Below, in pieces: positions 1 to 41,682 of a stretch of 41,682 bases of DNA; within the stretch, counting starts at the first letter, position 1, and each line of letters opens with the position of its first letter. Made by a program: the position numbers and the translations under genes. A model generated the notes under the pieces. It worked only from the letters and a program-made list of their open reading frames with translations, searched no databases and had not been told where the DNA came from. Origin of the DNA: a virus; the IMG/VR virus record IMGVR_UViG_3300045790_000709, positions 1-41,682 of that record. One strand, 5' to 3'.

Positions 1-30
1 ATGTGTTTTTGTTCTCCTGAACAGATTTAT

Positions 31-327
31 ATGTATAACTTAAAGCCACACTTAGATTATTGCTTTATAAAACCAGTTTTAAACAACCATTTTCTAGAGA
101 ATAGAAAAGAACAACCCAACGTTGGTATAGTAAAATATACTAATAACACCTTAGAAGCACTAGGAATCGATCCTGGAACACTTATTACGTTTACCCCAAA
201 CTCTGAATTTGAGTTTATTATAGATGGTGAACGACTTTATTGTATGAAATCAAATGATATAGCTTTAACCCATGAATATAACGGAAACGAAAAAGAAAAT
301 AATCCAAGCTGGGCAGAAAGCAGTTGA
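31..327 (+). CDS. GroES-like co-chaperonin candidate
   Basis: This 98-residue product probably adopts the GroES fold and would cap the host GroEL ring to help fold the phage capsid protein, as T4 gp31 does. The opening NLKPHLDYCFIKPV resembles the GroES start (xIRPLxDRVxVKP). It is followed by VGIVKYTNN, a Gly-Ile-x-x-Gly turn (GIDPGTLITF) and a DGERLYCMKSNDI end resembling the GroES dome-to-tail strand. I chose the ATG at 31 because it puts the GroES-like segment at the N-terminus; an ATG at position 1, ten codons upstream, is open to the window edge and is also possible. The 3' end overlaps the next gene by 56 bases. It sits directly ahead of the head genes, which fits a capsid-folding role. 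The fold assignment is pattern recognition and not a database hit; a generic small phage protein remains possible. Confidence 0.5.
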   Translation: MYNLKPHLDYCFIKPVLNNHFLENRKEQPNVGIVKYTNNTLEALGIDPGTLITFTPNSEFEFIIDGERLYCMKSNDIALTHEYNGNEKENNPSWAESS

Positions 328-547
328 AGAATTAATTAAAGTAGCACAAGAAAAGATCGTTGACTCAGGAGATGACATCTCAGCTGATAGACTTAAAAAT
401 GCTGCTGCAACAAAGAAATTAGCAATATTTGATGCTTTTGAAATATTAACTAGAATACAATTAGAAGAGGATATTTTAAATGAAAAACCTAAAGAAGTAA
501 AAGATCAAAAAACTTTTAAAGGTTTTGCCGAAGGAAGAAGCAAATGA
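272..547 (+). CDS. terminase small subunit candidate
   Basis: This 91-residue, highly charged and largely helical protein ends four bases inside the large terminase gene (ATGA overlap), the usual place of a small terminase. The small subunit would recognise phage DNA and regulate the packaging motor. No clear helix-turn-helix is visible. The sequence is mostly Lys/Glu-rich amphipathic helix (for example KAVEELIKVAQEKIV and KKLAIFDAFEILTRI), so the name rests on position and size. The ATG at 272 lies within the previous gene, giving a 56-base overlap; no other in-frame ATG exists further down, so the overlap looks real. It could alternatively be an unrelated DNA-packaging accessory protein. 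Confidence 0.5.
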   Translation: MNITETKKKIIQAGQKAVEELIKVAQEKIVDSGDDISADRLKNAAATKKLAIFDAFEILTRIQLEEDILNEKPKEVKDQKTFKGFAEGRSK

Positions 548-2769
548 GCTACGAACAAACTCTTTGGAAAGAGGTTAAAGATTTAATTAACCCTAAGATA
601 TTAAAGAAACAAAATCGTTTCAAAAAATGGGAGTATGGTTATAACTCTGATTATGATTTTATAGTAATAAGTAAAACTGGACAAATTGGACAAATCATTG
701 AAATACAAGATCTCAGGATTGCTTTACCAGCAACAAATGAACCGTTTAAACGAAGCGAAAGCAAAGTTGAACAAAGATGGGAAAAGCAAGAATATCCAAA
801 AGAATTAAAAAGAATTAAATCTAGGTTTGATTGGGAAGAACATGACACTGAGTTTAAAGAAAAGTGGTATGATTATATTGATAAAGAATTTACAAGAAGA
901 GAACAAGGTTATTGGTTTTATAACAAAGGTGATCTTACATATATTACTGGTACTCATTACATGTACTTACAATGGTCAAAGATCGACGTTGGAGCACCAG
1001 ATTATAGAGAAGCAAATAGATTATTCTATATATTTTGGGAAGCATGTAAAGCAGATAACAGATGTTACGGGATGTGCTACCTTAAAAACAGAAGGTCTGG
1101 ATTTTCATTTATGTCGTCAGCAGAGCTTGTTAATCAAGCGACAATATCCAGTGACGCCAGATTCGGTATATTATCTAAATCTGGATCAGATGCTAAAAAA
1201 ATGTTCACAGATAAAGTCGTGCCAATATCCGTTAACTATCCGTTTTTCTTCAAGCCGATCCAAGACGGTATGGATCGCCCTAAGACAGAACTGGCGTATA
1301 GGGTTCCGGCTTCAAAACTTACTAGAAGAAAGCTTGAAAGTAATGAGAAACTAAGAGAACTTGATGGCCTTGATACAACTATTGATTGGAAAAATACAGG
1401 CGATAACTCTTACGACGGTGAAAAGCTAAAATTATTAGCTCATGATGAAAGTGGTAAGTGGGAAAGACCTGATAATATATTAAATAACTGGAGAGTTACA
1501 AAAACAACGCTAAGGCTAGGATCAAGAATCGTGGGTAAGTGTATGATGGGCTCAACTTCAAACGCATTAGATAAAGGTGGAAACAACTTCAAAAAGTTAT
1601 ACTATAATTCAGACGTTAAAAAAAGAAATAGAAACGGACAAACTTCTTCTGGACTCTATTCTTTGTTCGTCCCTATGGAATGGAACTACGAAGGATTCAT
1701 GGATTCTTACGGATCACCTGTATTCATTAGAGAAAAAGATAGCATCAAAGGCGTTGACGGTTATGACATTACAACAGGCGTTATCGAACACTGGGAAAAC
1801 GAAGTTGATGGATTAAAATCTGACCAAGATAGTTTAAATGAATATTATAGGCAATTTCCAAGAACAGAGCAGCACGCTTTTAGAGATGAGTCTAAAAACA
1901 CTTTGTTTAATTTAACTAAAATATATCAACAAATAGATTACAATAGCGAATTAAATAATTCTGTTTCTGTAACTCAAGGAAGTTTTCAATGGGTTAGTGG
2001 TGTTAAAGATACTAAAGTAATGTTTTATCCTAATAAAGATGGAAGATTTTTAATATCATGGGCGCCACCTAGTAATTTACAAAATAATGTAATTATTAAA
2101 AACGGATTAAAGCATCCTGGTAATGACCATATAGGTGCATTTGGTTGTGATAGTTATGACATATCTGGAACTGTAGATGGTAGGGGATCTAATGGAGCTT
2201 TACATGGGTTAACTAAATTTAGTATGGAAGACGCACCACCTAATCAGTTTTTTTTAGAATATATAGCTAGACCTCAGACTGCTGAGATGTTTTTTGAAGA
2301 CGTTTTAATGGCTTGTGTATTTTATGGTATGCCTATACTCTGTGAAAACAATAAACCTAGATTATTGTATTATTTTAAAAGAAGAGGATATAGAGGGTTT
2401 TCAATGAATCGTCCTGATAAAATTTGGAATAAGCTTTCTACAACAGAAAAAGAAATAGGTGGAATACCTAATTCAAGCGAAGATATTAAACAAGCGCATG
2501 CCGCTGCTATTGAAAGTTATATAGAAACTCATGTAGGTGAAATAAGCCAAGGTTATGGCAATATGTATTTTCAAAACACTTTAGAAGACTGGAGTCAGTT
2601 TGATATAAATAACAGAACAAAGCATGATGCATCTATTAGTTCTGGTTTAGCTATTATGGCTTGTAATAAAAACATGTATAGACCAAACCCACAGAGAAAG
2701 CATCAACCTATATCTATAGGAATAAAAAGATACGACAATGACGGAATTATTTCAAAAATAATAAAATAA
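544..2769 (+). CDS. terL: terminase large subunit (DNA packaging ATPase/nuclease)
   Basis: This 741-residue protein is the motor that pumps DNA into the prohead and cuts the concatemer. An N-terminal region with GTHYMYLQW (about 136-144) precedes a deviant Walker A, KNRRSGFSF (181-189), a Walker B, LLAHDES (297-303, D301/E302), and a coupling motif, GSTSN (336-340). The C-terminal half would hold the RNase H-like nuclease; D536 in GAFGCDSYD is a candidate metal ligand. The long N-terminal extension and the KxRRxGFS form of the P-loop resemble terminases of Bacteroidetes and crAss-like phages as I remember them, more than those of T7. The start is fixed by the ATGA overlap with the upstream gene. 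The portal gene follows four bases after the stop. Confidence 0.9.
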   Translation: MSYEQTLWKEVKDLINPKILKKQNRFKKWEYGYNSDYDFIVISKTGQIGQIIEIQDLRIALPATNEPFKRSESKVEQRWEKQEYPKELKRIKSRFDWEEHDTEFKEKWYDYIDKEFTRREQGYWFYNKGDLTYITGTHYMYLQWSKIDVGAPDYREANRLFYIFWEACKADNRCYGMCYLKNRRSGFSFMSSAELVNQATISSDARFGILSKSGSDAKKMFTDKVVPISVNYPFFFKPIQDGMDRPKTELAYRVPASKLTRRKLESNEKLRELDGLDTTIDWKNTGDNSYDGEKLKLLAHDESGKWERPDNILNNWRVTKTTLRLGSRIVGKCMMGSTSNALDKGGNNFKKLYYNSDVKKRNRNGQTSSGLYSLFVPMEWNYEGFMDSYGSPVFIREKDSIKGVDGYDITTGVIEHWENEVDGLKSDQDSLNEYYRQFPRTEQHAFRDESKNTLFNLTKIYQQIDYNSELNNSVSVTQGSFQWVSGVKDTKVMFYPNKDGRFLISWAPPSNLQNNVIIKNGLKHPGNDHIGAFGCDSYDISGTVDGRGSNGALHGLTKFSMEDAPPNQFFLEYIARPQTAEMFFEDVLMACVFYGMPILCENNKPRLLYYFKRRGYRGFSMNRPDKIWNKLSTTEKEIGGIPNSSEDIKQAHAAAIESYIETHVGEISQGYGNMYFQNTLEDWSQFDINNRTKHDASISSGLAIMACNKNMYRPNPQRKHQPISIGIKRYDNDGIISKIIK

Positions 2770-2773
2770 ATAA

Positions 2774-5179
2774 ATGCAAATTTCTTACAATCAAACAAGT
2801 TCTTTTCCAGATCAGGTAGTACCAGACGCGGAAAAAGCTACTATGGAATATGGTCTAGCAGTTGGTAGAGCAATAGAAGGTGAGTGGTTCAGAGGTTATA
2901 GATATGGAACTAACGCTCCTGGTTATGCTGTTAACTTTAATAATTATAATTTATTAAGGCTATATGCTAGAGGAGAACAACCAGTTCAAAAATATAAAGA
3001 TGAATTAGCTATTAATGGCGATTTATCTTATTTAAACTTAGACTGGAAGCCTGTACCTGTAATATCTAAATTTGTTGATATCGTAGTAAATGGAATGTCT
3101 CAAAGAAGCTATGATATAAATGCATATGCTCAAGATCCTGTTTGTTCTAAAATAAGAACTGAATACGCTGCAAAATTATTAGTAGATATCCACGCTAAAG
3201 AATATTTACAAGAAGCTCAAAAAACGTTGGGTATAAATGCATTTTCTCAAGATCCTTCAAAAGCTCCTCAAGATGAAGAAGAATTGGCTGTACACTTACA
3301 GATGGATTTTAAACAATCTGTTGAAGTTGCAGAAGAAGAAGTTATAAATCAAGTTTTAGATAAAAACAAATACGATTTAATTAGACAAAGATTTAATTAT
3401 GATTTAACTGTTTTAGGTATTGGATCTGTTAAAACTAGTTGGAATAGAGCTGAAGGTGTTACTGTAGATTATGTTGATCCTGCTCACTTAGTTTATTCAT
3501 ATTCTGATGATCCTAATTTTGAAGATTTATATTATGTAGGTGAAGTTAAATCTATTTATCTTGCAGATGTTAAAAAACAATTTCCACAATTAACAAATGA
3601 AGAGTTAGAGACTATACAGAAATATCCTGGTAATCAAGAATATTTAACAAACTGGAACGGAAAACAAGATGATCAAACAGTTCAAATATTATATTTTGAA
3701 TATAAAAGTTACTCAGATCAAGTTTATAAAATAAAATATACTGATGCTGGATTAGAGAAAGTTTTAGAAAAGCCTGATACATTTGCTCCTCCACCAAATG
3801 ATGGTTTTGAAAGAGTTTCAAGAACTATAGAAACATTATATAGTGGAGCTAAAATACTAGGACATCCCACAATGTTAGATTGGAGGCTAGCTGAGAATAT
3901 GACTAGACCAGTTGCTGACACTACTAAAGTTAATTTTAGTTATGCTATAACCGCACCTAGAATATACAAAGGTCGTATAGAGTCTTTAGTTAGTAGAATA
4001 ACTGGATTTGCTGATATGATTCAGTTAACTCATCTTAAAATACAACAAGTTTTATCCAGAGTAGTTCCAGATGGTGTATTCTTAGATATGGATGGTTTAG
4101 CAGAAGTTGATTTAGGTAATGGAACAAATTATAATCCAGCAGAAGCTTTAAACATGTATTTTCAAACAGGCTCTGTTGTAGGTAGATCGTTAACTCAAGA
4201 TGGCGATCCTAATAGAGGTAGAGTTCCTATTCAAGAACTTCAAACAGGATCTGGTGGTGGAAAAATAAACGCTTTAATACAAACTTATCAGTATTACTTA
4301 CAACTTATTAGAGATGTAACGGGACTTAACGAAGCTAGAGACGGGAGTAATCCAGACAAAAACTCATTAGTAGGTTTACAAAAACTAGCAGCTGCTAATT
4401 CAAACACAGCAACTAGACACATATTACAGTCTAGCTTGTATTTAACAGCTAGAGCTTGCGAAAACATATCTCTAAGAGTTGCTGATTCTTTACAATTTCC
4501 TTTTACTAAAGAAGCTTTAAAAAATAGTATATCTTCTTTTAATACAGCTACATTAGACGAGTTAATGAATTTGCAAATCCATGATTTTGGTATATTTATA
4601 AAGCTTGAGCCAGACGAAGAAGAAAAAGCTCAATTAGAACAAAATATACAAATAGCTTTAAAATCTGGTCAAATAGATTTAGCAGATGCAATAGACATTA
4701 GAGAAGTTAAAAACTTAAAGCTAGCTAATCAAATGCTTAAGTTTAGAAGAAAGAAAAAAGCTCAAGCAGATCAAGCAGCTGCTCAAGCCAATATACAAGC
4801 TCAAGCACAAGCTAATCAACAAACTGCTGAGAAAGCTATTTTAGCTGAAATGCAAAAACAACAAGCATTAACTGAAAGCACTGTACAAATAGAACAAGCT
4901 AAGTCTCAATTTGAAATACAAAGAATGGAGATGAAAGCTCAATTAGACATGAAAGCTTTAGAAATAAGATATCAATTTGACATGCAACTAAAGCAGATGG
5001 ATGTATCTAGAGTTAAAGAAAAAGAACAATTTATTGAAGATAGAAAAGATAATAGAACTAAACTTCAAGCTACTCAACAAAGTTCTATGATACAACAGAG
5101 ACAGCAAGAGTTATTACCAACCGATTTTGAAACCCAAAGTAATCCACAAAGCTTAGGCGCAGACAATATGCCTATGTAA
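2774..5179 (+). CDS. portal protein
   Basis: This 801-residue protein directly follows the large terminase and precedes scaffold and capsid genes, the canonical portal position. The portal is a dodecameric ring at one capsid vertex through which DNA enters and leaves. The sequence has the expected mixed alpha/beta body, with a segment around VSRITGFADMIQLTHLKIQQ that could form part of the stem or crown. A long C-terminal coiled coil rich in Gln, Ala and Lys (about residues 655-780) resembles the barrel of long podovirus portals. The ATG is preceded by TAAATAA and has no Shine-Dalgarno. The size of about 800 residues is large but usual for podovirus-like portals. The assignment rests on context plus architecture. 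Confidence 0.8.
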   Translation: MQISYNQTSSFPDQVVPDAEKATMEYGLAVGRAIEGEWFRGYRYGTNAPGYAVNFNNYNLLRLYARGEQPVQKYKDELAINGDLSYLNLDWKPVPVISKFVDIVVNGMSQRSYDINAYAQDPVCSKIRTEYAAKLLVDIHAKEYLQEAQKTLGINAFSQDPSKAPQDEEELAVHLQMDFKQSVEVAEEEVINQVLDKNKYDLIRQRFNYDLTVLGIGSVKTSWNRAEGVTVDYVDPAHLVYSYSDDPNFEDLYYVGEVKSIYLADVKKQFPQLTNEELETIQKYPGNQEYLTNWNGKQDDQTVQILYFEYKSYSDQVYKIKYTDAGLEKVLEKPDTFAPPPNDGFERVSRTIETLYSGAKILGHPTMLDWRLAENMTRPVADTTKVNFSYAITAPRIYKGRIESLVSRITGFADMIQLTHLKIQQVLSRVVPDGVFLDMDGLAEVDLGNGTNYNPAEALNMYFQTGSVVGRSLTQDGDPNRGRVPIQELQTGSGGGKINALIQTYQYYLQLIRDVTGLNEARDGSNPDKNSLVGLQKLAAANSNTATRHILQSSLYLTARACENISLRVADSLQFPFTKEALKNSISSFNTATLDELMNLQIHDFGIFIKLEPDEEEKAQLEQNIQIALKSGQIDLADAIDIREVKNLKLANQMLKFRRKKKAQADQAAAQANIQAQAQANQQTAEKAILAEMQKQQALTESTVQIEQAKSQFEIQRMEMKAQLDMKALEIRYQFDMQLKQMDVSRVKEKEQFIEDRKDNRTKLQATQQSSMIQQRQQELLPTDFETQSNPQSLGADNMPM

Positions 5180-5204
5180 CAATTATTAATTATTATATTA
5201 TATT

Positions 5205-6353
5205 ATGTCAGAAGAAACAAAAGAAAAACCTATAGTAGATAATACTAAAGAAAGTTTAAAACTAAAAAGCAAGCCAAAAAAACTTGTTGATAAAATGCCA
5301 AACAATATAACTCATATTGATTTAAGCAAAAATCCTAAAAAAGATCTTCAAGAAGCAGCTACTACTAAAGTAGAAATACCAACAGAAAAAGTTGAAGAAA
5401 TAAAAGCTGAAATTAAAGAAGATAAAGTTGAAGAAGTTGCTACTATAACAGAAATAAAAGAAGAAGAAAAAGTAGAAGAAACAAAGCAGCAATTAAAAGA
5501 AGCAGTAAGAGACGAAAAAGTTATTGGTAAGCAGTTACCAGAAAACATCGAAAAACTAGTTTCATTTATGGAAGAAACAGGTGGAACTGTAGAAGATTAT
5601 GTTTCACTAAATAAAGACTACTCTAAGTATGATGAAAAACAAGTGCTTAATGAGTATTACAAAAAGACTAAACCACATCTAAATCAAGAAGAGATTAGTT
5701 TTCTTATGGAAGATAATTTTTCTTATGACGAAGAAATGGATGAAGATAGAGTTGTCCGAAAAAGACAACTACTACTTAAAGAAGAAATTGCAAAAGCCAA
5801 AAACTTTTTAGAAAGTTCAAAGAGTAAATATTACGACGATATCAAGTTGAGACCCGGCGTAACTCAAGAACAGCAAAAAGCTATGGATTTTTTCAATAGA
5901 TACAACAAAGAACAACAAATAGCTGCAGAGCGTAGGGAACAATTTAAAGATAGTACTAGTAAACTTTTCAATGAAGATTTCAAAGGTTTTGAAATTAAAG
6001 TTGGTGAAAAAAAGTTTAATTATAATATCTCTAATCCTTCCGCAACTGCCGAGAAACAGTCAGACTTAAACGAATTCGTTAAGAAGTTCTTAAATGAAAA
6101 AGGAGAAGTTATTGATGCTGTTGGTTATCACAAGGCTTTTTATGCCGCTGAAAACGTTGATACAATAGCTAATCATTTTTATGAGCAAGGCAAAGCCGAT
6201 GCTGTTAAAGATGTAATAGCTAAATCTAAAAATATAAATAATGATCCTAGGCCACAAGCTTCAGGTGATGTATTTATAAATGGATTTAAAGTAAAAGCAA
6301 TAAGTGGTGTTGATAGTTCTAGGTTGAAAATTAAAAGTAAAAAACAACAATAA
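5205..6353 (+). CDS. scaffold-like protein
   Basis: This 382-residue, extremely Lys/Glu-rich protein lies between portal and major capsid genes, where tailed phages encode the assembly scaffold. Residues 1-110 are low-complexity and acidic (runs such as EEKVEETKQQLKEA) and probably disordered. The middle is helical and the last 20 residues are strongly basic (SRLKIKSKKQQ), as in scaffolds that bind the inner capsid surface through a basic C-terminal helix. No protease motif is seen, so it is probably not a scaffold-protease fusion. The start codon follows an A/T-only leader (ATTATTATATTATATT) that recurs almost identically before the gene at 9022. An internal virion protein is a less likely alternative. 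Confidence 0.65.
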   Translation: MSEETKEKPIVDNTKESLKLKSKPKKLVDKMPNNITHIDLSKNPKKDLQEAATTKVEIPTEKVEEIKAEIKEDKVEEVATITEIKEEEKVEETKQQLKEAVRDEKVIGKQLPENIEKLVSFMEETGGTVEDYVSLNKDYSKYDEKQVLNEYYKKTKPHLNQEEISFLMEDNFSYDEEMDEDRVVRKRQLLLKEEIAKAKNFLESSKSKYYDDIKLRPGVTQEQQKAMDFFNRYNKEQQIAAERREQFKDSTSKLFNEDFKGFEIKVGEKKFNYNISNPSATAEKQSDLNEFVKKFLNEKGEVIDAVGYHKAFYAAENVDTIANHFYEQGKADAVKDVIAKSKNINNDPRPQASGDVFINGFKVKAISGVDSSRLKIKSKKQQ

Positions 6354-6369
6354 CTAAAAATAAATAAAT

Positions 6370-7908
6370 ATGAGTTTTGTAACTGGCGGGAGTTTTCCCG
6401 CAAGCATCGTACCAGCTCAAGCTAGAATGACGTTAAGAACAAATTATCTTGACTTTTCTAATGGTGGTGGTAACGATTTCGCACAACAATATCTACCTGA
6501 GCTTTACGAAGCGGAAGTAGAAAGATACGGAAACCGAACAATTGGTGGTTTCTTGAGAATGGTAGGCGCTGAAATGCCTATGACATCTGATCAAGTTATT
6601 TGGTCTGAACAAAATAGATTACACGTAGCTTATAAAACTAGTGTTGTAGTTAATGTAAATAATGACGCATCTGTGAATGCTACACTTACTCCAAATTTAG
6701 CTAATACCGCTTCTCCTGGAGTTGCTTTAGGTGCACATGCTATTAGAGTTGGTCAAACAGTTTTAATGTCTGACGTTGCTACTGGATTAATAGTGGCTAA
6801 AGCTGTTGTTCAAGCAACTACTGCTACTGCTTGTAGTTTAGCTGTTTATGGTGGAAGTTTTAATACTGCTACTGCTGCTGACGGTGTGCCTGCTGGACTT
6901 TTAGGAGCTGGAAACTGTAATGTATTTGTTTACGGTTCTGACTTTGGAAAAGGAACAGTTGGAATGCAACAATCTATTGAGCCAACTTTTACTCAGTTTT
7001 CTAATTCTCCAATGATCTTAAAAGATAACTTTAAAATTAACGGTTCTGACACTGCTCAGATCGGTTGGGTTGAAGTTTCTACAGAAGAAGGACAATCTGG
7101 ATACTTATGGTATCTAAAGTCTGAGTCTGAAACAAGATTAAGATTTGATGATTACTTAGAAATGAGTATGGTTGAAGCTGAGTTTATGGCTCCTGCTACT
7201 CCTACTGCTTCTGGTGTACAGTATGATTTCGGTGGTGCTGGAAACCCAAGCGCTGGTGATGCAACACAAACTATCAAAGGTTCTGAAGGTTTATTCGCTG
7301 CTATTGAATCAAGAGGTAATGTATATTCTGGTTTTGCTGGAGCTGCTGCTCCTGGTTCAGGTGCTTTAGGTGATTTTGATGAAATCCTTAAAAACTTAGA
7401 TAAGCAAGGTGCTATTGAAGAAAACATGTTATTCTTATCAAGATCTACGGCTCTTGACTTTGATGATATGGTTGGTGCTATGGCTGGATCAAGTTATGCT
7501 TCTACTCAGTCTGCTGGTTATGGTTTATTCGATAACGACGGAGACATGGCATTAAACTTTGGATTTTCAGGTTTTAGAAGAGGTTCTTATGACTTCTACA
7601 AAACTGATTGGAAATATCTAAATGATGCTTCAACTAGAGGTATGGATAAGGAAATTGATGGTGTAATGGTTCCTGCTGGAACAACTACAGTTTATGACCA
7701 AATGTTAGGTCAGAACATCAGACGTCCTTTCTTACATGTAAGATATAGAGCTTCTGAAACTGAAGATAGAAGATACAAGTCTTGGATCACTGGTTCTGTA
7801 GGTGGTGCTTACACTGACACTTTAGACGCAATGACTGTAAGTTTCTTGTCTGAGAGATGTTTAGTAACACAAGCTGCAAACAATTTTGTATTGTTTAAAG
7901 GAGCTTAA
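6370..7908 (+). CDS. major capsid protein
   Basis: This 512-residue protein follows the scaffold, is rich in Ala, Gly and Ser, and is followed at once by a strong terminator, all as expected for the most abundant head protein. It presumably has the HK97 fold: an N-terminal arm (about 1-60), a central Ala/Gly/Thr-rich insertion (about 90-200) and a C-terminal part containing RRPFLHVRYRAS and RYKSWITGSVGG. The central insertion may form an extra surface domain. The sequence is less AT-biased than its neighbours, consistent with selection for high expression. The name rests on position, length and composition, since I do not recognise a diagnostic motif. Confidence 0.8.
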   Translation: MSFVTGGSFPASIVPAQARMTLRTNYLDFSNGGGNDFAQQYLPELYEAEVERYGNRTIGGFLRMVGAEMPMTSDQVIWSEQNRLHVAYKTSVVVNVNNDASVNATLTPNLANTASPGVALGAHAIRVGQTVLMSDVATGLIVAKAVVQATTATACSLAVYGGSFNTATAADGVPAGLLGAGNCNVFVYGSDFGKGTVGMQQSIEPTFTQFSNSPMILKDNFKINGSDTAQIGWVEVSTEEGQSGYLWYLKSESETRLRFDDYLEMSMVEAEFMAPATPTASGVQYDFGGAGNPSAGDATQTIKGSEGLFAAIESRGNVYSGFAGAAAPGSGALGDFDEILKNLDKQGAIEENMLFLSRSTALDFDDMVGAMAGSSYASTQSAGYGLFDNDGDMALNFGFSGFRRGSYDFYKTDWKYLNDASTRGMDKEIDGVMVPAGTTTVYDQMLGQNIRRPFLHVRYRASETEDRRYKSWITGSVGGAYTDTLDAMTVSFLSERCLVTQAANNFVLFKGA

Positions 7909-7920
7909 TAATTATATAAT

Positions 7921-7945
7921 GAGAGTGGCTTTTGTCACTCTCTTT
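7921..7945 (+). terminator. terminator after the capsid gene
   Basis: A perfect 7-bp stem, GAGAGTG (7921-7927) with CACTCTC (7936-7942), encloses an 8-base loop and is followed by TTTATT. It lies 13 bases after the capsid stop codon and would separate high-level capsid message from downstream genes. The trailing T-run is short, so termination may be partial. Confidence 0.7.
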
Positions 7946-7969
7946 ATTAATCTTTAAATAATAAAAATT

Positions 7970-8338
7970 ATGGCAAATTTTATAAGAGTACCTTTAAAAG
8001 ACACTACTCCAGCTGGAGGAAGTCCTAGGTATGCTTTAGTAAAAGTGAATGACGTTTATGATTGTTCGATCTCAGGATCTGGTGAGCATATACGTTTATA
8101 TACTACAGAATTAGCGGAATCAACCCAAGTTCAAGTACCTATTATAGAGTACTTTGGAGGTCAAGTTGTAGTAACAGCTCAGGATATTGAAAACCTCAAA
8201 GACTTAATTGTCGAGGCAAATCAAGCTCCTTCGTCTAGTCCAGTGTTTAATTTAATAGGAGCTGGTTCAGCTAGCTATTCTGATCTACCTAAATATCAAG
8301 TAGACGGTTTTGCTTTTAGTTCATTAGCCCCATTATAA
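7970..8338 (+). CDS. small virion protein, paralog A
   Basis: This 122-residue protein has no family that I recognise. It starts MANFIRVPL and contains VPIIEYFGGQVV near residues 63-74. The next gene starts MANYIKIPL and ends with VPVVSFFGGTVV, so the two are tandem paralogs. It lies between terminators after the capsid gene, which suggests an abundant head component such as a decoration or head-completion protein. The start is supported by a leader (AATAAAAATT) identical to that of its paralog. No membrane segment or signal peptide is visible. The functional role is inferred from position only. Confidence 0.7.
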   Translation: MANFIRVPLKDTTPAGGSPRYALVKVNDVYDCSISGSGEHIRLYTTELAESTQVQVPIIEYFGGQVVVTAQDIENLKDLIVEANQAPSSSPVFNLIGAGSASYSDLPKYQVDGFAFSSLAPL

Positions 8339-8347
8339 ATAAAAATT

Positions 8348-8962
8348 ATGGCAAATTATATAAAAATACCTCTATCATTAAATCCTGGTAGACCTATAGT
8401 TGTTGTTACTGGAGGTTTAACACCTTCTATAACTACTAATAGTACAGATGCTACTACATTATCGGCCACAGCTAAAGATTTTACCACTAGTGGTAATGGT
8501 ACATCTGGTGTGGTTGCTTTAACTGTTGCAGCTGGCGTTGTTACAGCTGCTTCAGCAACTACTGCTGGTGACGGTTACAAAGTAGGTGACACACTTACTT
8601 TTGATAAGTCTGTTATTGGTGGAACAACGGATGTTGTTATTACGTTATTAGCTGGTAATTTAGCTGGTATTGAAGGATCTGCAACTAATGAATATCAATT
8701 AATTCCAATTGATAGTATATTAGCTGTTGATAATTCAAGTACTACAGTTGCTACTATTGTAACAAACAATTATGACGTATCAGCAAGTGCTTTCCTTAAA
8801 TGGACAGTTACTTTAGCTGCTAATCAAACTCCTGCTAACACAGAGTATGACTTGGTAGCTGATTTATGTGACGCTATTAATGAAGCTTCACAAGCTGAAA
8901 ACAGTGTTCCTGTAGTATCATTTTTTGGTGGTACTGTGGTTGAAGACGTTGACTACGCTTAA
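8348..8962 (+). CDS. small virion protein, paralog B, with GYxxGD insert
   Basis: This 204-residue paralog of the preceding protein keeps the same N-terminal (MANYIKIPL) and C-terminal (SVPVVSFFGGTVV) blocks. Roughly 70 extra residues are inserted near 26-105. The insert is Thr/Gly/Ala-rich, predicted to be beta, and carries GDGYKVGD at 74-81, the same core found in three other virion proteins of this window. It therefore looks like a decoration-type protein that acquired an accessory surface module. It is followed after 10 bases by a rho-independent terminator. The function is unknown; a capsid-surface or head-fibre role is an inference from position. Confidence 0.7.
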   Translation: MANYIKIPLSLNPGRPIVVVTGGLTPSITTNSTDATTLSATAKDFTTSGNGTSGVVALTVAAGVVTAASATTAGDGYKVGDTLTFDKSVIGGTTDVVITLLAGNLAGIEGSATNEYQLIPIDSILAVDNSSTTVATIVTNNYDVSASAFLKWTVTLAANQTPANTEYDLVADLCDAINEASQAENSVPVVSFFGGTVVEDVDYA

Positions 8963-8972
8963 AACAATAATA

Positions 8973-8999
8973 AGATCCTGTTTCGGCAGGGTCTTTTTT
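8973..8999 (+). terminator. rho-independent terminator
   Basis: The stem AGATCCTG (8973-8980) pairs with CAGGGTCT (8987-8994) with one G-T wobble around a TTTCGG loop, then TTTTTTA. It closes the capsid/paralog transcription unit. Confidence 0.85.
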
Positions 9000-9021
9000 A
9001 ATTATTATATTATATTATATT

Positions 9022-9783
9022 ATGGAAACAAAAGAAAAAAAGACTCCTGAAGTAAAGTGGGAGTATAAAAATAGAACTTACTATTTAAAAGGTAAACAAC
9101 CTTTAACTTATACATTACCTAGTAGACATTCTAAAAGATATTCTTTAGTATGGTTTGATCCAGAAAAAGGTTATGAAAGAGAATTAAGATATGCTACTAA
9201 TCAAAAATCAATATTCGTAGATGAGCAACAAGGTTCAGTTACATTAAAACATATTGTATTTGAAGAAGGTGCTTTATATGTACCTAAAGAAAAAAAGAAT
9301 TTACAAGAGTTTTTAAACAAACATCCTCATAATAATTTGATATTCGAAGAGTATGACCAAGTCGTAGAAGCAGAAGATCAATATGATTATTTAGAAATGG
9401 AAATAGCAGCTATGAACACTGCTTATGAAATGGATGTAGATAAAGCTGAAGCTATACTAAGAGTTGAAGTTGGATCTAGTGTTACTACTATGAGTTCTAA
9501 AGAGCTTAAAAGAGATCTTTTACTATTTGCTAAAAGAAATCCTAAACTTCTTATAGAGTTAGCTAATGACGAAAATGTAGAGCTTAGAAATTTTGCTATA
9601 AAAGCAACTGAAGCTGGCATTATAGAAATAGCTAATGATGGCAGAACAGTTAAATGGAAAAGCAATGGCAAAAAGCTAATGACTGCTCCATTTGAAGAAA
9701 ATGCTTATTCAGCAATGGCTGCTTGGTTTAAAACTGATGAAGGACTTGAGATATATAAGTCTATACAGAAAAAACTAAAATAA
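9022..9783 (+). CDS. conserved phage structural-region protein
   Basis: This 253-residue protein has no certain function. The first 80 residues are beta-rich (KNRTYYLKGKQPLTYTLPSR, then an LRYATNQKSIFVDEQ block). A segment with LQEFLNKHP (about 93-101) leads into an acidic helical part and a C-terminal wHTH-like stretch (about 145-253: MSSKELKRDLLLFAKRNP, then DGRTVKWKSNGKKLMTAPFEE). I recall proteins of this pattern near the head genes of marine phages, but I cannot name a family. It is a single-gene unit bounded by terminators on both sides, which suggests its dose is set separately. It might be a head-completion or DNA-packaging accessory protein. Confidence 0.6.
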   Translation: METKEKKTPEVKWEYKNRTYYLKGKQPLTYTLPSRHSKRYSLVWFDPEKGYERELRYATNQKSIFVDEQQGSVTLKHIVFEEGALYVPKEKKNLQEFLNKHPHNNLIFEEYDQVVEAEDQYDYLEMEIAAMNTAYEMDVDKAEAILRVEVGSSVTTMSSKELKRDLLLFAKRNPKLLIELANDENVELRNFAIKATEAGIIEIANDGRTVKWKSNGKKLMTAPFEENAYSAMAAWFKTDEGLEIYKSIQKKLK

Positions 9784-9798
9784 CAAGTGATTATAAAT

Positions 9799-9826
9799 AA
9801 AGGTGGTTTACGCCACCTTTTTTTTT
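9799..9826 (+). terminator. rho-independent terminator
   Basis: AAAGGTGG (9799-9806) pairs with CCACCTTT (9813-9820) across a TTTACG loop and is followed by further T residues. It lies 15 bases after the stop of the 253-residue gene. Confidence 0.85.
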
Positions 9827-9838
9827 AAATAAACAAAT

Positions 9839-10915
9839 ATGGCAATAAACGTAAACACGGTATATAACACTGTATTAACTATACTTAATAAAGAGCAAAG
9901 AGGTTATTTAACTCCTTATGAATTTAATAAAGTAGCTAATCAAGTCCAATTAGAAATTTTTGAAAATTATTTTGAAGACTACAACCAGTTTTTACGAATG
10001 CCAAAAACTGATGAAGAATTTGCCAGTAGAGTGGCTCATATAGAAGAAGAAATACAAGTTTTTGAAGAGTATAAATCTGCGTCTAGTCACGCTGGTGGAG
10101 TGTATGATTTTCCTCAAGATTCTAATAATAAAAACGAAGTTTACAGACTAGGCTCTATATACTTTAATGCTGTGCCAGGTACTCCTCAAATAGAATTAGT
10201 TGGTAGAAAAGAATACAAACAACAACTAATGTCTCCACTTACTCAACCTAGCAAAAGCTTTCCAATAGGCATATTGAAAAATGACAAAGTTGAAGTATAT
10301 CCAAAAGTAACTACATTTAACCCGGTAAGAGCAACTAGCATTGATGATGTTAAATTTAGTTATATAAAAAAGCCTAGCTCTCCAAGATGGGGTTATCAAG
10401 TGGGTTCTTTAGGACAATTTACATATGATCCCACTGTTTTTCAACCAGATTTATTAAACTCAAATGGTGGTTTAGTTCAAAATATTTCACCTAACTTTAC
10501 TACTGCAACTTCACAAGCACCAATTATAGTTACACCAGGAACAACAACTGGAATAACTATAACTACTTTAAACCCAGTAGCAACTGGATTAACGCTTACT
10601 TTTTCAATTACCAACGGGCAAATAGACCAGCTTCAAATTAAAAATCCCGGAAAAGGATATAGTAATGGTGATGCTATATCATTTAATGGTGCTAATTTTG
10701 GGCAAAGTGGTACTATAGCGGTTTGTACTCTTTCTGCAAGCAGTTTCAACTCAGGAAGCACTTTTGGGTCAACTGATTTTGAAATAAGTGAATCTATGCA
10801 GCCAGAAGTTGTATTAGAAATATTAAAATATTCAGGAGTAATAATAAGAGATCCTCAAATAGTACAAGTGGCTCAACAAGAATTATTACAAGAAGAAGCT
10901 AACGAAAAAAGATAA
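9839..10915 (+). CDS. head-tail connector/adaptor-like protein with GYxxGD insert
   Basis: This 358-residue protein begins with a helical region (YLTPYEFNKVANQVQLEIFENYF, residues 22-44) of the kind seen in podovirus connector proteins. A beta-rich centre follows, then a C-terminal helical segment (QPEVVLEILKYSGVIIRDP) that looks like the end of a connector or gp11-like adaptor. Between the two parts, about residues 215-305, sits the accessory module with GKGYSNGD at 271-278. The bases encoding its core (10655-10673) are identical over 19 positions to those in the 1625-residue tail protein. Four bases separate it from the next gene, so both are co-translated. The connector role is inferred from order and helices; no diagnostic motif is seen. 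Confidence 0.6.
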   Translation: MAINVNTVYNTVLTILNKEQRGYLTPYEFNKVANQVQLEIFENYFEDYNQFLRMPKTDEEFASRVAHIEEEIQVFEEYKSASSHAGGVYDFPQDSNNKNEVYRLGSIYFNAVPGTPQIELVGRKEYKQQLMSPLTQPSKSFPIGILKNDKVEVYPKVTTFNPVRATSIDDVKFSYIKKPSSPRWGYQVGSLGQFTYDPTVFQPDLLNSNGGLVQNISPNFTTATSQAPIIVTPGTTTGITITTLNPVATGLTLTFSITNGQIDQLQIKNPGKGYSNGDAISFNGANFGQSGTIAVCTLSASSFNSGSTFGSTDFEISESMQPEVVLEILKYSGVIIRDPQIVQVAQQELLQEEANEKR

Positions 10916-10918
10916 AAC

Positions 10919-12148
10919 ATGGCAACATCAACTAATTACGAAAGCCCAGGGCTTGTTACTCAAAATAATTCTGAATATTACACAGGAGAAAAAACTTATG
11001 TACTAGCCGCTAGTGGAGCAACTTATCCTTGGCCTACTGAGTTAACTCCTTTAATATGGACAGATGCACCTACTGCTGCTACTCCTCAAGCTATTAATAA
11101 TTACGACGTATATATAGACAATGTTTTAATGGTTCCGACTGTTGGTGGTTACACTAGTGATTCTGTGACTACTACTTTAGCTAATTCTAATGATCCAGCT
11201 GCAGTGAAACAAACTGTAACTGTTAATTATGCAGCTCCTATAACAGCTGGCTCTTTACTTACAATAAGACTACAACAGAATACAATATGGGATAACTATC
11301 AAAGTTATCAATACAATAGCTTAAAAGATATAGTAGCTAATTTTATGTTGTCTTATGTAGGTACTGATAGAACTATATTAAGAGCTAAGAGATCAGAAGT
11401 TATATTCCACGCAAAAAGAGGATTACAAGAATTTAGTTACGATACTTTAAAATCTGTAAACATACAAGAATTAACAATACCGGCTAATTTATCATTACCA
11501 CTTCCTCAAGATTACGTCAACTACGTACAATTATCACACATAGATAGTATGGGTATAAAGCATATTATATATCCAACTACTCTTACTACAAATCCAACTG
11601 CTCCTTTAATTCAAGACAATCAAGGTATACCAACGCAAGATGACTTTGGTAATAACTTAGAATCTCAACAATCTATAACTAACGAAAACTGGAGAAATAC
11701 AAATCAAAGAAATTTAACAGGTACTAATTTTGAATCTACTGATGCTAATGTTTATAATTGGAATTGGTGGAAAACAGCATATGGCCAAAGATACGGTATG
11801 CAACCAGAAATATCTCAACAAAACGGATGGTTCACAATAGATGATAGAAGAGGAGCTTTTGCTTTTAGCGGCGATTTACAAGGCAAATTAATAACTTTAG
11901 AATATATATCAGACGGCTTAGCTTATGGTGATGATACTAAGGTGCCTAAGATGGCCGAGGATGCATTATATGCTCATATACTATATTCTATAACATCAAC
12001 TAGAAATAACATCCCAGAATACGTTGTTCAAAGATACAAAAAAGATAGAGCTACAAAGCTAAGAAATGCTAAATTAAGATTATCAAATATTAAACTTTCA
12101 GAATTTACTCAAGTTATGAGAGGTAAATCTAAATGGATTAAACATTAA
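10919..12148 (+). CDS. tail-tube/adaptor-like structural protein
   Basis: This 409-residue protein resembles T7 gp11-type tail tubular proteins in position and layout. An N-terminal beta domain (about 1-120) presents YDVYIDNVLMVPT. A helical centre (about 130-185; SLKDIVANFMLSYVG, AKRGLQEFSYDTL) leads into a beta part and a C-terminal helix-rich end (EDALYAHILYSITSTRNN and a basic KKDRATKLRNAKLRL). T7 gp11-like proteins form the ring between portal and nozzle. It is separated from its neighbours by two or three bases on each side, so the tail genes form one tight unit. An alternative is a neck protein of another family. Confidence 0.6.
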   Translation: MATSTNYESPGLVTQNNSEYYTGEKTYVLAASGATYPWPTELTPLIWTDAPTAATPQAINNYDVYIDNVLMVPTVGGYTSDSVTTTLANSNDPAAVKQTVTVNYAAPITAGSLLTIRLQQNTIWDNYQSYQYNSLKDIVANFMLSYVGTDRTILRAKRSEVIFHAKRGLQEFSYDTLKSVNIQELTIPANLSLPLPQDYVNYVQLSHIDSMGIKHIIYPTTLTTNPTAPLIQDNQGIPTQDDFGNNLESQQSITNENWRNTNQRNLTGTNFESTDANVYNWNWWKTAYGQRYGMQPEISQQNGWFTIDDRRGAFAFSGDLQGKLITLEYISDGLAYGDDTKVPKMAEDALYAHILYSITSTRNNIPEYVVQRYKKDRATKLRNAKLRLSNIKLSEFTQVMRGKSKWIKH

Positions 12149-12150
12149 AC

Positions 12151-15100
12151 ATGGCTCAAACTAAAAACACTTTTATAAAGTCTAGAATGAATAAAGATCT
12201 AGATGAAAGATTAGTTCCAAATGGAGAATATAGAGATGCGGTTAACGTTCAAGTTAGTCAATCTGAAGATGCTGATGTTGGTACTCTTTCTACTGCTTTA
12301 GGAAATTCTAAAATAAGTGATTTTGGTTTATCTAGCAATTGTGAAGCAAGAATAATAGGTTTATATGCAGATGAAAAAAACAAATATTTATATGTATTTA
12401 TAACTAACTTTATAGATTCTTCTACTACACAAACTTCTAACTACCCACCCTCAAGTGTTATTAATCAAATATGGAGAAGAAACGTAGAAACAAATGAAAA
12501 TACAAAACTAGTTGAAGGTAGATTTTTAAACTTTTCGCTTAATAATTTTATTTTAAATATAGACTTAATTGAAGATTTACTTTTTTGGACAGACAACAGG
12601 AATCAGCCAAGAAAAATAAATGTAAAAAAAGCTAATCCAGCTAGAATCGATTCTCCTACTTACTATACAACAGAAGATCACATAAGCGTAGCTAAATACG
12701 CTCCGTTTGAGTCTATTAGTCTAATGAAAGATTATTTAGTTAATTTTCAATTAACAACCACAGGTGGTGGTACAGGCCCTAGCCCAGCTTCCTATACCGC
12801 CTTAATAGGTCAAACACTGCCTACTCAAGTTCAAAGTACTACAGGCACTAATGGTCAAGGATTGACAGTTGTAGTAACAAGTACTAATTCAAATGGAAAT
12901 ATAGTTACTTTAGAAATAGTAAATGAAGGATCTGGATATAGTAATGGTGATGTAATAAGAATAGCTCCTAGAAGTGGTTCGGCTACTATAACTCTTTCTG
13001 TAGATAATCAATCTACAATGAAAAATAAATGTGAAGAGTTTTTGCCAGAAATAGCAACGTTTAAGTTATTTAGTGGTTCTACTGTATTGTATAATTATAG
13101 TCAAGTCACTAATAATTCTCTTCAGTCTTTAGCTTTAGAAACTCCTTTTCCTCAAAACGGAGCAGCTGGAAGTAGTGATATTGATAATATATATAATAAT
13201 TGTTTTATAAAAGTTATTAGTAACGGTGTTGACGTAACACCTTATAAAGCATCTATACATGCTTTGACTTGGGACAACAATGATGGTGCTTATTTTGTAA
13301 CAGTAAAATGGCCTTCTTCTACACAAAGTATAACTCTTAATAATGACTATATTATAACTGTAGGGGTTAATCCTGATTACAATGCTAATTGGCCCGGTGA
13401 TTGTGAGTATTTAAAAGATAAATTTATAAGATTTGCTTATAGGTTTAAATTTGATGACAATGAATACTCCTTAATATCTCCTTTTACACAAGCTTGTTTT
13501 ATACCTAAAAACAATGGTTATTTTTTAAAAGAAAAAGAAGATACTAGTACTATTATTTCTATAGACAACGTACAGACAAGTGCTTTTTCACCATATACTG
13601 TAGGAGATGTTGTAACTATAACTTCTGCTACAGGTAATGGAGCTAGCGCTGAGGTTATCAGCACAATAGGTGAGGTTAAAGTGCTAAAGCCTGGTAACGG
13701 ATTTATTAATGGAGAGACATTAACTACCTCAGCATTTACAAGTGGTGCAGGTATGAGTTTTATAGCTAACACTCAAGAGATAGTTTATGATAGCAACGCA
13801 GCTTTTAAATCTACTGAAAACAACAAGTTTGAAAACAGTGTTAACAACATAGATTTAGAAATACCTTGTCCTAATTTTTTAAATGGAGTTTCAAGCGATT
13901 GGAGCAATATAGAAAAAGAACTTCATGTAGACTCATTAGAGATTATATATAAAGACGACGAAGAAAATGTTTTAAAAATACTAGACACTATAGACTCAAC
14001 ACAGTTTGTAAATTTAAGCCAAAATTTATTTAGTTACTCTTACCAATCTACTGTACCTATAAAAACTTTAACAGAACAAGAACTTATAAGAGTTAGTGAC
14101 AAAATACCATTAAAAGCTTTAACTCAATCTGTTTCTGGAAATAGAATTATTTATGGTAATTACGTAGATGGTCACACTAGTAATTTAGCACTTAACTACC
14201 AAGTTGCTTCAGCTAAAAAGCTTAGTGAAAATACACCTACTTTTTCAACATTAAAAAAAGAATATCAAAACCATACTTTAAAACAAAATAGAACTTATCA
14301 AGTAGGTATAGTTTTATCCGATAGATATGGTAGACAGTCAGATGTAATTTTATCTACTTTAGACACTTCAATAACTGGATTAGGTACAAGTCTAGAGTTT
14401 GGTGGATCTACTCTTAGAAACGATTATTATACTTCAAACCCAGGGTTAATACAGCCTGGCGGCACTGGCGTTGCTCCCACGACGTGGCCTGGTGATTCTT
14501 TAATTGTTCAATTTAATGGACAAGTGCCAAGTCAAAATGGTATACCTGGTTATCCTGGTTTATTTATAGATTATAACAACCCTGTTATTTCAAGTTTTTT
14601 TGGCGGAAAAAATTACCCTCCTTTTCCAGAAAATTTAGGTGTTGAAAATACTAATGTAGCAACAACTACAACTGGCTCTGGAACTGAACTAACAATAAAT
14701 TATTTTACAACTCCTAATTACAATGCTGTAAGTGCTATATTTTCAATAACAATAAGCACTTTAGGTTTTGGTTATAAAGATGGTGATGTAATAACAATAC
14801 CTCACCCCGGACCAGGCTCGCCTCCCGCAGGCTTTCAACCAGCTACTTTCATATACAGCAGCTCTGTTTCTCCCAATTTAACTGGTTGGTTTAGTTATAG
14901 AATAGTAGTTAAACAACAAGAACAAGATTATTATAATGTATATTTACCTGGTATAGTTAATGGATCTTTAGCAACTGAAGGTTACGTTAGTACAGGAGGA
15001 GCTACTTTAAGTCTCTATGGTGATAATATAAATAAAATACCAAAAAATTTAAATGATGTAGGCCCTAATCAAACTAGTTTTTCAACTTCAGATGGCCCAT

Positions 15101-17028
15101 TGTTTTTAAGAGTTCAAAACGAAAAAAATAACAACACTAGTAGCAGGCAATTTTATCCTAAAAACAACCAATCTGAAGATGTAGTTTCTTTGTCTGAATT
15201 GTCTGATTTAGGATTTAATTTAAATAGATTTAGCTCTAAATGTAACGCAGCTATATCTTCTTCAAAAAATGTAGCTTTACTAGATTTTAACACAAGCATA
15301 TATAGAGGCATGAATGTTGTTATAACAGATAAAGATGGTAATAACATATATGGAACCGAAGATGGTCTTTATGTTAGAGCTTACTCTGCTACGTCTACAG
15401 CAGCTTCTTTAGTTCTTAACAAAACAATAAGTATTCAATCATCAGAGCTTCCTGCTATTTTTACATTTGGACCTCCAGGCGTAGTTTATAATAGCGGATC
15501 AAATCCTGTTATAGCTTCTTTAAGCACGTCTTCTATTATAGGTGTTTCTGAAGAACAAGATTTTGTGTCTCAACTAGCTGTTTTTGAAACAGAACCTGTT
15601 AAGTCGCAGTTAAATATATTTTTTGAAACATCTAGTACGGGTCTTATTTCTGATTTAAATAACTCAGTGGCTGAAGGTGGTGTTCCTGGAGAATCAATTG
15701 CTAATATTTCTTTAATTGAAATATTGCAGACAGTATTTAATGAAGGATCTACAGGTTCTTACAATATAATTAACACTTCTTTTGAAGCGCTAGATTTCCA
15801 AAACGCAGGTTTACCTGCAGCATCTGCTATAAATACTACAGGTAATTTAGTTAGCGTTTTTGATGATAATGGCGCAGATAGAAAGCCAGAGTTTGCTATA
15901 GTAGATAATAATAATGGTACTTTTAATGTTAAAACAACAAAACAAGTTGGAGAAGGTTATTATGTAAGCAATAACACGGCTCTTACTACTTTTAACTTTA
16001 CGGTTAAATTAAGTAACAATGGGACAAGTTTATTTAAGTCATTTCAAGGGGAATTAGGTAATTTATTTCCAACATACGGAGGTGTTTATACTAATACTTA
16101 TAACCCAATACCTATGCAGGATTCTATACCTGCTGATTATTTTGTTAGTTTTGGTAACCCTGATAAAAAAACATTTTCTGGGTTTTATCCTTATGTTTTT
16201 GGTCCAGGTATACACAAATCAGGTGGTGGACCTGGTTACCCATCTACACCTTTTCCTCAACCAAGAACACAATATAATCCTGCTGCCACTCCTTTTACCG
16301 CATTAAATGGAAGTGGCGATGTTTCATTACAAAAAAGAGACATTACCTGGGAAGTAGTAAGCTGGATAACTGGACCTAATACTTTACCTAAAATATTTGA
16401 TGGTACTTCTGGGACACCTCAATTTATTCCATTTTATAGCCAATACTATCATCAATGGCAGACTATAGAGTATGGCGATTGGATGAATCTACCAAATGTA
16501 ATAGAGCCAGAAGGAACAGATAGAACAACCCTTGGCAATAGAGCTAGTTTTGCAATAATAATAGGAGAAGACAATGCAACTGGAAGATATGGCGGTCTAG
16601 TAAATCCAAGTGATCTTGTTTTTGATATACCACCTTTTAATGCAAAAGGAGGTAATTCTGGAGTAAATAACACGTATTCACTAACAAATTCACCTCCTAT
16701 TAATTGGACAAACAATCCTACCAAGTCTCGATTATTACAAAATGATACTTGCCTTATTGGTCTTAATAATTCTCTTAATGACGCTCAAACAGGCTTTTCA
16801 GTTACTCAAGGAGCAAGTGGTGGATTTTTTAATACTGGAATCGGCGGAAGCGCTGGAACGACTACACAAGTAAATTCAGTGCCAATATATGCTTTAGTTG
16901 AGCAAATTGAATTTATTGTGACTATACAAGCTAGAGATGGCGCAAACTTAATAGGAACTCCTCAAACTATAACTTTTCTAGTTAAAAGCGGGGGGTATCA
17001 ATACCGTTTTAGTGCTGGCTATTTTTAA
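12151..17028 (+). CDS. large tail (nozzle-like) protein with three GYxxGD modules
   Basis: This 1625-residue, beta-rich protein begins with FIKSRMNKDLDERLVPNGEY and a VSQSEDADVGTLSTALGN block. I associate that pattern with the tail nozzle/stabilisation proteins of podoviruses and with large structural proteins of marine phages. A propeller-like element, LLFWTDNRNQPRKINV (about 146-161), follows. Three copies of the GYxxGD accessory module interrupt the chain: GSGYSNGD (260-267), GNGFINGE (515-522) and GFGYKDGD (872-879). The C-terminal third is Pro/Gly/Asn-rich and fibre-like. It is cotranscribed with the 667-residue protein that follows. Location at the tail tip, and possible receptor contact through the modules, are inferences. 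No enzyme motif is seen. Confidence 0.75.
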   Translation: MAQTKNTFIKSRMNKDLDERLVPNGEYRDAVNVQVSQSEDADVGTLSTALGNSKISDFGLSSNCEARIIGLYADEKNKYLYVFITNFIDSSTTQTSNYPPSSVINQIWRRNVETNENTKLVEGRFLNFSLNNFILNIDLIEDLLFWTDNRNQPRKINVKKANPARIDSPTYYTTEDHISVAKYAPFESISLMKDYLVNFQLTTTGGGTGPSPASYTALIGQTLPTQVQSTTGTNGQGLTVVVTSTNSNGNIVTLEIVNEGSGYSNGDVIRIAPRSGSATITLSVDNQSTMKNKCEEFLPEIATFKLFSGSTVLYNYSQVTNNSLQSLALETPFPQNGAAGSSDIDNIYNNCFIKVISNGVDVTPYKASIHALTWDNNDGAYFVTVKWPSSTQSITLNNDYIITVGVNPDYNANWPGDCEYLKDKFIRFAYRFKFDDNEYSLISPFTQACFIPKNNGYFLKEKEDTSTIISIDNVQTSAFSPYTVGDVVTITSATGNGASAEVISTIGEVKVLKPGNGFINGETLTTSAFTSGAGMSFIANTQEIVYDSNAAFKSTENNKFENSVNNIDLEIPCPNFLNGVSSDWSNIEKELHVDSLEIIYKDDEENVLKILDTIDSTQFVNLSQNLFSYSYQSTVPIKTLTEQELIRVSDKIPLKALTQSVSGNRIIYGNYVDGHTSNLALNYQVASAKKLSENTPTFSTLKKEYQNHTLKQNRTYQVGIVLSDRYGRQSDVILSTLDTSITGLGTSLEFGGSTLRNDYYTSNPGLIQPGGTGVAPTTWPGDSLIVQFNGQVPSQNGIPGYPGLFIDYNNPVISSFFGGKNYPPFPENLGVENTNVATTTTGSGTELTINYFTTPNYNAVSAIFSITISTLGFGYKDGDVITIPHPGPGSPPAGFQPATFIYSSSVSPNLTGWFSYRIVVKQQEQDYYNVYLPGIVNGSLATEGYVSTGGATLSLYGDNINKIPKNLNDVGPNQTSFSTSDGPLFLRVQNEKNNNTSSRQFYPKNNQSEDVVSLSELSDLGFNLNRFSSKCNAAISSSKNVALLDFNTSIYRGMNVVITDKDGNNIYGTEDGLYVRAYSATSTAASLVLNKTISIQSSELPAIFTFGPPGVVYNSGSNPVIASLSTSSIIGVSEEQDFVSQLAVFETEPVKSQLNIFFETSSTGLISDLNNSVAEGGVPGESIANISLIEILQTVFNEGSTGSYNIINTSFEALDFQNAGLPAASAINTTGNLVSVFDDNGADRKPEFAIVDNNNGTFNVKTTKQVGEGYYVSNNTALTTFNFTVKLSNNGTSLFKSFQGELGNLFPTYGGVYTNTYNPIPMQDSIPADYFVSFGNPDKKTFSGFYPYVFGPGIHKSGGGPGYPSTPFPQPRTQYNPAATPFTALNGSGDVSLQKRDITWEVVSWITGPNTLPKIFDGTSGTPQFIPFYSQYYHQWQTIEYGDWMNLPNVIEPEGTDRTTLGNRASFAIIIGEDNATGRYGGLVNPSDLVFDIPPFNAKGGNSGVNNTYSLTNSPPINWTNNPTKSRLLQNDTCLIGLNNSLNDAQTGFSVTQGASGGFFNTGIGGSAGTTTQVNSVPIYALVEQIEFIVTIQARDGANLIGTPQTITFLVKSGGYQYRFSAGYF

Positions 17029-17061
17029 TTGTAATAAGTTTAATAAATAAGTAATAATAAT

Positions 17062-19065
17062 ATGGGTGCAATTATAGAAGTAAAATATTTTAATTCATTT
17101 TGGATGAAACAAGTACAAGGTGCTGATTTAACGCCTGATGCTAACAATCCAGTTTGGCCTGGTTTAGAATTTAATCCTATTGGTTATCCTCAGTTTCCTA
17201 TAGCTGCAAAACAAGATAATGATAACTGGTACATAGAAGAGTCTAGAATAAAAGGTGGTTTTAATAACACAATGGTATCGCAAGGTGTTAGAGCGTTTTT
17301 AAATGAAGAAAATCCTATGCAAAATGTTAGAGAGTCTTCTTTGATATATTCTGGATTATATAATAGTAGAACTGGAATTAATAGAACTAACGTTTTTAGT
17401 GTAGGTGAAGTTATAGAAACTGATTTAGATCCTGTAGATGGAAGTATACAGAAAATATTTGCTGATGATACTAATTTAACTATATTTCAAGAAAATAAAG
17501 TTAGTAAAGCATTGATAAATAAAAATACTATTTATTCTGGAACGCAAGGAGCTGCTGAAACAGCCAACATACCAGTGATAGGACAAATAGTACCTTATTT
17601 AGGTGTTTTTGGAATTGGTAAAAATCCAGAATCATTTGATTATTATGGCTTTAAAAAGTATTTTGTTGATCCTGTTAGAGGCTCAGTAATGAGGCTATCA
17701 AGAGATGGTTTAACTGAAATATCTAATTACGGAATGAAAGACTTTTTTAGAGATGCTTTAAATTCTATAAACAGTAATACTCAAGAAAGAAGATTACCTT
17801 GGACTAAAGCTTCTTCATCTTTAAAACCTCTTACTGAAGGTGCAGAGTGGCTTATTATTTCTGGTAGTGGTGTTGGGACTATGACTAGAGGTGCTGATTT
17901 TACAGCTGCTTCAATAGGTGATGTTGGACCTTTCGCAATAACCTCTTTAACTGGAAGTGGTAGTGGAGCTACTATAAATATAAGAATACTTACTTTAGGA
18001 ACTAGTGGAACTTTTATAGGCACTACTGTTTCAGGTGGAGCTGGTTATGCAGTTGGAGACCAACTTTCAATATCTGACCCTAGCGCTTTATTTTTTGAAG
18101 GAACTATATTATCTACAGTTAATGGTAATAATACAAATGGACAACTTAATTTAAATAGTGGAGTTAATCCTATATATATTGTCAATCAAAATTCTTGTGA
18201 TATATTTATAGGTAGTAGAATAATAAATGACTTAGGCAATGGTGTAACCCAAGATAGTGGCGCTACAGTTGAAAACGTTGAAATAGTAAATGATCCAGTT
18301 TTAGGGAGTATTACAGCTATTTACACTAGTCAACTTGTTACTCAAGAAACCAATGGATTCTTTTTATATAGTTATAAAAATAAAATTATAGGAGGTTGGG
18401 ATAATTATAATAGGTATTATACTATTTCTTTACAAAATCTACCTTCTTATATATCTAAGTCTGATAATAATTTTGATACGTTATCTTATGATGAAGGAAT
18501 AAATGGTTGGGTTTCAAGATATACTTACAAACCTGATTTTATTAAGAGTTTAAAAGGTTTATTCTTTTCTACTCAAGGACATTCTTTATTTCAACATTAC
18601 TCTCCCGTGTCGTCTTATCTAAATTATTATGGAGTACAGTATGGCGCAACAATAGAGCTTTTAATAAATAGTAATCCATCAACAAGAAAAACATTCAACA
18701 CTATAAATTATGAAGGAGATAATGGCTGGGAAGTTACATCTTTATCAACAGATTTAACTAAATTTTCAAACTCAGGTAGTTCTACAGCAGACATTGGCTC
18801 AAGAATATATAGCTATGATGAAGGAGTATATACTAGCTTTAGTGGATACCCTATGAGAGCCGGCTTTAATAGAAAAGAAAATCTTTATACTGCTAATATA
18901 GTTAATCAATCAGGTTTAAATCCAGAAGAAGTTTTAGCTGGATCTCAATTATCAGGCGTAAAAGGTTATTTAGCTAAAGTTATATTTTCAGTAGATTCAT
19001 CAACCAATGTTGGAGGATCTAAAGAAATATGGTGTGTAGGTACTACGTTTGTACAATCATCTTAA
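17062..19065 (+). CDS. tail (nozzle-like) protein with one GYxxGD module
   Basis: This 667-residue protein carries ESRIKGGFNNTMVSQGVRAF (about 58-77) and an NSRTGINRTNVFSVGE stretch, then ADDTNLTIFQENKVSKALI and VMRLSRDGLTEISNYGMKDFF. I recall this block from large virion proteins of marine phages. It is beta-rich without signal peptide or enzymatic motif. An accessory module with GAGYAVGD at 326-333 is inserted in the middle, between regions that otherwise read as one continuous domain. It probably partners the 1625-residue protein in the tail nozzle or tail-tip assembly. Translation starts behind an A/T-rich leader (GTAATAATAAT), again without a Shine-Dalgarno. Confidence 0.7.
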   Translation: MGAIIEVKYFNSFWMKQVQGADLTPDANNPVWPGLEFNPIGYPQFPIAAKQDNDNWYIEESRIKGGFNNTMVSQGVRAFLNEENPMQNVRESSLIYSGLYNSRTGINRTNVFSVGEVIETDLDPVDGSIQKIFADDTNLTIFQENKVSKALINKNTIYSGTQGAAETANIPVIGQIVPYLGVFGIGKNPESFDYYGFKKYFVDPVRGSVMRLSRDGLTEISNYGMKDFFRDALNSINSNTQERRLPWTKASSSLKPLTEGAEWLIISGSGVGTMTRGADFTAASIGDVGPFAITSLTGSGSGATINIRILTLGTSGTFIGTTVSGGAGYAVGDQLSISDPSALFFEGTILSTVNGNNTNGQLNLNSGVNPIYIVNQNSCDIFIGSRIINDLGNGVTQDSGATVENVEIVNDPVLGSITAIYTSQLVTQETNGFFLYSYKNKIIGGWDNYNRYYTISLQNLPSYISKSDNNFDTLSYDEGINGWVSRYTYKPDFIKSLKGLFFSTQGHSLFQHYSPVSSYLNYYGVQYGATIELLINSNPSTRKTFNTINYEGDNGWEVTSLSTDLTKFSNSGSSTADIGSRIYSYDEGVYTSFSGYPMRAGFNRKENLYTANIVNQSGLNPEEVLAGSQLSGVKGYLAKVIFSVDSSTNVGGSKEIWCVGTTFVQSS

Positions 19066-19091
19066 AATATTAATAAATAAAAACAAAAATT

Positions 19092-19778
19092 ATGCCATTA
19101 CCACTATTAGCACTTGCAGCGCCTATGATTATAGGTGGTATTCAATCTGCTATTTCAAACAATCGAGCTAACAACATGAGTAACGATATATCAAATGCGC
19201 TTGGTACTGTTACTGATATAATGAACAATAGAGCTCCTGTTTATGATGCTTCTGATAAAATTAGAGACATGAAGAGCATGGTAGTAAATCCTTATGCTAA
19301 TTTAGGTGTAGCAACTCAAGCTGCTGAAATGCAAGTTGAACAATCTGATCTAGCTTTAGCTAATACTTTAGATACAATAGCTCAGTCAGGTTTAGGTGGC
19401 GGTGGAGCAACTGCGCTTGCTCAAGCGGCATCAAGAAGCAAAAGAGGTGTTTCTGCTAGTATAGAACAACAAGAAGCTCAAAATGAAAAATTAAGGGCTC
19501 AAGGTGAGCAGCAAAGATCTCAAGCTTTAATGAATATAGAATCACAAGCAATTTCAGCTGAAGAAAGAGCAGCTCAAGGCGAAGACGCTAGAGTTCAAAA
19601 TCAATTAGATAGAGCTTATGGTGAGTACGATTTTTTAAGATCAAGACAAATGGGTATTCAAGATGCTGGAAACGCAGCCATGATGGCAGGTATATCAGGA
19701 ACAACAAGTTTACTAACTGGATCTTTAGGAACAGAAGGTGGTGGATTATCTTTTATGGGTAATAAGATTGGTGGTTAG
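19092..19778 (+). CDS. ejected-core / internal virion protein (gp14-like)
   Basis: This 228-residue protein begins with a hydrophobic, Ala-rich helix (LPLLALAAPMIIGGIQSA, 2-19). A long Gln/Ala/Glu-rich helical region follows (about 60-185), then a Gly-rich tail (GTEGGGLSFMGNKIGG). This layout matches T7 gp14-type ejected proteins, which leave the virion first and form a pore in the outer membrane. Its position ahead of a 582-residue and a 3126-residue protein parallels the T7 gp14-gp15-gp16 order. The assignment is by architecture and order, since the sequence family diverges greatly. A signal-like start is present but there is no cleavage motif, as expected for a capsid-packaged protein. Confidence 0.65.
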   Translation: MPLPLLALAAPMIIGGIQSAISNNRANNMSNDISNALGTVTDIMNNRAPVYDASDKIRDMKSMVVNPYANLGVATQAAEMQVEQSDLALANTLDTIAQSGLGGGGATALAQAASRSKRGVSASIEQQEAQNEKLRAQGEQQRSQALMNIESQAISAEERAAQGEDARVQNQLDRAYGEYDFLRSRQMGIQDAGNAAMMAGISGTTSLLTGSLGTEGGGLSFMGNKIGG

Positions 19779-19800
19779 TAACGAGATATAAAAAAGAAAA

Positions 19801-21549
19801 ATGAGTCAAAGTAAAGTAAGTTTAAAATCAAGAGATTTTTCAGCTGATGCAGTTAGAAATGTTCAGTCAGTTACACAGGTGGGTCTTAATAGACTACAGC
19901 AGTTAGCTAAAAATCAATTACAAGAAAGAAAAGATACTCAAAAAGCATTATTGTTGGGTTCTGCAAAAACTGACCAGTTAATAGAGTCTTATATTACGCA
20001 AACAAAAGATGCCAATACTCAGATGTCAGCAGAGGGAGATGCGTATGTACGACAAGAAGCTGAAAAAATAGGTAAGTTGTATGCTAATTCAATAAAGCCA
20101 GGAGCTAGTGATGAAGATAGAAAAACGTATACAGACGCTAATACCATAGGTCTGCGTAATTTACAGTCTATTGCAACAACAGTTAGTCAAATTAGCAGTA
20201 ACGAAAATGTAGCTACTCTACACACTTCTGCAGTTAGTAATAACTCTGCTTTAAATAGATTAACTAGAGACTCTCAACAAGAAACTCCGCATTGGAATTT
20301 TCAATCTGTTTTAGGAACTGGTCAATTTAAAGATTTAAAAATAAAAAACGATGATAACAATCAAGTTAATATTAGCGCTACGTCTCTAGGTGATAATAAT
20401 TTAATTGTTGACATAAACGCTTCGGCTTTTAATAATGCTTTGTTAAGAACTGGTGAAACTTCAAGCCAGCAGGTTATACAACAAGATGACATTATAATAG
20501 AAAGAGATGGCGTGTGGTTTAAAAGCTTTGAAAATGAACTAAAAGGAATAACAGGACTTCTTGAAGGTGTAAAAAAAGTAGAAAGTAAATTTGATAGAGC
20601 TAAAAACAAAAAAACTGTTGTACAATCAGAAGGACCAGTGGATATATATCAAAACTTAATTGGAGATCCTAATAATAAACAATTGCTTTTAGGTAAAACT
20701 GGTGCAAGTAGTTTTAATAAAACATGGGATCAATTAGAACTAAACGGATTTTTAGGTGATAATCCACTTAAAGATATAAGTTGGAATACTTTTAATGATA
20801 AGGATGAGCAAAGAGCAATTGATAAATTAAATAAAGAATATAATAGTGGAGTTTATAATGACAATACAAGTGCAACTTCTGGTAATATTTTAGATCCAAC
20901 CCCTGATGATAATAAGTTTACATTAGAAGATTACAGAGAAGTTCAAGGTGAATTTAAAAATTTAGCAGCTGAAGGTATGGCAAGATTAGCTGAAAGATTA
21001 ATTGGTAATAGAAGTGAAACAGTTGTTAGTATTAAAGAGCTCGATGATTATTATAAAGTAACTAATAAAACAACTGGTAAATCAGAATATACTCCTAGTG
21101 GTAAGCAGACATTAAGGTCTGATTATGACAACTTGTGGACAAGCAAATTAACCAATTCAATAGTAAACGCGGAGTTTAATGACTTTAAAGGAGTGGTTAA
21201 AGAAATAGAAAATAATCCAAAGGCTTTTGGTGTAGATACTAAAGGTGGTTTTGATGTGGCTACTGGTGCTAAAATAAAAGAAATGTTTCCAGGAACATCT
21301 TTTGGAACAATGCAAGACGATGCTGTTTACGAATTTAATAAAAAAGACCCTCAAAGAAATGAAATAATAACTAAGCCTGAATTTTTTGATTTTGATAATA
21401 ATGGAGGTTTAGATGAAAATGGAAAAAATACTATGTGGAATTTGTTAGGCGTAGACGATTACGAACAAGCTATATTTTCTAATCCTACAGAAATGAAATT
21501 AGTTTATCCAAATTACAAACCTTCAGCTTCATCATACCAAAAGAAATAA
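19801..21549 (+). CDS. ejected-core / internal virion protein (gp15-like)
   Basis: This 582-residue protein is polar and largely helical, with no membrane segment. The first 150 residues are Gln/Lys/Ala-rich helices (VTQVGLNRLQQLAKNQL). By order it corresponds to T7 gp15, the middle component of the ejected conduit. Near the C-terminus, DFDNNGGLDENG (530-541) resembles an EF-hand or dockerin-type calcium loop, although the last position is Gly and not Glu. The gene starts ATGAGTC behind AAAAAAGAAAA and ends 11 bases before the giant gene. Function is inferred from context. Confidence 0.6.
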   Translation: MSQSKVSLKSRDFSADAVRNVQSVTQVGLNRLQQLAKNQLQERKDTQKALLLGSAKTDQLIESYITQTKDANTQMSAEGDAYVRQEAEKIGKLYANSIKPGASDEDRKTYTDANTIGLRNLQSIATTVSQISSNENVATLHTSAVSNNSALNRLTRDSQQETPHWNFQSVLGTGQFKDLKIKNDDNNQVNISATSLGDNNLIVDINASAFNNALLRTGETSSQQVIQQDDIIIERDGVWFKSFENELKGITGLLEGVKKVESKFDRAKNKKTVVQSEGPVDIYQNLIGDPNNKQLLLGKTGASSFNKTWDQLELNGFLGDNPLKDISWNTFNDKDEQRAIDKLNKEYNSGVYNDNTSATSGNILDPTPDDNKFTLEDYREVQGEFKNLAAEGMARLAERLIGNRSETVVSIKELDDYYKVTNKTTGKSEYTPSGKQTLRSDYDNLWTSKLTNSIVNAEFNDFKGVVKEIENNPKAFGVDTKGGFDVATGAKIKEMFPGTSFGTMQDDAVYEFNKKDPQRNEIITKPEFFDFDNNGGLDENGKNTMWNLLGVDDYEQAIFSNPTEMKLVYPNYKPSASSYQKK

Positions 21550-21560
21550 TTAAATTAAAT

Positions 21561-24500
21561 ATGGAAGAAATATATTTATCACCAGATGGTTTATATGAAT
21601 ACTCTATTGCTGAATTACAAGAGGCAGCGAAAGAAAGCAAAATAAATTTTGAAGAGTTTATTTCCTCTAGAGGCTTTAAGTTAAAAGGTAGTGAAGTAGA
21701 GGAGACTGTTGAAGTAGAAGAAAAAAAGCCTGAACCTAAAGATCCACCTGCTGAGAAACCTAAAAGCAATGTTCCTGACTGGGCTTTTGACGCTGCAGGT
21801 ATTATTGATCCAATTCAAGAACCTACTAAAGCTGAGTTGTTAATGAAAAAACAACCAGAAGGTAAAGAGTTATATGAAGCAGACTCAGAAACACTCACAC
21901 TTCAAGGTGATATAGCTAAAGATAATGTATTTTACGATGAAGAAGATATTGCTGTAAAAGATTTTGAAGAGGCTTATACTTCAGGCCAGTTCAATAACTG
22001 GTTACAGTCTCCAGATCAAATAGCAGCTGCTGAAAAACAAGCTAAAGCTGAAGAACTTGTTGTTAAACCTAGCATACAAACTGCTTTAATAAACGATGAG
22101 TATACTGTACAAGATATAAGAGACTTTCAAAGTGTAGGTGTAGAAGGACTTCCTGATCTTTCTAATTTTGAGGATTCTACTAAGCAATTAAAATATAATT
22201 TAAATAGTTCTGGTATTTCGTCAATTAAAGAAGCTCTGAAAAAAAGTAATATATATAATACTTTTGAAAAAGCTAATGCAGAATTGAATAGTGATAAGCG
22301 TTTTAATTATGTTTCTGATATTATCTTAAAAGATAATAGTGAAATATTAGAAAAAGAAATACCAAAAAAAGTAAATAACTGGTTGTTAAATAACATGATA
22401 GAGACATCTAATGATAGAGCTAAAAATTATTTGGGATCTGATTTATATAATAAATATTTAAAAGCTGATAGTAAAGGTAAAAATGAAATATTAAAAGAAA
22501 AGTTTAATTCTAAAAATATAGAAGCACTAGTAGATGACAAAGGTAATTTTGTAGATACTAGTAGAGTAAGTCCAAAACAAAAAGAAGAAATAGTAACTAA
22601 ACAAATAGAAGAAGTAACTGAATACACCAATATGGGTACTCAGTCTTTGCTTAAGATATTTAAATCTACTGAAAATGAATTAGCTTCTTTAGCAAATACT
22701 TTAGTTAGTAAAGGTGAAGAGGGTATATACGACGATGCTTTACTTGTACAAAAAGGTAATGAATTATTAGGTGATTTATTTCCTTCTTTAATGCCTGAAG
22801 ATGAAAAAACTTTACGTAATGATTTTAATGACTTAAAGTTTATGGCTAAAACAGGTGTTGTGCCTAAAGCGCTTAGCTATTTACCACAAGGTGAAAGTCA
22901 GCTAGTTTCAGATTACAATAAAACATTAAGAAAACTTCAAACAATACAACTAGCTGTAGGGTTAAATGTAGATTTAACTAAGCTAGATAGAGAAAGCACC
23001 GGAGACATATTAGGTGAAGAAACTGAAAAAGCTTTTGGTTTTGGCGAGATGACTTTGGGTATTAATGAAATGCAGAATACTCTTTTATATGAGATGCAAG
23101 ATGAACTTGGTTTTGAAGCTAAAAAAGAAGAAATTGCTAGATTAGGTTTACCAGGAGAGTTGTATGTTAAACAGCCTAAGTTAGATGACCAAGGTAATAT
23201 AGTTAGAAACGATCAAGGTAATATAGAATATGACGCTATAAATTACGAAAGAATGTTATCTACTTTACCAGGCTTTACAAAAATGAGTATGGAAATAGCT
23301 GGAACTTTTCTTATATCAGGAGGCGTAGGTAATATAGCTAAAATAACTAATGGTATTGGAGATTTAATAGCTATAAATATGGCTCGTTATGGTGGAATGT
23401 CTTCAAAAGCCGCTTTAAAGTTTGGTGAATTTTCTGCAGGAGTTTTACAAGAATCTTACGGTTTAGTGGGTAGTAATACTATAGGTAGTAATCTTTTTGG
23501 CTCAGAAAAAATGCCAGTTATACCTTTTGCAGTTGGATCTCAGTTAGGTCATTTAGGTATTAATTGGTTAAGTAAAGTAATTCCTAAGGGTGTAGCTAGA
23601 TACGCTACTGAGAATCAAGCTTTTGGCAATGTAGTTGACTTTGTTAATAAAATGCCAGGTGGATCTACTATTGGTGGCGCTGTAAAATTTACAACTGCAC
23701 CTTTAATTAGTGCTGGAGCTATAAGAGGTGGTGAATTTACAAGTGGTCTATTAGATGTTGCTAAAGGTGAGCAAAGCATGGATGAACTATGGCATCATAT
23801 TACAGATGTAGATAGTTTTGTAGAAACTTATGGAGCTTTATTATTTATGTCTGCTGCACACCCTACTCAGATAATGAAAAAAGCTGTAGATAATTTTCAG
23901 TACGATATGTTAAAGCTTCAAACTGACATGCCGTCTTGGAATAAATTAGCTTTAGACTTAGGATTAGAAGTTAGAGGTCAAAAAAAAGGTAGTGGTAAAA
24001 CTAGTTGGACTAGAGGCGAAATTGATAAAGCAGTTAAAGAGAAATCTACAGAAATAATTAACAACACTGAAATTACAGCTAAAGAAGCAGATCAACAAAT
24101 AACTAACCTTAAAGCAACAGGTAAAAGACTAGGTATTAAAAGACAATTAGATGTTGAAGCTAATAAAGCTAAAAGTATAGAAAATTGGAATACAACTTAT
24201 AAAAACTTACAGAGAACTATAAATTCTATAGGCAAAGGTAATGAAGTAAATGTTACTGATATTACTAATTTGGTAGAAGCTGGTATTGCTAATGGTGGTA
24301 CTTCACCAATTTTAGAGTTAAAGACTATAGGTTTAGATAGTAAAACGGCTACAGATCTTTATAAATTTTCTCAAACTTCATATAACGAGGCTCAAAACTA
24401 TTTTAAAGATGTTAAGAGTAGTAATTTTAAAAAATATGTAGAAAGCGGCATAACAGAAATGAATGCTAAAAACGCTAAAGATAATTTAAACACCATGTTG

Positions 24501-27500
24501 AAAGATCGTACTATAAGCAACGCAGCTTATAATACTCAATTAGCAGAAGTAGAATCTGTAATAGAACTAGAAACAGCTAAGCAAGAAAGTTTAATAGATT
24601 TAGCGAAAGGAGATACAGAGATTAGAATAAAAGAAACTAGAGACTATGCAGACCAAGTTATAGCAGAAGGTTCTGAAGTAAAAGAATTAAATAATGAAGA
24701 ATACACTAAGTTAAAGTCTAGTTTAGATGGTAAAGAAAACACTTCTGCTGGCTTTGGTTTTCAAACCACTATAGATGGTAAACCTACTTTTGTAATAAAC
24801 AAAGACGCTATGGTACCTAACAAAGGTGAATATAGATATTCTTCTGGTGGTAAAGACTATGTTGTAAAAGGTTTTCAAGGATCAACACTTAAACATGAAG
24901 TATTCCACCCTGTTTTTGAAAATAAATTTTCAATTGAGTCAGTGGAGAGAAGAGCTAGAAAATTAGCAGGCGTAGAGGGTGATATAGATGCTGCTAGAGA
25001 GACTATTATTAGACAAGATATAGAATATATAGATCAATTTAAAGAACGCCTTAAAGAGCTTGGTGTATTCAACAGAGTTGAACAAGAAATGAAATTAAGA
25101 CCTGGTTATAATGAGTTAATAACTAAAGGAGAAAGAAGTGTTGAAATAGAAAAAGAATTTATAAATGAATTTTTAGAACTACAAAACGAAGGAGCTTTAA
25201 ATAATTTAGTTAAAGATATTAAATTTAAAGAAGTAAGTGCAGATGTAATAACAGAACTTAAAAATGGTGCAGATATAGCTGATTACTTTTTTACTGGTGT
25301 AGAGCAAACACCTGAAGGAAAAGCAAAAGTAAAACAGGCACAAGAAGCTTATAAAGAGTTAGTAAAAGATGGTAAAGCAACCGTGCAAACTTCTGAAAAG
25401 AATTTACAAAGTTTAGCTAAAGAGTATAAAGAAAATCCTAATACTATAGAGGTTGAAAAAATTGGAGAATTAATACAGCAATATACAGCCAGCGGTATAG
25501 ATGCTTTAAAAAGAATAGCTAATACGGGTAAAAGAAAAGTTCCGGTTAATACTAAAGATCCTAACGTAAGAAATGGTATAGCTGATCTTTTAGTTTTAGA
25601 ATTTGATAGCTTTATTAGAAACTACGATCCTGCTAAAAGCAAGACTAGTACTTACATGAATCTAATAGCCGAGCGTATATTACCTAAGTATGTTGAAAAA
25701 TTTAAACCTAATGAAAATATTAGAATAGATGATTTAACAAGAGAAGTTGCAGACACTAAAACTCCTGAAACAGATTTAATAGATAAAGAATCTGCTCCTG
25801 TAGAAACTGAAAGGTTAGTAAGTGTATTTGAAGGTAAGGAAGCTAAAGCCAAACAAAAAGAAATTATAGAGGTATTTAAAGACTTAAGATCTAATCCTGA
25901 GAAATTAGAAGAAGCTAGAATTAAAGGATTTGGTGGTACGCCTAAAGAACAGTTAAGTAAAGTAGCGGAATTATTATTTAATATACCTGATGGAACTAAA
26001 GTTAGTAATCCATCTAAAAATGTTTTACCTACAATAAACATAGTTGATTCAAAAGGTAAAAAGATCTCTAAAAAACAATTAGATGCAGGTGAAAAAGGAA
26101 TTATAGATGCGAAAGACTTTCTATCGCTAAGAGATTACTTTAAAGATAAAAACAATTTAAGAAGATTTTTAAACGCGTCTTTACCCGAGTATAACGTAAA
26201 CACTCCACAGTCAATTATAAATGTAAAAGGAGAAAACATACAAGTATCTCCGGATGTTGTTGGTAGAGGAATAAGATTACCAGACAAAATATATGACTAC
26301 TTTTACGAGCAGTTTGTAGATCCCACTGGAGTAATGACTAGCCCTAGTGGAAGAAGTAAAGGTAAAACAAGTCAGGTTCCAAAAGTTTATAAGATAAAGC
26401 CAGAGTTTAGAAAACCAACTAATGAGGTTATAGATAAAGTATCTAAAGATATATTAGCAGATGTAAAGCTTAACGATTTACCAAGCGAGTATAATAGAAC
26501 TATAGCTCAGCTTGTTAAAGGTATGTCACTAGTAGAAACTATGGCAGTATCTAATCAAGCTAAAAGAACTAAGCTACCTGCAGAAACAGCTGCTGAAAAA
26601 CAACTAATAGCTGATATTAAGTCTTCTTCTAGTAAGTTATCTATGTCTGAAAAGATAGCTAAAGCTACTGAATTAAAAAGAAGTAATTTTGATTTAGAAT
26701 TTAATTCTAAAAATATAAAAGATTTAAAACTTGATAAAAAAGAAAATGAAGTTGTTAAATCAATATTTAAATTACCTAAAGAAGCTGTAGAAGAAATAAG
26801 TAAAGCTTATTCTATAGATTTATCTAATAAAAAAGTTATTGACAATATAATTAAATCAGATAAAAAAGCTGCCGAAGCTTTAGCTGATGAAATAGTAGAA
26901 AACAATCCTGACTTAAGTAAAGAAGAAATATTAAAAGATATAAAAGATTCTGGACTTAAGTGGAGAAACTGGTCTAAAGTTAATAAAATTGAAAATATAC
27001 CTTTACAAGAAAAATTATCGTCAGAAAATATAACAGCTTATAAAAACTTTGGAAACAAGTTTTTAGATAATATAGTTAAAAAGTTAGGCGGATTAGAAAA
27101 TTTATCTAAAGATATTACTTCTTCCTTAACTTCTACTTTAGGTTTTGGCAATGCTATGACTAGTATACCTAGAATAAACTCGCAAGGTAATAAAGCGCCT
27201 AGTGTGTTATCTAAAACTCAAATGGCTACTAGGTCTGAAATAGAAGCTTTAGGCATAAAATATAAACCTGATTACTCTTATAGTAGAAGTGAGCAAAGTA
27301 AAATAGCAAGATCTATCAGTGATGTTCAAGCAATAGAAAGACTTTTAGAAAGAGAAGCTAAAGATGCTATTAAGCCTACTAAAAGATTTGAAAAAATTAA
27401 ATACGCTTGGCAACCTAAATGGGATTACTCTACAAAAGGTATTAAAAAATTAGGAGAAGAATATGCAGATAAATTAAATAAAGATTCTAATTACACTATA

Positions 27501-30500
27501 GAAAATTTTGTTAGAGATATAAGAAATGACTTAACACATCCAGAACTTAGAAATTCTGTTGATGGTTATGAGAAAACAATGGAAGCTAATAGCGAGCTGT
27601 TAAATGTGGCCTATGAAAGCTTGTCAGATTATTATTTCAAATCTAAAGATAAAACTCTTGCTTTAAAAGATATATCAAATTTTCTCCAACAACAAACAAA
27701 CGCAGCTACTGGTTTATTTAAAGGAATGGCTAGTATGGAAAGTGCTACAACTAGACCAACTGAGCAAGAAGTAAAAGGAAGAACTCACAATGAGCATCAA
27801 ACAGATCTTTTAGCTGCTAATCAAAATTTTATAGGTTTATTAAAAAAATATAAAAGTAAAAACAAAACAGGTTTTAAAGAGCAATTAAGAAATTTAACAG
27901 ATCAATTTAAACAAGCTTTAATATCAAGAGAGACACAAAGGTTTAAAGATGATCCAGCTAGAGGTGGGGCAGGTAAAATGTCTTCAGAAAATTACTTAGC
28001 TAATACATTTGCAGATGGATCAGCTATTAATCAAATAATTTTAGGAGGTCCTAATAAAGGTAAAACAGTTTTAGAAGTTTTACAAAATGAATATGGAAAT
28101 AAAATAGTATTAGAAGCTCTTAAAGATACTCCTAAAAACAAAGTTACCGAAGGTGTAATAAGATCTATACAAAAAATAGAGTACGAGAAAGAATTTAAAA
28201 AAGTTAAGAAAAATAACATAGAAATACTTGACGAGCCCGGTGTTATGAACACTAGTGAAAAAATGACTGCTGAAGAGTTAGTTAAAAAAGCTAGAACTAT
28301 TGACAAAGCTTTGCAAATGGCTGATCGTCCTAATATGCCTAAGAAAAAGATTAGAATATTTGATTTTGACGACACTGTAGCTAGAACAAATAGTAAAGTA
28401 TTTGCAGAAAGAGAAGGTGAAAGAATAGAACTTACAGCAGAAGAATTTGCTGAAAAAGGTATGGAACTTATAGATCAAGGTTATGAAATGGATTTTACAG
28501 ACTTTAATAAAGTTGTTGAAGGTAAAAAAGGTCCGTTGTTTGATTTAATAAAGAAACTTAAAGAAGCACCAGGCGAAAGAGATATATTCATATTAACTGC
28601 TAGGGCTCCTGAAGCTCAAGGTGCTATATATGAATTTATGAAAGCTATGGGAGTGGAAATACCTTTAGAGAACATAACAGGACTAGGTAGATCAGAAGGT
28701 GAAGCTAAAGCTAACTGGGTAATAGACAAAGCTGCAGAAGGTTATAATGATTTTTATTTTGCAGATGATGCGCCTCAAAATGTTAAAGCAGTTAAAACGG
28801 CTCTTGATGTTATAGACGTTAAATCAAAGGTTCAACAAGCTAGATTAAATACTAGTGAAAAAATGAACACTACATTTAACGAAATATTAGAACAGTCGAC
28901 AGGTATAGATGCTGTAAAAGTATTTTCCGACGTTAAAGCTCAAGTAAGAGGCGGTAAGAAAAAAGGGCAAAAATTCTTTATACCACCGTCAGCTGAAGAC
29001 TTTTTAGGTTTACTTTATACTACAATGCCTAAAGGTAAGAAAGGTGAAAAGGCTATGAAGTTTTATCAAGATGCTTTACTTGATCCTTATACTAGAGCTA
29101 TGACAAACTTGTCTACATCGAGAGTAAATCTTATGGCTGACTTTGCTGCTTTGAAAAAACAATTAGATGTACCTAAAGATTTAAAAAAAGAAACAGAATC
29201 AGGGTTTACAAAAGAACAAGCTACAAGAGTTTACTTATGGAATAAGATGGGTGAGAAAATACCTGGTTTGTCTAAAGCAGATTTAAAAGAATTAAATGAT
29301 GTAATAGAAAAAGATCCTAAGTTAAAAGTATTTGCTGATGAAATATTATCTATAACTAAAGGTGATGGTTATTCTAAACCAGGTGAAGGCTGGGCTAATG
29401 GAACTATAACAACAGATCTAGTAGATATACTGAACACTACTAAGCGAGGTAAGTATTTAGAAACTTGGAAAGAAAATGTAGATGTTGTGTTTAGTAAAGA
29501 CAACTTAAATAAACTTGAAGCTGCTTACGGTAAGAAATATAGAGAAGCTGTAGAAAACTCTTTATCTAGGATGAAAAAAGGTAGTAATAGAGTAGCAGGA
29601 GGAAATAGATTAAGCAATCAAGTTCTTGATTATATAAACAACTCTACTGGTGTTACTATGTTTATAAATGCTAGATCAGCATTACTACAAACTATATCAG
29701 CAGCTAACTTTATTAACTGGAGTTTTAATAATCCTTTTCAAGCAGGAAAAGCATTTGCTAATCAACCTCAGTTCTGGAAAGATTTTAAACAATTAATTAA
29801 TTCTGATTATTTAAAAGATAGACGTAATGGGTTAAAGCTTAATATATCAGAATCTGAAATATCTAATGCTGCTAAAACATCTAAAAATAAAGCTAAAGCT
29901 GTTTTAAGTTATATACTTGAAAAAGGTTATGCACCTACTAAATATGCTGATAGCTTCGCTATAGCATTTGGTGGCGCTTCTTATTACAGAAACAGAGTTA
30001 AAGATTTAATGAGAAACAAAGGCATGTCTGAAGCTGAAGCTAATAAGCAAGCTTTGATGGACTGGACAGCTGAGTCAGAAAAATCACAACAATCTTCTGA
30101 TCCTAGTAAAATATCTGCACAACAGTCTAGTGATTTAGGTAGAGTTGTATTACAATATGTTAATACTCCAATGCAATATGCTCGTATGCAAAAAAGAGAT
30201 GTTCAAGATATTGTAAATAAAAGAGCTATGCCAGGTAAAACTTTAGCTCAAAGTAATAGAGTTAGAGTGTCAAGAATAATATATTATGCAGCAATACAAA
30301 ACATGGTATTTAATGCACTACAACAAGGATTATTTTCTTTAGGATTTGGTGATTCAGATATTTCAGATGACGAAGAAAAAAAATTAGTTAAAGCAGCTAA
30401 CGGCATGCTTGATTCCAGCTTAAGAGGTTTAGGTTTTGGTGGTGTTACAGTTCAAGTGTTAAAAAACTTAGGTATAGACATATACCAAAGATCTAAGAAA

Positions 30501-30941
30501 GATAGACCTGAATTTGTAGATGCTTGGACTAAGCTATTAGAATTTTCGCCAGCTATAAAAAGTAAATTAGGAAGGTTTAAATCTGCTGCTTATCCATTTG
30601 ATAACAAGAAAAAAAGAGAAGAAGTATTTGAAAAAGGTTTTGCTTTAAACAATCCGGCTTACGAATCTGCTGCTAAAGTTATAACAGCTACTACTAATAT
30701 TCCTTTAGATAGAGTTATAAGTAAAACTAATAATTTAAAAGCTGCTTTTGACGAGGATACAGAAGCTTGGATGTCTGTTGCTATGATATTAGGTTGGCCA
30801 GAATGGCAGCTACAAGATAAAGGAGATAATAAAAATACTAGTGAAGGTATTAAAAACCCATTTGCTATAAAAAAGAATAAAAGCAAAAACCCATTTGCTA
30901 TAGATAAAAAGAAAAGTAAAAACCCATTTGCTGTAAACTAG
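21561..30941 (+). CDS. giant multidomain internal virion protein (gp16-like)
   Basis: This 3126-residue protein is the largest in the window and occupies the T7 gp16 position, so it is probably packaged in the capsid and ejected into the cell. Visible parts in order: an acidic, Pro-rich N-terminus (about 45-70); an Ala/Gly-rich hydrophobic region (about 567-775) with possible membrane-active helices; a zinc-peptidase-like HEVFH (1112-1116); a sigma-region-2-like stretch (about 1340-1375); a HAD phosphatase domain (about 2262-2420) flanked by repeated NTSEKM motifs; a conserved FFIPPSAEDF block (2472-2481); a helical C-terminal domain (about 2690-3000); and a tandem KNPFA tail (3098-3126). No lysozyme motif is recognised. 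It resembles the very large polyvalent proteins of marine phages. Individual functions are unproven. Confidence 0.8.
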   Translation: MEEIYLSPDGLYEYSIAELQEAAKESKINFEEFISSRGFKLKGSEVEETVEVEEKKPEPKDPPAEKPKSNVPDWAFDAAGIIDPIQEPTKAELLMKKQPEGKELYEADSETLTLQGDIAKDNVFYDEEDIAVKDFEEAYTSGQFNNWLQSPDQIAAAEKQAKAEELVVKPSIQTALINDEYTVQDIRDFQSVGVEGLPDLSNFEDSTKQLKYNLNSSGISSIKEALKKSNIYNTFEKANAELNSDKRFNYVSDIILKDNSEILEKEIPKKVNNWLLNNMIETSNDRAKNYLGSDLYNKYLKADSKGKNEILKEKFNSKNIEALVDDKGNFVDTSRVSPKQKEEIVTKQIEEVTEYTNMGTQSLLKIFKSTENELASLANTLVSKGEEGIYDDALLVQKGNELLGDLFPSLMPEDEKTLRNDFNDLKFMAKTGVVPKALSYLPQGESQLVSDYNKTLRKLQTIQLAVGLNVDLTKLDRESTGDILGEETEKAFGFGEMTLGINEMQNTLLYEMQDELGFEAKKEEIARLGLPGELYVKQPKLDDQGNIVRNDQGNIEYDAINYERMLSTLPGFTKMSMEIAGTFLISGGVGNIAKITNGIGDLIAINMARYGGMSSKAALKFGEFSAGVLQESYGLVGSNTIGSNLFGSEKMPVIPFAVGSQLGHLGINWLSKVIPKGVARYATENQAFGNVVDFVNKMPGGSTIGGAVKFTTAPLISAGAIRGGEFTSGLLDVAKGEQSMDELWHHITDVDSFVETYGALLFMSAAHPTQIMKKAVDNFQYDMLKLQTDMPSWNKLALDLGLEVRGQKKGSGKTSWTRGEIDKAVKEKSTEIINNTEITAKEADQQITNLKATGKRLGIKRQLDVEANKAKSIENWNTTYKNLQRTINSIGKGNEVNVTDITNLVEAGIANGGTSPILELKTIGLDSKTATDLYKFSQTSYNEAQNYFKDVKSSNFKKYVESGITEMNAKNAKDNLNTMLKDRTISNAAYNTQLAEVESVIELETAKQESLIDLAKGDTEIRIKETRDYADQVIAEGSEVKELNNEEYTKLKSSLDGKENTSAGFGFQTTIDGKPTFVINKDAMVPNKGEYRYSSGGKDYVVKGFQGSTLKHEVFHPVFENKFSIESVERRARKLAGVEGDIDAARETIIRQDIEYIDQFKERLKELGVFNRVEQEMKLRPGYNELITKGERSVEIEKEFINEFLELQNEGALNNLVKDIKFKEVSADVITELKNGADIADYFFTGVEQTPEGKAKVKQAQEAYKELVKDGKATVQTSEKNLQSLAKEYKENPNTIEVEKIGELIQQYTASGIDALKRIANTGKRKVPVNTKDPNVRNGIADLLVLEFDSFIRNYDPAKSKTSTYMNLIAERILPKYVEKFKPNENIRIDDLTREVADTKTPETDLIDKESAPVETERLVSVFEGKEAKAKQKEIIEVFKDLRSNPEKLEEARIKGFGGTPKEQLSKVAELLFNIPDGTKVSNPSKNVLPTINIVDSKGKKISKKQLDAGEKGIIDAKDFLSLRDYFKDKNNLRRFLNASLPEYNVNTPQSIINVKGENIQVSPDVVGRGIRLPDKIYDYFYEQFVDPTGVMTSPSGRSKGKTSQVPKVYKIKPEFRKPTNEVIDKVSKDILADVKLNDLPSEYNRTIAQLVKGMSLVETMAVSNQAKRTKLPAETAAEKQLIADIKSSSSKLSMSEKIAKATELKRSNFDLEFNSKNIKDLKLDKKENEVVKSIFKLPKEAVEEISKAYSIDLSNKKVIDNIIKSDKKAAEALADEIVENNPDLSKEEILKDIKDSGLKWRNWSKVNKIENIPLQEKLSSENITAYKNFGNKFLDNIVKKLGGLENLSKDITSSLTSTLGFGNAMTSIPRINSQGNKAPSVLSKTQMATRSEIEALGIKYKPDYSYSRSEQSKIARSISDVQAIERLLEREAKDAIKPTKRFEKIKYAWQPKWDYSTKGIKKLGEEYADKLNKDSNYTIENFVRDIRNDLTHPELRNSVDGYEKTMEANSELLNVAYESLSDYYFKSKDKTLALKDISNFLQQQTNAATGLFKGMASMESATTRPTEQEVKGRTHNEHQTDLLAANQNFIGLLKKYKSKNKTGFKEQLRNLTDQFKQALISRETQRFKDDPARGGAGKMSSENYLANTFADGSAINQIILGGPNKGKTVLEVLQNEYGNKIVLEALKDTPKNKVTEGVIRSIQKIEYEKEFKKVKKNNIEILDEPGVMNTSEKMTAEELVKKARTIDKALQMADRPNMPKKKIRIFDFDDTVARTNSKVFAEREGERIELTAEEFAEKGMELIDQGYEMDFTDFNKVVEGKKGPLFDLIKKLKEAPGERDIFILTARAPEAQGAIYEFMKAMGVEIPLENITGLGRSEGEAKANWVIDKAAEGYNDFYFADDAPQNVKAVKTALDVIDVKSKVQQARLNTSEKMNTTFNEILEQSTGIDAVKVFSDVKAQVRGGKKKGQKFFIPPSAEDFLGLLYTTMPKGKKGEKAMKFYQDALLDPYTRAMTNLSTSRVNLMADFAALKKQLDVPKDLKKETESGFTKEQATRVYLWNKMGEKIPGLSKADLKELNDVIEKDPKLKVFADEILSITKGDGYSKPGEGWANGTITTDLVDILNTTKRGKYLETWKENVDVVFSKDNLNKLEAAYGKKYREAVENSLSRMKKGSNRVAGGNRLSNQVLDYINNSTGVTMFINARSALLQTISAANFINWSFNNPFQAGKAFANQPQFWKDFKQLINSDYLKDRRNGLKLNISESEISNAAKTSKNKAKAVLSYILEKGYAPTKYADSFAIAFGGASYYRNRVKDLMRNKGMSEAEANKQALMDWTAESEKSQQSSDPSKISAQQSSDLGRVVLQYVNTPMQYARMQKRDVQDIVNKRAMPGKTLAQSNRVRVSRIIYYAAIQNMVFNALQQGLFSLGFGDSDISDDEEKKLVKAANGMLDSSLRGLGFGGVTVQVLKNLGIDIYQRSKKDRPEFVDAWTKLLEFSPAIKSKLGRFKSAAYPFDNKKKREEVFEKGFALNNPAYESAAKVITATTNIPLDRVISKTNNLKAAFDEDTEAWMSVAMILGWPEWQLQDKGDNKNTSEGIKNPFAIKKNKSKNPFAIDKKKSKNPFAVN
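28248..28866 (+). repeat. 19-base direct repeat flanking the HAD domain
   Basis: Bases 28248-28266 and 28848-28866 agree at 18 of 19 positions (AAYACTAGTGAAAAAATGA) and are exactly 600 bases apart, so both encode NTSEKM in the same frame (2230-2235 and 2430-2435). The interval contains the whole HAD domain. Confidence 0.8.
28345..28830 (+). other. HAD-family phosphatase domain inside the giant virion protein
   Basis: All four HAD motifs are present in order: motif I DFDDT (D2268 nucleophile, D2270 acid/base), motif II TAR (T2346-R2348), a motif III lysine (K2383 or K2390) and motif IV FADDAPQN (D2402/D2403). The domain is about 155 residues, the size of a compact HAD with a small cap. Intact catalytic residues suggest an active enzyme; the substrate is unknown. 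Confidence 0.8.
30852..30938 (+). repeat. 33-base tandem repeat encoding KNPFA motifs
   Basis: Three units starting at 30852, 30885 and 30918 encode KNPFAIKKNKS, KNPFAIDKKKS and KNPFAVN. The last unit is cut short by the stop codon of the giant virion gene. Confidence 0.9.
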
Positions 30942-30977
30942 GAACAAAAAATACTGGGCACCATACCCAAAGTTCCT
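30940..30977 (+). other. stem-loop after the giant gene
   Basis: AGGAAC (30940-30945) can pair with GTTCCT (30972-30977), with an inner TGGG/CCCA stem. It starts inside the stop codon of the giant virion gene and lies just ahead of the bidirectional terminator. It has no T-run and may stabilise the message end. Confidence 0.4.
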
Positions 30978-30983
30978 GTAACC

Positions 30984-31017
30984 AAAAAAGGGGATCTCAT
31001 AACGAGGTCCCCTTTTT
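30984..31017. terminator. bidirectional terminator between convergent arms
   Basis: AAAAAAGGGGATCTC pairs with GAGGTCCCCTTTTT (one G-T wobble; loop ATAAC). An A-run on one side and a T-run on the other make it a rho-independent terminator on both strands, placed between the ends of the virion arm and the early arm. Confidence 0.9.
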
Positions 31018-31035
31018 ATTTGGTATTATTTTTAT

Positions 31036-31083
31036 TTAAATATTACAGTATTCGCAAATACCGCCTAAACATAGTCCGCACAT
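31036..31083 (-). CDS. 15-aa Cys-rich micro-ORF
   Basis: The predicted peptide MCGLCLGGICEYCNI has two CxxC pairs separated by four residues, a pattern suited to binding zinc or another metal. It starts 11 bases after the stop of the 53-residue membrane gene and ends before the shared terminator. An A/T-rich leader (AAATCAAATAAT) precedes the ATG, as in the other genes. It is too short for normal gene calling, and chance cannot be excluded, but four Cys codons in 15 within such AT-rich DNA is unlikely to be random. No function is known. Confidence 0.35.
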   Translation of the reverse strand: MCGLCLGGICEYCNI

Positions 31084-31094
31084 ATTATTTGATT

Positions 31095-31256
31095 TTAAAA
31101 TTTATAACTAATTCCAACAGCTATGAAAAACCCTCCACTAGCTATGGCTAGTGTATTAGGATTTAAATCAAACTGTGGTGCATGTGGATGCCACATCATA
31201 TATGAAGCCCCAGCTGTCATTAAGCTAAGACCTCCAATAATTGTTAATTTCCTCAT
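31095..31256 (-). CDS. 53-aa protein with two membrane segments (holin-like candidate)
   Basis: The gene begins in an ATGA overlap with the stop codon of the ribonucleotide reductase gene, so it is translationally coupled to it. The product has a first hydrophobic segment (LTIIGGLSLMTAGASYMMW, about 4-22), a short His/Pro/Asn-rich hairpin and a second segment (TLAIASGGFFIAVGISY, about 35-51). Two short membrane helices joined by a polar loop is the layout of small class II holins. However, no endolysin is seen beside it and the C-terminal charged tail is minimal, so an unrelated inner-membrane protein is equally possible. The + strand reading frame over the same bases has no conserved features. 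Confidence 0.6.
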   Translation of the reverse strand: MRKLTIIGGLSLMTAGASYMMWHPHAPQFDLNPNTLAIASGGFFIAVGISYKF

Positions 31257-33115
31257 GTTATTTCACAAGCGCCTCCTACGCAAGCAAGTTCACCAGCTAG
31301 ATCTGTTTCATCTTCTGTTTCTATGATTTTAGTAAGATCTACATCTTTAAGATGTAACATCATTGTATCATATTGAACTTTACTTATATCTTCAAAAGGG
31401 GCTTGAGTATATGTACCGCCATCATAAGGCAATACTGATAGACCATTATAATGATCTCTATTTTCCCACATCCATCTTCCGGCTTGATCCCACTCTTCTT
31501 GCTTTAAGCTAACAGTAGCTGAAACATTATGAGTATTAGACCCTTTTCTATGGCCTGGTTTAACCCATTCAATAGCTACTTTCTTTATTCTTTCAAGTAA
31601 ATCAAAAGGTGATTCCATCCTTAATATAGAACCTTCAGGTGCTTTTTGCGGTATACCAATAACAGCAGTATCATGAGGTCTAAAGAATTCATCTTCAACT
31701 AATTCAGGGTGATGTTTAGATAAATGCTTATACATAGATTCATTTTTACCAACTCTAATTCTACGCACATAATAATCATTATGCCACGCATGAATACCAG
31801 ATGAAGTTCCTAGTGCCAGAGATGTTGTCCCAGCAGGCTTCACAGTTGTACATCTAGCTGATTGATTTATACCAATTAGCTTGGCGACTCTTGCGTTTTC
31901 TCGTTTTACTATCTGAGCGCCTTTCGTCATGTCGTAGCCTAGTACGGTGCCAGAACCTATTCCCGTCATAGATATTCCTATCAATGCATCTTTCTCCGTT
32001 GTTTCTTTCCATACATCTCTTAAATAATGAAAGTCAGTATAACCAGCTTGTAGTGTACCTATAAAAGCTGCTTTCTTAACTCTATCATTAAAATCATCTT
32101 GTGATTCTATATCACTAGCATTTACCTCACATAAGTTACAAAACTGAAAAGGTCTTAATGCTATTTCACAACAAGGATTTGTTCCCCAGTCTTTATCGTT
32201 ATTAAGGTATATACCAGGCTCACCTGATCCTGATAGTTCAATACGTTTCCAGAGTTCCATGAAAAAATCTTGTGTGACTTTATGTCTCATAAGAACAGCT
32301 GAGTTATTAGCTCTACCTCTTTGTGGATTTTTCTCCCACCAAGTACCTGACTTACAACTAATCATTTCGTTATCCTCAGCAGAGAACAAGCTAATTAAAG
32401 CAGCTCTACGTATACCACCAGCTAAAACTGAGTCAGCTATATGACAAACTATATCATGAGCTTCAACAGTAGTCAATGGTGTTCCATCTTCTTTACCATC
32501 TAATATACCTTTAATCTTAAGTACACATTCTTTTAATGGCTGAGGACCTGGAGCTTTACCACCTGAAGTAACAAGCTGTGCACCCTTAGGTCTTATATCA
32601 GAAAAATCAAATATAACACTAGAAGATCTTGTGTCACCCATATATGATTTCATAAGAACTTTTATAGCATCACCCCAGCCTTCAATAGAATCACCTATTA
32701 AAAACCTTCTAGTTCTTTTAGCATAAGGTTTATTAACAGGTTGTAGTTGTTTTACGTGATGTTCTTGAACAGAGTATCCAACACCGGTTCCTCCAAGAAG
32801 TAAGAACATAGTTTCGTGGAACGCATCAATGTGATCAATTGGTAAATAAGCACAATTATAGACACGATTAGGGCTAATCTCAATCGGTTTACCTCCGAAT
32901 TGTAGCGAACGCATGCTTGGTAGAATTTTCTTATCATATACTAGGTTATAGGCTTCTTTAATTTGATCCGCTAGTTCGGGATATTTTTTAATATGCATAT
33001 TCATATTACGTGTAACTAGTTCTACCCAAGTTTCTCTACGATTTAATTCAGGAACAAACTTAGCGTATTTCATATAGACGGTTATATCACTTAGTATTTT
33101 GTTGCTTAACTCCAT
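31253..33115 (-). CDS. nrdJ: adenosylcobalamin-dependent ribonucleoside-triphosphate reductase (class II)
   Basis: This 620-residue enzyme makes deoxynucleotides from ribonucleotides for phage DNA synthesis, using a radical generated from coenzyme B12. Key cysteines align with the monomeric Lactobacillus leichmannii enzyme. C88 (VYNCAYLP) and C326 (FCNLCEV) form the redox pair, C315 in NPCCEI is the thiyl site with E317, and C612/C617 in ACVGGAC form the C-terminal shuttle. The 11-residue spacing of C315 and C326 and the 5-residue spacing of the C-terminal pair both match. VKPAGTTSLALGTSSGIHAW is the phosphate-binding loop region. It is shorter than the roughly 740-residue bacterial form. Its start overlaps the upstream gene by 29 bases. 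Dependence on B12 means the host must take up or make cobalamin. Confidence 0.95.
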   Translation of the reverse strand: MELSNKILSDITVYMKYAKFVPELNRRETWVELVTRNMNMHIKKYPELADQIKEAYNLVYDKKILPSMRSLQFGGKPIEISPNRVYNCAYLPIDHIDAFHETMFLLLGGTGVGYSVQEHHVKQLQPVNKPYAKRTRRFLIGDSIEGWGDAIKVLMKSYMGDTRSSSVIFDFSDIRPKGAQLVTSGGKAPGPQPLKECVLKIKGILDGKEDGTPLTTVEAHDIVCHIADSVLAGGIRRAALISLFSAEDNEMISCKSGTWWEKNPQRGRANNSAVLMRHKVTQDFFMELWKRIELSGSGEPGIYLNNDKDWGTNPCCEIALRPFQFCNLCEVNASDIESQDDFNDRVKKAAFIGTLQAGYTDFHYLRDVWKETTEKDALIGISMTGIGSGTVLGYDMTKGAQIVKRENARVAKLIGINQSARCTTVKPAGTTSLALGTSSGIHAWHNDYYVRRIRVGKNESMYKHLSKHHPELVEDEFFRPHDTAVIGIPQKAPEGSILRMESPFDLLERIKKVAIEWVKPGHRKGSNTHNVSATVSLKQEEWDQAGRWMWENRDHYNGLSVLPYDGGTYTQAPFEDISKVQYDTMMLHLKDVDLTKIIETEDETDLAGELACVGGACEIT

Positions 33116-33308
33116 CTTTATTTTCTTTATTTGTTATTTCTTTTTTCAAAAACTCTATAGCCTTTTCATAACCAGGCATTAATTTTAAAGTTTCTAGTGT
33201 TCCAATTGCTAAATCATTTAGCTGGGTTTGGTCATTTAGTATGTGTTGAACTACATTAGTCAACGCTTTTATTTTATTCTGCATTTCTAGCAGAGTACTT
33301 TCTTTCAT
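33087..33308 (-). CDS. small helical protein of unknown function
   Basis: This 73-residue protein has no recognisable family. It is predicted to be mainly helical, with a heptad-like stretch (KIKALTNVVQHILNDQTQLNDL), a short MPGYEKAIEFLKKEI segment and a charged, Lys/Asn/Gln-rich C-terminus. Its end overlaps the ribonucleotide reductase gene by 29 bases, so the two are translated from one message. An internal ATG at 33284 would shorten it to 65 residues and cut the overlap with the upstream small gene from 35 to 11 bases; the choice is uncertain. Confidence 0.55.
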   Translation of the reverse strand: MKESTLLEMQNKIKALTNVVQHILNDQTQLNDLAIGTLETLKLMPGYEKAIEFLKKEITNKENKDGVKQQNTK

Positions 33309-33447
33309 ATTCTATTAATTCTTTATATTTTAAATACCCTTTAGATGCTATACTCCAATCAATAAACTTTTGTAATTGTCGTTCTGCATATTTTCTTCTT
33401 GCTATATCTTTTTTTTCCCAAGAATTAGGCTCACGGTTTCTTCGCAT
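33274..33447 (-). CDS. 57-aa basic protein of unknown function
   Basis: This frame encodes a 57-residue, strongly basic and aromatic protein (RRNREPNSWEKKDIARRKY; FIDWSIASKGYLKYKELIEY). It fills the otherwise empty gap between the resolvase-like gene and the next small gene, overlapping them by 46 and 35 bases. The composition looks like a real protein and not like a chance frame in AT-rich DNA, and the packing agrees with the overlapping style of this arm. I do not recognise a family. A nucleic-acid-binding role is only suggested by its charge. Confidence 0.5.
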   Translation of the reverse strand: MRRNREPNSWEKKDIARRKYAERQLQKFIDWSIASKGYLKYKELIEYERKYSARNAE

Positions 33448-33851
33448 TCTTTTTGATTTTGAGGTTTGTATAACGTAACATTCGGTAAGTGTTTATGTAC
33501 ATAAGCTTTAAATAACTTCCAGCGTATGGGAAAAGATTCATTAGCACGTCCTTTACATTCAATAATAAAGCTGTCTCCCACAAAATCTGGAGTATACTTA
33601 ATATTAAGTATTTTCTTATTACCTCGATTACGGTATTCACCTTTGCCATTGCCTTGTCGTTCATAAGATTCTTGTTCAAAGTTAAAAGAAGGGACAAGCT
33701 CGTAAGTTTGTCCCTCGTAATGTGCTATGATCTTAGCTTTCTTTAAAGCTATATACATGTGTTTTTCTAGTCCTGACGCAAATTGTATTCCATCATGCTT
33801 GACCTTTTTAGATCTTACCGGACCTTTCTTTTTGCTATACCGGCGAACCAT
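33402..33851 (-). CDS. T7 endonuclease I-like Holliday junction resolvase
   Basis: This 149-residue nuclease aligns by motif with T7 gp3 endonuclease I. FASGLEKH (E29) matches the T7 FRSGLEDK (E20), KYTPDF (D89) matches TYTPDF (D55), and IIECKG (E98, K100) matches FVETKG (E65, K67). These residues form the PD-(D/E)XK active site. A following R-x-K-rich segment (FPIRWKLFKAYVHK) corresponds to the T7 substrate-binding helix. The T7 enzyme resolves branched DNA and helps to degrade host DNA during infection. The N-terminal basic tail (residues 2-18) could contact DNA. The gene overlaps its upstream neighbour by 17 bases. A generic phage PD-(D/E)XK nuclease is the alternative. Confidence 0.8.
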   Translation of the reverse strand: MVRRYSKKKGPVRSKKVKHDGIQFASGLEKHMYIALKKAKIIAHYEGQTYELVPSFNFEQESYERQGNGKGEYRNRGNKKILNIKYTPDFVGDSFIIECKGRANESFPIRWKLFKAYVHKHLPNVTLYKPQNQKECEETVSLILGKKKI

Positions 33852-34152
33852 AATCTAACTCTTCAGCATGACTAGGATGTGGCGGTCTAAAGCTAGCTTT
33901 GTTAGCTTCAACTATTGTTTCATTAACCAAGTTATCAGTTAACTCTTCACGTGCAGCTTGAATATATAGTATAGCATCCATAAGCTCTTCTTGTATATCA
34001 TTAAGATAACCAGCTAGATCTTTATGTTTACCTCTACGTTCGCTGTCTAATGTTCTGCCATACTTATTAAAGCCAACATCAGATCTTGATACAAACTTAT
34101 CCACAACGTTCTCAACGACTGGATCTCTGAATTCAATAGTCTTACTTTTCAT
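33835..34152 (-). CDS. MazG-like all-alpha protein, second copy
   Basis: This 105-residue helical protein contains KFVSRSDVGFNKYGRTLD followed by DLAGYLNDIQEELMDAILYI. I associate that pattern with small phage proteins of the all-alpha NTP pyrophosphatase group. The EELMDA segment (about 70-75) resembles half of the MazG metal site, but a full EExxE...ExxD set is not clear, so activity is doubtful. The start is the ATG at 34152, overlapping the upstream stop by 11 bases; a longer reading from 34215 would run 74 bases into the previous gene and is unlikely. Its place next to another MazG-like protein and a ThyA-family enzyme suggests a nucleotide-pool role. Confidence 0.6.
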   Translation of the reverse strand: MKSKTIEFRDPVVENVVDKFVSRSDVGFNKYGRTLDSERRGKHKDLAGYLNDIQEELMDAILYIQAAREELTDNLVNETIVEANKASFRPPHPSHAEELDYGSPV

Positions 34153-35005
34153 CTTTAACAAATGTTCCGTTAACCATTTTACCAGTTCTCTTAGAGATAA
34201 CATCGTAAGCTTCATCTATACAATCTTCAATAGTTGTTCCGCCCATATGAGCTAAGTTTGTAAGAACTACAACCATATCACCGATAGCGTCTCTAAATTC
34301 AGGGTTATCATCTTTTAGTATAGCTCTACCTAGTTCGCCAGCTTCTTCCATTAACTTACAGAACTGAGTTTTAGTATCGCCTTTACTATACAAGCCTCTT
34401 GCACCAGCCCAGTCTCTTATTAATTGAAACCTAGCATCTGTATTTAATTTAGCTTTACCATTACTTGGCTTAACTCTATCGGTTAAAGCATCGTGATAAG
34501 CTTGGTAAGCATCGTCACCAAAAGGAAACTCAACTGTTTTAAAATACTTAGCAAAAGACTTATTATATATATAACATCTTTCAGCTGTATACATAGAAGT
34601 AGTTACGTTTTTCATTATCCAAGCTATTGTATCCATGTTAATCTCAAACTTACCGTGAGATGTTAACCATGTCATGCCCATGTTATCCATTAATCTACCT
34701 TTAAGTTTAGATACTGGTACTGGGAATGTGCTTGTCTGCTCTGTTGCGTTTATATGCATTTTGTTTTTGGTTTTTGGTTTATTAATATACAAGTCTTTGT
34801 ATTTTTGTCTGTCAACCCTATAGCCGTGAGACAATTGAAGTTCTAACTCGCGGTCAGATATATAATTTATATCTGTACTTTGCTCTAGAACTTCTACTTC
34901 GTCTAAGTCGTAACCTTGTTGTTCTACGACTCTGCTTATAAGATCACGTGTAACACCTATTTTTTTACCCGGTATATGGTATAAATAATAATTTATTTTA
35001 TCCAT
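34142..35005 (-). CDS. GIY-YIG-like / MazG-like fusion protein
   Basis: This 287-residue protein joins two recognisable ends. Residues 5-65 look like a degenerate GIY-YIG nuclease domain: YLYHIPG, then KIGVTRDLISRV in place of the usual YIGSTKNLKxR, with E53/E55 as possible catalytic acids. Residues 210-287 are MazG-like, with EEAGE (E220, E221, E224), EFRD (E237, D240) and D243 forming the metal-binding set, so nucleotide pyrophosphatase activity is likely. The middle (about 95-180, WLTSHGKFEINMDTIAWIM) is unassigned. It overlaps the ThyA-family gene by 8 bases, so the two are co-expressed. MazG-type enzymes hydrolyse NTPs or dNTPs to monophosphates; T4 dCTPase belongs to the same superfamily. 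Substrate is unknown. Confidence 0.75.
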   Translation of the reverse strand: MDKINYYLYHIPGKKIGVTRDLISRVVEQQGYDLDEVEVLEQSTDINYISDRELELQLSHGYRVDRQKYKDLYINKPKTKNKMHINATEQTSTFPVPVSKLKGRLMDNMGMTWLTSHGKFEINMDTIAWIMKNVTTSMYTAERCYIYNKSFAKYFKTVEFPFGDDAYQAYHDALTDRVKPSNGKAKLNTDARFQLIRDWAGARGLYSKGDTKTQFCKLMEEAGELGRAILKDDNPEFRDAIGDMVVVLTNLAHMGGTTIEDCIDEAYDVISKRTGKMVNGTFVKDEK

Positions 35006-35684
35006 ATTGTTTAGCTCTAGATGTTAGTGTATTTTTTTCTGGTATTTGATCTTCATATAAATGAAGATTATGTGCAAAATGATAATATGTACCCATATCA
35101 TATCCTGTGCGTTTAGAGACCATCTCTTGTAGTTTACTGAATTGATATTGATCATTACAGAAACCAAACCAAAGATCGTTAGAACGCATTGTAACACACA
35201 TATTAAGCTTGTTTTTTAACACTGTAAACTGTACAGCGTAAGTACATGGTGTATCGTGCCTGTATCTTGTTATTTCTTTACCATCGTATATAGATATTGC
35301 AGCTTGCCTAGTTTCAGTATTATCTTTTAACATAGCCACAACTTTATCTAGCTGATAACCTCTTTCCCATTGGTAACCGTAATTAGAATTAACCCTACCA
35401 TTACCATCAGCCATATCTTGCCATATCTTAGGTATCTTACCATATATTTCACCAAGCTTAGCTGTTGATGGATCACCTGATAAATACCATTGCCATTCAG
35501 CTTCAGCGTATTCAATATTGAAGTTTCTAGCTTCATTAGTTATTATGCGATCTAAAGGATTTAGTATAGTAAAGCCTTGATTAAACATAGCTCTAGTATT
35601 ACTAAACCTATGACCTTCGTATGGTATAAGACCATAATAGAAGTCAAAAGCTTCGCTAGCATTTTTAAATTTATTTTCTATCAT
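34998..35684 (-). CDS. ThyA-family pyrimidine methylase/hydroxymethylase (dCMP-type candidate)
   Basis: This 228-residue protein keeps the thymidylate synthase active site: E63 (E58 in E. coli), NYGYQW (about 101-106), catalytic C147 in DTPCTY (C146), R167-S168-x-D170 (R166-S167-x-D169), H208 and Y210 (H207 and Y209). The register is ungapped across this stretch, which places D178 at the position of N177, the residue that selects uracil. Asp at this site is the hallmark of T4 dCMP hydroxymethylase, so dCMP may be the substrate. It is shorter than E. coli ThyA by about 36 residues. It would use methylene-tetrahydrofolate. Thymidylate synthase remains the conservative alternative. Two MazG-like genes follow immediately. 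Confidence 0.85.
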   Translation of the reverse strand: MIENKFKNASEAFDFYYGLIPYEGHRFSNTRAMFNQGFTILNPLDRIITNEARNFNIEYAEAEWQWYLSGDPSTAKLGEIYGKIPKIWQDMADGNGRVNSNYGYQWERGYQLDKVVAMLKDNTETRQAAISIYDGKEITRYRHDTPCTYAVQFTVLKNKLNMCVTMRSNDLWFGFCNDQYQFSKLQEMVSKRTGYDMGTYYHFAHNLHLYEDQIPEKNTLTSRAKQYG

Positions 35685-35711
35685 ATTTATATTATCTAAA
35701 CTTTATCGTAT

Positions 35712-35963
35712 TTAGTTTGTACGTTTGTCATAGTAAAACTTATATAGCTCAAATATCTTAGGCCATAATTCACTAACACCATAATGTTTAGGTGATAAAG
35801 TTGTTTTACCATTTACACTTACTTCTATATAACAGTTCTTATTTTTTTCTCCTTTAGACGTAGCTACAGGGTATATTTTTATTCCGTGTTTTAAACACCA
35901 AGAATATATTTTTCTATATTCTTTACTCCATGGTGGAGGTTTCCAGTTAACTGTCTTTATCAT
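35712..35963 (-). CDS. 83-aa protein of unknown function
   Basis: This 83-residue protein has no recognised family. It is rich in Lys, Tyr and Trp (WKPPPWSKEYRKIYSWCLKH; SELWPKIFELYKFYYDKR), with a beta-like core (CYIEVSVNGKTTLSP) between two helical segments, compatible with a small alpha/beta fold. It begins in a 17-base overlap with the upstream Cys-rich gene and ends 27 bases before the ThyA-family gene, so it belongs to the same operon. The basic, aromatic surface hints at nucleic-acid binding but this is speculative. Confidence 0.65.
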   Translation of the reverse strand: MIKTVNWKPPPWSKEYRKIYSWCLKHGIKIYPVATSKGEKNKNCYIEVSVNGKTTLSPKHYGVSELWPKIFELYKFYYDKRTN

Positions 35964-36069
35964 AAGGACAGTGTTTACAACTATTGTTACAGCAGTAACC
36001 TCTTTTTAAATGAAAGCTCTCTGTAAAAACAGTATTACCGTTTTCATCTTTATATGTGTCTATTCCCAT
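35947..36069 (-). CDS. 40-aa Cys-rich protein (DUF5522-like)
   Basis: This 40-residue protein reads as a small metal-binding protein: TVFTESFHLKRGYCCNNSCKHCPYD. The pattern vFTexyHLxRGYCCxxxCxHCPY is one I associate with DUF5522, a short family found mainly in Bacteroidetes cells. Four cysteines (C26, C27, C31, C34) and nearby His residues could hold zinc or an iron-sulfur centre. It overlaps the primase-helicase stop by 10 bases and the next gene by 17. The cellular function of the family is not known to me. Its presence in a phage operon implies capture from, or adaptation to, a Bacteroidetes host. Confidence 0.7.
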   Translation of the reverse strand: MGIDTYKDENGNTVFTESFHLKRGYCCNNSCKHCPYDKDS

Positions 36070-37769
36070 GGCATAGCTTCGTTTAATTCAGGCACATCGT
36101 GAGGTATAAAACAACCTGATCTAGGTTCCCAAGTAAAATGAGCTTCAGCACCATTTTCACCTAAGTTTTGAAACTTACATTTAAGCACCTTAACTTTAGT
36201 CGTCTTATTGTCATAGTCACGATGAACAAGTAGACCATGGTAACTAGCATCGTACCATTCACCACCACCTTTAATGTTGTACATAGTTGGTTCTTCAATT
36301 TTTCCATCTTGTGTCTTATACATTTTAGTTGGATGTGCTACTATAAATACTAATACATCATATTTCTTAGCAAAGGTTTCAATCTTAGTTAAGTATTCCA
36401 TCGTATAACGGTTAACGTCTTCAGTATGTGAGTCAACGTCTCTAACCTTATTATATGGATCAATAACTAAACACTTAATACCTTTACGTTTAACTAGCTC
36501 AGCACCTTTACGTAAAACAGATTCAAGAGTATAACGTTCCATATCAATAAAGAAAAAGTTTTTATTAACATGATCAGCCACTTGATTCCATTTATCTCCG
36601 CCAATATCACCTTTGTTAGGCATATCACCCCATACTTTACGCATAAGCTTGTGTGCATGCAAAAACGTAGGAGCATTTTCAGGAGATGCAAACGCTGTCT
36701 TCCATTCATACTCTTTATTATAACCTACAACCATTTGATCTACAAAGTCTGACTTACCTGAACTAGGTATACCTGTAACAGTTATAAACTGTTTAGTATA
36801 TGTAGAAAAGATATTATCAAAGTTAGGTAAACCAATTTGAAAACCACGTTTAAAACCATTACGAACAAAGTCTGTAACCTCATCTTCAATATCTTTAAAT
36901 GTTGTAACGTTTTCTAAAGGCACAGGTCTTGCATCTAAGACTCTAGACTTTAGTTCTAACGCACTGTATTTCATTAGATATTCATTAGCATCTTTACAGT
37001 CATCAAACGTAGCTAGATAACAAACCTCAGCACCAAGACGTCTTACAAGCTCTGACTGTAAGGCTAAGCCTGGTGGATCATTATCTACTGCAATGATTAT
37101 CTTTTCTTTGTCATCAAAGTAATCAATACAATTATCTAAGTAATCTAAGTTATTGCTATTCAATGTAGCGCCATTTGGAACTGATATAGCGTTTGTCATA
37201 CCCGCTTCATGTAAAGCTAATACATCCATTTCGCCTTCAACTATAATACACATATCGTGTCCTACAGTGTTATCTATATTGTAAAATACTTTTTCAGCTC
37301 CTTTATATAGCTTAAAGTTTTTACGTCCATCTCTATATTTAACATTAGTTAGGTTTCCACCTACATAATAATTAAACTGAATAGTATTCTCAGGCTTGCC
37401 TGTTTGTGGCATAAACTCTTTACCTTCACCTACACCAACCTCATCTAAGGTTTGTTTAGATATACCTCTAGTTTTAAACCAATCAACAACTTTAGATTCA
37501 ACTGGTTTGTGTTTAACTTCAGGTATTACATAGTCACGCTCGGCTTTGCCTTTACGTTTAAATGTATGTAACTGGTAAGATTTATCACAATTATGGCAAG
37601 TACCGATACCACGTTCCCAATCATAAGAAGAACATTTAGCTTTCTTATTCTCAGGTTTCCTATCAATAGAACACAGGGGACAAATCCCCTGCGTTTTACC
37701 TACATCTAAGCCGTGCTGATTAAATGATTCAATTAAGAATCCGTTTATTTCTACTTCTTCAACCTGCAT
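36060..37769 (-). CDS. T7 gp4-like DNA primase-helicase
   Basis: This 569-residue bifunctional replication protein primes the lagging strand and unwinds DNA at the fork. The N-terminus has a zinc site (C30, C33, C58, C61). A TOPRIM fold follows, with VEGEMD (E178) and AVDNDPPG (D229, D231). The C-terminal half is a RecA-like hexameric helicase with Walker A GIPSSGKS (333-340), Walker B CLVIDPYN (D437) and a downstream VFIVAHPTKM segment with the helicase-typical His. The length matches T7 gp4 (566 residues). It overlaps the SSB-like gene by one base (TAATG). No DNA polymerase gene accompanies it in this window. Confidence 0.95.
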   Translation of the reverse strand: MQVEEVEINGFLIESFNQHGLDVGKTQGICPLCSIDRKPENKKAKCSSYDWERGIGTCHNCDKSYQLHTFKRKGKAERDYVIPEVKHKPVESKVVDWFKTRGISKQTLDEVGVGEGKEFMPQTGKPENTIQFNYYVGGNLTNVKYRDGRKNFKLYKGAEKVFYNIDNTVGHDMCIIVEGEMDVLALHEAGMTNAISVPNGATLNSNNLDYLDNCIDYFDDKEKIIIAVDNDPPGLALQSELVRRLGAEVCYLATFDDCKDANEYLMKYSALELKSRVLDARPVPLENVTTFKDIEDEVTDFVRNGFKRGFQIGLPNFDNIFSTYTKQFITVTGIPSSGKSDFVDQMVVGYNKEYEWKTAFASPENAPTFLHAHKLMRKVWGDMPNKGDIGGDKWNQVADHVNKNFFFIDMERYTLESVLRKGAELVKRKGIKCLVIDPYNKVRDVDSHTEDVNRYTMEYLTKIETFAKKYDVLVFIVAHPTKMYKTQDGKIEEPTMYNIKGGGEWYDASYHGLLVHRDYDNKTTKVKVLKCKFQNLGENGAEAHFTWEPRSGCFIPHDVPELNEAMPWE

Positions 37770-38083
37770 TAAAATGGTAGATCATCTGCTACTTTTGCTT
37801 GTGGTTTTGGTGCTGAAGCTTGTCCACCGCCTTCATAAGGTATCTTGTCTGGAAAAACACCGTTTGTCCATACTACCTTACAATTTCCAAGATATGTTTT
37901 AGCTATCTTAGCTTCTCTTTCCTCTTTAGATTGATCGATTATAACAGGACCTTGATTACCAAATTGATCTGGTTCATCATTTACTGTAATCGTAATAGGT
38001 AGGTATTTACCTTTCTTGCCTTCGATTATTTTTGATTTATCAATTGCATTTAAATTGATACTTGCTTTTATTATTCCTGCCAT
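37769..38083 (-). CDS. SSB-like single-stranded DNA-binding protein
   Basis: This 104-residue protein ends in ADDLPF, the acidic-aromatic tail by which SSB proteins recruit replication partners. The preceding linker is Ala/Pro/Lys/Gln-rich (about 85-99), as in SSBs. The first 80 residues are beta-rich (GIIKASINLNAI, KYLPITITVNDE, CKVVWTNG) and compatible with an OB fold, although a clear family match is not visible. It sits between recombination genes and the primase-helicase, where an SSB is expected. It would coat single-stranded DNA at forks and during annealing. Confidence 0.75.
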   Translation of the reverse strand: MAGIIKASINLNAIDKSKIIEGKKGKYLPITITVNDEPDQFGNQGPVIIDQSKEEREAKIAKTYLGNCKVVWTNGVFPDKIPYEGGGQASAPKPQAKVADDLPF

Positions 38084-38084
38084 T

Positions 38085-38249
38085 TTATTTTATTTTTTGG
38101 TTTATTAATTTATATTCTTTTAACTGATTACCTGCCCATAGTTCTGCAAATCTTACTAACTGATTATGGCTATATTCAGGTTTATCCGTTGGATCAAATA
38201 CAGAATCCCATTCGTCCATACTTTCGTAAAACAATTCTATTTTATTCAT
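38085..38249 (-). CDS. 54-aa acidic protein of unknown function
   Basis: This 54-residue protein fills the gap between the exonuclease and the SSB-like gene. Its ATG shares a base with the upstream stop (TAATG) and its stop is one base from the next start, the coupled arrangement typical of this operon. The sequence is acidic and aromatic (FYESMDEWDSVFDP; LVRFAELWAGNQLKEY) and probably helical. No family is recognised. A cofactor of the neighbouring recombination or replication proteins is plausible from position alone. Confidence 0.6.
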   Translation of the reverse strand: MNKIELFYESMDEWDSVFDPTDKPEYSHNQLVRFAELWAGNQLKEYKLINQKIK

Positions 38250-38983
38250 TATAATGTTTTATTTATAAAGTAATTACTAGGGTCAAAATCATCATTTTTA
38301 AAAAACAAATCATATATTTCAGAAGCTTTTTCAGCTTTGTCTGCTCCAGTTTTATAAAATTCCTGTGAACAGTCGAATATACCTATTTGACCTGTATTTT
38401 TGTCGATAGCTATAAACAACATATCATAGCCAAATAATTGGCTGTATATGTAAGCTTGACTATCATAGTTGTATTTCTTAGCTGACCAATGAAACTTTTC
38501 TAAGTCTGATGTAGTCTTAAGATCAACAACTAGCTTTTCTTTGTGGTTAACAATATCTGCTTTACCTTTCCACATATTACCGTAAACTTCGGTAACGCCT
38601 GGAACTTCAAAATCATTACCTTCAGTATGAATAAGATCTCTGCATATTTTATTATTCATCATCTTATCAACTAAAGCTTCTGTCTTATCAACTTCGTGCT
38701 GTAATAAACAAACTTCTCCGTTCGTTATTTCTTTGTAAAGTTTTGTATTACGCGACGTAGCTTCAACTATTTTGAAGTTCTTTATTTTTTCAGGCTCTAG
38801 TATTGCAGTATGAAAGTAACCACCAATAAGAAAGTGAGGAGCTTGAGCTGATGGTTCTTTAAAACCTAGTGGGTTTGTCATTAACGTTCTTATATCTGAA
38901 TTAGATATAAACTGTTTGCCAAACGCACCATAGTAATCCTCATCGTTCTTTAGCCTCTCTAGTACTTCTTCTTTGTTTTTCAT
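38249..38983 (-). CDS. RecE-like PD-(D/E)XK exonuclease
   Basis: This 244-residue protein has the signature of exonuclease VIII/RecE-type and DUF3799-type nucleases: GGYFHTAILEP (H58), KGKADIV (D143), VVDLKTTSD (D154, K156) and SQAYIYSQLFG (Q176, Y178 or Y180). These form the PD-(D/E)XK active site with the conserved His and Gln-x-x-Tyr helix. It would resect double-stranded ends to give 3' single strands. The upstream gene, joined by an ATGA overlap, encodes an ERF annealing protein, so the pair makes a Red/RecET-like recombination module. Cas4-like nucleases share the fold but have four cysteines, which are absent here. Confidence 0.85.
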   Translation of the reverse strand: MKNKEEVLERLKNDEDYYGAFGKQFISNSDIRTLMTNPLGFKEPSAQAPHFLIGGYFHTAILEPEKIKNFKIVEATSRNTKLYKEITNGEVCLLQHEVDKTEALVDKMMNNKICRDLIHTEGNDFEVPGVTEVYGNMWKGKADIVNHKEKLVVDLKTTSDLEKFHWSAKKYNYDSQAYIYSQLFGYDMLFIAIDKNTGQIGIFDCSQEFYKTGADKAEKASEIYDLFFKNDDFDPSNYFINKTL

Positions 38984-39534
38984 AATGTAGTTAACTCTTG
39001 TTCTACTTCTTTTGTTAATTTATATTTAGCTTTTATCGCTTCAACTTTACCGCCAGACTTTATATATTCTTTAGCCTTTTGTAGTTGTACAGCTGATATA
39101 GCTATTTTTGTAGTTTGCTTTTTATCATGAGCATTAGTTGCATCTGCATCTTGTGTATCATCGATTAAAAACAAATTACCTAGTGCATATTTCTTACCGT
39201 AAGAACTAGCTGCACCGTAGCGTTGTGGCATTTGCATACCTTTCTGATCTAAGTCGACACCTACAATAGCTACAGCTTCAGCATGCTTATGAGAACCTAA
39301 GCCTGCATCGGCTTCGCCATTCATAATTTTAGCTGTTACTTTAAGTACAGCAGGATCAAAAGATATTAATTCTTCAGTGATCGTTACTGCAACATCTAGC
39401 TCCTTTAAAAAGGGTTTTGTAGCTTCTAGGATATCTTCGGCAGACCTGAAATAGTACTTACCGAATGAGTTAAATCTACTCTTCTTCGATTTAAACTTTG
39501 TTTGAATTGTGGTTAATTTTTGGTATATTGTCAT
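38980..39534 (-). CDS. erf: ERF-family single-strand annealing protein
   Basis: This 184-residue recombinase belongs to the ERF family of phage annealing proteins, which pair complementary single strands and help genome circularisation or concatemer formation. The typical ERF body is present: KLTTIQTKFKSKKSRFNSFG at the N-terminus, YYFRSAEDILEATKPFLKEL (28-46), and the diagnostic QRYGAASSYGKKYALGNLF followed by DDTQDAD (about 104-131). The C-terminal 45 residues are a variable helical tail. The ATG follows a TATATATAT leader. It is coupled by a 4-base overlap to the RecE-like exonuclease. Confidence 0.9.
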   Translation of the reverse strand: MTIYQKLTTIQTKFKSKKSRFNSFGKYYFRSAEDILEATKPFLKELDVAVTITEELISFDPAVLKVTAKIMNGEADAGLGSHKHAEAVAIVGVDLDQKGMQMPQRYGAASSYGKKYALGNLFLIDDTQDADATNAHDKKQTTKIAISAVQLQKAKEYIKSGGKVEAIKAKYKLTKEVEQELTTL

Positions 39535-39564
39535 ATATATATAATTACAGGTTTTTATTATAAT

Positions 39565-40320
39565 TTACAGGTAGTCAAGCACTTGCGAGTGATCTACGTT
39601 GTCTATTAGTTTTTGTACAGCTTGCTTTTTAAGCTCTGATACTCTTACATATGCAGATACGCCTTTAAGCTCTAAAGCTGTAGCTATTTCGTTTGCTGAC
39701 CATTTAGGTCCATCTAAACCATAACTCTTGCTTAGAACTAGCATTTCGTTCCATTCAAGATTTTTAGATAATAAACTCATAATGTAAGCATTTAGTAATG
39801 TTTCATTATAAGGGTCAGATCTGTCGGGTATTTGATAAACCATATTGTCATCATTAGGGTTGGCATCGATACTTAAGAATATGCTATTAAAAAACATAGC
39901 AACCATCTTTTTATCTTTACCTCCATCTTTGCGTATTTCATTTAGCTTGTGCTCAGGTATACGCATTGTACCTCTATTTTTATCTATTTCTCTTCGTATT
40001 CCACCTCTTATTCTTTTAGCTAAAAAAGATTTTAAAGTTTGTTCAATGTCTTCAGATTGCATTAATCTTAATCTATCTATTTTATCTACAGCTTTACATA
40101 GTTGAAAACTACCTTCTTGTATTATATCGTTAATAGACATAACACCTGAAGCCTCTTGCGATGTGGCAAACTTTCTGCCTATATTCTCTACTAAAGGTAA
40201 AAATAATACCTTAAGCTCTGCAGGTGTGTAATCAATAAAACTTTTATTAGGTATTGATTTTATTTTTCTTTTTACATCTTCTTTATATCTAATGTAGTTC
40301 TTTATATTATATTTTTTCAT
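39565..40320 (-). CDS. phage sigma-70-family RNA polymerase sigma factor
   Basis: This 251-residue protein is a compact sigma factor that would redirect host RNA polymerase to phage promoters. Region 2 spans about 40-130, with NDIIQEGSFQLCKAVDKID (2.1-2.2, core binding) and FLAKRIRGGIRREIDKNRG...RIPEHKLNEIRK (2.3-2.4, -10 recognition). Region 4 spans about 185-242, with EWNEMLVLSKSYGLDGPKWSANEIATALE and a recognition-like helix (YVRVSELKKQAVQKL). Region 1.1 is missing and region 3 is short. No RNA polymerase gene is visible, so late genes probably depend on host polymerase plus this sigma. Its start overlaps the upstream HTH gene by 14 bases. Confidence 0.85.
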   Translation of the reverse strand: MKKYNIKNYIRYKEDVKRKIKSIPNKSFIDYTPAELKVLFLPLVENIGRKFATSQEASGVMSINDIIQEGSFQLCKAVDKIDRLRLMQSEDIEQTLKSFLAKRIRGGIRREIDKNRGTMRIPEHKLNEIRKDGGKDKKMVAMFFNSIFLSIDANPNDDNMVYQIPDRSDPYNETLLNAYIMSLLSKNLEWNEMLVLSKSYGLDGPKWSANEIATALELKGVSAYVRVSELKKQAVQKLIDNVDHSQVLDYL

Positions 40321-40927
40321 TTTCTTTATTTAATAATTGTTTTTCTAGTTTTAGTTCTTTTCCCATGTGTCTGTATATAGTTCTATTAGTGCATTTTAAA
40401 GCTTTAGCTAATTTACTAACAGTTATTTTACCTTGTTCATGCAGGTATAGCATGGCTTCATAAATGTCATCTTCTTTAATACCTTTAGCTTGACCTATTA
40501 TTTTACCTACTATTTTTAATTTCTCAATAATAGTCAAACCAGATGAGTCTTTAAATACTATCTTACGTAACCTGTTTTTTGGTGGATTTTCAAGATCTTG
40601 TTTATAAACATCTTCAATTATTTTAGTAGTTAATTTACTTCCTGCACTAAAAGTTATAAATCCATTCTGTTTATAGCATATATATTCAGCTAGTAAAGTA
40701 AATTTATTTTTATCCATATCAGGATTTAAATACCATAAAGTAAGTAAATGCCATTTTAAAGATCTTATAGATGTTATTTTAGCTTTACTATTAAACATAG
40801 CATAATACCCATGAGTACCATCTTTATAATACCAACCCCAACTAAAAGAAGTTGTTGGTATATCTGACGAGTACCTACGATATATAATTCTATTATCGTT
40901 TAAGTATTTTAAATTACGGTGTGACAT
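40307..40927 (-). CDS. helix-turn-helix protein of unknown function
   Basis: This 206-residue protein has a C-terminal helix-turn-helix (about 168-189, ITVSKLAKALKCTNRTIYRH), preceded by a helical EDDIYEAMLYLHEQGK element, so the last 60 residues resemble a winged or simple DNA-binding domain. The N-terminal 120 residues are aromatic and basic (FSWGWYYKDGTHGYYAMF, SLKWHLLTLWYL) and unassigned. Its place directly ahead of the sigma factor suggests early transcription control or a replication-initiation role. I do not recognise a full-length family. The ATG lies seven bases after the upstream stop. Confidence 0.65.
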   Translation of the reverse strand: MSHRNLKYLNDNRIIYRRYSSDIPTTSFSWGWYYKDGTHGYYAMFNSKAKITSIRSLKWHLLTLWYLNPDMDKNKFTLLAEYICYKQNGFITFSAGSKLTTKIIEDVYKQDLENPPKNRLRKIVFKDSSGLTIIEKLKIVGKIIGQAKGIKEDDIYEAMLYLHEQGKITVSKLAKALKCTNRTIYRHMGKELKLEKQLLNKENEKI

Positions 40928-40934
40928 TTGCCCC

Positions 40935-41051
40935 TTACTTTATATCTTTACTACCATGTGTCACCCTAGGCTCTAATGTTTCAAATATCATATTTTCTGC
41001 TTCTATATATTCTTGAAAAGAATTAAATATTGGTTCTAATTTTTTTGTCAT
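40935..41051 (-). CDS. 38-aa protein of unknown function
   Basis: A 38-residue acidic peptide (KKLEPIFNSFQEYIEAENMIF) probably forms one helix. It begins in an ATGA overlap with the upstream small gene and stops seven bases before the HTH gene, so it is part of the chain of coupled micro-genes. No function is recognised. Confidence 0.5.
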   Translation of the reverse strand: MTKKLEPIFNSFQEYIEAENMIFETLEPRVTHGSKDIK

Positions 41052-41218
41052 AAGTTTTTTAAATGTGTTCTGTATTTTAATAATTGTTTTCTTTTTTCTA
41101 AGTTAACTATTCCAGTTGCTATTGCATCTTCAAATATTTCATTACTTAACTCAGCCATCCTATGTTCTACATATCTTCTATGTGACAAACATCTACGTTT
41201 TTTAAGTATCTCTTTCAT
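41048..41218 (-). CDS. 56-aa basic protein of unknown function
   Basis: This 56-residue protein is strongly basic (KEILKKRRCLSHRRYVEHRM; LEKRKQLLKYRTHLKNL) and helical. It is joined by ATGA overlaps to the genes on both sides. Its charge suggests nucleic-acid binding or host takeover, as with many early phage micro-proteins, but no family is recognised. Confidence 0.55.
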   Translation of the reverse strand: MKEILKKRRCLSHRRYVEHRMAELSNEIFEDAIATGIVNLEKRKQLLKYRTHLKNL

Positions 41219-41490
41219 TTATTATTAGTTAATATAGTGTTAGTTGCATGATTTACTGCATCTTCTGACATAGTTGGCCATTTACAATGCAATAGTTCAT
41301 GTATTACATCAAAGTCAGTTAGAGGTCGTGTATGATTTATTAAACCATACTTTTGTTCATGGTCAATACTAATACCTACAAATTCTTTTAGTTCAAGATC
41401 GTCAGGATATTGCACCTGATCTTTTCTAATAGATTCAGTATTAAATGACCAATCATTAAGTTCTAGTATTGTTTTCCATTTTTCTATCAT
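41215..41490 (-). CDS. small HExxH metallopeptidase-like protein
   Basis: This 91-residue protein contains VIHELLHCKWP with HELLH at 64-68, the zinc-binding core of gluzincin-type metallopeptidases. The preceding beta-like part (about 37-50) and following helix (SEDAVNHATNTIL) match a minimal zincin layout; E76 could be the third ligand. Phages commonly encode such short zincins, whose targets are unknown. I start it at the ATG at 41490, which overlaps the upstream stop as ATGA; a TTG three codons earlier is possible but less likely. The downstream gene also begins in an ATGA overlap. Confidence 0.7.
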   Translation of the reverse strand: MIEKWKTILELNDWSFNTESIRKDQVQYPDDLELKEFVGISIDHEQKYGLINHTRPLTDFDVIHELLHCKWPTMSEDAVNHATNTILTNNK

Positions 41491-41606
41491 TTTTCCCAAC
41501 TGTATCTAGTTTTATCTCTTACTTTATTTAGTTTATCTATTAGCTTGTAAGCCACGTCTTCGCTGATCTCATCAGCATAAAACATATCATATATTAATCT
41601 TCTCAT
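41487..41606 (-). CDS. 39-aa protein of unknown function
   Basis: This 39-residue charged helical peptide (YADEISEDVAYKLIDKLNKV) is coupled to the metallopeptidase-like gene by an ATGA overlap. It starts five bases after the stop of the Cys-rich micro-gene. No family is recognised. Confidence 0.5.
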   Translation of the reverse strand: MRRLIYDMFYADEISEDVAYKLIDKLNKVRDKTRYSWEK

Positions 41607-41610
41607 ATTT

Positions 41611-41673
41611 TTAAAATTCTTCAGGTCTGCAATCATCACATAAGTCGCAGAAATCGTGATCTTCTTGGTTCAT
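41611..41673 (-). CDS. 20-aa acidic Cys-rich micro-ORF
   Basis: The predicted peptide ends DFCDLCDDCRPEEF, with a CxxCxxC cluster in a very acidic context that could bind metal. An A/T-only leader (AATAAAATT) precedes its ATG at the window edge. It is in line with the following tiny genes. At 20 codons it could be a chance frame. Confidence 0.35.
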   Translation of the reverse strand: MNQEDHDFCDLCDDCRPEEF

Positions 41674-41682
41674 AATTTTATT

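Follow-up and report, generated by a model that had tools for sequence, protein, structure and literature searches.

A minus-strand gene at positions 34998-35684 of a viral record (41,682 bases, 32% G+C; "the window" hereafter means this whole stretch) encodes a 228-aa ThyA-superfamily protein that, judged from its sequence, is very probably a dCMP 5-hydroxymethylase that depends on folate and belongs to a divergent lineage. The observations underlying this best explanation are the sequence, its conservation, the signature residues, the fold and the order of the neighbouring genes. The DNA of the phage is thus predicted to be dressed, probably as in T4, with 5-hydroxymethylcytosine. While the enzyme class and the meaning of residue 177 (tied to cytosine-modified phages in MetaGPA 2021) are already known, the lineage, the host group and the compact gene block are new, and the prediction of 5-hydroxymethylcytosine DNA is hereby extended to an uncultured group of marine phages of small size, remote from the T-even phages.

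Identity and conservation of the ThyA-family protein

The reading frame is intact, and the assignment of its product draws on profile, alignments and fold, with C147, D144, T148 and D178 as the marking residues. The protein matches PF00303 (E=1.5e-28, 100 bits against a cut-off of 24.3); with this score above the gathering cut-off, and with matches of its model to TS-fold structures at Z about 20-25, it belongs to the PF00303 superfamily. Its catalytic residues keep exactly the spacing of E. coli ThyA (C147/R167/S168/D170/H208/Y210), as an earlier note on this DNA had stated, and the note's mapping of E. coli N177 to D178 was borne out as well: MAFFT alignment, and HMMER alignment against T4 gp42 and MilA, placed D178, E. 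coli ThyA N177, T4 gp42 D179 and MilA D186 in one column.

To this protein we added 80 IMG/VR relatives, giving a family of 81 sequences that extends down to about 60% identity. D178 shows no variation (81/81), while the neighbouring N177, the alternative candidate for the base-reading position, is Ile in 6/81, and the mapping of D178 is therefore not a product of chance. Also invariant in all 81 are E63, S100, Y102, D144, C147 and T148, whereas the equivalent of E. coli R127, a Gln in the window protein, is Q, H, K or R across the family. Seven pairwise comparisons pointed to purifying selection on the gene (dN 0.06-0.17 vs dS 0.43-0.92). The short length of the protein, taken alone, could suggest a degenerate family member devoid of enzymatic activity; this is extremely improbable given the purifying selection and the retention of the catalytic residues over the whole identity range of the family.

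Closest among PDB sequences were the CMP hydroxymethylase MilA (1e-21) and T4 dCMP hydroxymethylase (5e-18), with the best thymidylate synthase at 1e-14. An AlphaFold model of the protein (pLDDT 85.8) matched AfhB (9iqc, Z 24.6), MilA (Z 24.1) and T4 gp42 (Z 21.8), and identity to any structurally characterised enzyme was below 30% over the fold. In a tree of 25 proteins, the window family and copy b of Bacteroides phage BF486P2 formed one group (support 90/95) lying outside the T4 clade, the dUMP-hydroxymethylase clade and the ThyA/DLP4 clade. By this placement, the family is a lineage of its own among predicted dCMP hydroxymethylases and does not stem from a recent acquisition of a T4 gene.

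Substrate and reaction

Residue comparisons were made against a reference panel of 17 proteins. In this panel, ThyA-type enzymes have N177 and H or V after the catalytic Cys, the SPO1, M6 and Kuttervirus-type dUMP enzymes have N177 followed by N after the Cys, and T4-type enzymes combine D177 with T. When the MetaGPA study (PMC8670742) set TS-family proteins from cytosine-modified contigs against those from unmodified ones, positions 177 and 147 were the two that differed most in conservation; in the window protein they are Asp and Thr, the same as in T4. With Asp at the base-reading position (T4 D179), and with CMP- and dCMP-acting enzymes as the best sequence and fold matches, dCMP specificity, which the earlier note had called probable, is supported.

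Membership in PF00303, and database labels like the "thymidylate synthase" of PHROG 160, would also fit a thymidylate synthase or a dUMP hydroxymethylase acting on dUMP. This is very unlikely, since the dUMP enzymes of the panel (ThyA, SPO1 gp29, M6 and Kuttervirus) all have N177 and H or N after the Cys, the window protein is without the ThyA tail, and none of 34 relatives searched carried a dCMP deaminase. Thymidylate synthase, for which we looked for Asn177, His147 and a C-terminal lid, was rejected as a candidate on finding D178, T148 and no lid. ThyX was likewise absent from the 34 relatives, and 47 relative records carried one PF00303 gene each, with no second ThyA-like gene. Synthesis of dTMP by the phage is therefore unlikely, in agreement with the earlier proposal that the phage may make a 5-modified cytosine and not dTMP.

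The suggestion that Asp in place of Asn is a sign of dCMP use was upheld, and the residue is kept throughout the family, but Asp177 by itself does not fix the reaction, since dCMP methylases, CMP hydroxymethylases and flavin dCMP hydroxylases carry it too. Other residues are more discriminating. Park et al. (PMC6400193) described a hydroxymethylase signature made of Asp at -3 of the catalytic Cys plus Ser-x-Tyr for water, together with the lack of the ThyA tail. The window protein carries D144-T-P-C147 and S100-N-Y102, both invariant in the 81 sequences, and the catalytic Cys and the folate-activating Glu (C147 and E63) are present in every member. Beyond Y210 the chain continues for just 18 residues, compared with 4-23 among the relatives and 55 for ThyA, and the C-terminal lid of ThyA is absent. 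Taken together, D144, S100-x-Y102, T148, E63, W88, Y210 and the missing tail support a predicted reaction narrowed to folate-dependent 5-hydroxymethylation.

Asp177 in an otherwise ThyA-like enzyme would also be expected of an Xp12-type dCMP C5-methyltransferase, in which hydride transfer leads to 5-methyl-dCMP. N177D mutants of ThyA reportedly favour dCMP and yield 5-methyl-dCMP (PMC8670742), and Asp177 is found in the TS of DLP4, which is related at the genus level to Xp12, a phage with 5-methylcytosine, and served as our stand-in for it. In the DLP4 enzyme, however, positions -3 and +1 relative to the Cys are N and P, and the tail is 61 residues long; the enzyme groups with ThyA (96/97) apart from the window protein, and is encoded close to a DHFR gene. 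The window protein shows D and T at these two positions, lacks a tail and falls in a group of its own. We consider a methyltransferase of this type very unlikely; as a candidate defined through DLP4 by a ThyA-like lineage, Asp177 and a long tail, it was rejected.

One of the tied top structural matches raises a further reading that the earlier note had left aside, that of a TS-fold flavin-dependent monooxygenase producing 5-hydroxy-dCMP. AfhB (9iqc) is nearly identical to RB69 ORF048, which is part of the 5-hydroxy-dCMP route of Mosigviruses (PMC13390438), and the flavin pair 9iqc/9iqu (Z 24.6 and 23.9) ties with MilA as the best fold match; the TS fold, Asp177, Thr after the Cys and the absence of a tail are common to RB69 ORF048 and the window protein. 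At the folate site, however, E58, W80, D169 and Y209 are replaced in RB69 ORF048 by F, V, N and F, and this protein also has E at -3 and T at the Ser-x-Tyr position, whereas the window protein retains E63, W88, D170, Y210, D144 and S100. Since all four folate-site residues replaced in RB69 ORF048 are kept, we read the protein as folate-dependent, and the AfhB/RB69-type candidate, which calls for their replacement, was dropped. The much weaker sequence match (5e-7 vs 1e-21 for MilA) and the lack of family-1/2 glycosyltransferases in 34 relatives also argue against a flavin enzyme, which we regard as very improbable.

MilA (PDB 5jnh), the best sequence match and a tied best fold match, shares the Asp at the base-reading position but has a long C-terminal extension. 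The residues that set dCMP against CMP preference were laid out in the MilA work (PMC5175136): MilA has the CMP-type Ala176/Lys133, whereas the window protein has Ser168/Arg126 at these ribose positions, which is the dCMP type. A CMP hydroxymethylase of the MilA/BcmA kind was rejected on this ground.

Such a residue checklist separates four TS-fold cytosine chemistries that all have Asp177. Annotation pipelines often name these enzymes "thymidylate synthase", and database names for such proteins range over thymidylate synthase, dCMP hydroxymethylase and dUMP hydroxymethylase.

Gene block and proposed pathway

The hydroxymethylase gene lies in a block of minus-strand genes whose order is kept in 11 genomes, with small insertions and losses. 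It is preceded by a primase/helicase gene (36060-37769; Pfam, PHROG and gene order) and followed by a MazG-domain gene (34142-35005; Pfam and PHROG) that overlaps its end by 8 bases, a small MazG-like gene (33835-34215), a gene for a RecU/Holliday-junction-resolvase-like (DUF1064) protein (33402-33851; Pfam, PHROG and gene order), and a gene for an adenosylcobalamin-dependent (class II) ribonucleotide reductase (31253-33115; Pfam and PHROG). The C-terminal MazG NTP-pyrophosphohydrolase domain was detected by Pfam in 26/26 cases, and its ExGE...ExxD motif (EExxE/ExxD) is intact in 11/11 genomes. By inspection, the N-terminus of this protein reads like a GIY-YIG segment; the fusion is unusual and is conserved in 11 genomes. 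The small protein gave no Pfam or PDB match, and its MazG-superfamily-like motif (KYG...EELMDAILYI) makes it a possible second nucleotide pyrophosphatase. A PADLOC search of the block gave no match. In addition, the product of window positions 39565-40320 (minus strand) matches a PHROG family of RNA polymerase sigma factors (5.8e-12), and this gene is present in 11/11 genomes compared.

The reductase is closest to the RTPR (triphosphate) type, yet scores below the RTPR family cut-off. If it is of this type, it would yield dCTP directly, and the hydroxymethylase would depend on a dCTPase for its substrate, a role for which the MazG-domain protein is a candidate. Phage Thanatos, whose cytosine is modified, has a dCTP pyrophosphatase alongside its candidate hydroxymethylase (PMC12838424). 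The reductase is 67% identical to that of Microcystis phage Mel-JY01 and about 60% identical to Vibrio and Oceanospirillum phage proteins annotated as "recombinase", which is likely a mis-annotation, with exchange across hosts also likely.

From these data we infer the activity and substrate of the enzyme, the role of MazG, incorporation of the modified base and protection from restriction, according to the following scheme. The class II reductase would make dCTP, from which a MazG-like enzyme encoded in the block would release dCMP. Cys147 of the hydroxymethylase would then attack C6 of dCMP, with N3 of cytosine read and protonated by Asp178, and 5,10-methylene-tetrahydrofolate, activated by Glu63, would pass its one-carbon unit on to C5. 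As the protein lacks a C-terminal tail that would keep solvent out, a water molecule activated by Asp144 would add to the exocyclic methylene, giving 5-hydroxymethyl-dCMP. Kinases would raise this product to hm5dCTP for incorporation; they are probably those of the host, because none was found in the phage (no T4-type dNMP kinase in 26 records).

A search of 34 relatives for family-1 and family-2 glycosyltransferases gave none, so the hydroxymethyl group may be left bare, or be decorated by an unrecognised enzyme. Pfam searches of 9 variable genes of relative G001, and of 9 proteins of relative G006 together with 1 of the window, revealed no decoration enzyme, and several variable proteins of 150-600 aa had no family match. 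Modified DNA of this kind is predicted to resist common restriction enzymes and to be exposed to modification-dependent (Type IV) restriction in Bacteroidota.

Phage group and comparison with known systems

The two ends of the window have no repeat in common, and the record is probably a fragment of a larger phage genome; many relatives carrying the hydroxymethylase gene measure 60-70 kb. Four of them (G001, G006, G009 and G020, 63-68 kb) repeat their start sequence near the end and are therefore apparently complete. The window terminase is closest to that of a spring-water podovirus genome of 60,850 bp (65% identity), followed by Flavobacterium elemo phages and Cellulophaga phages. Matches in bacterial genome bins fell in Flavobacteriaceae, Saprospiraceae and Sphingobacteriaceae, and also in bins named Aliivibrio, Halieaceae and others. 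The host is likely one of the Bacteroidota, this marine phage probably infects flavobacteria, and the lineage as a whole sits in phages of ~60-66 kb whose hosts are probably Bacteroidota. Searches of the window for tRNAs and Rfam families gave no match. The nearest terminase relative, MW202828.1, has ThyX (58985-59587) and no PF00303 gene, so related phages vary between a dTMP-making enzyme and a dCMP enzyme of the window type.

Genes for a ligase, a primase-helicase, Erf and an exonuclease are present in the phage group, and no family A or B DNA polymerase scored above the cut-off; phages of the type of the four complete genomes may use the host replicase. More tentatively, and with the balance somewhat against it, these marine phages of Bacteroidota without a recognised DNA polymerase may share a compact form of cytosine replacement, in which a triphosphate class II reductase, a MazG-like dCTPase and a short hydroxymethylase would combine with host kinases and replicase, and the hydroxymethylcytosine would stay bare or be decorated by an enzyme of unknown family.

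Among known systems, the MetaGPA TS-family proteins share with the window protein Asp177, the changed residue 147, a co-occurring MazG-superfamily pyrophosphohydrolase (PRA-PH) and an associated DNA ligase, but TS domains there co-occur with carbamoyltransferases and with dCMP deaminases, the latter not found in 34 relatives of the window. In Lactobacillus phage ATCCB (L129:2977-4881), whose host is Gram-positive, a gene annotated as beta-glucosyltransferase comes directly after a D177 TS-family gene, which makes an independent pair of the hydroxymethylcytosine type.

The protein WAX06796.1 of Bacteroides phage BF486P2, annotated as deoxycytidylate 5-hydroxymethyltransferase, is 46% identical over its full length, has the signature residues and the GFCNDQ motif, and falls in the group of the window family (90/95), although this phage is of another type and carries, besides a dUTPase gene, an unusual second gene of the PF00303 family. 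The product of that second gene (OP172667.1, L082:17156-17917, near the dUTPase gene) has Asp177 with the folate-activating Glu58 changed to Leu and Trp80 to Tyr, and by analogy with RB69 ORF048 may not be folate-dependent.

T4 gp42 (PDB 1b5e, 6a9a) differs from the window protein in belonging to a separate clade, with about 25-28% identity in structure alignment, in its longer tail (28 residues vs 18) and in R177, which is C in the window protein; in the window relatives, neither a dNMP kinase nor a family-1/2 glycosyltransferase was recognised. The two proteins nevertheless have in common the catalytic Cys, Asp179, the Thr after the Cys, the Asp at -3, Ser-x-Tyr, Glu60, W82 and the lack of a ThyA tail, and their FGF-x-ND stretch aligns residue by residue.
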